A stretch of DNA of 64,000 nucleotides from a virus. Shown one piece after another: positions 1-64,000 of the stretch. Below the pieces are notes generated by a model. The model worked only from the letters and a program-made list of their open reading frames with translations, did no database searches and was not told the origin of the DNA. The stretch's first letter is position 1; the number at the start of each line of letters is the position of its first letter. The position numbers and the translations under genes were made by a program. The stretch is taken from the IMG/VR virus record IMGVR_UViG_3300005747_000263, positions 1-64,000 of that record; one strand, written 5' to 3'.

Positions 1-72
1 AAAATCCCATTGCCAGGAATATGAAGGGGATGGGCCACGGGGCTTCTGGCAGTAGCGGCAGTGGTCGCGCAG

Positions 73-444
73 TCATGGCTCCTCCGTCGATGGTTTGGTT
101 TGACTTTCATCGATGGGTGTGAAACATGGCAATCGGGAGTCTGCGCGAGATAGGCACTGCGCGTCATTACAAGTTGTGCAAACAGGTTTCTCTACGGTTT
201 GCCGTGGCTCAAATCGAGCAAGGAACCTCTCCAACTTGGCGCGACCTTGATGTTCGGAGCCATGCTTGATGCACTCGATGGCTTCACGCATTGTGGTTAA
301 GGCTTCGTCGCGTTGTCGTGTGGCGGTAATGAGTGGTCGTATGTCAAGCATGACATCGTCATGCACCCCACCCCGAATCAACATCGCACCCAACGTGCTT
401 ACGTCATTGAGTTTTGCTTCCAGTGCGTCGAGGTCGAGGGTCAT
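73..444 (-). CDS. hypothetical protein, 123 aa
   Basis: Family not recognised. The N-terminal half is predicted helical (MTLDLDALEAKL, then a run rich in Leu, Arg and Glu ending near residue 80). The C-terminal third holds several cysteines, including a CTTC pair near residue 89, followed by a low-complexity Ser/Thr/Pro tail. The ATG at 442-444 overlaps the stop of a likely upstream micro-gene (ATGA), which suggests coupled translation. The gene is visibly more GC-rich than the genes at 1.7-13 kb, so it may have a separate origin. It is the last gene on the left edge of the - strand block. Confidence 0.7.
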   Translation of the reverse strand: MTLDLDALEAKLNDVSTLGAMLIRGGVHDDVMLDIRPLITATRQRDEALTTMREAIECIKHGSEHQGRAKLERFLARFEPRQTVEKPVCTTCNDAQCLSRADSRLPCFTPIDESQTKPSTEEP

Positions 445-542
445 AGTAATCCTTCCTCTTTACGTTCTTCATTATTCATTATTTCACCTATTAATATAGC
501 ATTCGCTACTTGATTAAAAAAAGTGACACGGCCCCATTTCAA
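441..542 (-). CDS. possible micro-gene, 33 aa, TTG start
   Basis: This short frame starts with TTG at 540-542, preceded by a good GGAGGG ribosome-binding site, and ends in a TGA that overlaps the ATG of the next gene. The protein begins MKWGRVTFFNQVANAILIG and ends in a charged tail (NNEERKEEGLL). Function unknown. The ribosome-binding site, the spacing and the ATGA overlap support it; the TTG start and small size leave it uncertain. Confidence 0.45.
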   Translation of the reverse strand: MKWGRVTFFNQVANAILIGEIMNNEERKEEGLL

Positions 543-776
543 CTACCCTCCGTGTCAGTATTACACGCCAATACAAGTGAGACGCCTACGGCGACATCAA
601 CTTGCAACTATGACCCTCCTAAAGTACATTAGGGGTTGTGTAACGCCCGTTATTCCGAATTATGAGCGAGGCTCATAAACGGTTTCTAAGCCAGTTCTAC
701 CATGTCCCGGTACTAGGACGACCAATCACAAAAGAAGTGCCGGGAGAAGCCGATTCTGGCCCCTTACGTTCGAATC
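543..776. other. structured intergenic region with hairpins
   Basis: No gene seen. There is a perfect 8-bp hairpin at 660-678 (TTATGAGC, loop GAG, GCTCATAA) and a longer hairpin with arms TCCCGGTAC and GTGCCGGGA (one G-U pair) around 707-747. It also carries two copies of the intergenic motif described in the findings (AAACGGTTTCTAAG near 678-690, and GGGGCCAGAATCGG on the - strand near 750-765). It lies downstream of the 777-1583 gene and may hold a terminator or leader structure. Confidence 0.4.
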
Positions 777-1583
777 CTAGACCGTAACAGTCTTGCCGAG
801 AGTGATAACACCCTCAAGAAGCACGTTTGCGGCGATTAGGTTCGCTCGTTCAATCGTAATTGGTTTAGCAGTTACGTTTGCTTGAAGAGTCGGATGGCTC
901 ATTAAGTAATCAATAATAGTCGAAACTTCCGTTTCGCTACCACTAACCTCTTGTAGAGCAGCCGCTTCATCCTTAGTTAACTCGAAGCGAGTAAACTTAG
1001 CAGTTGCAGCCTCCAATTCTTCGGTATCATATTCCTCACCTTGAACTGCAAACTTGAATTTGTACATTTCAATGGGGGAACGTTTCTTGTCGAAGTCAAT
1101 CGTAATGTAATCGTGAATGTTGGTACGAGGGTCGTCGTATACTTCACGAATCTTATCGTATTGACTTGCGCTCCAAGCAATCCATGCTCTATCCGTGGTA
1201 ACAGTAATGTTACTCTTGGATTCACTATCCCAAATGGTTGCTTCAGTTGGGGCATTGAATTCAATCAATGCCTTAAACTTGGGTTTCATGTGACTACGCT
1301 TCTGACCTTTTTCATCAACGTATTGATAGCGGGAGTAATTGTCTTCTTCGTACTCGTGTTTGGAGTACTTAAGGCAACTCATGAAGGTGCTACTTCCGTC
1401 GTCATTTTCGCGGAAGTACCCGATGCGGGTTTTCCAGCCGTTCGCTTTGTTCCATTCGAATTGGGTTTCCCAGAACTTATTACAGTTGGGGTGTCCATCG
1501 AGGACATTGCGGGGCGCTAGACGGAAGATTGTTCCATTCAGGGAGCCATTGTTGTCAATATTTACTTCTTCTCGGTGTTCCAT
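777..1583 (-). CDS. hypothetical protein, 268 aa
   Basis: Family not recognised. It is an acidic, aromatic-rich soluble protein (repeated Trp in WETQFEWNKANGW near residue 38), with a helical Glu/Thr-rich C-terminal third and no signal peptide or membrane segment. The start is supported by an AAGAGG site 7-8 bases before the ATG. A 131-bp leader lies upstream, between it and thyX, so it probably has its own promoter. Composition and position would fit a nucleic-acid-associated early protein, but no motif shows this. Confidence 0.8.
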   Translation of the reverse strand: MEHREEVNIDNNGSLNGTIFRLAPRNVLDGHPNCNKFWETQFEWNKANGWKTRIGYFRENDDGSSTFMSCLKYSKHEYEEDNYSRYQYVDEKGQKRSHMKPKFKALIEFNAPTEATIWDSESKSNITVTTDRAWIAWSASQYDKIREVYDDPRTNIHDYITIDFDKKRSPIEMYKFKFAVQGEEYDTEELEAATAKFTRFELTKDEAAALQEVSGSETEVSTIIDYLMSHPTLQANVTAKPITIERANLIAANVLLEGVITLGKTVTV

Positions 1584-1714
1584 TTTAATTTCCTCTTAAT
1601 ATGGCATCAGTACAATGAATCCATGTGTACTTGTGCTGTACTATACTATATGTCTTCGTTACTATATAGAAGTATCTCTCGTACTTATCGCTAAGTACGG
1701 TGTGATTACTTCTA
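1584..1714 (-). promoter_or_regulatory. leader with hairpin between thyX and the next gene
   Basis: A perfect 8-bp hairpin lies at 1680-1699 (CGTACTTA, loop TCGC, TAAGTACG), just after the thyX stop on the - strand. It is followed by TATA-rich sequence (TATAGTATAGTAC on the - strand near 1640-1655) that could be a promoter for the 268-residue gene. No T-run follows the hairpin, so a simple terminator is not shown. Confidence 0.4.
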
Positions 1715-2419
1715 TTAGAGTAGTGCTTCTAGTGAGTATTTATAGTGTGGTAATAGTAAATCCCTTGCCGCTTTAGCGTATAGTTGGATTTCGTATTGGG
1801 CACTACTTTCGTCTCTTAATTTGATGAAGTGTGCAATGCTTTGTAGGCTACCAGTCCAATACCATCTTACATACATTCCGTATGCAGGTAAGAATAATCT
1901 GGCTTGTTCCGGGGCAATACCTAAATTCATTGCTTCTTCGTAGAGTCTTTCTCCTTCTTTAATGTAGTGGAGTAGGTTTTCTGTCACCATTTTACCGGTG
2001 TATTCATCTAAGTTTTCTTCACCACTCCCTTGTTTACTATTTTCTGGGGCGGTACGCCAGTCTTTGAAGTCTGGTATATAAAACTTTGCTTCTTCAGTAA
2101 TATATCTTCGACTGGATTCATTCCATGCAAATTGTTCTTCACTATGAGTGCTACTTACTAAGTGTTTGAACCATTGTCTTGCAATAAATAGTGGTGCGTA
2201 TACTTCGAATTGTGCTACGGCGTGTCTAAACGGCGAAGTGTGACCGTGTTCTGCTAAGAAGTTAATGAGTCCTTTATCTTTCTCTGATAATGATACACTT
2301 TGTTTATCGTATGAGACTCTTGCACTATTTGCTACGGTTAAGTCGGACCCCATTACGTCTACTAATCTAATATATCCCTTATCTAATAAAGGGATAGTAT
2401 TTTCTGGTAAATCAGTCAT
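1715..2419 (-). CDS. thyX: flavin-dependent thymidylate synthase ThyX (divergent)
   Basis: ThyX makes dTMP from dUMP with FAD and NADPH and methylene-folate. Family hallmarks are visible: an early ARVSY segment near residue 33, a conserved HTSPFRH stretch near residue 63, the RQW segment, then NESSRRY, and a C-terminal helix set. The usual RHRxxSxNExSxRY signature is altered: RQWFKHL is followed by about eight extra residues before WNESSRRY. The ATG at 2417-2419 overlaps the stop of the preceding micro-gene (ATGA), so I chose it over an in-frame ATG 24 bases upstream. It would supply thymidylate for viral DNA synthesis, together with the DUF3310 and phosphatase genes elsewhere. Confidence 0.9.
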   Translation of the reverse strand: MTDLPENTIPLLDKGYIRLVDVMGSDLTVANSARVSYDKQSVSLSEKDKGLINFLAEHGHTSPFRHAVAQFEVYAPLFIARQWFKHLVSSTHSEEQFAWNESSRRYITEEAKFYIPDFKDWRTAPENSKQGSGEENLDEYTGKMVTENLLHYIKEGERLYEEAMNLGIAPEQARLFLPAYGMYVRWYWTGSLQSIAHFIKLRDESSAQYEIQLYAKAARDLLLPHYKYSLEALL

Positions 2420-2580
2420 GCTTGCACCTCTGCCTTGGGGCATTTGCCGAGGGCTGGCGGCTCTGAATCAATGATGCGGGTGCGTTGCTCATTGCAAGCA
2501 CCGCAAGCCCAAATGTAGAGCGCCCCGGTGGGTAGGTCAAGGTCAACATTCTCCCCGATTTGCTCCCAGGTGTGGCTCAT
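2416..2580 (-). CDS. GC-rich micro-gene, 54 aa, Cys-containing
   Basis: It begins MSHTWEQIGENVDLDLPTG and contains a CGAC pair and a later Cys, so a small zinc-binding fold is possible but not shown. Its stop overlaps the thyX start (ATGA). It is strikingly GC-rich compared with thyX and the HNH gene on either side. The same 13-base string, GGTGCAAGCATGA on the - strand, sits at its own start (2577-2589) and at the thyX start (2416-2428), so the frame is bracketed by direct repeats as if inserted or duplicated. Confidence 0.6.
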   Translation of the reverse strand: MSHTWEQIGENVDLDLPTGALYIWACGACNEQRTRIIDSEPPALGKCPKAEVQA

Positions 2581-2604
2581 GCTTGCACCACTCTACTAAT
2601 TAAT

Positions 2605-3126
2605 TTAATCATTCTTTAACTCCTTATAAATTCTCTGATACACATGCTCACTTACTCTCGGCATATCCTCTGGTTGAACAAGCAATCCCTTAGCAGCATT
2701 ACAAATCATACACGTTTTCTGGATATTGTCGAGATTATACCCTTGGCCGGGGTCAATACGGTCATAAGTTAAGAACTGGTTAATGTTGTTATTGAAGCCA
2801 AGTAATCGTTGAATTTTCTTAATGAATACTGAGTCAGTCTTGGCTTGAGTAATTCTCGTCGTTAAACGTTGAATTGTTCTAGCGTGACGATTGCACCAAT
2901 AACACAAATCGGGTTGGTTAATCCACCATTCAATTAATGATTCCGGTGACGGAATATCGAATGGTAAGCCACGGCGCTTAGCGCCAGCCTTAATGCGAGT
3001 ATACCCCGTTTTACCGAATTTCTTTTCCTCGTAAGCATTCAATTGAAGTAATGTACCATCACTGAGAAAGTATTCATTATCAAGCAGAGAGTTCTTCTTC
3101 GGTAAGTTTTTCAATTTGTTGCTCAT
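2605..3126 (-). CDS. HNH-type endonuclease-like protein, 173 aa
   Basis: A CYWC pair (near residue 75) and a second CMIC pair (near residue 138) frame a central segment TYDRIDPGQGYNLDN. This matches the layout of phage HNH nucleases with a zinc-knuckle, where the DRID and N residues form the metal site. The N-terminus is basic (NKLKNLPKK), which suits DNA contact. The likely start overlaps the previous gene by 47 bases. It could be a free-standing homing endonuclease or a packaging-type HNH nuclease; it is far from the terminase gene, which favours the former. Confidence 0.75.
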   Translation of the reverse strand: MSNKLKNLPKKNSLLDNEYFLSDGTLLQLNAYEEKKFGKTGYTRIKAGAKRRGLPFDIPSPESLIEWWINQPDLCYWCNRHARTIQRLTTRITQAKTDSVFIKKIQRLLGFNNNINQFLTYDRIDPGQGYNLDNIQKTCMICNAAKGLLVQPEDMPRVSEHVYQRIYKELKND

Positions 3127-3457
3127 AGTATTCGGGTAACTTATTCTGGTTAATCAATACATTGATTAAGTGTTCGTCGCTAGTCATGTATTCCTCGAAG
3201 GATTTAACTAGAGCATTGCGTTGAGTATTTAAATGGGTGCTGTACTTGCGTTGCTTTTCAACGTGAGCCTTCCATTCCTTACTATCTTTCTTACCTTGAT
3301 TGCGCAATTCACTTAATTCAATGATATTGTCGTGCCACATTTTTCGCCAAGCGAAGTACCTCTTAATGGCCTTACTGAAATCTTCTTTACTGGCTTCATG
3401 GTTAGACATTGTGATTCTTTCTGTCGGTTTTTTATGTGTATTCTTTTTTCGTCCCAT
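3080..3457 (-). CDS. hypothetical basic helical protein, 125 aa
   Basis: Not recognised. It is highly charged and probably all-helical (a long Lys/Glu/Arg-rich stretch from residue 20 to 120), so a coiled coil or small nucleic-acid-associated protein is possible. I chose the ATG at 3455-3457, which has an AGGTG site and lies 8 bases after the amidotransferase stop; a second ATG at codon 17 is an alternative. Its last 47 bases overlap the HNH gene start. Confidence 0.65.
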   Translation of the reverse strand: MGRKKNTHKKPTERITMSNHEASKEDFSKAIKRYFAWRKMWHDNIIELSELRNQGKKDSKEWKAHVEKQRKYSTHLNTQRNALVKSFEEYMTSDEHLINVLINQNKLPEYYEQQIEKLTEEELSA

Positions 3458-3465
3458 AGTATCAC

Positions 3466-4653
3466 CTAGAATAATTGCCTCAACTCATTAGCAATTGCGT
3501 CTTCAGTTTCTTTCGAAACATCATCGGTTAAGTATTCCAGCAGCAACTGAGTTTCATCCATGAAGTGTATCATGAAATCGTCAAATTCACGGAAGTTAAT
3601 AAATCGTTCATCATCAAAGGATAGAACTTCATCGCCGTCCATGATTTGAGATACTTCTTCCCAGTTAGCACTCAGTGTTTCTAATTCTTTATGTGTAATA
3701 GCCTGGGTAGTTCCATTCGTTGGGGTATTCGTCCCAGTCGTCTTTATAGCCGCTGGCAACCCCATTGGTTTTTTCATATCACAACCCGGAGCAGTTTGTC
3801 CGCCAAACTGTTTCATGTACATCTGAGCAGTCGGGAAGTATTGTACTTTAATTTGATGCAGGATAGCGCCCGTATTGTTATCAAACACTGTCACGGCGTC
3901 GTCCCAATCGGCACTATAATCCGATTCAAATTCAACTTTAGTATTATAAGATGCCGCTTTACAAGTTGCATTTACACGTTCCAATTTCAAGCCGTTCTTT
4001 TCAATACTCTTGATTACATCATTATGTTTGTATTCAACAATATCAGAACTGAATAACGAGTGAATGTCGTCGTTCGTATTCAAAATTGCAATACTATCGT
4101 TAATTAAGTGATACGTCACTCGCTTATTAACATTGGCAACAATTGTAATGTCGCCGCGAGTCATAAACAATGCGCCGTTACCGTAATCAACTACACTTTC
4201 AAGTAATTGTTTAATATTACCCGCCAATACCTCATGGTCTTCGGAGTAAAATTCATCGCTGAAAATTAACTTGAATAAACTTAATGAATCGTTATCGCAA
4301 GACATGAACTCGTCGGCCATACCTACAGTACCATTCATACTACAAGTAAAGCCTCGATAGTCCCACCCGTGAATATATTCCGGTGCAGTTTTACCCACAC
4401 TAGTTAATCTGGCATGACCATGTACTACGCCGGTATAATGGTCTACATTGTAATCAATGAAATTCATTACATCTTTGTATTCCATTGTACGAAGCGTGTC
4501 GCTTTTACCAGTAGGCTTAGTATAGTTAAATACATAACCATCGTCGTTATTTTTCATGTCAGAGTTCTTCATGTATCGAAGCATGATTCGACGCATTAAG
4601 TCTCTTGTTTCAGGAGAATTGTTTAAATTCAATCCAATAAATCCTCTACACAT
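3466..4653 (-). CDS. class II glutamine amidotransferase (Ntn hydrolase)
   Basis: The protein starts MCRGFIG, with Cys2 in the place of the N-terminal nucleophile of class II glutamine amidotransferases. It then shows HGHARLTSVG (about residues 78-87, cf. GHxRxAT), a MNG segment near residue 107 and a DSLSLF helix. Such domains release ammonia from glutamine for a partner ligase. About 230 residues form this domain; the C-terminal 160 residues are unassigned. It is the last catalytic gene of a cassette with two amidoligases and an ATP-grasp ligase, so its ammonia or glutaminase activity most likely serves amide-bond chemistry there. An AGGATG site precedes the ATG. Confidence 0.85.
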   Translation of the reverse strand: MCRGFIGLNLNNSPETRDLMRRIMLRYMKNSDMKNNDDGYVFNYTKPTGKSDTLRTMEYKDVMNFIDYNVDHYTGVVHGHARLTSVGKTAPEYIHGWDYRGFTCSMNGTVGMADEFMSCDNDSLSLFKLIFSDEFYSEDHEVLAGNIKQLLESVVDYGNGALFMTRGDITIVANVNKRVTYHLINDSIAILNTNDDIHSLFSSDIVEYKHNDVIKSIEKNGLKLERVNATCKAASYNTKVEFESDYSADWDDAVTVFDNNTGAILHQIKVQYFPTAQMYMKQFGGQTAPGCDMKKPMGLPAAIKTTGTNTPTNGTTQAITHKELETLSANWEEVSQIMDGDEVLSFDDERFINFREFDDFMIHFMDETQLLLEYLTDDVSKETEDAIANELRQLF

Positions 4654-4671
4654 TGTTTCATCCTTTATGTT

Positions 4672-5595
4672 TTAATAATTTTGTAAAAAGAATCCATTAT
4701 CAAGTCTACTGTATGTATAAATGAATGCGGTTCTAACTGTTCCTCGTTCGACTAACTTACCGTTAGCATTAAACTTATATTCTTTTGATACGTCACAATC
4801 TAATCCGAGAGTTGCATTGGGAATAAATCTGGGTACAACATTTTCCGCTGCATTACCCATTGTTTGTATAAAAGCGCCGGGGTTGCCGGTGATTTGACTC
4901 GTAGTAATTTTTGGGTCAAGTACGGAGTCGTCAGTAGTAAGTGACTTACAAACTGAAGTCTTACATGATACACCGTCTTTTTCAAGATTTGAAATATACT
5001 TATTGATAAATGCAATACTTCCATACACATAATCTTTCATTACGGAGCATTCCTTTGCGGGGAATAGTCTTAATTCAAAAGTTTTCTTCCCTTGGTATGC
5101 ACCAGTAAAGTTAATCATGTAGTACTTATTTTGTCTACCGGAATCTGGATGGCTATGTTTAAAGTAATGGTCTGGATATTCAGTCTTATAGAAATCAGTT
5201 TCGTATTCAGGACTGCGCCATGACATTCGTTCTCGGAAATATTCATCCATGTAGTTATCAGTCACGAACTTGTAGAAAGCGGTTGCAAATTCCTTATTGA
5301 ACAGAGCGCTGTAATATTTACTATTATGGAATGAGAAATGAATATGCAAGCCCATACCTTGACTGTAATAGTCTTCGTAATAGATTTGTTTGAGTTCATC
5401 GAAGAAACCATTGATTCGCTTCTTATTACTCAACGGAATGCTTACTGCTTCTCGTTGATAATAATCTCCTTCAGGATATCTCTGGGGCCATAAGTATTCC
5501 TCAACTAAACCGCTGATATGAGGATAAGGAGTATCATTGTAAGTGCTAAAAAGACCTTCAACTTCAATACCTATCGCAGCAATTTTTCCTAGCAT
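4672..5595 (-). CDS. amidoligase, glutamine-synthetase-like fold
   Basis: The motif order fits the amidoligase family related to glutamine synthetase: GIEVEG (residues 9-14, acidic metal/ATP ligands), GLHIHFS (82-88), NFTG (162-165) and TFELRLFP (172-179). These enzymes activate a carboxylate with ATP and join it to an amine. Length (307 aa) is normal. The target is unknown. It lies between a 161-residue unknown gene (4-bp gap) and the amidotransferase (18-bp gap), in one operon with the ATP-grasp and the second amidoligase. Confidence 0.85.
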   Translation of the reverse strand: MLGKIAAIGIEVEGLFSTYNDTPYPHISGLVEEYLWPQRYPEGDYYQREAVSIPLSNKKRINGFFDELKQIYYEDYYSQGMGLHIHFSFHNSKYYSALFNKEFATAFYKFVTDNYMDEYFRERMSWRSPEYETDFYKTEYPDHYFKHSHPDSGRQNKYYMINFTGAYQGKKTFELRLFPAKECSVMKDYVYGSIAFINKYISNLEKDGVSCKTSVCKSLTTDDSVLDPKITTSQITGNPGAFIQTMGNAAENVVPRFIPNATLGLDCDVSKEYKFNANGKLVERGTVRTAFIYTYSRLDNGFFLQNY

Positions 5596-5599
5596 GATA

Positions 5600-6085
5600 C
5601 TATCCTACAATAACTGTTCCAGTTACGGTTGTAATTTTACCGTAACTAATATATAACGTCTGAATGAATCGATTAAAAGTAGTGCAATAATCTTCCAATT
5701 GTTGGTTATTATATAGACCCTGTAAACTAATCGCAATTCCATTATCTGCACCGTCAATTAATGCGAAAACTACATTGTGTCCGAAATCATAGTTGAGTTC
5801 GGGAGTGTTATACACTCCGGCACCATTTGGCATTCTAAGTTTACGAGTGTTAATTTGCTTACAAATGAACATTTTCCCGTCAGCATCGGTTAAAGTGTTT
5901 ACATTTTTAGTAGTAATTTCGTTCATAATCGCCGACATTACTGGATGCAATTTAATGCTCATTAAGAATTTTCCGTTATCTTGCAGTTCAAGTTTGATAT
6001 TGGAAAGTTCTTCGCCATTTTTGGCCGAAGGTGTTTTACTTAGATGCTCCACTAATGGAGCAAATTCACTAATCATTTCTGTCAT
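5600..6085 (-). CDS. hypothetical protein of the amidoligase cassette, 161 aa
   Basis: Not recognised. It appears to be a mixed alpha/beta soluble protein without membrane segments. Its ATG overlaps the ATP-grasp stop (TAATG) and its stop lies 4 bases from the amidoligase start, so it is embedded in the cassette and probably works with it, as a carrier, adaptor or substrate. Two ordered blocks stand out: a beta-rich segment with ADGKMFICKQIN (about residues 68-79) and a C-terminal TTVTGTVIVG strand. Confidence 0.75.
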   Translation of the reverse strand: MTEMISEFAPLVEHLSKTPSAKNGEELSNIKLELQDNGKFLMSIKLHPVMSAIMNEITTKNVNTLTDADGKMFICKQINTRKLRMPNGAGVYNTPELNYDFGHNVVFALIDGADNGIAISLQGLYNNQQLEDYCTTFNRFIQTLYISYGKITTVTGTVIVG

Positions 6086-6885
6086 TATAGTTCTCCATTA
6101 AAATACTTTACGAATGCAGTAGTGTATGAATCAAGAGTAGTTCCTTCTAACGCTGGACTACTATTCAATTCAAGTACAACTGGCATTGAATTATGTTTAT
6201 CAATGCAAATGTCTACTGCCGCAAAATCTAGTCCGAGTAATCGGACTGAATTAATTGCAGCAATAAGTACTTGTTGTGGCACTTCTACATTTTCTCTCGC
6301 AAAAATCCATCCATTATCGTAACTACGAATGTCTGGATTCCACGAATCTAATTCTCGGGCACCATTTCTTGCTTTCTTTTCCGAGTAATCAATTACTTCA
6401 CCATTCAATACGTGAATGCGAAACTCTCGCTCTTTAGCAATACCCTTAACGTATAATGGTGCATCAATTACTTCATCGCTACTGCGAGCAACAATGATAC
6501 CCTCTCCGCTGTGACCGTTTAATTTGGTACGAATGAATACTCGTTTACAGATATCATTATCTAACCAATACTTTGCAATATTAATATCGGTAGTATAGTC
6601 GGGGATATTAGTAAAATCTTCATTGTTCAAGTGTTCGAACGTTCGTAGTTTATCAGTACTAATATCCACGCCATTCTTGTTGAGAATAGTTGGAGAGTGT
6701 CCTGGTGTAATATTGATTCTTGGGGCGCTGTTGCCCCAGTTAATAATTACGTCGCCGGTTCGGGCACGGAATTTACTTTCTTCGGTGCGGACCCTGAGAA
6801 TGTTAAGTTGTCGAGCCAAGTTGCGACCCGATTCACTTGCCATTTTATACGGTAATAGTCTGATTCGTCGTCTTTGATTTCTCAT
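6085..6885 (-). CDS. ATP-grasp ligase (RimK-like)
   Basis: The N-terminus, LPYKMASESGRNLARQL, looks like the first strand and helix of phage RimK-type ATP-grasp proteins. It is followed by an INWG segment, TKLNGHSGEGI (ATP-binding glycine loop), PLYVKGIAKEREFRIHV, and the C-terminal metal site DICID...VVLELNSSP, in which D, E and N bind magnesium. ATP-grasp enzymes form an acyl-phosphate and attach an amine, usually adding amino acids to peptides. I chose ATG 6883-6885 because GGTGGAG precedes it; the frame is open further upstream. It overlaps the previous gene by 41 bases. Confidence 0.88.
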   Translation of the reverse strand: MRNQRRRIRLLPYKMASESGRNLARQLNILRVRTEESKFRARTGDVIINWGNSAPRINITPGHSPTILNKNGVDISTDKLRTFEHLNNEDFTNIPDYTTDINIAKYWLDNDICKRVFIRTKLNGHSGEGIIVARSSDEVIDAPLYVKGIAKEREFRIHVLNGEVIDYSEKKARNGARELDSWNPDIRSYDNGWIFARENVEVPQQVLIAAINSVRLLGLDFAAVDICIDKHNSMPVVLELNSSPALEGTTLDSYTTAFVKYFNGEL

Positions 6886-7519
6886 AATCTCCACCAATGT
6901 AATACCTAACATAATCGATGAATCCCATATTGTACCTACTATTAATAATAAGTTCTGGATGCTCATCTAACATGTGTAGATTTTGCCGAATATTTCTGCT
7001 TTGATAATAATCGCCCGGCGAGTATGAATTACTACTTATGTTGTTAAATAGCGTCTGGAAAGTAATTTCTTCTGGTAAATGTTTTTGCCATCCCCACCTA
7101 AGCGCATTGACAAAAAATGACGCAGGGATTTCGCGCCACTCGTAATCACGCGGCACAGTAATAAATACTTTAGTCGTATAACGTCCCACGGTAAATACAT
7201 TGAATGTTGGCATTCCGGGGATATTCTCCATCCATTCCAGAACCCTAACTAAGTTATGGAAGTCTCTCTTGCCATCTGCTTTCATTGCAAAGATTAACGT
7301 AGAATTGTCTCGCACGCGATATGTTGCAAATTCTTTACAATAAGCGTGGTCGCCGCTCCAGCCAAAAACATACGGTAAACCTCCATATCCATTATCTCTT
7401 GGTTTAATTGCATTGACTAACGAATATTTACGATTAGTAATTCTACTTAAGCGCAATAATTCAGGAACACTATCTACATTAAATTCTTTTAGATTGGGTT
7501 TATGACTCACATTTACCAT
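6845..7519 (-). CDS. hypothetical protein of the amidoligase cassette, 224 aa
   Basis: Not recognised. It has several Trp- and Tyr-rich blocks (YVFGWSGDHAYCKEFATYRV around residues 50-69; ALRWGWQKHLP around 139-149) and no membrane segment. It starts one base beyond the stop of the second amidoligase and runs into the ATP-grasp gene, so it is co-translated with both. A role as a substrate-recognition or acyltransferase-like partner is possible, but nothing in the sequence proves it. Confidence 0.75.
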   Translation of the reverse strand: MVNVSHKPNLKEFNVDSVPELLRLSRITNRKYSLVNAIKPRDNGYGGLPYVFGWSGDHAYCKEFATYRVRDNSTLIFAMKADGKRDFHNLVRVLEWMENIPGMPTFNVFTVGRYTTKVFITVPRDYEWREIPASFFVNALRWGWQKHLPEEITFQTLFNNISSNSYSPGDYYQSRNIRQNLHMLDEHPELIINSRYNMGFIDYVRYYIGGDYEKSKTTNQTITV

Positions 7520-8422
7520 TTAAATCTTCCAGTTTTCAAATACATTAGTACCAAGTTTCTTGTCGGTACTAAACATTTCTGCCGAATCAAGAATAGTAGC
7601 ATATTCAGGGTAGTATTCCAGAATATCTACTACAAGATTATTGCAGTACACTTCATTGTTAGCATTGAGGGAATGTTCCAATGCGTTCCAGTCGGTCTTA
7701 TATTCTTGCTCCATTGCCATTTTCTTAACAATTTCTACGGAGTCAAACATGTATTCAACTAACTTGGGGTGTTTGTACCAGTAATTACTTTGGCTTCGAC
7801 ACTCGATGCCGTATGGTTTTAACCTGTGGGCACCGGCTTTGCCGTATAGATTCTTACGAAGCGCCGCTTCAGGAGTTTTATCTAGGAAGCCAACTGCACT
7901 TGCACCAATTAGTAATTCAAAGTGTTTACCGACACTTTGTACACCTTCGAAGGTATCGAAGAAGTTTGATTCTTTAGAACCACTTGGACTAATATGAACA
8001 TGGCCTCCGCAAGTACGGAAAGGACTTTCGGCCGCCCCTTCTGGAATTACGTTGCGAGAATTATTAAAGATATTAAAATCTGGTTCACAACCGAATACCT
8101 TACAAATGGGGTGGTCCAATTGTTCCTTACTGTATTCGAGCGCCGGAATAGTATGAATACTCATTCCTTCCTCGGCATCACTAAGCATATTCTTAGTAAT
8201 TTTAAACAAGTTAGTAGTAATATCAATTACTTCTTGTTTGGTACTGCCTGGGTTAATACTCATTTCGAGGTTAGCATTGTCTGGGAATACTAATCCGTAG
8301 CGAGTCTTAATCTTAGGTAGGCGAACTTTTTCCAATTTAGGAATAAGTTGCATGGCTTTAGGGGCGCTAATTACTTCGCCAGTTGGTCTTTTAATTACAA
8401 ATTCTGGGTCGCTTCCAAACAT
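7520..8422 (-). CDS. phiEco32-type COOH-NH2 ligase (amidoligase type 2)
   Basis: The hallmarks of the phage COOH-NH2 ligase type 2 group are present: GSDPEF at residues 3-8, NANLEMSINP at 49-58, CGGHVHI at 138-144, and YGKAGAHRLKPYGIECRS at about 193-210. The fold is glutamine-synthetase-like; acidic residues and the HxH bind metal-ATP. The length of 300 aa is typical. It is clearly distinct from the other amidoligase at 4672-5595, so the cassette holds two ligases of different subfamilies. It lies between the Cys-rich-tail gene and a 224-residue unknown gene. Confidence 0.9.
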   Translation of the reverse strand: MFGSDPEFVIKRPTGEVISAPKAMQLIPKLEKVRLPKIKTRYGLVFPDNANLEMSINPGSTKQEVIDITTNLFKITKNMLSDAEEGMSIHTIPALEYSKEQLDHPICKVFGCEPDFNIFNNSRNVIPEGAAESPFRTCGGHVHISPSGSKESNFFDTFEGVQSVGKHFELLIGASAVGFLDKTPEAALRKNLYGKAGAHRLKPYGIECRSQSNYWYKHPKLVEYMFDSVEIVKKMAMEQEYKTDWNALEHSLNANNEVYCNNLVVDILEYYPEYATILDSAEMFSTDKKLGTNVFENWKI

Positions 8423-8438
8423 AATATACCTATACTAT

Positions 8439-9284
8439 TTAACAATCTCCGCAATCACAGTAATCATCATCATGACAACTTGAACAATCGCTATCACAGT
8501 CGTAAAAATCATTATATACAACCGCATCGCGCAGGTCAAAGTATGAATCGTTTGCACATTCGGTGCAAATATGCACCGAGGAAAACCTCTCTAAATGTTT
8601 TTCAATACCTACGCCTTTAATGGTATCAAATGTGCTACACTCTCCGTCTTGCAAGTAAACTTCCGCAGTATACTTGGCGTAGTTGTTATAACTTTTACTG
8701 AATGACTCGTTAAAGCCATTTACGTTTACGATTTCGCCGTCGCGCAATTCCTTATAATATTGACTCAAGTCTTTACCCCGATACTCGGGGAAGTAATAAC
8801 TTCCAAATCGAAGAATCAATGTGAGTAAATAAGTGTTAGGAACGCTTGCGATAAATAATGGATTGAATACTACAATACATAAGTCGTCACTTTCAATTCC
8901 AACATTACTGGCTTTAATGAATAATTCATCTTCGGGGAAGTTGAACCATTCCTTCATTACTTCACAGTAAGCGTTAATGTTATCTGCTAGGATTGCACCA
9001 TTCTTTGATTCGGCGCTCCTTGCTCCCATAAAGAAGTAATTACGAGTCCCATTGCGATAATGGTCGGATAAATAACCCGCCGCATAATCTCGACACTCCG
9101 ACGCGTGGTAATACTTATAAGTTTTAATGTAATGCGCAATATAAGTAGAACTGCTCGACTCGTCACTTTGAACTAATTTTAATTCTGCATCGGTCAATCC
9201 AATGACCGCATCGCGAATGTCAGGACTTAACTTACTTACAAGGTCTTCAGTAGTAATTGATTGCTTCAATAGTGTTTCTGTCAT
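8439..9284 (-). CDS. hypothetical protein with acidic, Cys-rich C-terminal tail
   Basis: About 230 residues of unrecognised alpha/beta sequence are followed by CTEC and then a tail of Asp, Cys and Ser repeats that ends CDSDCSSC, HDDDYCDCGDC. The tail could bind metal, or could be the protein's modified segment, since it ends with a free carboxylate in a cassette of carboxylate-amine ligases; both ideas are inference. I chose the ATG at 9282-9284 (MTETLLKQ) rather than a start 18 bases upstream; the first 38 bases overlap the cyclotransferase-like gene. Confidence 0.7.
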   Translation of the reverse strand: MTETLLKQSITTEDLVSKLSPDIRDAVIGLTDAELKLVQSDESSSSTYIAHYIKTYKYYHASECRDYAAGYLSDHYRNGTRNYFFMGARSAESKNGAILADNINAYCEVMKEWFNFPEDELFIKASNVGIESDDLCIVVFNPLFIASVPNTYLLTLILRFGSYYFPEYRGKDLSQYYKELRDGEIVNVNGFNESFSKSYNNYAKYTAEVYLQDGECSTFDTIKGVGIEKHLERFSSVHICTECANDSYFDLRDAVVYNDFYDCDSDCSSCHDDDYCDCGDC

Positions 9285-9645
9285 TCCAGTCACCAGATTC
9301 AATTAAATTATCTTCACTAACTCCGCCAAGATACAAGTAAATGTATGCAGGGCCAAGTTCGGTATCAATACTGATACGGTCATAGAAAGAGTTGTTATTA
9401 CTCCCCGGCGTATAACCTTCCAGTCCATTGATACTGCTTAATTCTTCATCATTAACCCAGTAAAGTTCCGCAACAATAGTATCACTATCTGATGCGCGCT
9501 TAATACCAGGGAAACTGAATAAAGAATACATTTTAAATCCAGGTACTTCAATAGTACTAACTGGGTCTTTACGCAAAAAGTAATTATGATTACCATTGCC
9601 TTGCCTCAATGTGCCATATACGGCAATAAGTGTTTCATTAGTCAT
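9247..9645 (-). CDS. gamma-glutamylcyclotransferase-like (AIG2/GGCT fold)
   Basis: VYGTLRQGNGNH at residues 9-20 is the glycine-rich substrate loop of this family. The later AELYWV...LSSINGLEGY block includes the position of the catalytic Glu. Known members split gamma-glutamyl amines or peptides to 5-oxoproline, or act on related amide bonds. At 132 aa the length is typical. It opens the amidoligase cassette, where such an enzyme could trim or reverse gamma-glutamyl links formed by the ligases (inference). Confidence 0.88.
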   Translation of the reverse strand: MTNETLIAVYGTLRQGNGNHNYFLRKDPVSTIEVPGFKMYSLFSFPGIKRASDSDTIVAELYWVNDEELSSINGLEGYTPGSNNNSFYDRISIDTELGPAYIYLYLGGVSEDNLIESGDWNDRNTIEAINYY

Positions 9646-9817
9646 TAACTTTTACTCCATGTACAACTTCAATGTTGATTTCTGTATTAGGGATAAGGAG
9701 AGTATTGTATAGTAAATTACGAGCAGTTTCTTCGTTAATTGATTTAACATATCCATTCTGCAATTGGTTATTAGAATCTTCGTATTCAAAGTAGAATAAC
9801 TTAAGTTTAGAATTCAT
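9638..9817 (-). CDS. hypothetical protein, 59 aa
   Basis: Not recognised. It begins MNSKLKLFYFEYEDSNNQLQN and has one likely alpha/beta unit; no Cys motif. Earlier in-frame ATG codons (to 9826) are possible. It overlaps the cyclotransferase-like gene by 8 bases at its end and the preceding gene by 11 bases at its start, consistent with a tightly packed operon. Confidence 0.6.
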   Translation of the reverse strand: MNSKLKLFYFEYEDSNNQLQNGYVKSINEETARNLLYNTLLIPNTEINIEVVHGVKVND

Positions 9818-10019
9818 CTTCATCATCTACCGTAATGGACATATTTAGTGTGATATCAAATCGGTTATGAGTAATTGCTTCATTCAAGTGGTCCTTAATT
9901 GCTTCTTTCATATCTTCGATTTTATCTCCATAATGAGTTATGGGACAATCGCTCGTTTTAGAACCAAGGCACTTGGCTTCATAATACCAATAATCAATTC
10001 CGACTGTATGTTGAACCAT
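9807..10019 (-). CDS. hypothetical protein, 70 aa
   Basis: Not recognised. It starts MVQHTVGIDYWYYEAKCLG and ends with an acidic run (VDDEDEF). A central amphipathic helix (DKIEDMKEAIKDHLNEA) suggests a small soluble protein. It lies 8 bases downstream of the 127-residue gene and overlaps the next gene. Confidence 0.65.
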   Translation of the reverse strand: MVQHTVGIDYWYYEAKCLGSKTSDCPITHYGDKIEDMKEAIKDHLNEAITHNRFDITLNMSITVDDEDEF

Positions 10020-10027
10020 ATAATTAC

Positions 10028-10411
10028 CTATACATTTGTTTTCTTAAGAGTTTTATTATTGAATGGAATAGTGTGAACGTCGCCATCTCCCCAAGAAATC
10101 ATTACTGGTATAATTTCATTGGTCACTTGTTGTTGATACGGTACAACGGGGCCGTAAACATACCTATTATATTTCACGTTGCCGCCCATTAGTGAAATAC
10201 TTTGAATCCAACCGATGCTTTCGCCATACTTAACTTCGCCCAGTTTATTATGAGTGAATGCTTCAGTATTAAAGTGTAATGGTACATTACTGGAGATATT
10301 CTTTAATAGATTGACTTTATCGTCTTTATGGTATTCGTGTAAATCGGCGAAGTATGTTTCTTCTTGAATGCGATTACTAATCAGGCGTGTTAATTCACTT
10401 TTTGTATACAA
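10028..10411 (-). CDS. hypothetical protein, 127 aa
   Basis: Not recognised. The N-terminus (TKSELTRLISNRIQEETYFADL) is helical; the second half is beta-rich with IGWIQSISLMGGNVKYNRYV. A GGAGG site lies upstream of the ATG (GGAGGATAAATAATT). It is the first protein gene after tRNA-Arg in the direction of transcription and may share its transcript. Confidence 0.7.
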   Translation of the reverse strand: MYTKSELTRLISNRIQEETYFADLHEYHKDDKVNLLKNISSNVPLHFNTEAFTHNKLGEVKYGESIGWIQSISLMGGNVKYNRYVYGPVVPYQQQVTNEIIPVMISWGDGDVHTIPFNNKTLKKTNV

Positions 10412-10436
10412 ATTATTTATCCTCCAACGTATTAAA

Positions 10437-10510
10437 CGGGCATACTGCGATTTGAACGCAGGTGAATCGCTTAGAAGGCGATACGGATATCCGAACTACC
10501 TCATATGCCC
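10437..10510 (-). tRNA. tRNA-Arg (anticodon TCT)
   Basis: Acceptor arms GGGCATA and TATGCCC pair fully. The anticodon stem is ATCGC/GCGAT with loop CTTCTAA (anticodon TCT). The T arm is CTGCG/CGCAG with loop TTCAAAT. The D arm is weak (two GC pairs) but has the AGTTCGG loop. CCA is not encoded. It reads AGA codons, common in the AT-rich genes here. Confidence 0.92.
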
Positions 10511-10536
10511 AAAAAGAGAGAAAAAGGTAGTATTGA

Positions 10537-10695
10537 TTATCCTTTATAATCTTTACCGCAGACGGTACAACTTACTTGACCAACGCCCACGTTCATAACG
10601 CGATTACCGGACCCATAAGTTTTATCTTGGAATTCGTTTTTGCAAGTGCAAGTTTGAACAATTGTTCCGCCTCCACTAATTTTCTTAGTTGCCAT
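10537..10695 (-). CDS. zinc-ribbon-like micro-protein, 52 aa
   Basis: Starts MATKKISGGGTIVQTCTC and ends SCTVCGKDYKG. The CTC and CTVC clusters frame a Gly/Asn-rich loop, a layout like small phage zinc ribbons that bind metal or nucleic acid. I chose the ATG at 10693-10695, which follows the upstream stop by one base and has a GGAAG site; an upstream in-frame ATG would overlap the previous gene. Confidence 0.65.
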   Translation of the reverse strand: MATKKISGGGTIVQTCTCKNEFQDKTYGSGNRVMNVGVGQVSCTVCGKDYKG

Positions 10696-10696
10696 G

Positions 10697-10816
10697 TTAT
10701 TCTTCCTTAATTGATTCTCGCAGCCCATTCATGGCTGCAATAGGAATGTCGAGGCCATACTTTTGTTCTAACTTCTCCATTCCCATTAGTAATTTAAATT
10801 CTTCTTCATTACTCAT
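10697..10816 (-). CDS. hypothetical micro-protein, 39 aa
   Basis: Reads MSNEEEFKLLMGMEKLEQK and onward as a charged helix ending ESIKEE. Its stop is one base from the start of the zinc-ribbon gene. No clear ribosome-binding site. Function unknown. Confidence 0.5.
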   Translation of the reverse strand: MSNEEEFKLLMGMEKLEQKYGLDIPIAAMNGLRESIKEE

Positions 10817-10825
10817 GTATATCAC

Positions 10826-11023
10826 TTAAAAGTTTTTATCGTAATACGTTTCAACGAGTACCATTACTTTATCGAGTTGAGGTTCACTCAAGAGTTTAAT
10901 TACATCGGGGAATAATTCCCGATGCATATCGTTCATACCGTGTACATTGTAGCCGAAATCTACTGATTCGGTAATGATTGAAATCTTTTCTTCTCTTGAT
11001 AAGTCGGGTGTTAGATTATCCAT
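10826..11023 (-). CDS. hypothetical protein, 65 aa
   Basis: Not recognised. A helical acidic protein beginning MDNLTPDLSREEKISIITE. Its ATG lies inside the end of the small membrane protein gene (13-bp overlap) with an AGGAG site in that gene, so translation is probably coupled. Confidence 0.65.
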   Translation of the reverse strand: MDNLTPDLSREEKISIITESVDFGYNVHGMNDMHRELFPDVIKLLSEPQLDKVMVLVETYYDKNF

Positions 11024-11121
11024 GCACCAACTCCTTTATATACTAAGATTCCAAGGAATGTTGCTACAATTACTTTTAACAGGAATACCATTGATTGACC
11101 GATAATTTCTTGTTTATTCAT
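11011..11121 (-). CDS. single-pass membrane micro-protein, 36 aa
   Basis: After MNKQEIIGQS comes one hydrophobic helix (MVFLLKVIVATFLGILVY), then KGVGAWII. Start and upstream stop overlap as ATGA. Small phage membrane proteins of this type can be lysis, exclusion or host-membrane factors; nothing here decides which. Confidence 0.6.
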   Translation of the reverse strand: MNKQEIIGQSMVFLLKVIVATFLGILVYKGVGAWII

Positions 11122-11294
11122 GGAAGATACCTGCTATTCTTAATAATTGATACGGATGCAATTATACCGATAGCACTAATTACTGCAACTCCAAACTGTT
11201 CCGTTACGATATTTAATACTAAAAGTGTGGTATTGGCAATTAAAGATACTACACCAAGAGTTAGTAGACCGAAAGTTATTCCTTTTTTATTCAT
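11118..11294 (-). CDS. two-pass membrane micro-protein, 58 aa
   Basis: Two hydrophobic segments are visible: GLLTLGVVSLIANTTLLVL and VAVISAIGIIASVSII, with a basic MNKKG start and a KNSRYLP end. The start and stop overlap the genes on both sides by ATGA. Two adjacent small membrane genes suggest a membrane-acting pair, holin-like or otherwise; this is inference. Confidence 0.6.
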   Translation of the reverse strand: MNKKGITFGLLTLGVVSLIANTTLLVLNIVTEQFGVAVISAIGIIASVSIIKNSRYLP

Positions 11295-11710
11295 TTAACT
11301 AGTCTCCTCCAGAATGATTTCTTTTCACTAATTGGTGGTAGGTCTTCTTTACACTCGTCTAGTGTTGTATTGATACTATACTGTGTCCAGAATTCATCAA
11401 CGAATTTTAACATTATTAAGAAATTGCCGGTGGAAAGTTTTGCTCGCCGTTGGCCATCAAACGTTGAGAAATAAGGAGTACTATACCAAGTTTCGGGATA
11501 TAATCCTTGCATATAAAGGTGTTCATCCATGTAGTAATCATATCCCTTATCGAATAATATACCACACTTAGTGACAAGATAATCTTCACCAATGTCGGGC
11601 GTAAAACCTAAGACTTGTTCTACTTCTTTAGCAATTTCTTTGGCTTCGGTTAATTTACCTTCATTAATTTTATCGTGGACAAGTTTAATTGCTTCTTCGC
11701 AGGTTGTCAT
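11291..11710 (-). CDS. hypothetical protein, 139 aa
   Basis: Not recognised. An N-terminal helical hairpin (residues 4-36) is followed by a Tyr-rich middle (DYYMDEHLYMQGLYPETWY) and a basic C-terminus (SEKKSFWRRLVK). Start and stop overlap neighbours by ATGA-type junctions. Confidence 0.7.
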   Translation of the reverse strand: MTTCEEAIKLVHDKINEGKLTEAKEIAKEVEQVLGFTPDIGEDYLVTKCGILFDKGYDYYMDEHLYMQGLYPETWYSTPYFSTFDGQRRAKLSTGNFLIMLKFVDEFWTQYSINTTLDECKEDLPPISEKKSFWRRLVK

Positions 11711-12075
11711 TCGACATACTCCTTAATAATTCCCATACTCTTTGCTTGCTTTACTGCGTCGAGGAGGAACTTTGTACCTACTATTGGGATACAAATTGGA
11801 TTATAACCTGGGGTACAGAATTGTAATAAAGTTCCAGCCGTGCATTGTTTAACTAACGCTTCCCCATAATAAGTTCCGTCGTTATCCCAAGGTCCGGGTT
11901 CAACAACTGGAGTGAGAATTACTCTAACATCGTTTGGGCAATAATCGGCGCAAACTTCACTTACTAAGTCATTACCCATGTAGTCGTCATGTACAAGTAC
12001 TAATTGACCCCTCTTAGGTGAACCGCTCCGGTGTGTATACTTTTTACCGTTGATTTCGATAATATCTTCTGTCAT
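11707..12075 (-). CDS. hypothetical protein, 122 aa
   Basis: Not recognised. The first half is beta-rich with KRGQLVLVHDDYMGN, like a small barrel; the middle holds VVEPGPWDNDGTYYGEA. The ATG overlaps the stop of the HAD gene upstream by one base (TAATG). Confidence 0.7.
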   Translation of the reverse strand: MTEDIIEINGKKYTHRSGSPKRGQLVLVHDDYMGNDLVSEVCADYCPNDVRVILTPVVEPGPWDNDGTYYGEALVKQCTAGTLLQFCTPGYNPICIPIVGTKFLLDAVKQAKSMGIIKEYVE

Positions 12076-12443
12076 TAAATTAACTCCTTGATTCTCTTAA
12101 ATAATTCACCCCAAGAACTCAAGTTCTTGTATTGTACGACGTTTGCGTCATCTTTTAATTCATCGCAATCATCAAAGAGTAAATCATATCGCACTTGTCG
12201 CTTAGAATACATATTCTGTGCTTCAGGACTACTCAATACACTAATATTGTGTAATCGGTGTGCCTTAAGATTGTAATGAATACTTCTTAGATTAGTAATG
12301 GGTCGAGCAGTTAAAATAAAACAACTTACTTCTGGTGTATCATTTAATACTCTTAGCGCTTGTAATGCCCCATGCGTCCATTTAAACTCTGTGACGGAGT
12401 TATCTCTACAAGTATCATCCCAATCTATTGCAACTCTAATCAT
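12075..12443 (-). CDS. HAD-superfamily phosphatase-like protein, 122 aa
   Basis: The nucleophile motif DWDDTCRD (residues 7-14) is the HAD DxDxT motif. LTARPITNLRS (motif II Ser/Thr) and LLFDDCDEL (motif IV DD) follow in order. Small HAD proteins of phages usually remove phosphate from nucleotides or DNA ends. It is short for the family, with no cap domain. It lies just after tRNA-Leu in transcription order. Compare the frameshifted relative at 59616-60189. Confidence 0.8.
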   Translation of the reverse strand: MIRVAIDWDDTCRDNSVTEFKWTHGALQALRVLNDTPEVSCFILTARPITNLRSIHYNLKAHRLHNISVLSSPEAQNMYSKRQVRYDLLFDDCDELKDDANVVQYKNLSSWGELFKRIKELI

Positions 12444-12463
12444 ATTAAACTCTCAACTACTAG

Positions 12464-12545
12464 TGCCGGAAGTAGGATTCGAACCTACGAACCACTAAGG
12501 ACAGGTTCTTAAGACCCGCGTCGTTGGCCACTTGACTATTCCGGC
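12464..12545 (-). tRNA. tRNA-Leu (anticodon TAA)
   Basis: Acceptor GCCGGAA/TTCCGGC, D arm GTC/GAC, anticodon stem CGGGT/ACCTG with loop CTTAAGA (anticodon TAA), a long variable arm as in class II tRNAs, and T arm GTAGG/CCTAC with loop TTCGAAT. The CCA end is not encoded. It reads TTA, a codon favoured in AT-rich genes. Confidence 0.95.
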
Positions 12546-12556
12546 GAGTGGGTTAA

Positions 12557-12661
12557 TTATTCCTCGTAATGAATACACTCTAACTGACATTCATCAGTAA
12601 TAGTTCGCTTCCAGTACTCATAATAAGTGCGCTTGAAAAAACTCTTAATAAAGTTAATCAT
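12557..12661 (-). CDS. hypothetical micro-protein, 34 aa
   Basis: Reads MINFIKSFFKRTYYEYWKR then TITDECQLECIHYEE: a basic amphipathic start and an acidic CxxxC end. Its start overlaps the upstream stop by 8 bases, typical of this operon. Function unknown. Confidence 0.5.
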   Translation of the reverse strand: MINFIKSFFKRTYYEYWKRTITDECQLECIHYEE

Positions 12662-12887
12662 AGATAATTCCTGCAATGATTCCATTGCTAACAATTACTT
12701 TTCCGTAATTGCTGTCTGGAGTTGAAATGCAAATATATTGTCCATCGGGGATTCCAATCGGCGCAAGTTTACCAACTTTATAGTAATTACAATAGCAAAC
12801 AATATACCCATCAAAGTTCGTGTATGAATCATACCATTTAGTTTGCCAACTATATCCATCGTGCTCAATAGTGTCGTATAATCCCAT
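12654..12887 (-). CDS. hypothetical protein, 77 aa
   Basis: Not recognised. A beta-rich small protein with many Tyr and Gly (SNYGKVIVSNGIIAGIIYD at the end). TAATG-type overlap with the gene upstream. Confidence 0.65.
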   Translation of the reverse strand: MGLYDTIEHDGYSWQTKWYDSYTNFDGYIVCYCNYYKVGKLAPIGIPDGQYICISTPDSNYGKVIVSNGIIAGIIYD

Positions 12888-13117
12888 TAGTCATCCCATC
12901 CGGGCATAATCATGTTAATCTCTGATGCAGCAATGCTAATAAGTTTAACTGCGCCGTCCTTACGTCGGTGCCTTACTTGCACCGGGCCATAATTCTTACC
13001 ATCCATGGCGCAATTTACTTCATACTCATGGAACTCGCTTGACATATTCTCAGTAATATTGAGCATAGTCAGTCGTCCAATAGTAGTATAATTGATTCGA
13101 ATATCGGCGTACAACAT
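12887..13117 (-). CDS. hypothetical protein, 76 aa
   Basis: Not recognised. It contains a basic central strand-like segment (YGPVQVRHRRKDGAVKLISI) that could bind nucleic acid. It starts one base after the upstream stop. An alternative start at codon 18 is possible. Confidence 0.6.
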   Translation of the reverse strand: MLYADIRINYTTIGRLTMLNITENMSSEFHEYEVNCAMDGKNYGPVQVRHRRKDGAVKLISIAASEINMIMPGWDD

Positions 13118-13118
13118 T

Positions 13119-13346
13119 TTACTTCACTTTCTTGTACGGATTAAAATAGCACCAAGTGTGAGTATTAAGTAAAGTTCTTAATGTTTCAATGCAGTCGTCC
13201 TTATCTTTATCGGTAGGACTAACTGCTCCACTAATTAACCAACTCTTGGTTAAGGATGAAATTAAGTGATAGGCGCGGCGTTGCCAAAAGCGAAACTTAT
13301 ACCCGCACCATAAACAATGAGTATGTTTGGGCAATTCAATTTGCAT
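13119..13346 (-). CDS. hypothetical protein with CxxC, 75 aa
   Basis: The N-terminus HTHCLWCGYKFRFWQRR has a CLWC knuckle followed by basic and aromatic residues, suggesting half of a zinc finger. The rest is helical, ending WCYFNPYKKVK. Function unknown. Confidence 0.65.
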   Translation of the reverse strand: MQIELPKHTHCLWCGYKFRFWQRRAYHLISSLTKSWLISGAVSPTDKDKDDCIETLRTLLNTHTWCYFNPYKKVK

Positions 13347-13349
13347 ATC

Positions 13350-13409
13350 TTAATCTTCCTCATCGCCTGTGATGAAAGGGATAATGTCAATGACTGGTAC
13401 TTTATTCAT
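13350..13409 (-). CDS. possible 19-aa micro-gene
   Basis: Reads MNKVPVIDIIPFITGDEED. An AGGAG site lies about ten bases upstream. It sits between the degenerate tRNA-like gene and the 75-residue gene. Very short, so it may be chance. Confidence 0.3.
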   Translation of the reverse strand: MNKVPVIDIIPFITGDEED

Positions 13410-13433
13410 AATAAGTATACTCCTGATAATAAT

Positions 13434-13506
13434 TGGGGGCGTAGGGATTCCAACCCTAACTTAATTACAAGCGAAGTGCTATACCAAGCCGCGTTTGGTG
13501 GCCCCC
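13434..13506 (-). tRNA. degenerate tRNA-like gene, possibly Thr (TGT)
   Basis: The acceptor arms pair over six bases (GGGGGC/GCCCCC) and the T stem is perfect (TAGGG/CCCTA). The T loop is TTGGAAT, lacking the usual C. A 5-bp hairpin ACCAA/TTGGT occupies the D-arm position. The loop CTTGTAA could present anticodon TGT, but its stem (CTTCG/TTAAG) pairs poorly and the variable loop is very short. It may be a decayed tRNA or a tRNA-mimic. Confidence 0.5.
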
Positions 13507-14048
13507 GTAAGGAAATGAAAATAGAGTTTTCTCTCAACTATTGTTATAGCGCTGTTGAGAATATAGGATTACTCTATAAACCTAAGTCAAATAATATACG
13601 TTGCATCTTCCCGATGCTAACTATACTGCATTTTGTGTACCATGTTAATAGTTTAATACCCTTTAACAATATAACGCTTTGCTATCTTTGGTAAAAAGAT
13701 GCCACTCTTAATACTTTATACTCGGTAGCCCCCGAGTCTCAAACACACTTAAATAGTGTGTGGAGAGTGAATAATTGGCGCAAGCGGCTAACTTGACTTA
13801 GGCTGATAACAAAGCGCCTAACTTTGTGTCCGTATCTCAATTAAATAACCCTAGCCAGGACTTTTAAATTTAATCAGACCAATCATTTCATTATATACTC
13901 TTTTATGAGCAATTATCATCTCACTTAAAGAGTATAATACTTAACACGGTTTGACTCAATGTTAAGCAGAAAAGTGCCCCGACTCTAATCCAGTAATGGC
14001 GGTCGAGGACTTGGGTTTTTATTCGTAATACTTCACAGTATTCTTCTT
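13507..14048 (-). ncRNA. candidate structured non-coding region downstream of the 151-aa gene
   Basis: No convincing gene in 540 bases. Several hairpins stand out: arms TATACTCTTT/AAAGAGTATA near 13893-13936; CTTAACA/TGTTAAG near 13947-13973; ACACACT/AGTGTGT near 13751-13770; ACTCGG/CCGAGT near 13719-13737; and a GGCGC/GCGCC pair enclosing about 35 bases near 13776-13821. It lies between the 151-residue gene and the tRNA-like gene. It could be a structured RNA, or the leader and trailer of the tRNA transcript. Confidence 0.4.
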
Positions 14049-14504
14049 TTAACTGTCGCGGACAGATTGAAGGGCACCCATGTATTCTTGGAACGAATCC
14101 ATAGAATCAAAAGTGTCACCTCCGCTCATAAAGCCGAAAACTTCGCCCTTGACATCAATAGTCGCACCGGGCGTTCCATCGGCTTTAAGATACAATTCCG
14201 CCGGTAGGGGAATTCCATCTTCCGTTGTTTCTTGACGCAATCGACGAATACTTACTTCCGTGTATTCACCTTTCGTTGGGTGCATGACCTGAGTCTTTTG
14301 CACCAAACGAATGTGGTCGTTTCCGCGAATAAGGCGTTCGGAGAGAACATTACGTTCAATCTTTTGCCGTCCACGGGCTTTCTTTTCCAGATTAACCGCT
14401 TGGAATTTACTATTATGAATAAATCCCAGAACGGTTCCGCTGGAATCACGGACGATAACATTGTTATCATCAATGATTGCGCCTTCGGGTAGGTTAGAAA
14501 CCAT
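14049..14504 (-). CDS. hypothetical protein, 151 aa
   Basis: Not recognised. It opens with a beta-rich domain (EGAIIDDNNVIVRDSSGTVLG), then a basic helical stretch (EKKARGRQKIERN), and ends with an acidic Met/Asp-rich tail. A GGAGG site precedes the ATG. It stands alone between two long non-coding regions, which would suit a protein that acts on those RNAs or on the nearby repeats; this is inference from position only. Confidence 0.75.
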   Translation of the reverse strand: MVSNLPEGAIIDDNNVIVRDSSGTVLGFIHNSKFQAVNLEKKARGRQKIERNVLSERLIRGNDHIRLVQKTQVMHPTKGEYTEVSIRRLRQETTEDGIPLPAELYLKADGTPGATIDVKGEVFGFMSGGDTFDSMDSFQEYMGALQSVRDS

Positions 14505-14639
14505 TTTAATCCTCCATTATCCTTAATAAGAATACTCATGCCGTTAAATACCAAAACAACAACAAACCATGAACATCTACAAACAATACCTTTCCAGGTG
14601 ACATGAGTAAACTTATTAAGTAGGATAGAGGACATAAAG

Positions 14640-15460
14640 AGAACGATAAGTAGAAACTTACCGTTTAATCCCTTTATGCACGGATGAAGTCAGAGCAAAG
14701 ACTGTTATTCTTAAACCCCATACGCCGGGTTTATCCGCTTACCTAAAGGTCCTTTTAATTAGGTAAGAAACGTTTTCAATTTTTATTCACTTAAAGCGCT
14801 ACTCCTCGCTTGGTTATAATTAACAAGCAGAACTTTTAGTAAGCAAACGCCAATTTACTTTATTTCTTACCCTCATTAGTGTTATGTAAGGGGAATACAT
14901 CCCTGCGGCCAAACTAACGGTACTTATTTACCTTATCGCCGTTGCGTATTTTACGCCTCTAAAATTATCTTCTTACTATACTGAAACATAAAATCCATAA
15001 AATGGTTAAGATTTCGTAATCACTTTTATATTCCCGACAAGAGAGAATGTCACTTATCACGGAGGCGAATGTATCATTTTTATAGTCCACTACTTAAATG
15101 TAATGGACATATGTGGCTGTCGATGCACACAATAAAACAAATACCGTACCTTAAGGTATAGTCCAGCAAGGCTGTCCAGATACTTGAATTACATATCGCG
15201 TGGCTTACACGCCTTAACCGAAATACACGGGAAGGGCGACACCTATCCCAAAAATGAACCCCGAGGGATGCATAAATGAAATAGTTATCGCGCCGCCCAT
15301 CCCGCATATCGCAGATAAGACGCCACAAGACACCCTATTGGCCGGGATGCCGAAAGGTATATGAACCCCTACGTTAGGGTTATATAGGGGGCCGGGAACC
15401 TACATAAGGGTTGCGCCACTAAATACCTTAACTCGGCCGCCATACATACAAGTAATACGC
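14640..15460 (-). ncRNA. candidate large structured non-coding RNA region
   Basis: About 820 bases without a plausible gene on either strand, but full of hairpins: a 9-bp CTTACCTAA/TTAGGTAAG near 14738-14766, AAACCC/GGGTTT near 14713-14732, GCGTA/TACGC at 14944-14956, GCGTG/CACGC near 15197-15211, ATCCC/GGGAT near 15245-15269, ATGCC/GGTAT closed by a GAAA tetraloop near 15347-15360 (+ strand), and CCCCTA/TAGGGG near 15365-15390. Strand is uncertain; flanking genes are on -. Size, GC-rich stems and closeness to tRNAs recall the large phage RNAs GOLLD and ROOL, but I cannot identify it. Confidence 0.45.
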
Positions 15461-15690
15461 ACTCAGTATCTATACAGTATAATCATAACACCATAATGAT
15501 ACCCTTAAACGCAACTCATGCTCACTTAAAGAGTAATTACTTCTACTCGGTACGAGTAAAGTAAGTATAATAAATCGAGGATGTAAAGTAAATACAATAA
15601 ATTTTAGATTGTAAAGTAAATAACTTAAATGAATACTAATAAAAAAAGACACTCCCCGTATAATTATTCATGTTAGGTAAAGTGGGTAGA
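15461..15690. other. AT-rich non-coding stretch with a TAATTAC dyad element
   Basis: No gene seen. At 15534-15540 a TAATTAC is followed by ACTCG, GTA, CGAGT, the same plan as the repeat arrays at 17.2 and 19.4 kb. Further on are A/T-rich runs with GTAAAGTAAATA repeated near 15585 and 15611. At 15652-15666 lies CTCCCCGTATAATTA, which recurs inverted at 16961-16980. Confidence 0.4.
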
Positions 15691-15730
15691 GGAGTAATTA
15701 CCTTAGACTTTAGTCACAGGGAGTAATTAC
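15691..15730 (-). repeat. two TAATTAC-dyad repeats, - orientation
   Basis: Two TAATTAC cores 29 bp apart (15695 and 15724). Read on the - strand, the unit is TAATTACTCCCTGTG followed by the dyad GACTAAAGTC and TAAGG. It matches the 28-bp unit at 19421-19560, whose dyad is GTCTAAAGAC, with the inner pair switched from T-A to A-T. Confidence 0.65.
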
Positions 15731-15918
15731 TATTGTTGGGATGAGGGTTTTTGGGTTAAACACCGAAAACCTCAGAATCGCTTTCTAAGGCACTTTCTTT
15801 ACCCAAAAGGTAAGGATATACCACTATGTGCGGTAAAGTGTCTAAAAAGGCCGTTTCTGGGCTTCTGAGAGCATTTTAGAGTAAGGGGGATAAGGTAAGA
15901 TTGCACTAATGCGCTGTT
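15731..15918. other. non-coding region between repeats and the 336-aa gene
   Basis: No gene seen. At 15771-15793 it carries CTCAGAATCGCTTTCTAAGG, a copy of the recurring intergenic motif. It is the 3' flank of the 336-residue gene. Confidence 0.35.
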
Positions 15919-16929
15919 TTAGTCCTTTTTGGCCGCGATTTGAACGTATTTTTGGACCGGAGCCTTCTTGGAAAGAAGTTTAGTCAAGTCTGTCTTAGGC
16001 AGACTAACACTTTCTCCTTCGGGAAGGTTTCCAATTGTTGGAATACGTCCATCAGCAGTCTTGAACACTTTACTGTTCTTCCGAGGACCATAAACATCAT
16101 AACTCATGCGGTTGAAAAGAGACTTAACCTCTTTCTTGGCAAGATGACTAACAGCCTTACTGTTGTAATCATCTTCTTCAATGTGCTTAATCATATTATC
16201 AATGACCAAGCCATTAAAGACAGGTAGATTCGTTTGGACCCCGTTAATAACAGCATTACAGTACCGGAGTTTATTGGCATAATTCAAGAAGTCTGCCTTA
16301 TCCATGTCTTTCAAGTTGGCAGGGAAATAACCATCTTTAATGGCTTTCTCCATTGTAAGTCCCAAAACATGATGGGCCACCAAGTCAAGAATCTTAGACA
16401 CGAAGTAAGGCGAATAGTGACTTACACCGAGTCCGGCACCGTAAAGTTCTTTGTTCCCTGGAGCGTCTGTAAGAGAAGAAGCCCAGGTCACGCCGTGAAT
16501 CGTATTAAAACGAACGTTGGCGTGTAAATCGCGCTTAGCGACACGGACATTGGACTTAACAGACTTATAGCCGGTTTCATCCTTAAACTTAGACAAGAAG
16601 CGCTTCTTAGCGACATAATCGCTAACAGTCTCGATGACCATGTTTTTCTTATCCATGACACCCGCCTTGATTTCTTCAATAACTTTCAGGTTTTGAGCCA
16701 TCAAGTAAGAAGCACAAAGGACCACAGCGTTTTCATACAACCTTTTCAGCGAGGCCGCACTTTGTTGCAGTTTTCCGGCGCTGGTGATTTTAATCTTAGG
16801 TTTGGATTGCTCCACCCAAAGATTAACATCTTTTTCGTGCGCCTTGTTCAGTTCAGCAAAAATGCGAGCATCGCGTGTGTTTTTGACATTAACCTTGTCG
16901 GTAATGTTCTTAAGTTTGTCGTTTTGCAT
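15919..16929 (-). CDS. hypothetical protein, 336 aa
   Basis: Not recognised. A Lys-rich, largely helical soluble protein with no membrane segment. Blocks that might be diagnostic are SLTDAPGNKELYGAGLGVSH (about residues 150-169) and NRMSYDVYGPRKNSKVFKTA (about 272-291). The ATG has a strong AAGGAG site. A 14-bp sequence, CTCCCCGTATARTT, occurs inverted on both sides of the gene. It stands alone amid non-coding sequence with its own leader hairpin, so it is probably a separately controlled, perhaps highly expressed early gene. Confidence 0.8.
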   Translation of the reverse strand: MQNDKLKNITDKVNVKNTRDARIFAELNKAHEKDVNLWVEQSKPKIKITSAGKLQQSAASLKRLYENAVVLCASYLMAQNLKVIEEIKAGVMDKKNMVIETVSDYVAKKRFLSKFKDETGYKSVKSNVRVAKRDLHANVRFNTIHGVTWASSLTDAPGNKELYGAGLGVSHYSPYFVSKILDLVAHHVLGLTMEKAIKDGYFPANLKDMDKADFLNYANKLRYCNAVINGVQTNLPVFNGLVIDNMIKHIEEDDYNSKAVSHLAKKEVKSLFNRMSYDVYGPRKNSKVFKTADGRIPTIGNLPEGESVSLPKTDLTKLLSKKAPVQKYVQIAAKKD

Positions 16930-17222
16930 AATCTAATCTCCTTATTTTTGGTAGAGATTTGAATTAAACTATACGGGGAGCGTATCAATCATAAGCACCT
17001 ATTCGCGCCCAAAATGCGTTATTGTGCTTATGGTGGGGGAGGGTAAGGTATAAAGGTTAAGGTTGGGCCATCGCGTAAAGCGGAATACCTGCGGCGCGTC
17101 CTGCGCTTATTCGTCTTAATATGGAGTATACCTTGCAACTAGATAAGGCTGTCGATGTCTAATCCGCTTACCCAGAATCGCCGCCGATAACCCGAATAAC
17201 CCAATTTCGCGGCCCATATGAG
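16930..17222 (-). promoter_or_regulatory. leader and possible promoter of the 336-aa gene
   Basis: On the - strand CTCCCCGTATAGTTTAATTC (16961-16980) gives a TATA-like element about 35 bases before the ATG. Upstream is a hairpin with 9-bp arms CATAAGCAC (16990-16998) and GTGCTTATG (17024-17032). A GC-rich segment with CCCAGAATCGCC near 17170 is another copy of the intergenic motif. No gene seen here. Confidence 0.4.
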
Positions 17223-17306
17223 TAATTACTCCTGGTATATACTAATATAATACTATACACATACAGTATACACTAACATAATTACTCCCGTGTCCGTATA
17301 CTAATC
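17223..17306 (+). repeat. TAATTAC-dyad repeats on a 28-bp grid
   Basis: TAATTACTCC starts at 17223 and again at 17279, exactly 56 bp (two 28-bp units) apart. Each is followed by a short dyad (GTATATAC in the first, GTATAC in the second) and CTAA. The unit between them is degenerate (TACTATACACATACAGTATA). Same plan as the array at 19421-19560. Confidence 0.6.
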
Positions 17307-17558
17307 AATATAATACTATACAATAAGTAATTATACATAATCAAAGTATACCTGTAATATATATAATTATACATAAGAAATAATTAACTTTGATTGGGGT
17401 AATTATACGCGAATCGACAGGTATAATTGACTTTTGAGGTAAATTTAGCACCACAAAGACATACTTATGTCCACCCCCCAAGACAATTACTCCTTACCCC
17501 CCAAGGTAATTTCTCCTTATCTGTCCCTCCAATCCAAGATAATTTATTCTTACTCGGA
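17307..17558. other. AT-rich non-coding region with further TAATTAC-like sites
   Basis: No gene seen. Rich in TATAC and ATTATAC strings (GTATACC, AATTATACATAA twice). From 17484 three AATTACTCC or AATTTCTCC-like boxes follow at roughly 20-30 bp steps, each with CTTA after it. It may bind a protein or hold promoters. Confidence 0.35.
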
Positions 17559-17605
17559 GTAAAGTTTAAAAAACTTTACGACTCGCAAAGATTTTTAATC
17601 TTTGC
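17559..17605. repeat. two adjacent 21-nt hairpins with covarying pairs
   Basis: GTAAAGTTT-AAA-AAACTTTAC (17559-17579) and GCAAAGATT-TTT-AATCTTTGC (17585-17605) are perfect 9-bp stems with 3-nt loops. They share a pattern, and the two places where they differ within the stem (second and seventh base pairs) change on both arms, keeping pairing. The loops AAA and TTT are complementary. Confidence 0.75.
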
Positions 17606-17880
17606 TCGATACGAGTTAGGAGTAATTACCTTTGCTCGGCGACTCTATTGTATTAATAATAAATTTTGGGGCAAGAGTAATTACCTTTGCTCGGCAGGGT
17701 GTATTTAAGATAAATAAGCGCTACTCGGCAGGAGGGTATTTAATTTAAATAATGAATCCCCAAGCAAAAGTAATTACCTTACCCCCCTAAGGGGGCAGGA
17801 AGTTTTATGATTAAATGACCGAATTGGTCGGTCAGGAGGAATTACCTTTGGTTCAGACGGTCAGAATCGCCGTCTAAGCC
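17606..17880 (+). repeat. dispersed repeats AGTAATTACCTTTGCTCGGC and relatives
   Basis: AGTAATTACCTTTGCTCGGC occurs at 17621-17640 and again from 17676. Partial copies are AAGTAATTACCTTA at 17769 and GGAATTACCTTTGG near 17838, with CTCGGCAGG and GGTATTTAA pieces between. A further relative is at 19571 (GGTAATTATCTTTGCTTGG). A hairpin GACGG/CCGTC lies near 17857-17875 next to TCAGAATCGCCGTCTAAG. No gene is seen in this stretch. Confidence 0.55.
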
Positions 17881-18212
17881 ACTTCGAGCCTTCAACCCTC
17901 CACGGGATAGCCACCGTGCCGTCGAAGGCCACACGAGGCGCTTTAGGGCCTTTACGTTGTACTCGCCCCGCAAGAGTTAATCGAAATACTCTCTACTCGC
18001 CGGGGATAAGGTATTTATAATATATCGGGCGGATTTTTTAAAAAAAATAAATTTAAAATTTATTATAAAAAAAATAAATTTTCACATCGTAAGTAAAATA
18101 AATAAATCCTGATACCAAAAAAATTTAACCAATAAAATTTATTGGTTAAGAATAATAGATAGGGGGTCGGCCATGGGATCCCATGGGGAAAAGAAGAAGG
18201 GGGAAAATGGGC
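17881..18212. other. non-coding region with AT-rich tract and palindromes
   Basis: The first part is mixed sequence. From about 18027 to 18150 it is nearly pure A and T, ending in a perfect 12-bp inverted repeat with a 1-base centre at 18125-18149 (TTAACCAATAAA and its complement). At 18171-18186 is the perfect palindrome CCATGGGATCCCATGG, after which the DNA turns GC-rich. It could be a DNA-unwinding element or a junction. Confidence 0.5.
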
Positions 18213-18386
18213 CTAAGATTCTTCAAAGGTCCCTTGGACCGACAGTTCCCCGCCACACCACTTGACGCCGTAGGCGAAGCGGTGGCGGTGGAACCGCCGG
18301 CCGCCGGGATTCTGAGCCGCGCCAGACAAGACGGGTACGGAAGGATGGAGGTTGCACGTTGCGACGGTTGTCATTTGGGCCGCCAT
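18213..18386 (-). CDS. GC-rich small protein, 57 aa
   Basis: Starts MAAQMTTVATCNLHP and ends in GVKWCGGELSVQGTFEES. A basic His-rich middle (GGRRFHRHRFAYG) with two Cys suggests metal or nucleic-acid binding, unproven. The ATG lies one base after the upstream stop with a GGAAGGG site, and the gene shares the high GC of the two genes upstream. An ORF on the other strand here looks like a shadow. Confidence 0.6.
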   Translation of the reverse strand: MAAQMTTVATCNLHPSVPVLSGAAQNPGGRRFHRHRFAYGVKWCGGELSVQGTFEES

Positions 18387-18387
18387 T

Positions 18388-18753
18388 TTACACAACCCTT
18401 CCGTCGTCAAGAAGGAGCCCGCAACGGATAGAATCGGTAGGAACCGATACCCATCCATCGGTCGTCACACTTCGCACTTCAACCCATCCCTTAACGAAAG
18501 ATTCACCGGGACGGATGAACCCATAATCGGGATGAACCAAGGAGCCGGTACGACCGACCACTTGGGACAATTCAACACCCAAGTTGGCCAGTTGGTCCGG
18601 CACTTTTGCCGCTTCTTCCTGTGCCCACTTGATTTCGTCGCGCATGAGGGCGTAAACCTCCTTTTGGGTCAAGCCTTCTTGACGGGCAACCCACTTCAAT
18701 TCGTAGTGTTTGCGCAGTAGTTTGTAGATTTCGCGTTTGTGCATATTGTTCAA
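18388..18753 (-). CDS. hypothetical protein with helix-turn-helix-like N-terminus, 121 aa
   Basis: The N-terminal part (KREIYKLLRKHYELKWVA, RQEGLTQKEVYALM) has the spacing of a helix-turn-helix, so DNA binding is plausible. The second half is beta-rich with SLVHPDYGFIRPGESF. GC-rich like its neighbours. It sits near the divergence point between - and + genes, a fitting place for a regulator; this is inference. Confidence 0.65.
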   Translation of the reverse strand: MNNMHKREIYKLLRKHYELKWVARQEGLTQKEVYALMRDEIKWAQEEAAKVPDQLANLGVELSQVVGRTGSLVHPDYGFIRPGESFVKGWVEVRSVTTDGWVSVPTDSIRCGLLLDDGRVV

Positions 18754-18828
18754 ATCCTGGTCACCGCGCCTTTCCGCGCCTGTCGCGACCGTATGGAGGG
18801 AAGAAGGGGAAAAGGGACCGGAGTCGGT

Positions 18829-19170
18829 CTAAGCGTCCAAGGACAGGCTAAGGAGTGCGTAAGCCTGTTCCTTAGTGTGTCCAGCGTCTTGAAGGGCCGC
18901 GATAGCCACTTCGTGCTGAGCCGCTTTGCGGCTTTCAATGGCCGCTTCTTGAGCGCGGACAAACCGGCCCGCTTCTTCAATCCCGGCACCGAACGCTTCT
19001 TGGGCCGCCATGAGGAACACGTCTTGAGCCTGTTCCATCAAGTCGTTCGACTTGGAGTAGTCGGCCGCCTTGAAAGCGTCCGAAGCACGGCGAAGAAGGC
19101 CCTTGGCGGTTTCAACAGCCGTGTTTAGGCCGGAGGCGGTGGTTTGTTGTGGTGGTTGGTATTTTGCCAT
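18829..19170 (-). CDS. hypothetical Ala-rich helical protein, 113 aa
   Basis: Not recognised. After a Gln-rich start (MAKYQPPQQTTASG) it is one long Ala/Glu/Lys helical domain, with two similar-looking helical pairs (FKAADYSKSNDLMEQAQDV and AAIESRKAAQHEVAIAAL), likely a helical bundle. GC-rich. First - strand gene left of the repeat arrays. Confidence 0.7.
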   Translation of the reverse strand: MAKYQPPQQTTASGLNTAVETAKGLLRRASDAFKAADYSKSNDLMEQAQDVFLMAAQEAFGAGIEEAGRFVRAQEAAIESRKAAQHEVAIAALQDAGHTKEQAYALLSLSLDA

Positions 19171-19272
19171 TTTTGGTTATCCCGCCGGACCGGGTCCCGC
19201 CCAGTTCGACAAAGAAGCCATTATCGCCGATAGTATATAACCCTATACGGTAAGCCCAATACGTCCAGATTT
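19171..19272. promoter_or_regulatory. upstream region of the divergent - strand genes
   Basis: GC-rich non-coding sequence before the 113-residue gene, with AGTATATAACCCTATACGG near 19232-19250 that may contain a TATA-like promoter. No gene seen. Confidence 0.3.
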
Positions 19273-19332
19273 CAGTATGGTGCAGTAAGAATCAGCACCA
19301 TTCAGTACCATGCAGAACCATGCAGTATGGGA
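19273..19332 (+). repeat. six 10-bp phased CAG repeats
   Basis: CAG begins at 19273, 19283, 19293, 19303, 19313 and 19323. The decamers are CAGTATGGTG, CAGTAAGAAT, CAGCACCATT, CAGTACCATG, CAGAACCATG and CAGTATGGGA. One helical turn of spacing places the same face of DNA outward six times, as expected for cooperative protein binding or bending. Confidence 0.75.
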
Positions 19333-19420
19333 ACCCGTCACTCTGAATCGCCGGACCCGGCGCCGCCGTGGTAAGGTCCATATGCGCCGTCGGGAAAATT
19401 GGAATTTTTTTAGAATCAAA
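19333..19420. other. spacer between the two repeat arrays
   Basis: It holds CTCTGAATCGCCGGACC, a copy of the intergenic motif, followed by the GC hairpin GGACCCGGCGCC and then an A/T-rich run (GGAATTTTTTTAGAATCAAA) just before the 28-bp array. No gene seen. Confidence 0.4.
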
Positions 19421-19560
19421 TAATTACTCCTGTATCTAAAGATAGAGATAATTACCCCTGTGTCCAGGGACTAAGATAATTACTCCTGTGTCTAAAGACT
19501 AAGTTAATTACCCCTATGTCCTAGGACGAAGTTAATTACTTCTGTGTCCAGTGTTGGTGG
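19421..19560 (+). repeat. five 28-bp tandem repeats with internal dyads
   Basis: TAATTAC starts at 19421, 19449, 19477, 19505 and 19533, exactly 28 bp apart. The first half of each unit is TAATTACYCCTGTGTC or close. The second half completes a dyad whose arms differ but still pair: TATCT/AGATA, GTCC/GGAC, GTCT/AGAC, GTCC/GGAC; the fifth is broken. TAAG or GAAG follows. Best read as iterons or operators in front of the late genes. Confidence 0.85.
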
Positions 19561-19664
19561 TAATTTTTCCCGCTCGATGGGTAATTATCTTTGCTTGGTG
19601 ATGGGTTTAACGTATTTAAGTGAAGGCTTGGTTTTTGATTCACGATTATTTTTATTGGTAATTT
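19561..19664 (+). promoter_or_regulatory. upstream region of the late operon
   Basis: Follows the 28-bp array and carries one more related box (GGTAATTATCTTTGCTTGG at 19570). It leads into the first + strand gene, so the late promoter is probably here or within the array. No clear ribosome-binding site precedes the ATG at 19665. Confidence 0.35.
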
Positions 19665-20024
19665 ATGGAACTTAAGAAGGTTAGTCTTGGGGGGCACATT
19701 TTGTGTCCGGCGTTTTCGTTTAGCGGGGAGGGTGCTTTGCGGTGCGCGGCGAATTTGGCGCGGTCGTATGGGATTGTTGTTCCTGAGTTTGTTTGTGCGG
19801 ATGGTGCTGTCCTTGATTTGTTTTGTGATGGCGAGTTTTTGGTGTTGAATTTTTTGTCGGGGGAGCAATTAATTTTTGGTGACTTAATTTTTGGTCACGA
19901 GTTTAATGGTGATTTGAATAGGAACATTGATGTTTACTCTTTACTTTTTGGGTCGGGTTTGGCTTTTTCTTTTCTTGATGAGTGTTATGTTTGCGGTGAG
20001 GTTAGGGGGAGGCATTTTAAGTGA
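19665..20024 (+). CDS. hypothetical protein, 119 aa, first late gene
   Basis: Not recognised. Beta-rich with several Cys (CADGAVLDLFCDGEFLVL; DECYVCGEVRG at the end, a CxxC). Its stop overlaps the GTG of the next gene. Position at the head of the packaging operon suggests a terminase accessory or regulator. Confidence 0.65.
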   Translation: MELKKVSLGGHILCPAFSFSGEGALRCAANLARSYGIVVPEFVCADGAVLDLFCDGEFLVLNFLSGEQLIFGDLIFGHEFNGDLNRNIDVYSLLFGSGLAFSFLDECYVCGEVRGRHFK

Positions 20025-20350
20025 TACTGGATTATAAGCGTGAGTCTTTGATGGCTTTTATTACGTCGGCGATTGGTTCTGCTAAGGTGGAGCGGATGTG
20101 GCCGCGCGTGGACCGGCTCGTGATTATGTGGCAGCAATGTAATGAGTTGTCGGGTTGGTTGGAGGAGAACGTGGATTTGATTGGTTCTAAGGAGTATAAG
20201 GAGAACGTGACTTCTTTGAATGCGTTGCTTCAGAATACGCGGAACTTGGAGAATGACCTCGCGGTGTTTGAGGAGCGGCGCGCTGGGGTGGATGATTCGG
20301 CGGATTTACTTTCTTCGTTGGGTCTCGGTAGTGGTAAGAAGGAGGTTTAA
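20021..20350 (+). CDS. hypothetical helical protein, possible small terminase
   Basis: It starts with GTG overlapping the previous stop (GTGA), with a strong GGGGGAGG site. Mostly helical (residues 20-90), with a coiled-coil-like segment ending ENDLAVFEERR. Small terminase subunits are short helical oligomers encoded just before the large subunit, so this gene or the next is the best candidate. No direct motif. Confidence 0.65.
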   Translation: MILDYKRESLMAFITSAIGSAKVERMWPRVDRLVIMWQQCNELSGWLEENVDLIGSKEYKENVTSLNALLQNTRNLENDLAVFEERRAGVDDSADLLSSLGLGSGKKEV

Positions 20351-20351
20351 T

Positions 20352-20624
20352 ATGGATAATAATGAGATTAGGTTTACATTGTCAGATAAGCAACGAGAAT
20401 TGTTAGAAATGCATTTTGGTCCTGAGTATGGATTAATGCTTAGTGATAGAGTATTACATTTATTGACGGATATTCTTGTACAGAAGAGTAAGCAAGTTAC
20501 TTATCCTTCGGACCCACGGGTTTTTGATTTCGAGAAATCAAGGGATGGAACGAGCCCTATGGTTAATCCTTGGGATTGGACTATTACTTGCAATCAAGAA
20601 ATTCCAATGACTAGTATTTGTTAG
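20352..20624 (+). CDS. hypothetical protein, 90 aa
   Basis: Starts at the ATG at 20352 after an AAGGAGG site. Reads MDNNEIRFTLSDKQRELLEM, then a helical core and a Trp/Pro-containing tail. Not recognised. Alternative candidate for a small terminase or another packaging factor. Confidence 0.65.
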   Translation: MDNNEIRFTLSDKQRELLEMHFGPEYGLMLSDRVLHLLTDILVQKSKQVTYPSDPRVFDFEKSRDGTSPMVNPWDWTITCNQEIPMTSIC

Positions 20625-20633
20625 GTGCAATGA

Positions 20634-22469
20634 GTGGGTGGTAAGTTGTATGCGGCGGTTCATGATGGCTTCATGTTTGCGAGGCAAGTCAGCGATGCAC
20701 TTCATAAACTGGATGCCGTTAATGATGTAACCATGAAGGGGCGCATTAATCGCCTCAAGTTTTTGAATGAGTTGCCCGTCGAAGTTAGGGAGGCGCTCCC
20801 TAGCGATGTGCAGCTTGGTTTGGAATTGAATCCTGACTTGGATACGATGTTCCTTCACCCGGAGGACCCCATGCGGGGCATTGTCGTGTCTTTTGTGGCG
20901 CGATACATTGGTAATCCGTGGAGTAACACGGAAGCGTTTGAACTGAATGACCTTCAATTAAAGATTCTTGTTTATGCACTTAGCAGTCGTTCCCTTGGTG
21001 TGCTTGCCCCCCGTGGTGTCGGAAAGTCAGTTGCTCTTGCACTCGCTGCCCTCATTTGGTGTTTCTTCTGTGCCATTGGGGAAGACGCGTTCATTATTGC
21101 TCCTACCACGAATCAAACCGACAAAGTGTTTGCATACATTACCGACTTTATTAAAGTCGGAAAGAATAACTTCTTAATGGATGGGGACCCTAACATTGGG
21201 TACGAGGGCATTGGTAGTATTCGTTTTGGTCAGAAACCCATGATTCACTGGCGACAGGGGTCGAGGTTGAGACCGGCGTGTGCTTCGCGCAACAATAAGG
21301 GTGAGACGATACGGGGGCAGCAGCCTACGTTTGCGTTGCTGGATGAATCCAGTTACATTCTCGATGACATTTACACGAAGACGTTGAAGAGCGGTTTGGT
21401 TAGTAATCGGAGCGACCACGAGATTCCAATCATTGAATCTGGGACGCCTGACGCGAAGAATCACTTCTACGACTTGTTCCATAACCCGAAGATGTACAAG
21501 GAGTACATGAAGATTCACTTCGATTACGAGGACGGGATTAGGGCGGGGCGGTATACCCGCGAGAACATTGAGAAGATTATTAACGAGACTCCCGGCGGGA
21601 AGGAATCCATTGAGTTCCAATCGGAGTACATGTGTAAGTTCCCAGAGGGTGCCATGTCGTTCTTTAAGAATCTCGAATACACTTTTAGCGGGGAACACAT
21701 TGAGTCGGCACCCCTACCCGGGGTAACATACGTTGCTGGTCTCGACTTGGGTCAGAAGCAGGACAGTACCGTGTTAACTATTGGTCGGTATAGTATTGAG
21801 GATGATGGGGACCACATTGATGTGGTTTATATTCTCGAATTGAATCCGGTTCAAGAATTGACGTATCCTCAACAGTATGCATTGATTTGTGATGAATTGA
21901 ATCGGTGGCGGGTTCAGTCGTGCTGGGTTGACTTTACTGGACCCGGTATTCCCATTTATCAGTCATTGGAGACACTGGTTAGGTCTAGTTGTCCTACCGT
22001 GACGTTTATTCCTTTCAGTTTCCAGTCGAATACTAAGTATCCGAACTTCGAGAAACTGCGTTTGTACTTGCAGAATCGTCCTACGCCGCGCATCCGGTAC
22101 CCGAAACTGGATGATAATCGCGTGATGAATCACCCTAAGTTTAAGGAATTCCAGAAAGCGAAGGGTGAATTCGTGGATATTGTTCAGAAGCGCACGAATA
22201 GTGCGAATGAAAAGAACAAGTGGAAGGTTGAGCCGGCGCGTTCCCGTGGTCACGACGACTACGTAGCGAGTTGCATCTGCCTTTGTCAGGCGATTAATGA
22301 GTCGTATTCTGGTGGCGGAGTGGCAAATGCTGTCGAAAAACAGCGCAATGTTGCACAAAGAAAGGTTTCAAGTGCCTCTGCGACGACGGCCGGGCGCGCT
22401 TTAGGCATCCGAGGAGGCAATAGTATAAATAGGGGAAGAGGGCATAGTAATATATGGAGGAAAGTATAA
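20634..22469 (+). CDS. terL: terminase large subunit
   Basis: This is the ATP-driven DNA packaging motor and nuclease. Walker A APRGVGKS is at residues 125-132, Walker B FALLDESS at 233-240 with catalytic Glu, and the coupling segment ESGTPDAKNHF follows near 268. The RNase H-type nuclease has AGLDLGQKQDS near 368-378 (metal Asp) and HDDYVAS near the end. At 611 aa it is of usual length, with a Ser/Arg/Gly-rich tail. The start is probably GTG at 20634: an ATG four bases earlier runs into a stop after four codons. Confidence 0.95.
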   Translation: MGGKLYAAVHDGFMFARQVSDALHKLDAVNDVTMKGRINRLKFLNELPVEVREALPSDVQLGLELNPDLDTMFLHPEDPMRGIVVSFVARYIGNPWSNTEAFELNDLQLKILVYALSSRSLGVLAPRGVGKSVALALAALIWCFFCAIGEDAFIIAPTTNQTDKVFAYITDFIKVGKNNFLMDGDPNIGYEGIGSIRFGQKPMIHWRQGSRLRPACASRNNKGETIRGQQPTFALLDESSYILDDIYTKTLKSGLVSNRSDHEIPIIESGTPDAKNHFYDLFHNPKMYKEYMKIHFDYEDGIRAGRYTRENIEKIINETPGGKESIEFQSEYMCKFPEGAMSFFKNLEYTFSGEHIESAPLPGVTYVAGLDLGQKQDSTVLTIGRYSIEDDGDHIDVVYILELNPVQELTYPQQYALICDELNRWRVQSCWVDFTGPGIPIYQSLETLVRSSCPTVTFIPFSFQSNTKYPNFEKLRLYLQNRPTPRIRYPKLDDNRVMNHPKFKEFQKAKGEFVDIVQKRTNSANEKNKWKVEPARSRGHDDYVASCICLCQAINESYSGGGVANAVEKQRNVAQRKVSSASATTAGRALGIRGGNSINRGRGHSNIWRKV

Positions 22470-22738
22470 TGCCCACTTACACTAAAACCCCGATGGACAC
22501 TTCATTCTTAGATGGAGTAGACCCAGAAGTTATCCACTTATATTACATCAACCGAGGCGTGTTCCTTGACGGAGCAATGGGACACATCCCATGGGCTTTG
22601 GTTGCAAACATTTACGGACCAACAAAATCCGTAATGAATGAATCAGAGGATGGTAGTAAAACCATCCGATATACAATTGATATTGACTGCGTTATTCCTG
22701 CCGAGGAGCCAGAGAATGTACCAGAAAATAAAGATTAA
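22469..22738 (+). CDS. hypothetical protein, 89 aa
   Basis: Begins MPTYTKTPMDTSFLDGVDPE; the ATG overlaps the terminase stop (TAATG) and has a GGAGG site. Acidic end (PAEEPENVPENKD). Not recognised; its place between terminase and portal suggests a head or packaging accessory. Confidence 0.7.
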   Translation: MPTYTKTPMDTSFLDGVDPEVIHLYYINRGVFLDGAMGHIPWALVANIYGPTKSVMNESEDGSKTIRYTIDIDCVIPAEEPENVPENKD

Positions 22739-22739
22739 T

Positions 22740-23081
22740 ATGTCCGATAAAGTAGAACCCAAGAAGTTAAAACCGCGCCATAGTAAATTGGTGTGTAAAG
22801 ATTGTAAAGAAGAATTCTATGGGTTTTGCAAGAGACATCGATGTAATGAATGCGATGTTGAATACAAGAAAGAATGGAGGCGGAATTATCACCGTAAAGA
22901 CATGTTCAAGCGAAGACAAGAAAAATACAACGAAAGAAGTTTCAGCGACATTGAATACCTGAAAGACAATTACATGGTCGGATTGGGTACTATTAAGTTC
23001 AGTGAATTCGACGGAGACTTCGAAAAAGAATGGCGTGTAATCCGTGCGATGGCACGGGGAATTATTACTCGGGACGAGTAG
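22740..23081 (+). CDS. zinc-finger or HNH-like basic protein, 113 aa
   Basis: Two Cys pairs, CKDC and CNEC, about 16 residues apart frame a basic segment (KEEFYGFCKRHR), followed by RRNYHRKDMFKRRQEKY. This looks like a zinc-bound DNA-binding or HNH-related fold, although the HNH catalytic motif is not clear. HNH proteins often sit next to terminase genes and aid packaging. The start is chosen just after the previous stop. Confidence 0.6.
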   Translation: MSDKVEPKKLKPRHSKLVCKDCKEEFYGFCKRHRCNECDVEYKKEWRRNYHRKDMFKRRQEKYNERSFSDIEYLKDNYMVGLGTIKFSEFDGDFEKEWRVIRAMARGIITRDE

Positions 23082-23121
23082 TTATACACGTTTAACATAA
23101 AAATGTGAGGATTAGGCATAG

Positions 23122-24345
23122 ATGGCTAAAGATGATTTAGGACAGGCGAAAGGTAAGGTATCTTTTGCCGCAAATGCCTTCTCTGGTGGACAGCGAACAG
23201 GCATCGCCGTTGAGCCTATTGGCGACCTCGACCAGTTTTTGAAACTGTACGTCACCACTAAGCAAATCCAGAAACTCATTGACTTCAAAACGAATTACAT
23301 CGTCAAGGACGGGTACTTCATTAGTAGTCGAGACGAGGAAGGTAAGGCAAAGGCTGAAGAGTTCTTCAACACCCTGCCAATCCTAGATATCATTCGTAGC
23401 TGGTCTAAATTCTCAATGGTATATGGCGCCGGGTACTTGGAGTATACGGGGAACAATCTAGTCCCCCGTGACTCCCGTGCCATTGTCCCATATATCGATG
23501 AAGAGGGTAATGGAGAAATTCTCCAGTACGTTCAAGAACTCGGTAATAACGAATCGGAATACCCCGAGTTTGACCCAGAAGACATGCTTGTTCTTCTAAA
23601 CAATCCAATCGACCATATTCGCGGCTTAAGTGAATTACTCGGTATCGAAGAGATTACTAATCTCGACTACCAAGCCATGGAAGATATCAGTGCTACCCTG
23701 AATAGGTCGGCGTATAACCGCACTATTTACAAGGTTGGCACACACGAACGCCCCGTTAGCTTAGAAAGCGATACGTTTATTAACACGCGAGACGCTATCG
23801 AGGGACTTCGCCCCGGTGAAGACTTAGTTGTCAACAGCGATGTTGAAGCTAAACCTCTCGACAATGCGCGTGTAGGAATGGATTACAAGGCATACATGGA
23901 CCTCATTAATGAGCGCATGTGCATGTTCCTTGGCGTCCCCTTCGACGTATTCTTCGGTAGTGGTAGTGGAGATACCATTACTCAGCGTCGATTACTTTTC
24001 GAGGAGGCAGAAATCATGCCTCGTCGAAGACAACTCGAAGACTTAATCAATCGGGAGTTAATCCCACGCATTGTTACTGTCAACCCTGAAGAACCAGTTG
24101 AGTTTAAATTCGGAGACATTAACATTGAAATGGCATTCATCCAGTCCAAGAGAGACTTGGTTGAACTCCAAACCGGCTCTAAGACTGCGGACGAACACCG
24201 CATCGAAAAAGGTCGAGACCCCCTCGGTGATGCAGCCGTACCGGGCAACACTAATCAACAAATTCCAATCTCTTCAAGAGATGAAACCGCAACCAGCACT
24301 ATTGGTGGAAACCTAACTGGTCAACGTGATTCCCCTGAACAGTAA
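23122..24345 (+). CDS. portal protein
   Basis: The dodecameric portal is the DNA gateway of the head. Evidence is position between terminase and capsid genes, length of 407 aa, the helical wing-like region with LINERMCMFLGVPFDVFFG near 260-278, then TQRRLLFEEAEIMPRRRQLEDLIN near 288-311, as in many portals. The C-terminal tail is Thr/Ser-rich and disordered. A TGAGG site lies before the ATG. Confidence 0.85.
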   Translation: MAKDDLGQAKGKVSFAANAFSGGQRTGIAVEPIGDLDQFLKLYVTTKQIQKLIDFKTNYIVKDGYFISSRDEEGKAKAEEFFNTLPILDIIRSWSKFSMVYGAGYLEYTGNNLVPRDSRAIVPYIDEEGNGEILQYVQELGNNESEYPEFDPEDMLVLLNNPIDHIRGLSELLGIEEITNLDYQAMEDISATLNRSAYNRTIYKVGTHERPVSLESDTFINTRDAIEGLRPGEDLVVNSDVEAKPLDNARVGMDYKAYMDLINERMCMFLGVPFDVFFGSGSGDTITQRRLLFEEAEIMPRRRQLEDLINRELIPRIVTVNPEEPVEFKFGDINIEMAFIQSKRDLVELQTGSKTADEHRIEKGRDPLGDAAVPGNTNQQIPISSRDETATSTIGGNLTGQRDSPEQ

Positions 24346-24354
24346 GGAGACAAT

Positions 24355-25596
24355 ATGACAGAACATACAATTAACCCTGTTGTTGAGACCGTATTAGCTA
24401 CGCTTCGGAAGGGCAATAAGAATGCCAGCGAGGAAGACTTAGTGTCTCTTGCTGAAATTATTATGGCTGACGCCGAAGGGCGACATCAAGAAGTAGCTGG
24501 CTTCTATAACAAACCCAGCAAAACTCTCTCTAGTAAAGACTTCGGTGAAATGATTACCGATGGCGGAGAGATTATTAACATTCCAGAGAAAAAGCTCAAG
24601 TGGAAGGTTGCCGACACAGATACTATTTTTCTGCCTAATTCCAACGGCGACGCTGAAGCTTTTGCTTTCGACCCCTTAACCCTTGAAAAGTTAGGGGCGA
24701 AACTAGAAGGTATCCCCGTAGTGATTGGCGGTGAGGGACATGATTCCGAACTACCAATGGCTGCATTTACCGGCGACTACGAAGTTGTCGAAGAAACAAC
24801 CGATACCGGTAAAAAGATTAAGGTGCTCTATCAGTGGTCCAAGCTTCGCTCTGACGAAGACAGTCCTATTGATTTTGAATCCTTAGTAAAAAATCCTGTA
24901 TGGGATATTAACGGGGGCGAGCATTCATTGAATGGTTCTCTTCGTTTTACTTCAAGAGACATTCCGTATTACTACGGCGATGGTTCTAAGGTTAATTACA
25001 TGACGAGCCCAGTGCCAATCCATTATGCAGGAGTTGATTCTCCTGTTATTAGGGGTGCCGGTTTAGTCGAAAAGAATTTTGGTGAAATTATGACTAAAGA
25101 AGTTGAAACACCCGAAGCTAAGGCTCCGGTAGTCGATGCTCCCGATGTTACTGCACAAGTGAAGGAAATGCTGGCCGAAAAGCTTGGCGCCCTCGATATC
25201 GCCGCCCTCGTTAAAGAAGGCGCCGTTGCCGAGATTACGGCCCAAGTCGTTAAGGCTGTCGCAAATCCCGAAGTTATTGCTCGCTCCGAGTATGAAGCAG
25301 TTCTCAAGGAACGCGACGAATTAATTGAAGCTAGAGAGACTGCCGAACTTGACGGTCTTCGCAACGAGATTGTTGACAAATCCCTTGGTGCAGATGCATC
25401 CGAGGAAGATGTCGCAGCTTTCGTTGAAGACATTAAGAGTTTCGGTAAGACTGAACTCCAAGGCATTCTTCGCGGCCTAACTCTGGCCGCCGAGAAAACT
25501 GCAGACGCCCCCGCCGAAAAGAAAAACTTCGGCAAGGGCAAGGTGGATACCGCTAACCCTGAAAAGAAGCGTAAGTTCCCCCAAATCCAAATCTAA
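24355..25596 (+). CDS. scaffold-like protein, possibly with protease domain
   Basis: Residues 1-220 form a compact domain with KLEGIPVVIGGEGHDSELP and DINGGEHSLNGSLRF; this place is usually taken by a prohead protease, but I cannot name a catalytic set. Residues 225-400 are Ala/Glu/Lys-rich helices with coiled-coil character (VKEMLAEKLGALDIAALVKE), typical of capsid scaffolds. A basic tail (EKKRKFPQIQI) may bind the coat. Likely a scaffold or a scaffold-protease fusion. Confidence 0.7.
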   Translation: MTEHTINPVVETVLATLRKGNKNASEEDLVSLAEIIMADAEGRHQEVAGFYNKPSKTLSSKDFGEMITDGGEIINIPEKKLKWKVADTDTIFLPNSNGDAEAFAFDPLTLEKLGAKLEGIPVVIGGEGHDSELPMAAFTGDYEVVEETTDTGKKIKVLYQWSKLRSDEDSPIDFESLVKNPVWDINGGEHSLNGSLRFTSRDIPYYYGDGSKVNYMTSPVPIHYAGVDSPVIRGAGLVEKNFGEIMTKEVETPEAKAPVVDAPDVTAQVKEMLAEKLGALDIAALVKEGAVAEITAQVVKAVANPEVIARSEYEAVLKERDELIEARETAELDGLRNEIVDKSLGADASEEDVAAFVEDIKSFGKTELQGILRGLTLAAEKTADAPAEKKNFGKGKVDTANPEKKRKFPQIQI

Positions 25597-25608
25597 AGGT
25601 GAATAAAT

Positions 25609-25992
25609 ATGGTTAGAACAAATGGACCCATTCTCCAAAACGGCGACATCGCGGGAACCGCTGGCGAAGCACTCGATGCTTACGACCACGTTTCCTACGA
25701 AGCTGTTACGGGAGACATTGTTAAAGCAACTGCTGGCTCTGTCGCTATCGGCTACGTCGATAAGGCTTACGCTGACGGTGAAGAAGAAGTTAGCGTTCTC
25801 CGCTTCCAAGACCGCAAGCGCCCCGCTGTTGCCGGTGCCACCAACGTTGGTGTCATCGCTATCGGTGCCCCTGTCGCAGTTGACGCTGACGGCAAGGCTC
25901 GCGTCGGTGTTGTTGGAACTGATTACCTCGTCGGTGTTGCTGCTACGGCTTCCGCTGCAGAAGGCGACGAACTCGAAGTTGAGGCTCTCTGA
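25609..25992 (+). CDS. head decoration (cement) protein
   Basis: A 127-residue Ala/Gly/Val-rich beta protein: QNGDIAGTAGEALDAYDHV, then repeated strand blocks AIGYVDKAYADGE and GVIAIGAPVAVDADGKARVG. This is the pattern of the DUF2190-type capsid cement proteins found just before major capsid genes. A GGTG site precedes the ATG. It probably trimerises on the capsid surface. Confidence 0.8.
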   Translation: MVRTNGPILQNGDIAGTAGEALDAYDHVSYEAVTGDIVKATAGSVAIGYVDKAYADGEEEVSVLRFQDRKRPAVAGATNVGVIAIGAPVAVDADGKARVGVVGTDYLVGVAATASAAEGDELEVEAL

Positions 25993-26002
25993 GGCGATTT
26001 AA

Positions 26003-26959
26003 ATGGTTAAAGGTATGCACACAGAAGCAGATTACGATGAATTCCTTCAAGAAGTCATTGCCCCTGCTGTAGAAGATTTCAAAATTACGAACGCCGATGC
26101 TCTCATCGGCCTCATGACTTTCCGTCACCCCATCACTCCCGGTCGCGATGGCTTTAAGATTCCGGTCTTGAAGCGCGGCGATGACGTTGTTCAACGTCTC
26201 GGCGAGTTTGGTCGTGCCGCGTACATGAAGAGTGACCGCGATGAACTCGAATTCGCCGCTGAACGCTACGGTATTTCCGTCGCATTCACCGAAGATGCCC
26301 TAGCTCGCGCTCTCGATGAAGGCGTTGTGGACCCCATCCAGAACGAACTCCGCCATGCTCGTCTCTTAATGAGCGACAAGTACGGCGCAACCATCAAAAC
26401 CCCCGTCATTTCTGGCTGGGGTGACGCCGAGGATGCTCCCAAGTACGCCGACCGCACGTTTGCCAACCACAGCCACCTGATTAACGACGGTGGCACTGGT
26501 GACGGTGACCTGCAAGGCGATGCCCAGCATTTCCCTGAGAATGCCGCCAACACTGACGAAGTTCTTCGTCTCTCCACGATTCGTGGAGCCAAGAGCCACG
26601 TTAGCGAACACGGCCAAGCCCCTGACACCATGATTGTCAGCGACTTCGGTCTCAACGACATTCTTACCCTGCTCGAAACCCAAGGTGTCGGTAGCCCACT
26701 GCTCCCTGCCACCATTGAGGGCAGTGTCGGTCGTCTCTACGGTATGAACATTTTCGTCACTCCCTGGATGAATGACAACACGTTCGTTATCGTTGACAGT
26801 CGTCAAAAACCCATTGTGTTCGGTGAACGCGAGTCCCTAGAACTCCGCACGGAACGCAACCTGCTTGAGCGCAAGTGGGATGGTCAAATGATGGCTGCGT
26901 GGGTGTTCGGTATGGTCCACAAGTGGGCCGGTATCGCTGTCACCTACGACTCTCCGTAA
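26003..26959 (+). CDS. major capsid protein (HK97 fold)
   Basis: 318 aa. The arrangement fits an HK97-fold shell protein: an N-terminal helix, an E-loop region around PVLKRGDDVVQRLGEFGRAA, a spine-helix region and a P-domain ending LERKWDGQMMAAWVFGMVHK. GLNDILTLLE and GMNIFVTPWM resemble A-domain strands. No long N-terminal delta domain, so the separate scaffold gene would do that job. A possible terminator follows directly, as is common after highly expressed capsid genes. Confidence 0.88.
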   Translation: MVKGMHTEADYDEFLQEVIAPAVEDFKITNADALIGLMTFRHPITPGRDGFKIPVLKRGDDVVQRLGEFGRAAYMKSDRDELEFAAERYGISVAFTEDALARALDEGVVDPIQNELRHARLLMSDKYGATIKTPVISGWGDAEDAPKYADRTFANHSHLINDGGTGDGDLQGDAQHFPENAANTDEVLRLSTIRGAKSHVSEHGQAPDTMIVSDFGLNDILTLLETQGVGSPLLPATIEGSVGRLYGMNIFVTPWMNDNTFVIVDSRQKPIVFGERESLELRTERNLLERKWDGQMMAAWVFGMVHKWAGIAVTYDSP

Positions 26960-26970
26960 GACTAAAAAAT

Positions 26971-27010
26971 TAGGAGCTTAAAACACTCCTTTTCCTTTTC
27001 CCTTTCTCCC
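26971..27010 (+). terminator. probable terminator after the capsid gene
   Basis: AGGAG (26972-26976) and CTCCT (26986-26990) form a short stem, followed by a pyrimidine-rich tract TTTTCCTTTTCCC. The stem is weak, so it may only attenuate transcription. Confidence 0.45.
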
Positions 27011-27043
27011 TTTTTATACCCCTTACGTTGAGAGTGACTTAGC

Positions 27044-27478
27044 ATGGCTTACGACTTTGATACCGATATCATTAATTTCACGCGCTACGATGACGTAGAC
27101 GCACCAATTCTTGCTTGGGCTATTAGGTTAGCTAAGACTATTTATATCTGCGGTAATCCTGCGGATTACGACGAAGACGAAAGTGATGTCGATAATATCC
27201 TCGTCGCCATGTTGGCGAGCGGTTTTATTACGATGTATGCGAACGGTGTTTCCGTTGCAGTTGATTTCTCTCTTGACGAATTAAGCGTCAAGGAGGATGC
27301 CGGTGTTTCTCCCGAAGGTAAATTCTTCGATATGTTTTATCACTGGCTTAACATGTATAAGCGTCGTGGTTGCGCATTACAATATGCAGATGCTACAAGT
27401 TTACTTGCTGTTACTGCTTTCGTCCCAGTTGATTTCGTGAATGACATTATTGCTGTACCGGTTAACGGAGACCAGTAG
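27044..27478 (+). CDS. head-tail connector-like protein, 144 aa
   Basis: Acidic protein beginning MAYDFDTDIINFTRY, helical in the middle with a NADYDEDES-like loop and FDMFYHWLNMYKRRG near 105-119. Size and the position right after the capsid gene fit a head completion or adaptor protein. No decisive motif. Confidence 0.6.
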   Translation: MAYDFDTDIINFTRYDDVDAPILAWAIRLAKTIYICGNPADYDEDESDVDNILVAMLASGFITMYANGVSVAVDFSLDELSVKEDAGVSPEGKFFDMFYHWLNMYKRRGCALQYADATSLLAVTAFVPVDFVNDIIAVPVNGDQ

Positions 27479-27480
27479 TC

Positions 27481-27861
27481 ATGAGTGAGATTGAGTCTCG
27501 TTTGAGAGAATTAGATAATCGTATTAGTCTATACCAAGGGGACTTGACTTCTTTGAAAGCTACAGTTAGTCATATTGAAGGTAAAGCCGAAGCTATTAAG
27601 GACGACCACCAGAAGCATCTTATTGAGGCCATGGAAGACCGTACTAGAATGCGCGAACACATTCATGATTCGAGAGACCATGAATTAGATGTGCATAAAA
27701 TTTTACATGGTAACGGTAAGCCGGGTCTAATGAGAGATGTTGAAACTAATAAGAATAATATTGATAAGTTATTCTTCCAGATGAAAGTTTCTCACGGAAT
27801 GCTTTTTGGTAATTTACTAGCTCTTACGGTTCTATTGATGAAATCATTTGGTGTACTATAG
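27481..27861 (+). CDS. coiled-coil protein with C-terminal membrane helix, 126 aa
   Basis: Residues 1-95 are heptad-like (ESRLRELDNRISLYQGDLTS...), then MLFGNLLALTVLLMKSFGVL is a membrane anchor at the very end. It is followed at once by a two-helix membrane gene, so the two may form a holin or antiholin-like pair or a membrane-tethered factor. Its place inside the head-tail cluster is unusual for lysis genes. Confidence 0.65.
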   Translation: MSEIESRLRELDNRISLYQGDLTSLKATVSHIEGKAEAIKDDHQKHLIEAMEDRTRMREHIHDSRDHELDVHKILHGNGKPGLMRDVETNKNNIDKLFFQMKVSHGMLFGNLLALTVLLMKSFGVL

Positions 27862-28062
27862 ATGGCGTTAATCACTAATTTAACGTGGAAGAAATTAATT
27901 TTCGTTGTTCTATTAGTGTGTCCCATGATTTTTGCTTTAATTGCGTATCCATTCTTTTACGTCGAAGCATTGCAACCTGCTATTAGTATTCTTAGTGGAT
28001 TGTTAGGCTTTACTATGCGGGAGTTGTTCGAGACGGCTAAAGACGGCAAGGGGGAGCTTTAG
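27862..28062 (+). CDS. two-pass membrane protein, holin-like, 66 aa
   Basis: Two hydrophobic helices (LIFVVLLVCPMIFALIAYPF and AISILSGLLGFTM) and a charged cytosolic end (FETAKDGKGEL). Length and layout match small class II holins. It starts on the base after the previous stop. No endolysin lies nearby, so the holin role is inference. Confidence 0.65.
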   Translation: MALITNLTWKKLIFVVLLVCPMIFALIAYPFFYVEALQPAISILSGLLGFTMRELFETAKDGKGEL

Positions 28063-29853
28063 ATGGGTGTTGACCACTTTGAGACTAATGAAGTCCATGT
28101 TTTAGATACTACTTCTACGAGGGTTAATCCTGCCACGGAGGAGACTCTTCAGGCGGTAGTGGATGCTGTTGATGGTTTAGAACTTAGTGCTGACACCATT
28201 AATATCAACTTAGAGGACCTTGAGACTCTAGTCGCCGCCACAAATGCCGCCATAGCCTCCCTGGAGGCCGCTAACGACCTTTCTGGCGACGATGTGGTGT
28301 CTGCTATCCAAACGGCACAAAGTGCCTTAGAAGCCGCCCTAGGGGCCCTACAAGCCAGTAACGAGACACATTCCGACGAGGAGCAAGCGGCTATTGCTTC
28401 TTTGGAAGCCGCAGTGGCCGCGTTCCACACTGCCTTCGATGTGCGGGACCTCGCCACGGAGACTACCCTCGCCGACCTCCTCGCATCCACGGGTGATGAA
28501 ACCGATGCCGAAGCAACGGCTGACGGTTCAGTCATCGCTATCCTGAAGCGCATTCGAACGCGCCTCGACCAATCCATCACGGACTTCAACGCGGAAGACT
28601 TCGCGTCGGAGACCACTCTCGGCGCATTCAAAGCTGCAAACAATGCAGACATTCAGGCCCTCATTGCGGCCAACGACATTTCAGGTGACGATATCGTCAC
28701 TGCCATCCAAGCCCTCGAAGCGGCCAGCGATGCCTCGGGCGATGACATTGTCACGGCAATCAATGACTGTTGTGTCACCATCGAAGCAAGCCTCACTGCA
28801 ATCGAGGCAAGCGTTGACGCATTCAAGGCCGCCTTTGATGCCCGTGACTTGGCAACTGAAACAACGTTGGCGGATGCACGTGATAACATTGAGGACATTC
28901 GTGCCCGGTGGGTGGGTGGCTACAGCACTTCGGTTGGTGATGGTCACAGTGGAGGCGGCGCTCTTCGAACTGAGGGGCACAACTACGGCTACAACGGCGC
29001 CGACTGGGACCGTTTGCGCTCAAGCATTGCGAACGGCCTTGAAGTGGATGCCACCATTCTTCGTAGCGCCCCAACGATTGAGAGTGGGTTGAGTGATGTC
29101 GAAACCTCTGTCGATGAACTCAAGGCCCAGAATCTCACCAAGCACGACTCCATCATCTCGGAGTTGCAGGACGTTGAAGCCGACATTGAGGCATTCAAGG
29201 CGGAGGCTCACGCCGATTCGCTTGACACGCAAGCCGCAGTGGACGAACTTAAGGCAGTCAACCAAGCCGAATTCGACGCAACACAAACCCTGCTCCAGAC
29301 GGAGTTCGATGAGACTCAAGCTGCAATTGTAGCAGCCTCTGCTCAGAACGGTTTGGACCTCCAAGATGTGGAGGATGCCGTTGATGAATTGAAGGCTGTG
29401 AATCAGGCAGAGTTTGATGCAACCCAGGCTCTACTGCAAGCAGAGTTCGATGCCACTCAAACCCTTCTACAAACTGAGTTTGACGAAACCCAGACTGCCA
29501 TCTCTAACGCTTCCGCTCAAAACAGCGCCGACCTCCAATCCATCGAGGACAATCAGACGGATGGCTCGCAAATAACTCAAGTCATCCTCCCTACACTTGA
29601 AGAAGCAATGAAGGTCAAGTTGGACTTGACGTACAAGTGGAAGAGTGCCAAGACTATTGTTGGTACAACTAAGACAACTTACACGGCTTCCGCGCCGGTT
29701 GGGACCGCAACGAGTGCCGCGTTGTGGGTAGTGGTTCGTATCATTGAAGACCTCGCCACAGGTGACTCCCAGATTGAAGGTCGCGCTAACATTGCTTATG
29801 ATAATCGCGCCGACCCCACGATTGACGGTGAAGCGGCATGGGAGGCATTGTAG
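28063..29853 (+). CDS. long repetitive coiled-coil fibre protein, 596 aa
   Basis: Nearly the whole protein is Ala/Glu/Asp/Thr helical repeats. ATETTLADL-like units recur near 148, 185 and 265, and a longer repeat VDELKAVNQAEFDATQ occurs near 395 and 446. The last 80 residues form a beta-like cap (TYKWKSAKTIVGTTKTTYTA). This fits a trimeric or filamentous tail or head fibre. It is far more GC-rich than the genes at 22-28 kb and lies between head and tail-completion genes, an unusual place. Confidence 0.7.
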   Translation: MGVDHFETNEVHVLDTTSTRVNPATEETLQAVVDAVDGLELSADTININLEDLETLVAATNAAIASLEAANDLSGDDVVSAIQTAQSALEAALGALQASNETHSDEEQAAIASLEAAVAAFHTAFDVRDLATETTLADLLASTGDETDAEATADGSVIAILKRIRTRLDQSITDFNAEDFASETTLGAFKAANNADIQALIAANDISGDDIVTAIQALEAASDASGDDIVTAINDCCVTIEASLTAIEASVDAFKAAFDARDLATETTLADARDNIEDIRARWVGGYSTSVGDGHSGGGALRTEGHNYGYNGADWDRLRSSIANGLEVDATILRSAPTIESGLSDVETSVDELKAQNLTKHDSIISELQDVEADIEAFKAEAHADSLDTQAAVDELKAVNQAEFDATQTLLQTEFDETQAAIVAASAQNGLDLQDVEDAVDELKAVNQAEFDATQALLQAEFDATQTLLQTEFDETQTAISNASAQNSADLQSIEDNQTDGSQITQVILPTLEEAMKVKLDLTYKWKSAKTIVGTTKTTYTASAPVGTATSAALWVVVRIIEDLATGDSQIEGRANIAYDNRADPTIDGEAAWEAL

Positions 29854-30008
29854 TGCCGCTCAAACTCGCCGCAGTCTGCGTGAATTGCTCCGATGGCGCA
29901 AGCCCACCCATGGCTTTCTCTAGCAATTTGGATGCAACCCAACACCTCACGGATAACCCATACCACATCATTGTCAGTCGCGCACTTATTCATGAGGAGG
30001 AAGAATAG
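29853..30008 (+). CDS. small GTG-start protein, 51 aa
   Basis: It starts with GTG overlapping the previous TAG, after a GGGAGG site. Reads MPLKLAAVCVNCSDGASPPM and ends RALIHEEEE just before the next ATG, to which it supplies a GGAGG site. It has a CVNC pair. Function unknown, perhaps a fibre accessory. Confidence 0.55.
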   Translation: MPLKLAAVCVNCSDGASPPMAFSSNLDATQHLTDNPYHIIVSRALIHEEEE

Positions 30009-33000
30009 ATGGCGAACTACAAGGGTGAAGCCTACTGCACTTCCACAAACCTGACAGGAGCGGTTCACTTCAAACTCACCACGGACTCGGGTGGCACTTT
30101 CAGCGGTACTCGTGCCGACCGAAGCACTTGGGAACTGAACGCAGGGGCATCCGTCACGCTCTACTTCTACCGTGGAACCACGGGGACTCTCCCTCCCGCT
30201 CTACCGGATGGTGACGGCGGGGACTTGGTGAGACTCCGAGTCTATCATGAAACGGGCACGGGCACGCTCGTCCGTGAATTATTCACGGGGACTTCACCAC
30301 CAGCGAACGGTACGTCATACACATTCTATGCAACCAGCAATGGTCTTATAGGTGGCTCCCCTCGAGCCGGTACCCTTCGGCTACGCATTGAAGCCATCCA
30401 ATCCGGTGAATTGCTGGACAACTACAACATCGACAGTGACACGCAAGACCAAGGTGTCCTTCGATGCAATCAAGTCACTCCAGACACCAAACTCGTCCAC
30501 GACGGCTACCCCAGCGGTTCCACTTACGCCATCGGTCCAGCCAGCACTGAGAGCGTCGGCATCACATTCACCCACGACCCACCCTTCGGCACTGGCGCGC
30601 ATCAAGACATGCGCATTGATGTCCTTGATGCGGGGGCGGTTCAATTCGCGGGAACCCAACAAGACTTGGTGGGTACATCATCCACGCTGTCTGTCCCCGT
30701 GAACACCGCGAACTTCGACGACACCAGTAAAGCATACGGCCTCCGAGTCACGCCCATTGGTGCGGCGCTACTGCAACCAACCAGTGAAGGCTCCATGCTG
30801 TGGTGTCGCTTCGGGTCAGGCACGGGTACGACGCAGAACGGCAACTCCGTTGAACGCGCAAGTGGTGTATTCAACGTTGACCCCCGCGTCACCGTCCCGT
30901 CCCCGACCCTGTCTAAGTCCCTCCACAACCGAGGCGACAGCACGACAATTGATTACAACGTCAGGAACGCTCGGAATGAAAACCTCACTCGCTCCCTGAA
31001 CTACGTCCTCAAGGACAGCGGTGGAACTACACGCAAGAGTGGCTCCGACAGCGGCGCGAACTACGACATTGACTACACCATTGGCTCCGCAGATGCGGCG
31101 GCCTTTGACTTTGTCGGCTCCCAATGGACGTTCGAGACGAGCAACTCTGAATTCACTACTGTCACCTCTAACGCCTACAGGGTCAGCCGCAAGGTGATGA
31201 TTGGTTCCGGTGTTGGCTCCAATAATCTTTCAATTAATACGAACTTCGAGGTATACAATCGCGGTGAGACCGTCACCTATGACTTCTACGTCAGCGCCGC
31301 CGATGGCACTGCCTACACGCGCACCGTTACCGCCGAAGTCCACAACACAGCACACGGCGTCGAGAACCAACGCAGTGAATCCAACGGCGACGGGCACTTC
31401 CAAGATTCCTATGTTGTTGCCAGCGGTGATACTGCGACGGGTGACCAAACGGGCTCATTAAAGCACATTGAGATTGACCCCAACGGCACGGGCGGTAACA
31501 GTGCCGACGCGTCTGCCGCAGAGTGGGGCGTAAGCACCCTTCGCGTCATTCACAGCACAGCAACACTTCCCAGTGGCAACCCCGCCAACGCAGACAACAC
31601 GGTGTCAATCGTTACCACGACGAGTGACGACGGTGGGGGTGGCGACCGTTCGCTACTGAATGTCCTTGAGACGGCACAGATTGACTACTACCTTTATGGG
31701 GTTCGAGGACAGGCGTGGCCCTTCAGTTTTAACAGTCGCATCATCGCAGCCGATGGCAGCACCGACTTTACGGATGTCCGCACTCCCAGTGGTGCTGGTC
31801 TCGTGTCCTACACGCGCACGATGGCGAACGGTGTTGAATCCGCATTCGACCTCGTTGGTGATGCCAAGCACATTCGCGCCGACAGCAGTGACTCTAACGA
31901 CACCGTGAACAGCGCCGATGCCGCCGCCGTATCAAGCAAGATTCTCATTGGCTCCGCCGCTGGCCTTGATGACGGGGACCTCGTCATTGAAGTCGGCTCC
32001 GTTGGCAGTGGCGACGATGCAACAATGAGTGGCGTCTACCCCACCGCCATCTTCAACCGTGACAGTGGCGAAGCAGACGTTGCCATCAGCACCTACCTAT
32101 CCTACGCCCGTCTCACCAAGTATGCCAATCAAACAGTGAGCAGTGCAGTCCACTCCGATGTTCACGGTGTGGAAGATTCGCAGACACCCACGACGGATGC
32201 CAACGGTCTGCTTGCTTACACTTACACCATTGCCAACACCGACAAGGCCACCGCGCACGTTGAGAAATCCACGGGTGGCTACAGTACCCTGCCGACTGGC
32301 TCGCCCAAACACCTCACCATCACGGACGGCGACAACACTACCATTGACAGCGACGAAGCGTGGGGTGTCACGAAGCACCTATGGGTGGATGTTCACGACG
32401 AGCGTGAGGAACCTCTCAATAGGGACACATGGAACCCCGCTGACCCCAGTGATGGCTCCGAGAACGCAGAGGAAGAACCGTTCCAATACGTTATTCTTGG
32501 TGATACTCTCAAGGTATGGGCTCATGTCATGTCGGTTCGCCTCGACCGCGAAATCGAGACATGGGATGGGGACACAGGCTCCTATCCAGCGAATCGCGCA
32601 GTGCGTCTCCGCACAATCAAACCCAGTGGTTCCGTCAACGCCACCATGCTCACGGACACGGGCATTGATGGCTGGACGAGTGGCGTGGACGAAGCCGAGA
32701 CCGGTGAACTCAATGGCGCCACAGACCCAATGGTTGTTGAGGAAACCTACGAGACATTCTCTAGCGGTACCGACCAAATCACATTGACTGGCGTGGATGC
32801 CGTGAAGGGCAACCGCTACATCATCTTCTCCAGCAACGGCTCCGCACCCGTAGACATCACGGGCATCACTGGCATGGGATTCACTTGGGTCCAAGTCGAT
32901 GCCCAAGAATCTACTAATAACAGTGGTCGCTTGGAGGCTTGGATTTCCGAAGGCGCATTCACTGGTGCTGAGAACATCGTCATCGACTACAGTGGCGTGT

Positions 33001-33932
33001 TCCAAGACTGCGCCGTCACCCTCGTCCGTGTTAGTGGCGGTGACGTAAGTGAACCCGTCCTTGACTTCACGGGTGATTCACAGAACGGTAGCTCTTGGAG
33101 CCTCCCCACCTTGACTGGTGACACTGGCACGGGCATCGTCGTCGTGGGTGTGAACGGCAACGACAAAGATACCGTCACGATGTCCGCCCCACTCGCTAAG
33201 GAATCCGACAACCCCGGAGCAGGTAGTGAAACCGCTCTCGGTGTCGGCGCATTCACGGCGCAAGCTGACAACAGCACCAGTGGTTCATTCAGTGCACCCG
33301 GTAGCACTCGCTGGCAAGCTATCGCCGTCAGCCTACGAGCAGGAGACAGCGACGACCCCAACAGTGGTCTCAACTTCAACCGACCATGGAATCAGGAAAC
33401 GGGCAGCATGACTCCCGCTTCAAGCAACTGGCAGGTATGCGCCGAAGTGGATTTCGACGGCAACTCGGGTAGAGCGTGTGACCTCATCACGATTGCGTCT
33501 CCTCTCATCACCAGCAAGGCTCGCATCTTCGCACCGGCAACGGTGTCGCCAGCCGAGACATTCAAGGTCTACGTCGAAGTGCTGGACAAAGCCATCGCCA
33601 GCGGTGAGGTATTCGCCACATTCCAACCCGCCACCCCCGAGAAGCCCCCTGAACTTGGCGGTTTAGTGGTCGAGGAAGACAGTCCAGACTACGTCGATGA
33701 CAGTGTTATTGCTCGTGAGGTGGACAAGAACGGAGAATCCATGAAGAACGTAATCGACGACACAGCCACAGTGAATGGCTCCCTCTACTACCTCGAAGTG
33801 ACGGCTCCCGCGATTCCGGGAACTGTCATTAACTGGTTCGCCGTCGTAGCCCTTGGTGGCGACGCTTTCACGAATGGACAAACCCGCGTGACTGCACCAG
33901 AGTTCAACCCACTAGGAGAGATTTTCGCATGA
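30009..33932 (+). CDS. very large Ig-like repeat surface protein, 1307 aa
   Basis: Thr/Ser/Asp/Gly-rich beta protein with no membrane segment. At least four related Ig-like modules are visible, with recurring pieces: VTAEVHNTAHGVENQ, SSAVHSDVHGVEDSQ, LKHIEI and PKHLTI, SYTRTMANG and TYTIANTDK, and AAFDFVGS and SAFDLVGD. A later part (about 880-1080) has lectin-like beta sequence. It is probably a capsid- or tail-attached adhesin. Very GC-rich compared with the tail genes after it, so likely acquired. Confidence 0.7.
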   Translation: MANYKGEAYCTSTNLTGAVHFKLTTDSGGTFSGTRADRSTWELNAGASVTLYFYRGTTGTLPPALPDGDGGDLVRLRVYHETGTGTLVRELFTGTSPPANGTSYTFYATSNGLIGGSPRAGTLRLRIEAIQSGELLDNYNIDSDTQDQGVLRCNQVTPDTKLVHDGYPSGSTYAIGPASTESVGITFTHDPPFGTGAHQDMRIDVLDAGAVQFAGTQQDLVGTSSTLSVPVNTANFDDTSKAYGLRVTPIGAALLQPTSEGSMLWCRFGSGTGTTQNGNSVERASGVFNVDPRVTVPSPTLSKSLHNRGDSTTIDYNVRNARNENLTRSLNYVLKDSGGTTRKSGSDSGANYDIDYTIGSADAAAFDFVGSQWTFETSNSEFTTVTSNAYRVSRKVMIGSGVGSNNLSINTNFEVYNRGETVTYDFYVSAADGTAYTRTVTAEVHNTAHGVENQRSESNGDGHFQDSYVVASGDTATGDQTGSLKHIEIDPNGTGGNSADASAAEWGVSTLRVIHSTATLPSGNPANADNTVSIVTTTSDDGGGGDRSLLNVLETAQIDYYLYGVRGQAWPFSFNSRIIAADGSTDFTDVRTPSGAGLVSYTRTMANGVESAFDLVGDAKHIRADSSDSNDTVNSADAAAVSSKILIGSAAGLDDGDLVIEVGSVGSGDDATMSGVYPTAIFNRDSGEADVAISTYLSYARLTKYANQTVSSAVHSDVHGVEDSQTPTTDANGLLAYTYTIANTDKATAHVEKSTGGYSTLPTGSPKHLTITDGDNTTIDSDEAWGVTKHLWVDVHDEREEPLNRDTWNPADPSDGSENAEEEPFQYVILGDTLKVWAHVMSVRLDREIETWDGDTGSYPANRAVRLRTIKPSGSVNATMLTDTGIDGWTSGVDEAETGELNGATDPMVVEETYETFSSGTDQITLTGVDAVKGNRYIIFSSNGSAPVDITGITGMGFTWVQVDAQESTNNSGRLEAWISEGAFTGAENIVIDYSGVFQDCAVTLVRVSGGDVSEPVLDFTGDSQNGSSWSLPTLTGDTGTGIVVVGVNGNDKDTVTMSAPLAKESDNPGAGSETALGVGAFTAQADNSTSGSFSAPGSTRWQAIAVSLRAGDSDDPNSGLNFNRPWNQETGSMTPASSNWQVCAEVDFDGNSGRACDLITIASPLITSKARIFAPATVSPAETFKVYVEVLDKAIASGEVFATFQPATPEKPPELGGLVVEEDSPDYVDDSVIAREVDKNGESMKNVIDDTATVNGSLYYLEVTAPAIPGTVINWFAVVALGGDAFTNGQTRVTAPEFNPLGEIFA

Positions 33933-34465
33933 TTAGTAACGATGAATACCCATTCTGGGCACGATGGTACGTCAATCGCACACTAGAGTCGGATATCACC
34001 GATGTTGACTACGTTATCCAAGAGTACGACCCCGATACAGATGCATTCGTTACTGTTGATTCCGGTAATATCGCTACACGCGATGCGCGTGGACGATGGA
34101 TTGCTCCATTTACATTCCCTACAGATACAGTTAATATCGTATACTACGCAGAGTACACGCCGAACGGTGGGGACCATCCCGTTTTAAGTGAAGAAGTTAC
34201 GACAGACGATGGTGTAGTATTTGCAACACAAGGTGGCGCGGGTACGGAAGAATATTCTGGATGCGTTAAAGATAAATCCGGAGCACCCATTGAGGGTGCA
34301 TTAGTTAAAGCTGTGTTTTACGGTACGGTTAATACTGCCGCGAGTGATTTAACAGATATTAATGGGGACTTTACTTTAACGGGTTTGTATGATGGTGTTG
34401 CGTACACTATTACTGCTAACGCGGATGGGTTTACCGGTAAGATTGCGGATAAGGTGGTTATTTAA
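33929..34465 (+). CDS. protein with carboxypeptidase-regulatory-like domain, 178 aa
   Basis: The start overlaps the previous stop (ATGA). Residues 1-105 are beta-rich (YPFWARWYVNRTLE). Residues 108-178 read SGCVKDKSGAPIEGALVKAV then DLTDINGDFTLTGLYDGV, the typical Ig-like carboxypeptidase D regulatory-domain pattern. Such domains decorate phage virion proteins and help adhesion. AT content returns to that of the tail genes here. Confidence 0.75.
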   Translation: MISNDEYPFWARWYVNRTLESDITDVDYVIQEYDPDTDAFVTVDSGNIATRDARGRWIAPFTFPTDTVNIVYYAEYTPNGGDHPVLSEEVTTDDGVVFATQGGAGTEEYSGCVKDKSGAPIEGALVKAVFYGTVNTAASDLTDINGDFTLTGLYDGVAYTITANADGFTGKIADKVVI

Positions 34466-34933
34466 ATGGTTTGTATTATTCTTGACCCAGTAGGTAATAT
34501 TACTCTTTCGAATCAAGGTGATTCGGTTAGTTGTACTAGAGTTCGTAATATTCTACGCAAGCATATTGTTCGCAATTCTACTTGTCTAACTCGTTCCCGC
34601 AATGATATCACTAAGGATGCTATCGGTAATGTTACTGATATCAGTAAGGATACTTTATTAATTGATTGTATTCCTTTTGACATTTTCTCTTCGTATAATT
34701 TGAGGTCTAGCGGTGTTAGTCGCAAGACTGATACTGGTACGAGTAAGAAGGAGACTCCTCGGTGTTATATCATGTATGATACGGATGTTTTACCGGGGGA
34801 TTATATCTTAGTCGATTACGACACAGACCTCGATACTTGGTCTGCTAAGTATTTGGTTGAGGAAGTTGAGCAGCACCACTTTAAGAAGTGTGTTGTGTTT
34901 AACACTATTTATTTGAAGAAGGTTGAGAATTAA
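34466..34933 (+). CDS. putative head closure or adaptor protein, 155 aa
   Basis: Soluble beta-rich protein with Cys at 3, 23, 40 and 68, and YIMYDTDVLPGDYILVDYD near 100-118. Head-closure proteins (stopper type) are small beta barrels encoded here in siphovirus operons. Assignment is by position and size only. Confidence 0.55.
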   Translation: MVCIILDPVGNITLSNQGDSVSCTRVRNILRKHIVRNSTCLTRSRNDITKDAIGNVTDISKDTLLIDCIPFDIFSSYNLRSSGVSRKTDTGTSKKETPRCYIMYDTDVLPGDYILVDYDTDLDTWSAKYLVEEVEQHHFKKCVVFNTIYLKKVEN

Positions 34934-35607
34934 TGCCGTCATTCACTAGTGGTTCCGAAATTACTAAGCCTACTGAGGAGAAGCGTCCTTTCTTCGTATT
35001 CGGTAGACCCGGTAAGTCGCCCCCTAGTGGTATGCGCGGCGCTGGCATGTTCTGGGAGAAGGGTATGCAAGCGGGTATGCAGGGTGCTAGTCGGTTCTTT
35101 GCTAATAAGATTAGTGTTGCGAATCGTCGATTGGAGTCTGTCCAGTACGCGATGAATACGAAGGGTAACGCATCTATTAAGGCTGGTATTGATATTCGGG
35201 CTGTTCAGAATCTTGATATTGAGTTGACTAAGTATTCCCGTCAAATTCCTAAGTTCCTTATGGAATCGTTTGCGGCTTCCACTAGCGTTGCGCACGCGGA
35301 GTTTAGTAAGGCATTGGATGCTAAGGCGTATAAGTTTGCAAACGATGGTGTTAGAAGTTCTGATAAACAGATTCGTAGCACTTCTGATTGGAAGAATGTT
35401 ACTAGTTATGTTGTGTCTCGCGGTGGACGCGGGAGTAATGAAGTGTCAATGAGTATTAATGTTCGCGCAAATGCTACTACTTTATCATTGATGCGCGGTG
35501 CCAACTTTGGCTTAAGGGCCGCAGGTGATGGTGAACAGCCTCGCTTTAGTTACGATGCTGCTGGCAACCCTGTCGCATGGAAGGGTCTTACGGAGAAGAA
35601 TAAATGA
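34933..35607 (+). CDS. HK97 gp10-like tail completion protein
   Basis: The ATG overlaps the previous stop (TAATG). After a Pro/Gly-rich basic N-terminus there is helical sequence, with SYVVSRGGRGSNEVSMSINV near 172-191 and a tail RFSYDAAGNPVAWKGL, a layout like gp10-type minor tail proteins next to the tail terminator. Position supports this. 224 aa. Confidence 0.6.
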   Translation: MPSFTSGSEITKPTEEKRPFFVFGRPGKSPPSGMRGAGMFWEKGMQAGMQGASRFFANKISVANRRLESVQYAMNTKGNASIKAGIDIRAVQNLDIELTKYSRQIPKFLMESFAASTSVAHAEFSKALDAKAYKFANDGVRSSDKQIRSTSDWKNVTSYVVSRGGRGSNEVSMSINVRANATTLSLMRGANFGLRAAGDGEQPRFSYDAAGNPVAWKGLTEKNK

Positions 35608-36047
35608 CGATTAAAGAAGATTTCCTTGAAAACTTCAGGGCGGAATTACAGACGGAACTCGACACATTGCTTAGCGGCGAGTCTACCGTTGTTCAAGAAT
35701 TTAACGATGCGGCAGAAGTTTTCCCTACTACTATTGTTAACTTCCAGACCGGTAACAGTCCTTACAGATACGTAGGCGGTCGCAGACGCGCAGTTGTTAA
35801 CATCTTAATTAGCAATTTAGCTATTCGTCCTACGGACTCAAGTCATATCATTACTTGTTCCGATGCAGTTGTTCGTAGCGGTAGAACTCTCGTGGAGTAT
35901 CTCTGCGTTAAGATTTTTAATCATTTAGAGAGATATCAACCGTCTTTCTCGTATGTCGATAATAATGTCGATATGCGTATTAATATGGACTTTGAGGAGC
36001 GCGATGACGTTTACAAGTCCGAAGTCGAATATCAGTTACTAGTTTAA
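35604..36047 (+). CDS. putative tail terminator protein, 147 aa
   Basis: Overlaps the previous gene (ATGA). Reads MTIKEDFLENFRAELQTEL, then beta strands (PTTIVNFQTGNSPYRYVGGRRRAV) and helices ending in a YQLLV strand. Size, order and mixed alpha/beta pattern match tail terminators that cap the tube. Confidence 0.6.
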   Translation: MTIKEDFLENFRAELQTELDTLLSGESTVVQEFNDAAEVFPTTIVNFQTGNSPYRYVGGRRRAVVNILISNLAIRPTDSSHIITCSDAVVRSGRTLVEYLCVKIFNHLERYQPSFSYVDNNVDMRINMDFEERDDVYKSEVEYQLLV

Positions 36048-36084
36048 CATAAATTAATGATATTCGGCACTAGGGAGAATATAC

Positions 36085-36915
36085 ATGGCTAATAAGAAAT
36101 ACATTCATGGTAGCGAACTCCGCATTTACAAGAATGGGGAATATCTCGGTACGTTAACTAGTGCTAGTTTGAATGCAACACAGAATACTATCGACCGTCA
36201 ATATATTGGCGATTACGATACTACCACGATTGCTACTAATAAATCATACGAGGGTACCCTGGACCGGGACATGTTCGATGAATCATTCGTCGAATTAGTC
36301 ATTGGTAATCAAGTTACTTCCTTGTCTACTGTAAGCAATTACACTCTGGACCCCGATACGGTCAAGGCGACCGTTAATTCCGGGTCCGATGAGGATATCT
36401 CGTTCACTACTCCTAATGTTACTGGCTTAACTGTTCAGGCTGTAGTGTTTAACGCCGTGAAAGTTGGTTCTTTTGCTGGCGGCTTGGACATTGAGATTTG
36501 GGAGGGGCTGGCTGGTTCCGGCACTTTGAAGGCTACCTTCAGTTGCGAGGCTGGTGAATTACCGGTTCTGGATAATGAGTTCCTTACGACAACCCTCGAT
36601 GAAGCCGATGAAGTTGCATTGACGGCTAATACCGCTCACACTATTCGATTCACACCTGCTGGCGCTCCCACGGGAGACGTTAACCTTTACGGCAACTCTA
36701 CTGAGACGGAGCCTTATTTCGCTATTCAATACGAAATGGCTACTACGGAGCCAGCCGATTACACTATTGATATTGTATTACCACTGGCTGACGGTTCGGA
36801 AACTATTTTCCGCGCTACGAATATTACTTTCACTTCCAATGGTATCAATATGTCTTCAGGAGAATTAATCACTGAAGCAATGGCTTTCAAGGCCAAGAAC
36901 GTAACTGTTCTATAA
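36085..36915 (+). CDS. tail tube protein 1 (major tail protein-like) with insert
   Basis: The N-terminal block SLNATQNTIDRQYIGDYDTT...IATNKSYEGTLDRDMFDESF is closely paralleled in the next gene (FTATQNTVDKGHVGTDEMDH...IATNKTYEASIDMDFYSA). Residues 105-225 look like an extra beta (Ig-like) domain inserted between two halves of the tube fold; the C-terminal piece resumes with FRATNITFTSNG. 276 aa. Confidence 0.75.
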   Translation: MANKKYIHGSELRIYKNGEYLGTLTSASLNATQNTIDRQYIGDYDTTTIATNKSYEGTLDRDMFDESFVELVIGNQVTSLSTVSNYTLDPDTVKATVNSGSDEDISFTTPNVTGLTVQAVVFNAVKVGSFAGGLDIEIWEGLAGSGTLKATFSCEAGELPVLDNEFLTTTLDEADEVALTANTAHTIRFTPAGAPTGDVNLYGNSTETEPYFAIQYEMATTEPADYTIDIVLPLADGSETIFRATNITFTSNGINMSSGELITEAMAFKAKNVTVL

Positions 36916-36933
36916 TTTGTTGGAGATAAATAA

Positions 36934-37497
36934 ATGGCGAATAAGACTTACTACAAGGCAGACAATGTTGTTCTGACCATTGAAGATGCCGCTGTTACGG
37001 GCAAAGCTTATCAGTTGGCGGATTTCGCCGCTACTGAGATTGGCTCCGGTAACCTTGGTTTTTTCTGGAACGTGAACAGCATCAGTTTCACTGCCACACA
37101 AAACACTGTTGATAAAGGACATGTCGGTACCGATGAAATGGACCACATTGCCACGAACAAGACCTACGAAGCATCTATTGACATGGACTTCTACAGCGCT
37201 GACGCTGACGTTACCCTTGTCGATGGCGGTACGACCTACCACGCTGTTGACCCAGTTAGTATTGCTAAGCAAGTCATTGACGGCTTGGGCGAAAAGTACA
37301 CTGGCGTCCTTTACATTGGTTGCGACCTCGGTACTGATAACGCTAACAGCGAGGAAGACTATGCTCTCCCCAGCACTGCGGCTCTTAGTATTCAACTCGA
37401 TGAAGTAATGTTCACGAGTCTGCCCACGACTTACACGGCTGGCGAAATCACTACGATTAGCATTCCCTTGAAGGTCAAGAGCAGCGCAATCCTATAA
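36934..37497 (+). CDS. tail tube protein 2, paralogue of the previous gene
   Basis: Shares the ATQNT-D, H-IATNK-YEAS-D-DF core with the gene before it but lacks its insert (187 aa). A GGAG site precedes it. Two tube paralogues in a row may form mixed tubes, or one may decorate the outside. Followed by a 167-bp regulatory gap, suggesting strong separate expression. Confidence 0.75.
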   Translation: MANKTYYKADNVVLTIEDAAVTGKAYQLADFAATEIGSGNLGFFWNVNSISFTATQNTVDKGHVGTDEMDHIATNKTYEASIDMDFYSADADVTLVDGGTTYHAVDPVSIAKQVIDGLGEKYTGVLYIGCDLGTDNANSEEDYALPSTAALSIQLDEVMFTSLPTTYTAGEITTISIPLKVKSSAIL

Positions 37498-37664
37498 TAC
37501 TGGTCATCCAGTATTCCCTTTTCCCTTCCTTCTCTCAGAAGGCGTTTAAACGCCGTCTAACGGGATATCTTTTTTTCCCTACCCACGGGGTCCCGTGTGG
37601 GTATTAATGCGCTTAGACGCAGGATATGGGGCCTTAGAATCGATTAAAACGCAGAGGAACTAAT
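37498..37664 (+). promoter_or_regulatory. gap with palindrome, T-run and intergenic motifs
   Basis: Holds a perfect 14-bp palindrome GGCGTTTAAACGCC (37541-37554), then CCGTCTAACGGG and a run of seven T (37570-37576), then the hairpin ACCCACGGG...GTGTGGGT (37581-37602). After these lie GCGCTTAGACGC and GGGGCCTTAGAATCGATT, copies of the intergenic motif. It is probably a terminator followed by a promoter for the downstream tail genes. Confidence 0.55.
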
Positions 37665-38048
37665 ATGAGTGAACTAATTGAAGACTTTGGCGACTTTATT
37701 TCCAAAGTTAATGAAAAAAATAAGTTCGAAGTTGAATTTGAAGTCAACGGCGAATTAAACACTATTGCTTATTCTGAACTAAGTAGCTCGGAAGAGATTT
37801 CTGTTCAGAAAGAATTCGGACGATGGTACAAGGATAACTACAAGGATACCACGTTCGATAAAGATGTGAGCCTTCAGCAATTCCGTTTCTTTAAAATGAT
37901 TCAGAAAGCTGGTGGCATGGGTAAAACTACGTTCGATGAATTCATGGCTATGCCTCGACTAATCACTAGTGCCCTCGCGGTTTCCATTGAGAAAGACCTC
38001 TTTGACCGCTACCCTCACATTAAGGACCAAATTAACGCCCTACGTTAA
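37665..38048 (+). CDS. putative tail assembly chaperone 1, 127 aa
   Basis: Acidic helical protein just before the tape measure, where tail assembly chaperones lie. VNGELNTIAYSELSSSEEIS and DVSLQQFRFFKMIQKAGG resemble the small adaptor-like members. The usual -1 frameshift link to the next frame is not evident: a stop and an intergenic base pair separate them. Confidence 0.6.
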   Translation: MSELIEDFGDFISKVNEKNKFEVEFEVNGELNTIAYSELSSSEEISVQKEFGRWYKDNYKDTTFDKDVSLQQFRFFKMIQKAGGMGKTTFDEFMAMPRLITSALAVSIEKDLFDRYPHIKDQINALR

Positions 38049-38051
38049 TAC

Positions 38052-38618
38052 ATGCTTCAAGTAAATACTCTTAAAGAAGAAACTCCAGTAGATTTACTGA
38101 GAGGATTATTCTCTTACAAGAGTATTTACTGGGTTAGTGTTACGATTAGAGACGTTGACTACAGGTTTAAATTTACCCCCTTATCCCTCCTTGACCAATT
38201 AAATATCTCCAATAAGTATAGTAACATTGATGATATTAAAGTGCGACAAGAATGTATTGTTAAAGATTCTTGTTTATTAATGTTACAGAAAGCAGGTAAT
38301 AATACTAGTACTATCGAAACACTTAGTAGTATTCACTTGCTTAGTATTTATCAAGCAATGCTTGTCGAATTACAAGAGTTTAAAGAAAGTATTCAGAAGT
38401 TCTGCGATGCTAATAAGACTATCCCGTTAAAGCGTAGTACTAATCCTACTACTAAACTAGATAGTCTTGTTAATATTACAATGGTTGTTAAGGAGTTAAA
38501 CATGTCTCTCGACGATGTGTTACTTCTCGATGATGTTTCATTATTCTGTTTATTATCTGGTATGAACGAAATCGGTGTTCGCGAGAGTAATTCTTACGAA
38601 CAATCTAAGAGTAACTAA
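38052..38618 (+). CDS. putative tail assembly chaperone 2, 188 aa
   Basis: Leu-rich helical protein with LTPLS-like FTPLSLLDQLNISNKYS near 45-62, and long helices afterwards. Its stop lies one base before the tape-measure start. Position is the main evidence. Confidence 0.55.
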   Translation: MLQVNTLKEETPVDLLRGLFSYKSIYWVSVTIRDVDYRFKFTPLSLLDQLNISNKYSNIDDIKVRQECIVKDSCLLMLQKAGNNTSTIETLSSIHLLSIYQAMLVELQEFKESIQKFCDANKTIPLKRSTNPTTKLDSLVNITMVVKELNMSLDDVLLLDDVSLFCLLSGMNEIGVRESNSYEQSKSN

Positions 38619-38619
38619 T

Positions 38620-41600
38620 ATGTCCCTCGCCGCAACTCCTGGTTTATCTGGTGGCACCTTCGGTTCTGGTCGCGGTATTCTCGCTGGCCGCTTGGGTGGT
38701 AATCAAATTGGTATCGTCGCCATCGGTATCGATGCTGGTGCCGGAGCAATGCTTCGTAATCTAGCAGTAATGAGTAAAGTTACGGAGGGCAATATTAATC
38801 GTGCGGGTAAATCCATTATTGGGTTTAACGTTGCAGCTAGTGGCATGATTAATTCCTTGGCAGTTATGACTGCCGGTATTGGCATTGCCGCCGTCGTGGT
38901 TAAGGACTTTAATACTTCCATCGCCGAGATTAGTAGTATTACCGGTGCCGATACCGAAGAAGTTATGCGTAGCATTGGCGACACTGCAATTGAAATGTCT
39001 CAGAAGTGGGGTTTCAGTGCGGCGAAGATTGCCGATGCTGGTCGTATTATTGCTCAGGCTGGCTTTGACCTTGAAACTACTAAATCTATTCTCGTTGAGT
39101 TAACTGAATTCGTCCGCGCTACACCTGGGGCGGGTTTCGAGGACGCGGCTAAGTTTGCTACGGAAGCGTTCGCTGTATTTAATTTAACCGTTGAAGATTC
39201 GGAGCGTTTATTCAATTCACTCACTTTCACTATTAATAACGCCAAGGTTGCCATTGTCGATTTAAGACAAGGTTTTAATCAGTTGGCGCCGGTTGCGTCT
39301 GCATTGGGTATTAGTTTAGAGTCTACTCTTGCTACACTTGGCGCATTGGGTACTGCCGGTCTCGGCGGTAGCGCCGGTGGTACTGGTACTAAGACTGGTT
39401 TGCTGGAGTCATTATCTCCTACCGGCGAGCGACTTGAGAAGTACGGCGAAACGCTAAATGCGTTCAAGTTCGCTGTGTCTGAGACTGGCGACTTCGCTGT
39501 CGCATTCGATTTACTTCTTCGCGGTTTAGATACTAACTTAGTAGACTTTAGTCAATCCTTGGAAAAGTTGCGTATCGACGAACAAATTGAAAGTATCGAA
39601 GATATTAGTGATGTGAAACTTACCGAGTTTGGCACCAAGATTGATACTGTCTCCAAGTTAACTGAAATCTTTGGTATTCGCGCCGTGCGCGCATGGCTTG
39701 CGTACAGCACTGGTGCGGTGAAGGCTAAGCAAGATACTATTGCGATGGAACTTCAGTTGGAAGATACCACCGATGCCGCTAATAGAGCGATGGAGCAAAT
39801 GGGTGCTCAAGCGGGTCGCTTAGGCGCTCAACTTGCGGCGGCTCTATTACAAGGCGATTTCGGTAGTAACTTAACTGGTATGCTACAAGGGCTCGCAGAT
39901 AGCGGTGCGTTCGTAGAAATTGGTGAAGAAATCAATGATGGTATCAACGATGCATTGCTATCGTTAGCCGAGAATGCGGATAGTATCGCAGAATTGATGG
40001 TCACACTGTCTAAGAGTCTTAGTACTTTTGCAGACTCTGCTGTTATTGCGTTTGATGCTTTGAGCGGTGTGCTTAAGGTTCTTAATAGTCTCGGTCCGGT
40101 TGCTGATTTATTGGTTGCGAGAATGGCTATTGGTGCCCTCTTTGGTGGGGCAGCACGTCGCGGTGTAGACCAGTTTAGAGAGTTAACTAAATCTAACGCA
40201 ATTACTCGGTTAAATAAGCAATTACAAGATAATGTTAAATTTGCAGCTAACTCGAAGCTTGCAAACATGTCTTTGACTGCCACGTTTAACGAGGAACTTT
40301 TTTCTATTCAACAGTTAACGAGGGCAAACACTAACCGGATTGCCTCTATTAATTTATTAAACGCACAAGAAAAAGAGCAAGGTATCCTCACAAAGGAAAA
40401 CTTCTTGGCTCGACAAACTGAAATTGCAACTCTAAAGAAAGAAATTGCACACGAAAATCTTTTAAGTAACGCCATTCGAGAAGAAATGGCGGCGATGAAG
40501 GCTAACTCAGTTCAGACTACCGTCAACATGAGGGCGCATCAATCTAGGACTGCCGCACTAAAGGCGGAAATCCTTGCTTCTGAAAAAGCAATTACTGCCA
40601 ACAGCGCTCTCGGTGCTTCAACCGCTAAAACTCTTTCGAGGGGCACTATGGCTGCGGGTGGAGTTGCCGCAGGGGCGGCAGGTAAAGCCGCTCTTCGGGG
40701 CACTGCGGGTAGGGCGGCCGGAGCCGCGTTAGGATTGAGTAATCCCGTAGGATGGCTCATTATGGGGTTGACGATTGTTCTCCCATTAATTTCTTCGTTT
40801 AGTCGCAAGTCCCGAGAAGCCAGCGATATTACTTCCAGTTGGGCTGAAGAAATTCGCAATGGTGCCGGTGCATTTAATGAATTAGACCAATCTATTCTTG
40901 GCGTCAATGAAGCGATTGAGGCACAAGAGAAACTAGGTAAGAGTAAACTCCTAAGTAGTACGTTTGTACCCGGTACAGACGGTAGTGTTGACAAATTAAC
41001 CGATGTATACGCGGTAGATTTATCGGGAATGAGCGAAGAGAATCGTGAGCGCACTATGCAGTTAGCGATTGAGCAGAACAAGCGCATTGTTACTCTCGGC
41101 GAACTTCTTAACAGCGACTTATCTGACCTAGACCGTCAACGGTACACTGAGTTTCGTAATGCTAAATTACAAGAGTACGAGGCTCAACGACAAACCGAAA
41201 TTGGTAAAGTAACTCTGGTTCAAAAGACCGGTAATGCCGTCACCGATTGGTTCAAGACCAGTTTCGTTAATGCAATGAAGATTACCGTAGGTACTATCGG
41301 CGGGTTCCTTTACACCCTTGGCGGGAACGTTGTAGCATTCGTGTCGGAAGCTCTCGCTGCAATTCTAAGAGTGTTCGATAAGTTACCGGACTGGATGACA
41401 CCCTCTTATTTGGGAGATGCAATTGCCAGCCTAGAAGACTATGCTAAACAGTCGAGAGAAAGAGTAGAGGGCGGAATCGATGCTGCTCGCGACGATTTCC
41501 TTGATAATGTTGGCGGCCTTAATACTTTCATTGACACTATCGATAGTACTATTCCTACTATTGATGACTTCGTAATAATTATTGACGAAAACACTAGTCG

Positions 41601-42132
41601 TCTCGGTCAATTGGCCGACACCATTACTGGTTTCAAGGATAACATCGGCGACTTCGAATCTATCTTTAAGAGATTAGATAGTGCAGTATATGATACCGTA
41701 GACGGTGTCCAAGTGATGAATGGCACTTTCTTCGAAATTGCAAATACTGGATTCGAACTGTCTCAGGCAATGTCTAAGTTTAAGACTTTCCTTATCACTA
41801 AGGAAATGACTACTATTGCCGGGGAAATTAGTGGCGTGTTTACCTCCCTCGGCCGCGATGTTCCTGCTGGATTCCAGAGCATTATTGATATGCTCAATAC
41901 TCAATTACTCGGCGAGGCTACGGCTCTCGCTAACTTATTCGACCCCAACACTTTTAATGCAGAGTCTTTCATCGAGATTCTCGCTAAAGCAATGGACAGT
42001 CCTCGATTTGAACAGAACAACAACATTGTCATTCGTGTCAGTACTAGCGGCAATCCACAACAAGCTGTTGAGGCCGCAGACATTGTTGCTCGCAGACTGA
42101 CTGGACAAGGTATCCCCGTGAGGGACGTTTAA
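38620..42132 (+). CDS. tail tape measure protein
   Basis: 1170 aa. Residues 75-290 carry the TP901-type core: DFNTSIAEISSITGADTEEV, AKIADAGRIIAQAGFDLETT, FEDAAKFATEAFAVFNLTVED, LATLGALGTAGLGG. Gly/Ala hydrophobic segments follow near residues 690-740 and 885-910, and helical repeats fill the rest. By the rule of about 0.15 nm per residue the tail would be near 170 nm (inference). I chose the ATG at 38620, one base after the previous stop. Confidence 0.92.
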   Translation: MSLAATPGLSGGTFGSGRGILAGRLGGNQIGIVAIGIDAGAGAMLRNLAVMSKVTEGNINRAGKSIIGFNVAASGMINSLAVMTAGIGIAAVVVKDFNTSIAEISSITGADTEEVMRSIGDTAIEMSQKWGFSAAKIADAGRIIAQAGFDLETTKSILVELTEFVRATPGAGFEDAAKFATEAFAVFNLTVEDSERLFNSLTFTINNAKVAIVDLRQGFNQLAPVASALGISLESTLATLGALGTAGLGGSAGGTGTKTGLLESLSPTGERLEKYGETLNAFKFAVSETGDFAVAFDLLLRGLDTNLVDFSQSLEKLRIDEQIESIEDISDVKLTEFGTKIDTVSKLTEIFGIRAVRAWLAYSTGAVKAKQDTIAMELQLEDTTDAANRAMEQMGAQAGRLGAQLAAALLQGDFGSNLTGMLQGLADSGAFVEIGEEINDGINDALLSLAENADSIAELMVTLSKSLSTFADSAVIAFDALSGVLKVLNSLGPVADLLVARMAIGALFGGAARRGVDQFRELTKSNAITRLNKQLQDNVKFAANSKLANMSLTATFNEELFSIQQLTRANTNRIASINLLNAQEKEQGILTKENFLARQTEIATLKKEIAHENLLSNAIREEMAAMKANSVQTTVNMRAHQSRTAALKAEILASEKAITANSALGASTAKTLSRGTMAAGGVAAGAAGKAALRGTAGRAAGAALGLSNPVGWLIMGLTIVLPLISSFSRKSREASDITSSWAEEIRNGAGAFNELDQSILGVNEAIEAQEKLGKSKLLSSTFVPGTDGSVDKLTDVYAVDLSGMSEENRERTMQLAIEQNKRIVTLGELLNSDLSDLDRQRYTEFRNAKLQEYEAQRQTEIGKVTLVQKTGNAVTDWFKTSFVNAMKITVGTIGGFLYTLGGNVVAFVSEALAAILRVFDKLPDWMTPSYLGDAIASLEDYAKQSRERVEGGIDAARDDFLDNVGGLNTFIDTIDSTIPTIDDFVIIIDENTSRLGQLADTITGFKDNIGDFESIFKRLDSAVYDTVDGVQVMNGTFFEIANTGFELSQAMSKFKTFLITKEMTTIAGEISGVFTSLGRDVPAGFQSIIDMLNTQLLGEATALANLFDPNTFNAESFIEILAKAMDSPRFEQNNNIVIRVSTSGNPQQAVEAADIVARRLTGQGIPVRDV

Positions 42133-44972
42133 TGACGTTCATTTACTACGATGTATATCTAGCAGGGAGTCTTGTCGAACACTCTGATTTACAGTTCTCT
42201 ACGCCACCAAAGAATCCTAAAGATATACCTGTTGCATCCTTTAAGATTCCTAATCGAGTAACTAGCTCCGGCAGTGTGTATTCGGGGTTGAGTTCTGGGT
42301 CTTCAGTATTAATTTATGATGACCAAGGGACTCTTGTGTTTGACGGAGTAGTTGATTCCCGTAAATTCCTATTGGGGGAGCGAGACTCGACTGTAAAAAT
42401 TACTGCTGTTAATCGTCAATATAAAAAGCTGTCTAACTTTATTTGCGATTCATATGATTTCTTAGAGAGCAATGATGATTACGGTGTCACTATTAATCCT
42501 TGGGAGTATAAAATTCTTAGGTCCACAGACCCTTCGCACCCCGTTGAGAATTTAACGCTCATTGGACCGCCTGTATTTGGATTCAATCAGGCCGATGTTG
42601 CCAAAGCTATTATTGGTGAGAAACTATTATTTTCTCACGATTTTACTAGCAACGAGTATTTATTGCCAGTCACAACTGCTACTGAGACTTCGTATTTAAA
42701 TACCGCTAGGAATCCCGCAATCGACGGTGGAGCCCAAACTACTCCTCGTTTACAATTGATGCCGAACGGGAATGGTGTATACCGCACAAGCGGTAGTGTA
42801 GAGTCTGTTCCGTTTATGAACGGAGACCCGCACATTGACGCAATGGGTAATATTACTTCTGCCACGATTCGCGTGTATGGTGTAGTTCCTTCTGGCTGTA
42901 GTTTTACTGTCGATGTATGTCGCAATGGTGGAACAACTTTTGGTGACGATAATGAGGACTTTATTGGCGGAGATTATGCATCGAGAGACTATTCCACTGG
43001 CGTAATTAGCGCGACGAGCGGTAATGGTGTAGAACAAATTCTCGTATACGACGACGTATACGGCAATTCTCACGACACCGGACTTAACGAGGTAAGCTAT
43101 ACTTACTGGGAAGGCACCACTAGCTTTAGTGGCAAAGCTGCCGGTAATAGTTTGGCATACAAGATTAACATGACGGGGAATGGTAGTACTACTGCCTATC
43201 TCGAATACGTTGTGATTGATGCAGTAACTGTTAGCGACACCGGCATTAACGCTGGTACGGTTGATGTCTACGACGGAGACCCCGCACTATCTACTAGTAC
43301 TTTCTTTGAAGGAGACTTTGTTTCTAAGAATCGACTAGAAGCTCTCGGGGATTTACGACTCAGTACATTGAAAGACGATGTGCTAGAGCACTTCTGGAAT
43401 GTGTGGATTGACATTGATGGTGATTTACATTTCAAGGAAACTCGGGGTTCAGTAATTGGTACTACGTTTTCTTTTGCCAACATGAATCTCGATGATTTAG
43501 ATTATCAGTTCGACGACAATGATATCTGGCATAAATGTGTTGCATATGGCGCCGGTAGTGGTAAGTATCGAACTCGTATCGTTAGTAGTGCCGAATTTAC
43601 CAATGGCGGGTTGAGTTCTGCTAGCACTAAGGCTACTTACGGAGACCTCGCGAAAGTGGGTAAGTATGAGGACGGAAATGCTAGCACTGCTAGTCAGTTA
43701 CTGAGGAAGGCGCGAGCCGTCTTTAAGTTACATCAAACTCCGTTCGAGACTCTTTCCGTTAAAAAAGGTATTGTTATTACGGATAGTATTCCCTTTGATA
43801 TTGGAGATACTATTACCGTTAATGTTCCCCAGTTAGGGATTAATAAGTCATTCCCGGTTGAGGATTTAGTTATTAGTGAATCTGGAGACGGGGGTGTGAC
43901 CGTGGCTCCCGTCCTCGGAGAGCCCCTTGGTTCACTCGCCAACGCCATTGCTAGCATTGGGGGTAGTACGCAGAACATTCACGTTGTTAGACAGGCTAGC
44001 GGCTCCCAGACGGGTGCTACTGGGTCTGGTACGTATTTCACTAATCAGATTAATGGTGTGTATACTTTTGGACTGAGTGATACATACAATATCGATAAAG
44101 TATTCCTAAAGGCTATCACCGTTCCTTATGACATTACTTCTACGGGTGCCGGTGCTGCCGTAGCATTAGATGCTTCTGGTGCAAATGATACGTCAGAAAC
44201 AGTTGCTACTAGTTCCAAATTTTATGAGCCGGGTTATTTTATTGATGCGGATACATTGCCCGAATCATGGTTCCTCGATGTACCCGCAGCAGTTAATGGC
44301 GACTTTGCGGGAGCAGTTGTATCTTTTACAATCGCTAACCACTCGGGCGCATCCCGCAACTATACTTACACCATTACTAATGATACGCAAGCAACTACAT
44401 TAGAAACGGGGTCTACCGGCGGTATTGCGAATTTAGAGACTGAAGTATTCAATTTTAACTACGTATATCCCGATGTTGAAGAAGGAGACCGAGTAAGGAT
44501 TACTCTTGGTGGTCCACTTATCGGTACGAGCATGGATTCTAGAGACAATTGGACGAATTGTCAAATGACTATTCAATCTTCATCTAGTCACTTTCACGAG
44601 GGGGGGACGCATGAGCATCCGCCTCGCTTTGGTATTTGGGCGTTTAATGGTGACGACGGAGACGGAGACATTAGTCCCGGCACGGGAACGCCCCCTGTCT
44701 TTGCGTCCAACATCAATATCTACGTAGACCCCGATGACGATATTACACCAAATGTCGGGTCACAATTACCTATAACATTCGGGGACCCCAGTCAATCTAG
44801 TGAAATGGATGAAATTGATATTACTGCATTTTTGAGCAGACAAGATAACGGTAAAATTGTAGATGGTATGCATAAAATCATCGTTAACAGTTCTACTGTT
44901 TCGGGGAATAATACGAGCGGTTTAGGTAAAGTACAGTTTGTTGTGTACGATAAAAGGAGGACTAGTGAATAA
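42132..44972 (+). CDS. baseplate hub / tail-tip protein, 946 aa
   Basis: The ATG overlaps the tape-measure stop (TAATG). Residues 1-150 (YYDVYLAGSLVEHSDLQFST, GTLVFDGVVDSRKFLLGERD) and 425-590 (HFWNVWIDIDGDLHFKETR, IPFDIGDTITVNVPQLG) match the split hub fold of gp27-like tail proteins that follow tape measures. Residues 190-420 form a beta domain, perhaps carbohydrate-binding. The last 300 residues (SSSHFHEGGTHEHPPRF) resemble tail-tip appendages with His-rich metal sites. Confidence 0.75.
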   Translation: MTFIYYDVYLAGSLVEHSDLQFSTPPKNPKDIPVASFKIPNRVTSSGSVYSGLSSGSSVLIYDDQGTLVFDGVVDSRKFLLGERDSTVKITAVNRQYKKLSNFICDSYDFLESNDDYGVTINPWEYKILRSTDPSHPVENLTLIGPPVFGFNQADVAKAIIGEKLLFSHDFTSNEYLLPVTTATETSYLNTARNPAIDGGAQTTPRLQLMPNGNGVYRTSGSVESVPFMNGDPHIDAMGNITSATIRVYGVVPSGCSFTVDVCRNGGTTFGDDNEDFIGGDYASRDYSTGVISATSGNGVEQILVYDDVYGNSHDTGLNEVSYTYWEGTTSFSGKAAGNSLAYKINMTGNGSTTAYLEYVVIDAVTVSDTGINAGTVDVYDGDPALSTSTFFEGDFVSKNRLEALGDLRLSTLKDDVLEHFWNVWIDIDGDLHFKETRGSVIGTTFSFANMNLDDLDYQFDDNDIWHKCVAYGAGSGKYRTRIVSSAEFTNGGLSSASTKATYGDLAKVGKYEDGNASTASQLLRKARAVFKLHQTPFETLSVKKGIVITDSIPFDIGDTITVNVPQLGINKSFPVEDLVISESGDGGVTVAPVLGEPLGSLANAIASIGGSTQNIHVVRQASGSQTGATGSGTYFTNQINGVYTFGLSDTYNIDKVFLKAITVPYDITSTGAGAAVALDASGANDTSETVATSSKFYEPGYFIDADTLPESWFLDVPAAVNGDFAGAVVSFTIANHSGASRNYTYTITNDTQATTLETGSTGGIANLETEVFNFNYVYPDVEEGDRVRITLGGPLIGTSMDSRDNWTNCQMTIQSSSSHFHEGGTHEHPPRFGIWAFNGDDGDGDISPGTGTPPVFASNINIYVDPDDDITPNVGSQLPITFGDPSQSSEMDEIDITAFLSRQDNGKIVDGMHKIIVNSSTVSGNNTSGLGKVQFVVYDKRRTSE

Positions 44973-47900
44973 TGGGTAATGGACTAAATGATACGTTAAC
45001 TATTAACGGTATTACATACGGCGGATTAGATTCCAGGTATTCTCCTCGGATTCGAAATGCAGCAGACACTAATATGTGGGGTCACAGAATCCCAGTTAAT
45101 GACGGTGCGGTTGACCATTTTGCAACACTGAATGGTGAGGGTTTCATCTATGATAAAGATGGTATTTTATACTACGCCAGAACTAAGGATAGTGATTACC
45201 AAGTTTATGATTTAACCGCCAGCGGGGGCGGGGGTGGTTCCAATACCCTCGACATCGATGCAGACATTGGTTCTGGAGAAATTGATTTATCTAGCGAGAC
45301 GCTACTGGTGCAGGGGGGTACCGGCATTGACACCCAAATGTCGGGCAACACTTTAACTATTACTGCAACCGGGGGAGGTGGTGGCGGTTCCATGAATTCG
45401 TTCTTTATGAGAGACGACGGGACCCCCACTACTCTAGAAATCGACAATGCAAAATATGTCCAATTCCTCGGTGCATTCGATATCGACGTAAACTGGACAG
45501 ATACCGACAATGGCACCACAGGAGACCCGTACAAGTTAACATTTAGCGGTGTCGGTTTGCTACCCAGAGATGGCGTTCGCCCCATGACGGGCACTTTAGA
45601 CATGGATGGTAATGCTATCTCGGACATTCATTACTTACAAACCGAGGATAGAATTAGCGACTTGGTTGGAGTGGGCACTGGGGGTCGTTTATACACTATC
45701 GATTTAGACGGAAGGCTGCGATATGTACATAATACATATGATTCGGGCACACAGCAGTTAGTAGCGTTTGTGGATGAACTCATTACAGACCATGGAGCAT
45801 TGGACGGATTAACCGATGACGACCACACGCAATACTTACTAGCCACTGGAACTAGAGCATTAACTGGCGACTTACAATTAGGCGATAACGATATCATCGA
45901 TGTCGCAAGAATCTCTTCATCTACATCATTTACTGCTTCCGACGAATACATTGACTTTGCCGGACCCGGTAGTTACATGGTAATTAATGCCGGTAACAAC
46001 ACGGGTCTTAAGTTAATTCATAACAATGTAACACAACTTACGCTTGATACGGATTCAATCATTATTGCCCCTGATATTTTCCCAAGCACGAATAAAATCG
46101 AGATAGGTGCTAATACACTCGAATTAGTCGCGGCCAACACTAAGATTGATATGTTGGGTAATGATATCTTAAACACTGTTGACGGCGGCGGTTATTATCA
46201 AGTTAAGTTCGGTTCGACGGACGCCATTAAGTTTACTCATTCTATCACTACTACCACAGTGAGCACTGATTCGGCCGACATTAAGTATGAAGATGCTCAA
46301 CACTTAATGTTTATCGAGCAGGGTGGCGACCCGACTAACGGGGCCGATACGGGGTATATGTACACTAAACAGGCTGGTAGTGGGTACACTGAACTCTATT
46401 ACATGAATAGTAATGGAGATTCATTCCAGCTTACACCAAATACTACTTCGACCGGAATTAACATCGAAGACAATAACAGTCTTGAAACTGGATTGTTTAG
46501 TACATTGGATTTCACTTCTAGTACTGGCGTAGTTATGCAGGTTAACCCTTCGGGGTCTGAAGCAGTTGTTCTCGCTAGTCTGGACCTCACACACAGTCGT
46601 AATAAAGACCACGATGCACTTCACGTGTATTCTGGAGCAGGATTAACTAATGGTGGTAATGAAACTATAAACGCAGATATTACTCTTAACGTAGGTGCAG
46701 GTGAGGGTATTGTTGTAAATGCAGACGATGTTGCTCTTGACCCGGATATAGCGGGAAATGCGCTTATTTACACTGCAGGGACTTTGGATGTTAACCCCGA
46801 TACAACTACCATTGAGATAAATGGTAATGCGTTAAGAGTTAAGGATTTAGGCATTTCTACAGCTAAACTTGCCGACGTTTCCGTGACAACCGGTAAACTG
46901 GCGAATTTAGCAGTTAACGAAAGTAAGATTGCGGGTGGTGCAGTTACTGGCATTAAGATTGCAACTAACACTATTACTGCTAATAATATTGCCACAAACG
47001 CGGTCGGCGCATCAGAATTAGCAGACAATGCTGTAGATACTAATGCAATCGTTGATGTTGCAGTAACTAGCGGTAAACTCGCTAACGGCTCGGTGCTGAA
47101 TACTAAACTAAGTGACATGGCTACCTCTACCCTAAAGGGTAGAGTTACTGCCGGTACTGGGGACCCTGAAGATTTAACTGGCACACAAGCAACTACACTC
47201 CTCGACACGTTTACTAGTTCTTTAAAAGGTCTTGTACCCGGGTCTGGTGGCGGTACTACTAATTTCCTACGAGCAGATGGTTCTTGGGCGGCTCCTTCCG
47301 GTGGCGGTGGCGGCGGTACGATGGATGACTGGGTGGTACAAGACTCTGGTGCAGACACTCGAACAATTGGCGATGGCGCAACTCTTATCTTTACCGGCAC
47401 TGGCGATGGAAACACTGTAACCACAGACTTAACTGGTGCAGGACCATTCACTCTCACCGTTGACGTAGACAACACGGATAAGGGTTCTTCCCAGAACATT
47501 TTCAAAACCATTGACCCTTCTTCGGGAACCAATATTACTGCGTCGAGTAACTCCGACACGGTGTTCATTAACGGTAGTGGTGGTATCACTGTTACCGGTT
47601 CTGGCAGTACACTCACCATTGATGGTACTGGTGCTGGCGGCGGTGCAGACAACTTGGGTAATCACACTGCTACTCAAGAACTCAACATGGCCACTTACAA
47701 CATTTATTTCTCCGACGACACAGGTGTTAAGTACATTAGTGATGGCTCCACTGGAACACCGCTAGGTACAGACAACTATATTAAGTTCGATAAAGGGGCT
47801 TCCGACCACATACGGATTAACGGGGACGGTTACATTACTTTCTCTGCCGGTGGTAATAGTGTAATGAATCTAGATGCTAATGCGTTAACACTTTTGAATG

Positions 47901-48346
47901 GACTATATGTTAACTTGAATAGTGGAACCTTGTATAACACAGGATACATAACTAATAAAGTTCCGGCTCTTACCCCTGGTAACAGTGATGAATACATCCA
48001 GTTCTCGGGCAACGACATCAAATACAACGCTTCCGGTAGTCATCTTTTCTATGACACTGGTACATTAATGTTACATTTACAGGATAACTCTGGTGTCACT
48101 GAACAAATTACAACGAAGAATCGTGAAGCTGCTCTTGACTGGTGGGAGATTCAAATTAAGGCTTCTACAGCGTTCCGGTGTGAAACTACCGGTACTGCAC
48201 CAGAAATTTCTTTCTTTGGTGTTACACCTGTGGCTAAACAGGCCGCCATTAGCGACCCGAGTGGCGGGGTGACTATTGATTCTCAAGCCAGAACTGCAAT
48301 CAATGCAATTATTGACGCATTGCAAGCATACGGATTACTTGCATGA
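44972..48346 (+). CDS. tail fibre / receptor-binding protein, 1124 aa
   Basis: Fibre-like with many short beta repeats: LDGLTDDDHTQYLLATGT near 278 is a widespread fibre trimer motif, and poly-Gly hinges lie at about 88, 135 and 780. The unit KLADVSVTTGKLANLAVNESKI recurs. The C-terminus has ISFFGVTPVAKQAAISDPSG then a helix ending LQAYGLLA, a common tip domain in phage fibres. Likely the side or tip fibre that binds the host. Confidence 0.8.
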   Translation: MGNGLNDTLTINGITYGGLDSRYSPRIRNAADTNMWGHRIPVNDGAVDHFATLNGEGFIYDKDGILYYARTKDSDYQVYDLTASGGGGGSNTLDIDADIGSGEIDLSSETLLVQGGTGIDTQMSGNTLTITATGGGGGGSMNSFFMRDDGTPTTLEIDNAKYVQFLGAFDIDVNWTDTDNGTTGDPYKLTFSGVGLLPRDGVRPMTGTLDMDGNAISDIHYLQTEDRISDLVGVGTGGRLYTIDLDGRLRYVHNTYDSGTQQLVAFVDELITDHGALDGLTDDDHTQYLLATGTRALTGDLQLGDNDIIDVARISSSTSFTASDEYIDFAGPGSYMVINAGNNTGLKLIHNNVTQLTLDTDSIIIAPDIFPSTNKIEIGANTLELVAANTKIDMLGNDILNTVDGGGYYQVKFGSTDAIKFTHSITTTTVSTDSADIKYEDAQHLMFIEQGGDPTNGADTGYMYTKQAGSGYTELYYMNSNGDSFQLTPNTTSTGINIEDNNSLETGLFSTLDFTSSTGVVMQVNPSGSEAVVLASLDLTHSRNKDHDALHVYSGAGLTNGGNETINADITLNVGAGEGIVVNADDVALDPDIAGNALIYTAGTLDVNPDTTTIEINGNALRVKDLGISTAKLADVSVTTGKLANLAVNESKIAGGAVTGIKIATNTITANNIATNAVGASELADNAVDTNAIVDVAVTSGKLANGSVLNTKLSDMATSTLKGRVTAGTGDPEDLTGTQATTLLDTFTSSLKGLVPGSGGGTTNFLRADGSWAAPSGGGGGGTMDDWVVQDSGADTRTIGDGATLIFTGTGDGNTVTTDLTGAGPFTLTVDVDNTDKGSSQNIFKTIDPSSGTNITASSNSDTVFINGSGGITVTGSGSTLTIDGTGAGGGADNLGNHTATQELNMATYNIYFSDDTGVKYISDGSTGTPLGTDNYIKFDKGASDHIRINGDGYITFSAGGNSVMNLDANALTLLNGLYVNLNSGTLYNTGYITNKVPALTPGNSDEYIQFSGNDIKYNASGSHLFYDTGTLMLHLQDNSGVTEQITTKNREAALDWWEIQIKASTAFRCETTGTAPEISFFGVTPVAKQAAISDPSGGVTIDSQARTAINAIIDALQAYGLLA

Positions 48347-48369
48347 TAAATAGTTTAACATATAATATT

Positions 48370-48415
48370 GAAGAAGGTAATACTTCTTCCGTCAACAATG
48401 TTGACGGCTATTTTT
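48370..48415 (+). terminator. tandem hairpins, Rho-independent terminator
   Basis: Two adjacent stems: GAAGAAG/CTTCTTC (48370-48389) and CCGTCAAC/GTTGACGG with loop AAT (48389-48407). The second is followed by CTATTTTT. The second hairpin and T-run make a standard terminator after the fibre gene. Confidence 0.75.
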
Positions 48416-48428
48416 CGGAGGAACAAAT

Positions 48429-48608
48429 ATGACTAAAGAAAAGCTTTTACAAGATTTTGCCCAAGAATTGATTACGATTATCAATGCGTCCCACAGAGAC
48501 ATGAATGTTCAGTATGAACTACTCATGCGCCGTCTGAAAGACTTGGACGAAGAATCTGAGCCCGAAGAGGCTGCTGCTAAAGTTACTAAACCAAAAACTA
48601 CTAAGTGA
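48429..48608 (+). CDS. small helical protein, 59 aa
   Basis: Starts after a GGAGG site (CGGAGGAACAAAT). Reads MTKEKLLQDFAQELITIIN, helical, with an acidic then Lys/Thr-rich end (TKPKTTK). Perhaps a fibre chaperone or adaptor, unproven. It lies just after the terminator. Confidence 0.65.
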   Translation: MTKEKLLQDFAQELITIINASHRDMNVQYELLMRRLKDLDEESEPEEAAAKVTKPKTTK

Positions 48609-48618
48609 GTGAGTATTC

Positions 48619-49074
48619 GTGACGGACTTCTTTATTGAATCTTTGCAAATTAATGACGCCAACGTCGGCGTCGTAATTACTGAGACATCTCAGGTGCAAT
48701 CATTCGTTAACAGTTCGACCACGAGAAATAGACAGACCAGACAAGTAGTCCATCCGCTGGGTATGGAAGCTCCAAGCGTGAGTATTAAATTCACTTTGTA
48801 TGCAGATTCATACGCCAACTTAGTATCTAAGGATAACGACATGGAGACTGTACTGTTAACTCAGGTATCGTCTGGTATTCCATTGCGAGTAAGAACTAGT
48901 GACGTTCCAATTTACTTATCTCATAAAGATATCTTCCTCGTTCTGGAGTCTCCTTCATTTATGAGTAAAAGTGACTTTGGGGGTCACGCGGTTGAATACA
49001 CTTTAACGGGTAAACTTCACGGTATCAGTAATGTTGATGGCGGAGATATTGACCCGTTAGACCCGTGGGCGTAA
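48619..49074 (+). CDS. tail protein, member 1 of a paralogous pair, 151 aa
   Basis: The start is GTG at 48619. Reads MTDFFIESLQINDANVGVVI and ends HGISNVDGGDIDPLDPWA. The next gene shares the plan (SLQIN/DLQLN start, IPLRVRT/IPIRIRT middle, GIS-N-GG-IDP-PW end). A beta-rich tail or baseplate component. Confidence 0.7.
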   Translation: MTDFFIESLQINDANVGVVITETSQVQSFVNSSTTRNRQTRQVVHPLGMEAPSVSIKFTLYADSYANLVSKDNDMETVLLTQVSSGIPLRVRTSDVPIYLSHKDIFLVLESPSFMSKSDFGGHAVEYTLTGKLHGISNVDGGDIDPLDPWA

Positions 49075-49077
49075 TAC

Positions 49078-49605
49078 ATGGTTGACGTTTACTTTAATGA
49101 TTTACAATTGAATGCTGCTGGCATAGAATGTAATATCCCCGATGTTAAGCGTAGTAAATCATTTAGTAATCGTTCACACGTATTTGTAGACAGTAGTAAT
49201 TACAGAACATATCCCATTAGCGCTGAGTCTACAAGTATTGACTTAGAAATTGTTCTACGAACTACTAGTGGTGTATGGACTGATTTACTCGACATGGAGA
49301 AATTAATTTTCGATGAATGTACGCGTCAAGCGTCAGAGAAAATTCCTATTCGTATTAGAACTACAACTAATACGTATTTAAATAAGAATGACTATTTTGT
49401 CTTCTTAGAAGACGTTAATTACCGACGCGTCGGTACTGACGGCGTACACCATTTAGTTATTAAACTGAATGGTTTAGTTTACGGTATCAGCACCGCCAAC
49501 GGCGGTACAATTGACCCGACGAATCCTTGGAATGAAGTTGCACCGACACCGGCTTTCGGTATCGGCACTAACATTATTGGTTCCACACTCATAGGCGGAG
49601 ATTAA
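49078..49605 (+). CDS. tail protein, member 2 of a paralogous pair, 175 aa
   Basis: Paralogue of the previous gene (VDVYFNDLQLNAAGIECNI start; KIPIRIRTTTNTYLNKNDYF; GISTANGGTIDPTNPWN), with about 25 extra residues (FGIGTNIIGSTLIGGD) at the end. It may attach fibres to the tail tip. Confidence 0.7.
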   Translation: MVDVYFNDLQLNAAGIECNIPDVKRSKSFSNRSHVFVDSSNYRTYPISAESTSIDLEIVLRTTSGVWTDLLDMEKLIFDECTRQASEKIPIRIRTTTNTYLNKNDYFVFLEDVNYRRVGTDGVHHLVIKLNGLVYGISTANGGTIDPTNPWNEVAPTPAFGIGTNIIGSTLIGGD

Positions 49606-49606
49606 A

Positions 49607-51985
49607 ATGGCATATCCCACCACTATTGCATCGTTTTCCCAAACGGAATTTAAGAAAGCCAGTAACCTAGCATCTAGCACTGCCGCTGCTAACTACAGTA
49701 GTAGCGCAACTGCTATTGCGGTAAATAACGCTTCAAACCTTACGGTTTGGCCGAGTGATAACTTTGTTATTTATAACCAAGATACTGATGAATTAATTTT
49801 CTGCTCTAGTCGGTCTGGTAATAACTTAACTGTTGTTCGTAACCATGGTGGCAATGGTGCCGCCGCAATTACATCTGGCGATACGTTAAGTGTGGTTTGG
49901 GATGCCGCTACTTATGAGCACATGTGTAATGAAATCATTAACATTGAAACTGCTCTGGGAACCAATTTCGATGCAACCGATTTCTTTGATAAAACCGTCG
50001 ATGATACCGACGATATTACCGAGAGTGCCACTCGGTTATTCTTTACTACCGCAGAGCAAGCTAAATTAGCTGGCATTGAAGCCGGTGCGACCGCCGACCA
50101 GACGGCGGCAGACATTAGGGGATTGGGATTCTTCGATGTAACGAACGACGGCACGGGTAGTGGCTTAGATGCCGATACAGTCGATGGCATTGAGGCTGCA
50201 GCATTCCTTCGTTCCGATACGGCGGATAATGCGGCAGGAATCATTACTTTCGATAACGGTTTAAAAACAGATACTATCAGTGAAGATACTCCCGACACGG
50301 GAGTTACGATTGACGGCTTACTCATTAAAGATGGAGAAGCGGATTTATCGACGGTTGCTAAGCAACTTAAGAGTGCAACTACAGATGTGGACATTAGCGC
50401 TTCTGCCGCACCGACGGTTGGTCAAGTTTTAACTGCAATCAATAGTACTAGTGCTAGTTGGCAAACTTTCGGAGCCACTAGTCAGAGTGTTACACCTAAT
50501 AGTCAGACTGGTACTACATACACTGTTGTCAACGATGACAACGGTAAATTAATCTCGTTTAATAATGCGTCTGACATTGCGGTCACATTGCCCGACGCTG
50601 CAGGTACGGGATTCGATAACGGATGGTATGCTTTCGTTCAAAATACTGGCGTGGGAACTGTAACTATTACTCCTACGACTAGCACCATTGATGGTGCGGC
50701 AACGCTAGTATTAACTACCGACCAAGGTGCATTGATTGCATCGGACGGGACTAATTACTTTAGTGAAAGGGGAACTGGTGGTCTAGACATTGATGGTTTA
50801 GACCTGGATGCTTCTCCCGGTTCCGACGACTTCATTGTATTTTACGATACTACAGAGGGAGTTAATAATAAAGCTGCTCCCGGAGATATTTCGCCACTAA
50901 TTGACCACGATGTCACTACGAACTTTGTAGCAGACGAACACATTGCTCACAGTGGCGTGGATATTACTGCCGGTGCAGGATTAACTGGTGGCGGTGACAT
51001 TACTGCTACGCGCACTCTTGATGTGGGAGCCGGAACTGGTATTACAGTTAATGCCAATGATGTAGCCGTAGACCAATCGTTTAGTCCAACTTGGACTGGA
51101 ACTCACGACTTTACGGGCGCAACGATTACTGTCCCAACTCCTACCGCATCTTCACAGGCTACTACTAAAGATTACGTAGACGGTTTAGTCGAAGGTCTCA
51201 AGGGTAAGGGTCTTGTCGTTGCAGTTAGCGATTCAAACATTGCTTCATTAAGTGGTACAACTACTATTGATTCTGTTTCTGTCGTCGCCGAAGATGTTGT
51301 TTTATTGACTGGTCAAACTACGGCTAGCGAGAATGGTTCTTGGGTTGTTAAGGCTGGCGCTTGGGTTAGACCCGATAACTTTGATGTGGGGGTGAGTGCT
51401 TCTACTGCATTCTGGCTGTGTGACGAGGGTACTAATTACGCAGATACTCGCTGGTGGTGTACTAACAATGTCGGTAGCGATGTTGTTGATACCGATAACT
51501 TAACGATTGTTCGATTTAGTGGTGCTGCCGAGATTACTGCGGGTTCGGGGTTAAGTAAGAGCGGTAACACTGTTGACTTGGATTTCCCCGGCTTAACTGC
51601 TGAAACTACTCCCGTCACGGGGGATTTACTCGCAATTTATGATACCGTGGGGACGGCGCATAAGAAACTCGACTGGGAGGACGCCACCACTCCTGCGGTT
51701 CCCGCCGAAGAGACTGGTGCTTTCACAATTGGCGACGCTGAACATAACAGTGTCATTCGCGCTTCTGGTACATTTACAATCACATTAGACCATTCCGCAG
51801 GGAGCGACCCACCCAGGACGGGTTTCAACTGTGTCATCATTAACACGGGCACTGGTACCCTAACGTTCTCTTCTACTGATACCATTAACAGTGTGGATGC
51901 GGCTGTGACTCACTTGACGCAGTACGGCCAAATCGGTGCCTTCTACGATGGTGCTGAATGGTACATTAGCGGCCAATTGGAGTAA
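49607..51985 (+). CDS. tail fibre protein, 792 aa
   Basis: Standard fibre motifs: KLAGIEAGATADQTAADIRG near 150, DADTVDGIEAAAFLRSDTA near 182, and ATTKDYVDGLVEGLKGKGLV near 515 preceding a domain with LSGTTTIDSV and TASENGSWVVKAG seen in many phage fibres. The C-terminal 100 residues are a beta tip domain. Host recognition is likely. Confidence 0.8.
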   Translation: MAYPTTIASFSQTEFKKASNLASSTAAANYSSSATAIAVNNASNLTVWPSDNFVIYNQDTDELIFCSSRSGNNLTVVRNHGGNGAAAITSGDTLSVVWDAATYEHMCNEIINIETALGTNFDATDFFDKTVDDTDDITESATRLFFTTAEQAKLAGIEAGATADQTAADIRGLGFFDVTNDGTGSGLDADTVDGIEAAAFLRSDTADNAAGIITFDNGLKTDTISEDTPDTGVTIDGLLIKDGEADLSTVAKQLKSATTDVDISASAAPTVGQVLTAINSTSASWQTFGATSQSVTPNSQTGTTYTVVNDDNGKLISFNNASDIAVTLPDAAGTGFDNGWYAFVQNTGVGTVTITPTTSTIDGAATLVLTTDQGALIASDGTNYFSERGTGGLDIDGLDLDASPGSDDFIVFYDTTEGVNNKAAPGDISPLIDHDVTTNFVADEHIAHSGVDITAGAGLTGGGDITATRTLDVGAGTGITVNANDVAVDQSFSPTWTGTHDFTGATITVPTPTASSQATTKDYVDGLVEGLKGKGLVVAVSDSNIASLSGTTTIDSVSVVAEDVVLLTGQTTASENGSWVVKAGAWVRPDNFDVGVSASTAFWLCDEGTNYADTRWWCTNNVGSDVVDTDNLTIVRFSGAAEITAGSGLSKSGNTVDLDFPGLTAETTPVTGDLLAIYDTVGTAHKKLDWEDATTPAVPAEETGAFTIGDAEHNSVIRASGTFTITLDHSAGSDPPRTGFNCVIINTGTGTLTFSSTDTINSVDAAVTHLTQYGQIGAFYDGAEWYISGQLE

Positions 51986-51990
51986 TCATT

Positions 51991-54900
51991 ATGGTTGGCG
52001 TTCTCGGTGGCACGATGCTCGTGTATTTCGCGCAATTGTCGCGCACGTTTGGCGTGTTCGCTCCGCAGGGTATGCGCGTGGAAACCACTTTGTCGCCGTT
52101 CGACCATTCTGGTAATGGTTATGATTTGACGGTGACGGGCGCGACGGCTCGTTCGACTTCGGACTCGGAGATTCTGGCGCGGTGGGGCCGAGGATACGAC
52201 TTCGATGGGGCAAGTGACTATCTTCGCTCAACGAATTCCGCACTACAAATCACGGGCGACTTCTCTGCCACTTGTGTATTTCATGCAGATAGCGTATCTG
52301 CCAAACAAACAATATTCGGTTACTTGGGGGATTCGTCAGCAGAAACGGAAGCGACGAATATCCTATACCGCCTGACTATTGAATCGGATGGGACGATTGA
52401 CTACCTACACGAATACAGCACGGGAAGCAACGAAATCTTGTCGTCAACGGAGACCATTTCGACAGGCATCCACGAACTAACTATCACGAGGGATGTTTCC
52501 ACCAACACTGTTGTAGTATATGTCGATGGCGTGGAATTCATCAATGATACGTACACGAATGACCCCACGGGAGGGACGGATACGACTGATGGGTTTTTGA
52601 TTGGTTCCAGCGATGTTGGCTCCACTGAAAACTTGAATGGTGCAGTATATGAACTCCGCATCTGGGATTCACTCGTTGACCAAGAACTCCTTGACCAAAT
52701 CGTGGACCCCGACGACCTTACATATCGGAATACACCAGAAGGCAATGAACTAGCGTGTTGGTTCATGGAGAAACCAGTCGATTCCTTTGTTGATTTATCT
52801 GGCAACAATAATCATTTAACAGAGACGGGCACGATTGATACGCGCTTCGGTCCAGAACAAAAGTTTGGCGGCGGTGTTGGTGGATTCACGACGAGTGATT
52901 ACCTCTCAGTCGCGTCTGGTCAGGTCGCCGACATTGAGGGAGATTTAACAGTTGCCGTTAGGGGTCGATGGGGGGACTTGTCAGCAAGTGAAGTATTGTT
53001 TGACGCCTCCGAGACTGGGTTCGGAACTAGCGCATACATGATTCAGGCGCTAACGGACGGTACTATCAGATTTGAGCAAGCAAGTTCTAGTAATTCTGTT
53101 AATACATACGACTCTTCTTCTGGGGTAGCCAGCGCAGGCGATGAATTCTTCATGAAAATTAGGCGCGACGCGGGAGCCTCGTTGATTGTTGAATACAACG
53201 GCACTGAAGTAATCAATACGACGCCTGCTACGGTGTTTAGCAACACTTTTACGAGCCTGTGGCTTGGAGTTAATCGTACATCTTCTAGTTACGACAGGCC
53301 GTTAGGTGGTGCGATTTACGCTCTCGCAGTTTGGGACAAACTCGCCGACGAATCGTTAGTCAACAAGTGGCTGAATGCCTCGACCCCTGACTATCGCCGC
53401 GCCGCCCCCGACAATCCCATTGCTCACTATGAATTTAACAGGTTGGAACCGACTATTGATTCATCCGAGAACGGCTTTGACCTCACGGAAGTGAGTGGGC
53501 CATTCACTGCCGTCTACAAGAACGGTTTAGCGGTCGCTCCAATCGATTACAGTGGTAACGGTTACAATTTAACAGTTACTGGCGCTACTGACCGTGGTTC
53601 GCCTGACGGTCGATGGGGTAAAGGATACAACTTCGATGGTACGAATGACGAACTCGAAACCACGACTGGTGGTATCGATTTCATGGATGATTTGTCTCTA
53701 ACCATTACATTTGTTCAAGATACAGATGCTGGAACATCCACAAACACTCACTCTATTATCGGTAATCATACCAGTGGTGGTGCGGACCTTGGATTCCTCC
53801 TTCGCGTTGAATCGGATTCTGGACAGAAACTGAAATTCTACCAAGAAACCAATGGAACTGGACAGGACAGTTGGGACGTTGGTACAGTAGTTAATGGTAC
53901 GATACACACTGTGACGGTTCGACGCAGTGATTCTGCCAAGACTCTAGTCATTTACTTTGACGGTGTCAAAACGGTCGATACGACTTACACGGACATTCAG
54001 GACGATGCCGTCACTCGTGAGATTTATCTGGGTCACTCCCCGTCTGGTTCCAGTCGATTTTTGGATGGTGCAATCTATGAGTGTCGTGTCTGGGACTCAC
54101 TCGTCTCGCAAGCCACTCTAGATGCAATCGTTGACCCCAACGACGACACTTACAAATTCACACCCGAAGGGACAGAGGTTGCTTGCTGGTTCATGCAGAA
54201 AGACCTAAAGGGTTTCGCGGAGGGGCAGACTTTGGATGGCTCGGCGGATTACTGGGACGTACCGAACGATGCGTCCTTGGCGCACACAGGTGACCAAACA
54301 ATTTTACTTCGTGCAAGTCTTGACTCACTTACTTCTGGGTCGGGTGCGCTGTTCTCACTCGGTGAGTCGGCAGGGGCAGATGCCAACGACGTAAACATGG
54401 ACTTGGTTTTCAGCACCGCGACGGATGAATACATTTTCCAAGTTGGGAATGGCACTACTCGGGATGACATTGTCGTCCCGGCTACGGCAGGGGAACATAC
54501 ATTCGTTTGTATTCGGGATGTGACCAATAATACGATTAAGTTACGAATTGACGGTTCTGAAACCACTGAAACTTTGACCGTTATCCCGACTACAACATCC
54601 CCGCGCTTCAGGATAGGGTCTAGACCGTTTGCGGCGGCAAGTGTATTCTGGGATGGGGTCTTTCACGACCTTCGCATCCTCAACCGCGTCCCAACCGCCG
54701 ATGAAATCACCGCTTACGAGAACGGTGAAATTGACAACTTGAATCCATTTGGGGATGAAGTCGCGGCGTGGGGCTTTGGAACTCCCTCTACACAAAAGGT
54801 ACGCAAAAACAGCACGACTGATTACACTCACAGCGGCCACGATTTGACGGAAGTCAGTGGTCCGTTTACCCCTGTTTATGCCACGGGTTACGCATTGACG

Positions 54901-56178
54901 CCGAATGATTTCTCTGGTAATGGTCACCACTTGACCGTGACTGGGGCGACTCAGCGGCCCGGTGTTGATGACCGTTGGGGGTTGGCTTACGACTTTGATG
55001 GAACAAATGATGATTTGAATTCGTCCAACTCCAACTTGAACATTACTGGGGACTTATGCATCACTTGGGTCGGAACGATTGACACGCTAGAGTCTGGTAA
55101 TCAGTTAATCGGCTGGTCCGATGCAGGGGAGACAGAAGCGACGAATGTCACATACCTGATTCAAAATGCATCTAACCAGTGGAGATATGTTCACGAATAT
55201 AGTGCAGGTTCTAATGAACTTGTTGACACGGGAACCGTTACGACGGGTTTGCATCGGATAACGCTGAGACGAGACGATTCCACTAAGAATGTTACCATGA
55301 AAGTCGATGGGGTGACTGTCATAGACTTCGATTATACCAATTCACCCACGGGCGGTACGACAGGGGCGTTCTCGATTGCTCACCAGTTAGACGGTGGCAA
55401 TACCTATATGGATGGGTCTGTTTACGAATGTCGCATCTGGGACAGCCTCGTCTCCCAAGCCACGCTGGACGCCATCGTTGACCCAAACGACACTACATAC
55501 AAAGGAGTCGCCGAAGGCACCGAAGTAGGTTACTGGTCCATGAATAAGGACTTGACAGGATTCGGGCACGGGCAGGAATTGGATGGTAGCGCGGATTACT
55601 ATACCGTGTCTAACGATGCGGATTTCGCTACGTCTGGCGACATGACTGTGATGACTCGCTACAAGAACGACTCGGTCGATTTTAGTAGTGGTGCTGATTT
55701 CATATTCAGTATATGTGAATCTGGAGGAACGTTGCTTGAAGATGCCGCGCTTGCGCTTTATTATTCTAGCGCAGACGACCATCTTCGTGCCTCGACGGGC
55801 AACGGTACGACTGTAGTAATAGCAGACTCCAATATCACTACGACAGCGTCAGAACATACAGTGATTGTAATCAGAGATAAGAGTGATGCTGATGAATTGA
55901 AGCTGAGACTGGATGGTTCAGAAGTCGATAATTCAGATATTTCTTCCATTACACCGACCACGTCGAGTATTGAGTTTAATATCGGACAAAGAGTCTACGA
56001 TGGTGGCGGGAATTATTTCAACGGTAGATTATATGATATCATCGTCCTAGACCGCTTACCAACCGCCGACGAGATTGCAGACTACGAAGCGGGAACCTTG
56101 ACTGCGGCTAACCCGCCAAGTGATGCCCTCGCCGCGTATGCGTTCGGGGACCCATTATTCGTAGACGAGGAATCATAA
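51991..56178 (+). CDS. giant LamG-repeat adhesin, 1395 aa
   Basis: Six concanavalin-like (LamG) jelly-roll domains in three tandem pairs. SGNGYDLTVTGAT starts near residue 36, SGNGYNLTVTGAT near 515 and SGNGHHLTVTGAT near 970; the second domain of each pair begins near 294, 747 and 1196 (GSADYWDV, GSADYYTV). Each ends in YELRIWDSLV or similar. LamG domains bind glycans, so this is probably a receptor-binding appendage built by duplication. Residues 1-30 look hydrophobic and may anchor it. Confidence 0.85.
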   Translation: MVGVLGGTMLVYFAQLSRTFGVFAPQGMRVETTLSPFDHSGNGYDLTVTGATARSTSDSEILARWGRGYDFDGASDYLRSTNSALQITGDFSATCVFHADSVSAKQTIFGYLGDSSAETEATNILYRLTIESDGTIDYLHEYSTGSNEILSSTETISTGIHELTITRDVSTNTVVVYVDGVEFINDTYTNDPTGGTDTTDGFLIGSSDVGSTENLNGAVYELRIWDSLVDQELLDQIVDPDDLTYRNTPEGNELACWFMEKPVDSFVDLSGNNNHLTETGTIDTRFGPEQKFGGGVGGFTTSDYLSVASGQVADIEGDLTVAVRGRWGDLSASEVLFDASETGFGTSAYMIQALTDGTIRFEQASSSNSVNTYDSSSGVASAGDEFFMKIRRDAGASLIVEYNGTEVINTTPATVFSNTFTSLWLGVNRTSSSYDRPLGGAIYALAVWDKLADESLVNKWLNASTPDYRRAAPDNPIAHYEFNRLEPTIDSSENGFDLTEVSGPFTAVYKNGLAVAPIDYSGNGYNLTVTGATDRGSPDGRWGKGYNFDGTNDELETTTGGIDFMDDLSLTITFVQDTDAGTSTNTHSIIGNHTSGGADLGFLLRVESDSGQKLKFYQETNGTGQDSWDVGTVVNGTIHTVTVRRSDSAKTLVIYFDGVKTVDTTYTDIQDDAVTREIYLGHSPSGSSRFLDGAIYECRVWDSLVSQATLDAIVDPNDDTYKFTPEGTEVACWFMQKDLKGFAEGQTLDGSADYWDVPNDASLAHTGDQTILLRASLDSLTSGSGALFSLGESAGADANDVNMDLVFSTATDEYIFQVGNGTTRDDIVVPATAGEHTFVCIRDVTNNTIKLRIDGSETTETLTVIPTTTSPRFRIGSRPFAAASVFWDGVFHDLRILNRVPTADEITAYENGEIDNLNPFGDEVAAWGFGTPSTQKVRKNSTTDYTHSGHDLTEVSGPFTPVYATGYALTPNDFSGNGHHLTVTGATQRPGVDDRWGLAYDFDGTNDDLNSSNSNLNITGDLCITWVGTIDTLESGNQLIGWSDAGETEATNVTYLIQNASNQWRYVHEYSAGSNELVDTGTVTTGLHRITLRRDDSTKNVTMKVDGVTVIDFDYTNSPTGGTTGAFSIAHQLDGGNTYMDGSVYECRIWDSLVSQATLDAIVDPNDTTYKGVAEGTEVGYWSMNKDLTGFGHGQELDGSADYYTVSNDADFATSGDMTVMTRYKNDSVDFSSGADFIFSICESGGTLLEDAALALYYSSADDHLRASTGNGTTVVIADSNITTTASEHTVIVIRDKSDADELKLRLDGSEVDNSDISSITPTTSSIEFNIGQRVYDGGGNYFNGRLYDIIVLDRLPTADEIADYEAGTLTAANPPSDALAAYAFGDPLFVDEES

Positions 56179-56612
56179 TGAACGCACCAATACCACACCC
56201 AATACCAGATAACGAATGGATAGAGCACTTAACTTCCCGTGGCAAGTCAAAAAACGTCATGGCATACACATGGGGCAATGATGATGGCTCCCCTAATGGG
56301 GAAGACCATATTGTTCTCAAGGAGTCTGATTTCAAAGCTGTTCTTGCGGGTAATCCATCAAGGGCCATTAAGCGACGAATCGTCCATGAATTGGGTCACA
56401 ACTTCGATAAGGACCGGAACAGCTTCGACCGTGTATACGACCATCCACATATTGATACGGAGGGATTGTGGGCTGCGATTAAGGACGCTGTATTAGTGAA
56501 GAAGTTTGGTACGATGTCCGCCATTGAGCAACTTCAATGGTTTGCTAAACCTAAGCACATTTGGGCTATATATGATGATGTTGTAACTGAATGGCGCAAT
56601 TACACTTATTAG
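56178..56612 (+). CDS. HExxH zinc metallopeptidase-like protein, 144 aa
   Basis: RRIVHELGHNFDKDRNSF around residues 67-84 contains HELGH, the zinc-binding HExxH of gluzincin or metzincin peptidases. A later Asp/His region (YDHPHIDTEG) may supply the third ligand. The ATG overlaps the adhesin stop (TAATG). It could mature virion proteins, cut cell-surface protein during entry, or help lysis. No signal peptide is seen. Confidence 0.75.
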   Translation: MNAPIPHPIPDNEWIEHLTSRGKSKNVMAYTWGNDDGSPNGEDHIVLKESDFKAVLAGNPSRAIKRRIVHELGHNFDKDRNSFDRVYDHPHIDTEGLWAAIKDAVLVKKFGTMSAIEQLQWFAKPKHIWAIYDDVVTEWRNYTY

Positions 56613-56621
56613 GAGTTATTT

Positions 56622-57323
56622 ATGATTAAGAAAATTTTGTTAGCCATTTTTATTTTAATGCTTGCCGTTTTGGGTATGCCGTTCGGTGTGGGTCAGTATG
56701 ACCCGGCGGACCCTAGTACTGGTAGTAGTGATTACGACCATGATATGTTGACGGCTGCCGAGGAGTACCAAATCTCCACGGACCCCCGCATCTTCGACAC
56801 CGACGGTGACGGGATGTACGACGGCTGGGAAGCGTTCTTTGATGTTGGTCCCGCTCTTTATAATCCTGAAGCCGACCCCGACATGGATGGGTGTAGTAAT
56901 CTACTCGAATTCGAGATGGCTACGCATCCACGTAAGGCAGACACCGACGGCGATGGCTTGAGCGACTGCAACGACAGTGACCCCTTGTTCAACCCCTACG
57001 AGGGTGGAGCGGCTGGCGGCGACTTCGTAGGCGACCGTGGCCCCAGTGGCACTCCTGAAGAAGGCGGCGGTACTGGCGGCGAATCTGGTTCCAGCGAAGG
57101 TGAATCCGGTGAAGGCCAGGGTGGTGAAGGCCAGGGCGAAGGCGGTAATGGCGAAGGTCAAGGTCAGGGTAATGGTGGAGAAGGCAATGGTGATGGGGGA
57201 GAAGGTCAACCCGGCGAGGGTGGCGAAGGTGAAGCTACTCCCGGTGAAGGTTCCGGCAACGGAAATGGTGGCGGAGATGGCGGACCAAGTGGTCCAGTGT
57301 CTCCACCCATCGGAAGTCCATAA
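56622..57323 (+). CDS. secreted calcium-binding protein with thrombospondin type 3-like repeats
   Basis: An N-terminal signal peptide (MIKKILLAIFILMLAVLG) is followed by DxDxDG repeats: FDTDGDGMYDGWEAFF, PDMDGCSNLLEFE, ADTDGDGLSDCNDSDPLF. These bind calcium in surface proteins of many archaea and bacteria. Residues 128-233 are low complexity, almost only Gly, Glu, Gln, Ser and Asn. It may be exported to the host surface. GC-rich and last in the + strand block. Confidence 0.78.
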   Translation: MIKKILLAIFILMLAVLGMPFGVGQYDPADPSTGSSDYDHDMLTAAEEYQISTDPRIFDTDGDGMYDGWEAFFDVGPALYNPEADPDMDGCSNLLEFEMATHPRKADTDGDGLSDCNDSDPLFNPYEGGAAGGDFVGDRGPSGTPEEGGGTGGESGSSEGESGEGQGGEGQGEGGNGEGQGQGNGGEGNGDGGEGQPGEGGEGEATPGEGSGNGNGGGDGGPSGPVSPPIGSP

Positions 57324-57580
57324 ACGCTTTCTAAGCGCATTTCTCGGGCCAAGTGGACCCGATGTACCTCTACCCCCATCAATCGCTCTTAGAAACCGTT
57401 CTAGGGGCCTTAGAATTGATTCTGGCACAATAGTTGTGCCCCAGTTTCGGCTGTAAACCGATTTAGGGCGGAATTGGCCGCCACATTCACACTCAGGCCC
57501 AAGGGAGGAGTTCCTCCGCACTCCCTTGGGTCCCCAGTGTGCGCGCCCCTAGTATACTATACACTATACTACGTATAGTA
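57324..57580. terminator. convergent junction with large hairpins
   Basis: Between convergent genes. A perfect 10-bp stem CCCAAGGGAG/CTCCCTTGGG (57498-57530) is extended by CACACT/AGTGTG outside and GGAGG/CCTCC inside. Upstream are ACGCTTTCTAAGCG (57325-57338, hairpin) and CTTAGAAACCGTTCTAGGGG with CCTTAGAATTG, copies of the intergenic motif. TATA-rich palindromes (TAGTATACTA) follow. It probably ends transcription from both sides. Confidence 0.6.
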
Positions 57581-57823
57581 TTACTTCATAAGTTTCCTTG
57601 CTTTAGTTACTAGTCGAGGAGTAATTACTCTTATCAACCTATCATAATGATACCTTGATATGGTTCCTTGTTCTAATTGTTTATCTAATGCAGGTAAATA
57701 ACTCTTACTTAACCACTTAATGATTTCTTTTTCTCGTTCAACGCTAAGTTTCTTATGAGTAATTACTTCTCCCTCCGTAGGAGACTGGTTAGTATTACTC
57801 TTGTTTACTGTTTTCTTTGGCAT
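57581..57823 (-). CDS. hypothetical basic protein, 80 aa
   Basis: Not recognised. A Ser/Thr/Asn-rich start, then one basic helical domain (KLSVEREKEIIKWLSKSYL...SRYHYDRLIRVI) ending VTKARKLMK. It overlaps the primase end by 29 bases, so it is co-expressed with it and might assist replication. Confidence 0.65.
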   Translation of the reverse strand: MPKKTVNKSNTNQSPTEGEVITHKKLSVEREKEIIKWLSKSYLPALDKQLEQGTISRYHYDRLIRVITPRLVTKARKLMK

Positions 57824-58928
57824 TTCTAATATTCCTCACGTGTTTGAGTAGTAATTCTTTCTTACGGGCGGCACTATAATTATAGTGCGGGTAATTTAAT
57901 TCATGGTTTCCCTTACAGTATCCCTTTGCTTGGAGGGTTTCACAGGATGGTGCCCATAATTTCTTTTTAAGCATGTTGCTTAATTGCATGTGGCTGATTT
58001 TGTAGTCGAACTTTTCTGGGCCGCGAATTTGCCGGAATATTTCTAACATATCTTTAAGGTCGTACTCGCAACGCATTAATTCGAGGGCAATGTATGTGCT
58101 TTCTTCAAAGTTTGGATTGCTCTTCGTCATCATGTCTAGGATACAGGCACGGATTGGTTTGTGTCCGTAAGCTGTATTGGTGAGTTTGCGGAGCAATTGG
58201 TCTTTAATGGTTCGCTCTTGATAGTATTCTGTATCGACGCGGCGCAGCCTTTTATCTCGCAAGTGTTTGAGTACTGCTGGGATAATGTAATCGAAGTAAC
58301 TACTTGGTTCTGGAGTGTTGTTTAACTTTCTCTTCTTCTTGGCGAGATGCATGACTGCTTCTGGCGTGTAATTGTATGCTTCCTCAATTGTGAGTGGGAT
58401 GCAGTACAGGCCGCTCTTGTGGTTAATGGTGTTGGGGATGCGGCGCATTTGGGCGAAGCCATTGTTTGCTTGCATGTCGAAATCGACGCCGGATAGTTTA
58501 GCCATTTGGCGAATAATGTATTGGATAACATTTTTATCCTTCATTACGTCGAAGTCGCGGCTCAACTTGATTAAAATGTGATAGCCACTGCGACCGCTGA
58601 AAAAGATTTGTAAATTGATTTGCTTATCGGGCGTGGATTCTTTATTGCACCAATCAATGAAGTGGCGCAATTGATGCCAAGTCTTAGTATTTAACAGTTC
58701 GTGTCCCTCGCTGTCAATTTCGAGGAAGAACTTATCCATTCTGGCAGTATCATAAATGGGTGCCCCCTGTACATTGAGTTCAGTAAACTTGTACACACTC
58801 ATGTACAGGGAGTCGGTGGGGTTGGCTTTGACGAATGACTGGATATCCTTTAAGTATTGTGCATCACGAACAACTCTGATACAACCTTGTCCGTTAACGC
58901 TTTTTCCTAATTCAAAATATTCAGTCAT
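57795..58928 (-). CDS. archaeo-eukaryotic-type DNA primase
   Basis: Motifs of the AEP catalytic core appear in order: KFFLEID at 66-72 (acidic metal site), FFSGRSGYHI at 109-118 (the sxH nucleotide site), VDFD at 148-151 and RRIPNTINHKSG at 162-173. The C-terminal region has a Cys set (PSCETLQAKGYCKGNH near 328-343), like primase large-subunit-type or zinc-stabilised ends. It makes primers for the family B polymerase at the right edge. Length 377 aa. Confidence 0.82.
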   Translation of the reverse strand: MTEYFELGKSVNGQGCIRVVRDAQYLKDIQSFVKANPTDSLYMSVYKFTELNVQGAPIYDTARMDKFFLEIDSEGHELLNTKTWHQLRHFIDWCNKESTPDKQINLQIFFSGRSGYHILIKLSRDFDVMKDKNVIQYIIRQMAKLSGVDFDMQANNGFAQMRRIPNTINHKSGLYCIPLTIEEAYNYTPEAVMHLAKKKRKLNNTPEPSSYFDYIIPAVLKHLRDKRLRRVDTEYYQERTIKDQLLRKLTNTAYGHKPIRACILDMMTKSNPNFEESTYIALELMRCEYDLKDMLEIFRQIRGPEKFDYKISHMQLSNMLKKKLWAPSCETLQAKGYCKGNHELNYPHYNYSAARKKELLLKHVRNIRNAKENSKQE

Positions 58929-58934
58929 TTTATC

Positions 58935-59195
58935 TCACTTGTATGGTTTCAAACCATTGACTAAGTGTGTAACATAGAATGTTACTTTCCTAGTCTTCCA
59001 TGCTCGACGATTCTTTAAATAATTACCGTCGTCATCTGTTACGTACTGTAAGTAGTACCCTACTAAACCATTAGTATCACTACCGATATGGAGCCATACG
59101 TCACATATATCTTCGATATAGTTACCTCCGTCGTCTAAGACGATGAATGATTCCGTACTACTCCCTACCTGTAGTGATACCGGTACTCTGGACAT
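58935..59195 (-). CDS. hypothetical protein, 86 aa
   Basis: Not recognised. Beta-rich: MSRVPVSLQVGSSTESFIV, then GYYLQYVTDDDGNYL and a basic end. It lies 6 bases before the primase gene and starts on the base after the previous stop. Confidence 0.65.
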   Translation of the reverse strand: MSRVPVSLQVGSSTESFIVLDDGGNYIEDICDVWLHIGSDTNGLVGYYLQYVTDDDGNYLKNRRAWKTRKVTFYVTHLVNGLKPYK

Positions 59196-59489
59196 TTACA
59201 CCAGTTTATTTAGCATTGCATTCACAACTGGTTCGTACTCGATGTACTTGCCGAAGTCGTGGATGAATACGTTATCGATACCGCTCTCCTTGATGTGGTC
59301 TTCTAGGAAGCGTGGTTCCCCATTCCAGTCAATGTTATGACTGCTTAGTTTGTTTTGGGGGTCGTCCACCGCTTTAATACCAATGTCGTAGTGGTACGAT
59401 ACTTTCTTTCCTTTACGGATTCCTACGGTTAATCGTAAGTTGCTTTTAATGTGTCCGAACTGTTCCATGTATTTATTTTGATTTACCAT
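59196..59489 (-). CDS. hypothetical protein, 97 aa
   Basis: Not recognised. An alpha/beta protein beginning MVNQNKYMEQFGHIKSN, with GIRKGKKVSYHYDIG near 23-37. TAATG overlap with the micro-gene upstream. Confidence 0.65.
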   Translation of the reverse strand: MVNQNKYMEQFGHIKSNLRLTVGIRKGKKVSYHYDIGIKAVDDPQNKLSSHNIDWNGEPRFLEDHIKESGIDNVFIHDFGKYIEYEPVVNAMLNKLV

Positions 59490-59623
59490 TATAATCTCTC
59501 CTCTACGATGTCGATGACATCCTTAATTGCGTCATTGTAACCCAGTACATATAATGGGTCGCCTAATGAACTATGTTCTCTCTTCATTGAATGTAGAAAC
59601 TTGATAATACTTTGCTTATTCAT
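59489..59623 (-). CDS. helical micro-protein, 44 aa
   Basis: Reads MNKQSIIKFLHSMKREHSSL, then an acidic helix ending DVIDIVEERL. Overlaps both neighbours (8 bases and TAATG). Function unknown. Confidence 0.55.
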   Translation of the reverse strand: MNKQSIIKFLHSMKREHSSLGDPLYVLGYNDAIKDVIDIVEERL

Positions 59624-60189
59624 CGATTAACTCCAATACTAAATTGTATACATCCCTAAAGTTGTATACTCTATGCAAGTTTGCGCCCAGTTCTAAGTCT
59701 ACATTGTATGGCTGATGATAAATCGCTAATCTGCGTCCATCGTTATTCCAGTCAGTCATTCTGTATGCTTGCGGACTGTCGTCGATTAATAAATCAAACC
59801 AGTGGTCGCGCTTATCCTCAATAGAGTTAGTACAAATAATTGGTAATTCTAAACCAAATTCACTCAACCAGTAATGAATATTTTCTTGCATCCATTCCGG
59901 GTTACTAGTTAAAATGAATAACTCGTGACCCTCCTCGATGAGTTTATTAATCCATACCCAACAATTACTATCCATTGGGGATGCATACTTAATTGCTTTG
60001 CGACGGAAAATGTTAAAGAGCAATTCTTTTTCCCATGGTTCAACGTTCCATTTATCTTCAAGTGACCAATCTGTTAAGTCACTAATCTTAGGGATGGGAC
60101 GCTTCTCGGGGAATAATCCGGCATATAAATTATGCCATACTTGTAGTGAATCGCATAGGGTGTTATCGAAAGTCAATTGCAATTTTCAT
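59616..60189 (-). CDS. 5'(3')-deoxyribonucleotidase-like HAD protein, needs +1 frameshift
   Basis: From the ATG at 60187-60189, with a strong AGGAGG site, the zero frame reads MKIAIDFR then stops at 60163-60165. Shifting by +1 at TTT-C (60168-60171) gives MKIAIDFDNTLCDS and continues for about 190 residues, restoring the HAD nucleophile motif DFDNT; later LTSNP and LLIDDSP match motifs II and IV. The +1 frame alone has only a TTG start and lacks the first Asp. The next codon, CGA, is rare in many hosts. Either programmed frameshifting, a recent mutation or a sequencing error. Confidence 0.75.
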
Positions 60190-60284
60190 GCAGAATCCTC
60201 CTGAGAACACTTCCATTCTCCATTAATAATGGCACATTCTACGAATAGTAAGTTTGCCTTACACATTGGGCACCATTTACTCAT
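60186..60284 (-). CDS. zinc-ribbon micro-protein, 32 aa
   Basis: Reads MSKWCPMCKANLLFVECAII and onward to WKCSQEDSA. CPMC plus two later Cys form a likely zinc site. Its stop overlaps the next start (ATGA) and its end contains the AGGAGG site of the phosphatase gene. Confidence 0.6.
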   Translation of the reverse strand: MSKWCPMCKANLLFVECAIINGEWKCSQEDSA

Positions 60285-60430
60285 TGTTCTTTACTCCATT
60301 TACTCATGCACTTATACGAACACATGTGATATCGGTCCGACATACCCATACCAATATATTCAGGGGTAATGGTGTACAATGCTGAATCGAAATACTTCTT
60401 ACATCCATCGCATTGATACTTCTTCGTCAC
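60281..60430 (-). CDS. zinc-ribbon micro-protein, 49 aa, GTG start
   Basis: Reads MTKKYQCDGCKKYFDSALYT, with CDGC and, later, CSYKC: a two-knuckle layout. The GTG overlaps the upstream stop (GTGTGA) and its own stop overlaps the next ATG. Possibly an RNA- or DNA-binding adaptor. Confidence 0.6.
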   Translation of the reverse strand: MTKKYQCDGCKKYFDSALYTITPEYIGMGMSDRYHMCSYKCMSKWSKEQ

Positions 60431-60561
60431 ACTACCCTCGCTAGCAGTACCGTCGCAGCAATAAGGGCTGCAATAGTACGAACCACTTCCATGTATAGGC
60501 GCGGTTTACTTTGTTTATTGAACGACATGTTCATGTTTACTACGTTATGTTCTTCAGTCAT
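60427..60561 (-). CDS. single-pass membrane micro-protein, 44 aa
   Basis: A polar basic N-half (MTEEHNVVNMNMSFNKQSKP) is followed by one C-terminal hydrophobic helix (VVRTIAALIAATVLLARVV). Tail-anchored layout. Function unknown; it starts on the base after the gene upstream. Confidence 0.55.
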   Translation of the reverse strand: MTEEHNVVNMNMSFNKQSKPRLYMEVVRTIAALIAATVLLARVV

Positions 60562-60753
60562 TTATAATCTCTCCGCATATTTAAGTAATTCTTCCTCGAT
60601 TTGATTATCGGTAAGAAGTGTAAGTAAGACATCGAACTCTCCCATGTAATCCAAGTTGCGAGCCTTTTGTCCTAAACCGAACGCAATGAGTTTACCGAAA
60701 CTTAAGTCGGGCCTCTTGCGTTGAATGCTGGCAATGGTGTTAAGAAGAGTCAT
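60562..60753 (-). CDS. hypothetical protein, 63 aa
   Basis: Not recognised. Helical: MTLLNTIASIQRKRPDLSFG and DNQIEEELLKYAERL. Its start overlaps the end of the DUF3310 gene by 14 bases. Confidence 0.65.
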   Translation of the reverse strand: MTLLNTIASIQRKRPDLSFGKLIAFGLGQKARNLDYMGEFDVLLTLLTDNQIEEELLKYAERL

Positions 60754-60988
60754 TTGGGATTCCTCCCGAAATTCTAACTACTATATTATTATTACTTGGA
60801 ACTTGTCTCTCTAAATACCAAATAGCTTTCCTGATATCTTCCTCGAAGTTACCCTTGTGTTCTGCTCTTGCAATATACTTTAATGCATTACCAAGGCAGA
60901 AGTTAAGATTCCAATCTTCGATTACATCGATGACTTCAAACTTGCCCGTATTATAGTGAGCCGGGTGGTTAACGTTTTCTTCACTCAT
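60740..60988 (-). CDS. DUF3310 family protein, 82 aa
   Basis: NHPAHYNTGKFEVIDVIEDW at residues 7-26, then NLNFCLGNALKYIARAEHKG and KAIWYLERQ, is the DUF3310 signature. This family is common in phage replication modules and is sometimes annotated as nucleotide kinase; the biochemical role is not firmly known. Neighbours are the exonuclease (ATGA overlap) and a 63-residue gene. Confidence 0.88.
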   Translation of the reverse strand: MSEENVNHPAHYNTGKFEVIDVIEDWNLNFCLGNALKYIARAEHKGNFEEDIRKAIWYLERQVPSNNNIVVRISGGIPNDSS

Positions 60989-61560
60989 TGCACCACTTCT
61001 AACTCAGGACTTGATTCCAAGATGTGAGTAAGAATCTCCATCGCAACAATAGCTTGATGCTTAGCATCGTCCAAGCCATTGTGATGCGTTCCTTCACGAG
61101 TAATACTCTTCTCGATAGATGGGTACAAGTTCTTCAGTGTACGGTAGCACCGTTCCTGATAGAATCTCCATGGTGTAGGAGTATTCGTACCGGTTGCGGC
61201 ACTAACTAATTTATATGAATGATTTAGGATAGCACAATCGAATGTCGGAGCATTACCCCATACATGCTTGATGCCTTTACCCAGACAGAACTTTCTAAAC
61301 TCAAGCATTGCATCGGTAAAGTCTTCTTTACCTTTCAATTCTTCTTGCGCTTCCGTAGACTGATTTATCCACCACAATACCGTATCGGCACCAACAGTTG
61401 CTCCGGCGGCTTGAGCCGACCGAGGATTGATTCGCACATGGAATTCATCCGTAACACCGTCTTTCAGGTTGAATACGACAGCACCAATTGCAGTAACTAC
61501 TGCGGTGCTAACATTATCCATAGTTTCAATATCAATCATTAAATGATTATCGTTATACAT
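60985..61560 (-). CDS. DEDDh-type 3'-5' exonuclease
   Basis: MIDIETMDN (residues 8-16) gives the first DxE pair. APTFDCAILNHSY near 104-116 holds the second Asp. HHNGLDDAKHQAIVA near 158-172 gives the His and last Asp. This resembles the Rv2179c-like and phage ExoVIII-type exonucleases acting on RNA or DNA 3' ends. 191 aa, normal size. It may trim RNA or process replication ends. Confidence 0.85.
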   Translation of the reverse strand: MYNDNHLMIDIETMDNVSTAVVTAIGAVVFNLKDGVTDEFHVRINPRSAQAAGATVGADTVLWWINQSTEAQEELKGKEDFTDAMLEFRKFCLGKGIKHVWGNAPTFDCAILNHSYKLVSAATGTNTPTPWRFYQERCYRTLKNLYPSIEKSITREGTHHNGLDDAKHQAIVAMEILTHILESSPELEVVQ

Positions 61561-61575
61561 TTTTATTCCTCACTC

Positions 61576-61698
61576 TTAATATGTTCTATCACCATAAATA
61601 CACCTTTTACAAGTCTTCATTTCCCGAGATTTTCGAGAGTGTTCTAAATCGAAGTGGGGAATAGGCTTCTTACATTCGACGCAAATAATTTCAGCCAC
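61576..61698 (-). CDS. zinc-ribbon micro-protein, 40 aa, GTG start
   Basis: Reads MAEIICVECKKPIPHFDLEH, then MKTCKRCIYGDRTY. Two knuckles, CVEC and CKRC, about 20 residues apart make a classic zinc ribbon. The GTG overlaps the end of the upstream gene; GGAGG lies 14 bases before it. Confidence 0.6.
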   Translation of the reverse strand: MAEIICVECKKPIPHFDLEHSRKSREMKTCKRCIYGDRTY

Positions 61699-61843
61699 GG
61701 TAATCCATTGCCTCCTGTACGAAGTGTCTGAGCATTTCACAATTATTCATAATTGCGTCAACATCTTCTTCTCGAATTTGAGGTATACACGCCATCATGT
61801 GGATTCGCGTTTCAATATCTTTGATAAATTGTTCTGGGTTCAT
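61691..61843 (-). CDS. hypothetical micro-protein, 50 aa
   Basis: Helical: MNPEQFIKDIETRIHMMACI and EDVDAIMNNCEMLRHFVQE. Overlaps the neighbours at both ends by ATGA-like junctions. Function unknown. Confidence 0.6.
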   Translation of the reverse strand: MNPEQFIKDIETRIHMMACIPQIREEDVDAIMNNCEMLRHFVQEAMDYRG

Positions 61844-62193
61844 ACTATAACCTCGTGAAATTCCTTACCATACTTACTTAGGCTCTCTTTGTATTTAGAA
61901 TGTTCTTCCTCATTCGTAGACAGAATGATTGCATTAGTACATTCGTGTACAACTTTAGCCCTCATGGCGTCATGTTTTCGGTCGCCCCACAAAGACTCAA
62001 TGGGCCAGTAAGGAATAGTTCTTAAACTATTCTTATTACAATAGTTAATGACAGTAACCATCTGTACGTCTTTATTGAACATCACTGTTCGGGTTTTAGA
62101 AAAAGGGGGAAGAGAAAAAACAGTAGTCAAGGATGGGATAATCTTTAAACTGTTAATCGTAGGACTAATAACCAGGAGTGTCTTCAAATTCAT
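61840..62193 (-). CDS. Rossmann/SLOG-like hypothetical protein, 117 aa
   Basis: Reads MNLKTLLVISPTINSLKIIP..., then WGDRKHDAMRAKVVHECTNAIILSTNEEEHS. This order (hydrophobic strand, GDRKH-MR helix, N-AIIL strand, K helix) resembles small SLOG or DUF2493-type nucleotide-binding proteins, weakly. I chose the inner ATG at 62191-62193; an upstream one would overlap more. Confidence 0.55.
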   Translation of the reverse strand: MNLKTLLVISPTINSLKIIPSLTTVFSLPPFSKTRTVMFNKDVQMVTVINYCNKNSLRTIPYWPIESLWGDRKHDAMRAKVVHECTNAIILSTNEEEHSKYKESLSKYGKEFHEVIV

Positions 62194-62371
62194 ACCCCAA
62201 GTATTGTCGTAGCTCCTCATAAATTTTCATGATTACGCTACCAATAACTTCAATTTCGAATTGGTCCTTAGATTCCGCTTTCAAAACGATATCCTTCTTG
62301 TCAAGAATCATTTCAAGGCGCGGCAGTGTTCTAGATTGATTTTCAGATTTGTGGTAAATAATTGTACTCAT
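62165..62371 (-). CDS. hypothetical protein, 68 aa
   Basis: Not recognised. Reads MSTIIYHKSENQSRTLPRLE, then an alternating charged beta-alpha stretch ending YEFEDTPGY. It starts one base after the polymerase stop, so it is the next gene on the polymerase transcript. Confidence 0.65.
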   Translation of the reverse strand: MSTIIYHKSENQSRTLPRLEMILDKKDIVLKAESKDQFEIEVIGSVIMKIYEELRQYLGYEFEDTPGY

Positions 62372-62372
62372 T

Positions 62373-64000
62373 TTAAAATAGTCCCCATTTTTCGAGACTA
62401 TCCTGGTTAGGATTCCTAGTCATGTAAATGAATTCATTATCACTAATCACTTCGCACAGATTCATTCTTTCCAATGCATCCATAACGATACCAAGATAAT
62501 ACTTTTTGTCAAGATTCTTAAGTGCAGATTCGCTGGGAATATCGTACCCGTCAAACGTTTTAATGTAATCCAGAGTCATTCCCGACTTTAACTTTGCACC
62601 CGTCTTGTCGCTAACCATTCTAGCAACACTCGGAACGAGTGAGTTAGGGTTGGCGTACTTATGTAATGGTTGACCAATACGAACGGTCATAATGTAATCT
62701 TCTACATCGTACCCTTCGAGGTCAATCATTTCCCTCGCTACTTGTCTGGCGGCATCCTCGCCTTCTTTAAGGAACACTGGTGCCACCCTATCAATAATCT
62801 TGTTAAAAATAGAAGTGTACTTGGTTCCCTTAAAGGCGCCACCTTTCTTTACTAACGCACCATCTTCGTTAAAGAAGAGGTATGTTTTAGGTTGCTTAAA
62901 GAACGCATTCCCGAGTTCTTCGCGCTCCCATTTAATCATTGGTTTTGCCTTCAATACTTCCGGCATCCATACTTCAAAGTGAGCATTTAGTTCGGCCAAT
63001 GGTTTCGCCAAATGCGGCTCATACTTCATGGAATCCGTATCAACGAATAGTACAATATCTTCTCCCATGAACTTCATGCCTTCCGTCAGCACCATGCGTC
63101 CACTTAATGCAGTCATTACTGCCACACCAAGTTCTCCGAATGGTGAAAACTTCTCACCGCCCAATCCATAAGCACTGTTCAATACAACTTTGAGTGCATA
63201 CGCAATGCCGAATAATGCAAGACTATGTTCAACTTTAGCTCGGTGTTTAACTTCCAAGCGTTCAACTAAGTACTCTTCAATTTTATCGGCAACAGGTGAA
63301 CGACCAACAACTTCAATAACCCAAGTCCATTTACGAACATCGTCGGGCATATAATAAGTTTTAGTGTCGCCGTTAACTTCAACTTTGAATTCTTGTGCAG
63401 GTCGGCCACCTTTATAAACAATACTTTTCTCACCTTTATTATTCACTCGGTCAACGAATTCAACATCAACGAATGGAATAGTATCGACGATTTGAGTATT
63501 GTCAGGACCAATGCCCAGTGCCGCCATTAAAGTTGGATACAATGACCCAACGTCGTCTTCAATTGCGGCCTCGTATCGACCCGGCTTAAAGCAATCACTA
63601 ATGGCACCCTGGAAGGGGCCACGGTTTTTACGCTCATTAGTTCTCAAGTCGAAGTATTCAGTCCCTTCAAGGTCTGCATAGTAATTCTCGTAACGAGTAA
63701 TATTATTACTGTCGGCAATAATGTTATTCGATTCAAGAATACCAGCAAGAAGAATCTTAAACGCATACGTTGTACTGAGCGGAACAACACGATGGAGCGG
63801 AGCCCCAACGAAGTTAGCCACCGAAACACTGTTAGCAATGTAATGGTTGAATAACTTCCACGTTAATGTAACGTCACTGTTATTGTATGCCTTTAGTTTC
63901 TCAGGTTCTTCCAGAAGCCATGCAGTGCCCTTACGAGCGATATCTTCCTCTACAATGAGGTCTATCCCCAAGTCGTCTTTAAAATGCTCTGAGACGGCCT
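62373..64000 (-). CDS. family B DNA polymerase (5' end beyond the window)
   Basis: The frame is open to the right edge, so the N-terminus is missing. Visible motifs: YNNSDVTLTW (3'-5' exonuclease motif III), EDDVGSLYP (motif A, metal Asp), KVVLNSAYGLGG (motif B) and VDTDSM (motif C, DTD), then a thumb region with AVIKKGG-like VKKGGAFKGTKYTS. Catalytic residues are intact. Together with the AEP primase it points to a self-encoded replisome. Whether it is protein-primed or RNA-primed is not visible here. Confidence 0.95.
   Translation of the reverse strand, partial: AVSEHFKDDLGIDLIVEEDIARKGTAWLLEEPEKLKAYNNSDVTLTWKLFNHYIANSVSVANFVGAPLHRVVPLSTTYAFKILLAGILESNNIIADSNNITRYENYYADLEGTEYFDLRTNERKNRGPFQGAISDCFKPGRYEAAIEDDVGSLYPTLMAALGIGPDNTQIVDTIPFVDVEFVDRVNNKGEKSIVYKGGRPAQEFKVEVNGDTKTYYMPDDVRKWTWVIEVVGRSPVADKIEEYLVERLEVKHRAKVEHSLALFGIAYALKVVLNSAYGLGGEKFSPFGELGVAVMTALSGRMVLTEGMKFMGEDIVLFVDTDSMKYEPHLAKPLAELNAHFEVWMPEVLKAKPMIKWEREELGNAFFKQPKTYLFFNEDGALVKKGGAFKGTKYTSIFNKIIDRVAPVFLKEGEDAARQVAREMIDLEGYDVEDYIMTVRIGQPLHKYANPNSLVPSVARMVSDKTGAKLKSGMTLDYIKTFDGYDIPSESALKNLDKKYYLGIVMDALERMNLCEVISDNEFIYMTRNPNQDSLEKWGLF

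Follow-up and report, generated by a model that had tools for sequence, protein, structure and literature searches.

The phage module of amide-bond-forming enzymes to which this locus is compared has reportedly been discussed since 2009, the original analyses being, so it is said, those of Iyer in 2009 and also of Hardies in 2013. A seven-gene "peptidoglycan modification cassette" was described in Pseudoalteromonas phage HP1 and its relatives, in a paper that also cites phiEco32, 7-11, PA11, tf, LUZ24 and PaP3 (PMC5498523), and the same list of five enzymes has been called a peptidoglycan modification module (PMC5498523, PMC11945000). The enzymes of the module are listed gene by gene for phage UFV-P2 (PMC3890496), and seven of its ORFs are reported for phage PhiM6 (PMC6256558). 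The ATP-grasp, amidotransferase and YtfP/GGCT proteins of phage SU10 are among its early products. Their detection came from a PEG-concentrated lysate and not from CsCl-purified material, so the SU10 proteomics shows expression, not virion association. We found no published demonstration of the module's substrate or activity in the literature. This kind of cassette is thus already known from many phages, and the novelty that a sequence-only reading of the present locus implied by "two unrelated-subfamily amidoligases" finds no support: the two-ligase pair is standard and the module has been published (PMC5498523, PMC11945000, PMC3890496).

Layout of the cassette and its virus

The window, the whole stretch of DNA analysed here, is 64,000 nucleotides long and covers bases 1–64000 of an IMG/VR virus record of 74,011 bp. 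It encodes a terminase, a portal, a major-head-type protein, a tape measure, tail genes, a family A DNA polymerase and an exonuclease, and the tape measure gene points to a long-tailed phage. No close relative of this virus was found among the loci compared, and a DNA-level search with the cassette across phage records returned no match.

The cassette consists of eight ORFs on the minus strand at 3466–9645, with gaps of 0–18 nt or short overlaps between them, which confirms the tightly packed block recognised in the sequence-only reading. In order of transcription (c-x-C-(224)-R-(161)-A-G in shorthand), the genes are as follows.

9247–9645, minus strand: GGACT/AIG2-like gamma-glutamyl cyclotransferase, 132 residues (Pfam PF06094, PHROGs, custom profile)
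8439–9302, minus strand: 287-residue protein, probable divergent member of the u290x ("CRD...H") family (profile rank, position)
7520–8422, minus strand: phiEco32-type COOH-NH2 ligase (type 2), 300 residues (phrog_3815, alignment A1)
6845–7519, minus strand: 224-residue protein with weak resemblance to u290x (no library match)
6085–6885, minus strand: RimK-like ATP-grasp amino-acid ligase, 266 residues from ATG 6885 (phrog_2599)
5600–6085, minus strand: 161-residue orphan encoded immediately upstream of the amidoligase (no significant library match)
4672–5595, minus strand: Amidoligase_2-like (GCS/GS-fold) ligase, 307 residues (custom phage profile)
3466–4653, minus strand: putative class II glutamine amidotransferase (GAT-II; Cys2 nucleophile), 395 residues (custom profile alignment)

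The 287-residue ORF contains an internal ATG that would give 281 residues. The RimK-like ORF opens at 6966, but translation probably starts at ATG 6885 or GTG 6894, shortly ahead of where the 224-residue gene ends. Beyond the GAT-II gene, the unit runs on into a 125-residue protein of unknown function and an HNH endonuclease. Promoters and terminators in the cassette were no more frequent than expected by chance, and simple inspection revealed no secretion signal or membrane anchor in any cassette gene. At 1715–2443, 1 kb downstream of the cassette, is a gene of the thymidylate synthase family (phrog_85, 1e-63).

Enzyme assignments and conservation of the unit

Library searches give clear predicted identities for the GGACT, RimK-like and COOH-NH2 ligase genes. 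The cyclotransferase matches Pfam PF06094 (6.4e-17), phrog_2520 (3.8e-16) and a phage cyclotransferase profile (1.5e-27). The RimK-like ORF matches phrog_2599 (4.4e-77) and Pfam RimK (8e-6) and is up to 43% identical to phage proteins; its protein retains the ATP-grasp residues (alignment A3) and matches RimK/alpha-L-glutamate ligases in the PDB at 1e-7. The COOH-NH2 ligase matches phrog_3815 (1.3e-42), has 309 matching phage records and keeps all 17 of the 17 columns that are invariant among 15 phage proteins (alignment A1).

The amidoligase and GAT-II were assigned with family profiles built from 178 phage loci, for which 19 annotated phage regions and 160 viral contig regions had been collected. 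Each profile was calibrated with hhalign against the 96 window ORFs of at least 100 residues and against 60 composition-preserving shuffles. In Pfam, the 307-residue ORF reached only 0.21 for Amidoligase_2, which is not significant; the 395-residue ORF had no GAT-II match in Pfam, PHROGs or NCBIfam, and tblastn of both proteins against phages returned no match. With the amidoligase profile, the 307-residue ORF ranks first of 96, scoring 35.9 against 19.3 for the best of the 60 shuffles (E-value 0.002 and hhalign probability 69% for the phage amidoligase profile). Its GIEVEG, HIH, KYYMIN and FELR motifs agree with the conserved letters of the family, and it departs at the DGS motif, which reads EGD (D and S are 94–97% conserved). 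The 395-residue ORF ranks first of 96 for GAT-II, with a score of 26.1 against 20.9 for the best of 60 shuffles, and the alignment places its GHARLTSVG...YIHGW...MNGTV...NDS opposite GHnRaaTvG...AHPF...HNGtl...vDS. The expected Cys2, the arginine of GHAR, NG and DS are in place, and the two departures are HGW for HPF and MNG for HNG. We regard this ORF as a putative class II glutamine amidotransferase, with a match of moderate strength. The five enzyme identities proposed from sequence alone are therefore borne out, three by library matches and two by calibrated profiles. The catalytic residues fare well for the most part, being kept in the COOH-NH2 ligase, in the ATP-grasp enzyme and at the GAT-II Cys2, with the amidoligase DGS and the two GAT-II motifs as the exceptions.

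Among the 89 full-length loci (those of at least 15.5 kb), the four core enzymes occur together on one strand in 69, with a median span of 4.9 kb, and the cyclotransferase is also present in 30 of these 69; the loci were fetched through the COOH-NH2 ligase or RimK gene, which biases the counts of those two genes and not those of the others. The genes are thus conserved as a unit, and the scattering that the sequence-only reading had named as a refutation is not seen; from this conservation we infer that the cassette may act as one pathway. A reduced form with only the amidoligase, GAT-II and RimK genes is common among the loci. The gene order of the cassette was not seen among them, the nearest being x-C-R-A-G in locus L086. 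When 84,980 bacterial and archaeal genomes were searched with the COOH-NH2 ligase profile, just 10 contigs matched, each from a metagenome-assembled genome, so this ligase looks almost confined to viruses; the 10 contigs are themselves probably viral, because most carry other cassette genes. The window combines both GCS/GS-fold ligases with a RimK-like enzyme, a GAT-II and a cyclotransferase, adjacent on one strand, all of which are features of the module. Its cassette is very probably a highly divergent version of the known phage COOH-NH2 ligase/amidoligase module.

Accessory proteins and the u290x family

The 287-residue gene is the immediate upstream neighbour of the COOH-NH2 ligase gene, the position held in loci L021 and L182–L184, which have the nearest ligases, by a family that we named u290x and that occurs beside the cassette in environmental viruses. 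The family is characterized by an invariant Cys in a C-[RK]-D motif, a conserved W...SL..LR stretch and a C-terminal H-N-x-x-G; its invariant residues are Cys, Asp, Tyr, His and Gly (alignment A6, 13 members). It has no counterpart in Pfam, and among phage records it was found in 1 of 50,697 with one query and in none with another. With the u290x profile, the 287-residue ORF ranks first of 96 (hhalign 29.6, against 17.6 for the best of 60 shuffles), and its E-value against the u290x HMM is 0.013–0.039 at Z=1000, a match of moderate strength. The CRD motif (Cys70-Arg71-Asp72), NTYLLTLILRFG and His244 are all present. We grade the protein as only a probable, divergent u290x member because the aligned hhalign core is short, at 31 columns. 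A tblastn search of phages with this protein returned no match.

When u290x served as the sole bait in viral contigs, two or more of the four core enzymes were present in 20 of the 21 loci recovered, and all four in 18. The ligase had already led to seven of these 21 contigs, and five of the seven were sources of the bait; among the remaining 14, the cassette is present in 13, and the other one is a 10-kb fragment that carries RimK. The bait test newly ties a Cys/His family absent from Pfam to the module, with which it could be assayed. This link is the most useful new fact of the analysis, and it bears on the family more than on the window.

The 224-residue protein shares C61 and G199 with u290x and has a Tyr at the family's His position. 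It ranks second of 96 for the u290x profile, with 2 of the 60 shuffles reaching its score. Sure membership was rejected, as the score fell to noise with an enlarged profile, and no match was found in Pfam, PHROGs or, by tblastn, in phages. The 161-residue protein is an apparent orphan: it has no significant match in any library, including Pfam, PHROGs, PADLOC, NCBIfam and phage tblastn. Viral scans with single cassette proteins found no match either. Profile comparison rejected assignment of the 161-residue protein to u190, the family of about 190 residues, and likewise gave no support for u290x being homologous to u190 or to the "CFG" family of PaP3 orf49/50. The protein of about 190 residues stands between the two ligases in 114 of the 122 loci that have both, and is common, not defining; it was undetected among the window ORFs and the ORFs of the last 10 kb of the contig, as was a class I (C26-type) enzyme in the window and the same 10 kb.

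AlphaFold2 models made with the u290x alignment are of low confidence (pLDDT 56 for the 224-residue and 55.5 for the 287-residue protein), and neither BFVD nor the PDB yielded a significant fold match for them. Both match the phage protein A0A6J5LH58, of unknown function (prob 0.97 for the 287-residue and 0.60 for the 224-residue model), which offers weak support because the two models shared one alignment. Profile searches, suggested in the sequence-only reading, placed the 287-residue protein as a probable member of a cassette-linked family and left the 161-residue protein an orphan and the 224-residue protein in the noise. The idea that these three proteins are carriers or substrates found no support: the 161-residue protein has no relatives, and the invariant Cys and His make u290x look more like an enzyme. 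It is conceivable, if doubtful, that u290x (the 287-residue and perhaps the 224-residue protein) is a partner specific to the module that has so far been overlooked, acting as a Cys/His-dependent enzyme such as a thiol amidase or a transpeptidase that would transfer the completed peptide to its target. In this virus, two paralogues flanking the COOH-NH2 ligase would in that case have taken the place of the partner of about 190 residues. If true, this reading would give the module a step to assay.

Proposed activity and comparison with known modules

The identities, motifs, operon-like packing and unit conservation described above are observed; each of the following catalytic steps, and their target, is inferred. 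Judging by their families, the ATP-grasp enzyme and the two GCS/GS-fold ligases would activate carboxylates with ATP to form amides or isopeptides, joining amino acids or ammonia, and the GAT-II would free ammonia from glutamine for these ligases. The GGACT-type cyclotransferase would cut gamma-glutamyl isopeptides and so trim or recycle the products, and the 287-residue Cys/His accessory protein may act alongside as a thiol-dependent enzyme. The substrate could be a cytosolic host peptidoglycan precursor, altered to block superinfecting phages or to prepare lysis. Amide or isopeptide chemistry by the cassette is quite likely. The cell-wall precursor is the likeliest of the targets and is proposed tentatively, on the published argument only. 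Taken as a whole, a diverged module member with this mechanism is the best explanation and a likely one; against it stand the moderate GAT-II match without the usual HPF and HNG, the amidoligase without DGS, the undetected partner of about 190 residues and, for the cell-wall target, the lack of secretion signals and membrane anchors on simple inspection of the genes.

The same enzymes might instead tag a host or virion protein, with the RimK-like ligase extending a C-terminus or side chain, the other ligases amidating or branching it, and the cyclotransferase trimming. The RimK family adds glutamate to ribosomal protein S6, the window protein matches solved RimK/alpha-L-glutamate ligases, and a title by Iyer and colleagues proposes, as far as a title goes, peptide modification of proteins. 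However, nothing in the cassette can be recognised as a carrier or a substrate protein, and the SU10 enzymes, seen in a PEG concentrate without CsCl purification, do not indicate virion association; we consider protein tagging unlikely. Similarly improbable is a soluble gamma-glutamyl or amide metabolite, made for nitrogen handling or counter-defence and not for polymer modification. A cyclotransferase with a glutaminase-type domain would suit a small-molecule cycle, PADLOC defence proteins match no cassette member, and a role in nitrogen metabolism has been proposed for phage ZRK32 (PMC10945688), although that claim rests on a whole-phage growth effect. Moreover, three different ligases would be elaborate for one metabolite.

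Hypermodification of the phage DNA with amino acids would fit the downstream thymidylate synthase-family gene, but a base hydroxylase, a kinase and a glycosylase are all absent from the cassette, and we know of no amino-acid DNA modification by these ligases; this is very improbable. The least credible reading is accidental adjacency, with the weakly matching amidoligase and GAT-II genes encoding unrelated proteins. Their library results would allow it, yet both rank first of 96 in exactly the expected families, above all 60 shuffles.

Read as a diverged copy of the module, the cassette can be set beside its known forms. The LUZ24/PaP3 group (UFV-P2, tf, PaP3 and P. aeruginosa phage U17) shares with the window a COOH-NH2 ligase type 2, an Amidoligase_2, a class II amidotransferase, an ATP-grasp protein and an AIG2/GGCT protein. 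In that group the genes form one early block, with unknown proteins of about 290 residues upstream of the COOH-NH2 ligase. The order there is x-C-u-A-G-R-c, whereas that of the window differs and is without the u of about 190 residues, and the proteins of the two share about 30% identity at most. Pseudoalteromonas HP1/RIO-1 and PA11/TC6 (Zobellviridae) carry a seven-gene cassette with the same five or four enzymes; these are podoviruses, with a gene order unlike that of the window. PA11 has an extra 206-residue gene whose annotation is that of another glutamine amidotransferase; no class I enzyme was detected in the window. In phiEco32, the type locus of the COOH-NH2 ligase type 2, and in Salmonella phage 7-11, the GGCT and ATP-grasp proteins are present, but the GAT-II is large and fused, the ATP-grasp gene has a long C-terminal extension and the order is different. 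The nearest COOH-NH2 ligases (33–36%) come from the uncultured virus loci L021 and L182–L184, with u290x directly upstream, while L086 has the nearest gene order; in L021 and L184, the RimK, amidoligase and GAT-II genes are absent from the fetched stretch. What the present copy adds is a strongly diverged virus with a tape measure, in which the genes are ordered differently and the protein of about 190 residues goes undetected. Phage genomes often carry the module, and such a copy shows what can be dispensed with (the partner of about 190 residues and the class I enzyme) and what is retained: the two ligases, the ATP-grasp enzyme and the amidotransferase.

Surroundings of the cassette in the window

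The minus-strand amide-bond cassette is directly followed downstream by two genes, and two tRNA genes lie just upstream of it:

1715-2443, thymidylate synthase-family gene (phrog_85)
2605-3126, HNH/endonuclease VII-like gene
10436-10511, tRNA gene Arg-tct
12463-12545, tRNA gene Leu-taa

Elsewhere, window positions 28000-34000 have a G+C content of 54-57%, compared with 36-50% in the rest. Within this stretch, between the head and tail genes, lies a 1307-aa ORF (30009-33932), for which no family match was found. The same record encodes, outside the window, a B12-dependent ribonucleotide reductase (record 69669-71675; L181:9669-11675).

Reduced cassettes and their annotation

A cut-down cassette comprising only the amidoligase (A), GAT-II (G) and RimK-like ligase (R) is common in environmental viruses. 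The order A-G-R was observed in 36 loci, some of them cut by contig ends; reduced-cassette loci include the comparison regions L104, L101, L136, L153 and about 30 more. In public records, some cassette amidoligase genes (L019:4809-6005, L011:7136-7981 and L001:10410-11510) are labeled L-glutamine-D-fructose-6-phosphate aminotransferase, apparently a carry-over from the adjoining GAT-II gene.

Families adjoining the cassette

With u290x, a Cys/His family with the motif pattern C-[RK]-D ... H-N-x-x-G and no counterpart in Pfam, as the only bait, the amidoligase cassette was found adjoining u290x genes in 20 of 21 viral loci (L192-L212). Further u290x genes are:

L021:6365-7162
L021:7162-7986
L182:128-931

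Profile comparison revealed no link between u290x and a second family of ~290 aa, which carries a conserved CFG motif (L009:1941-2912, L019:2495-3442, L002:5085-6017 and relatives). In phiEco32/LUZ24-type phages, genes of this second family take up the position upstream of the cassette.
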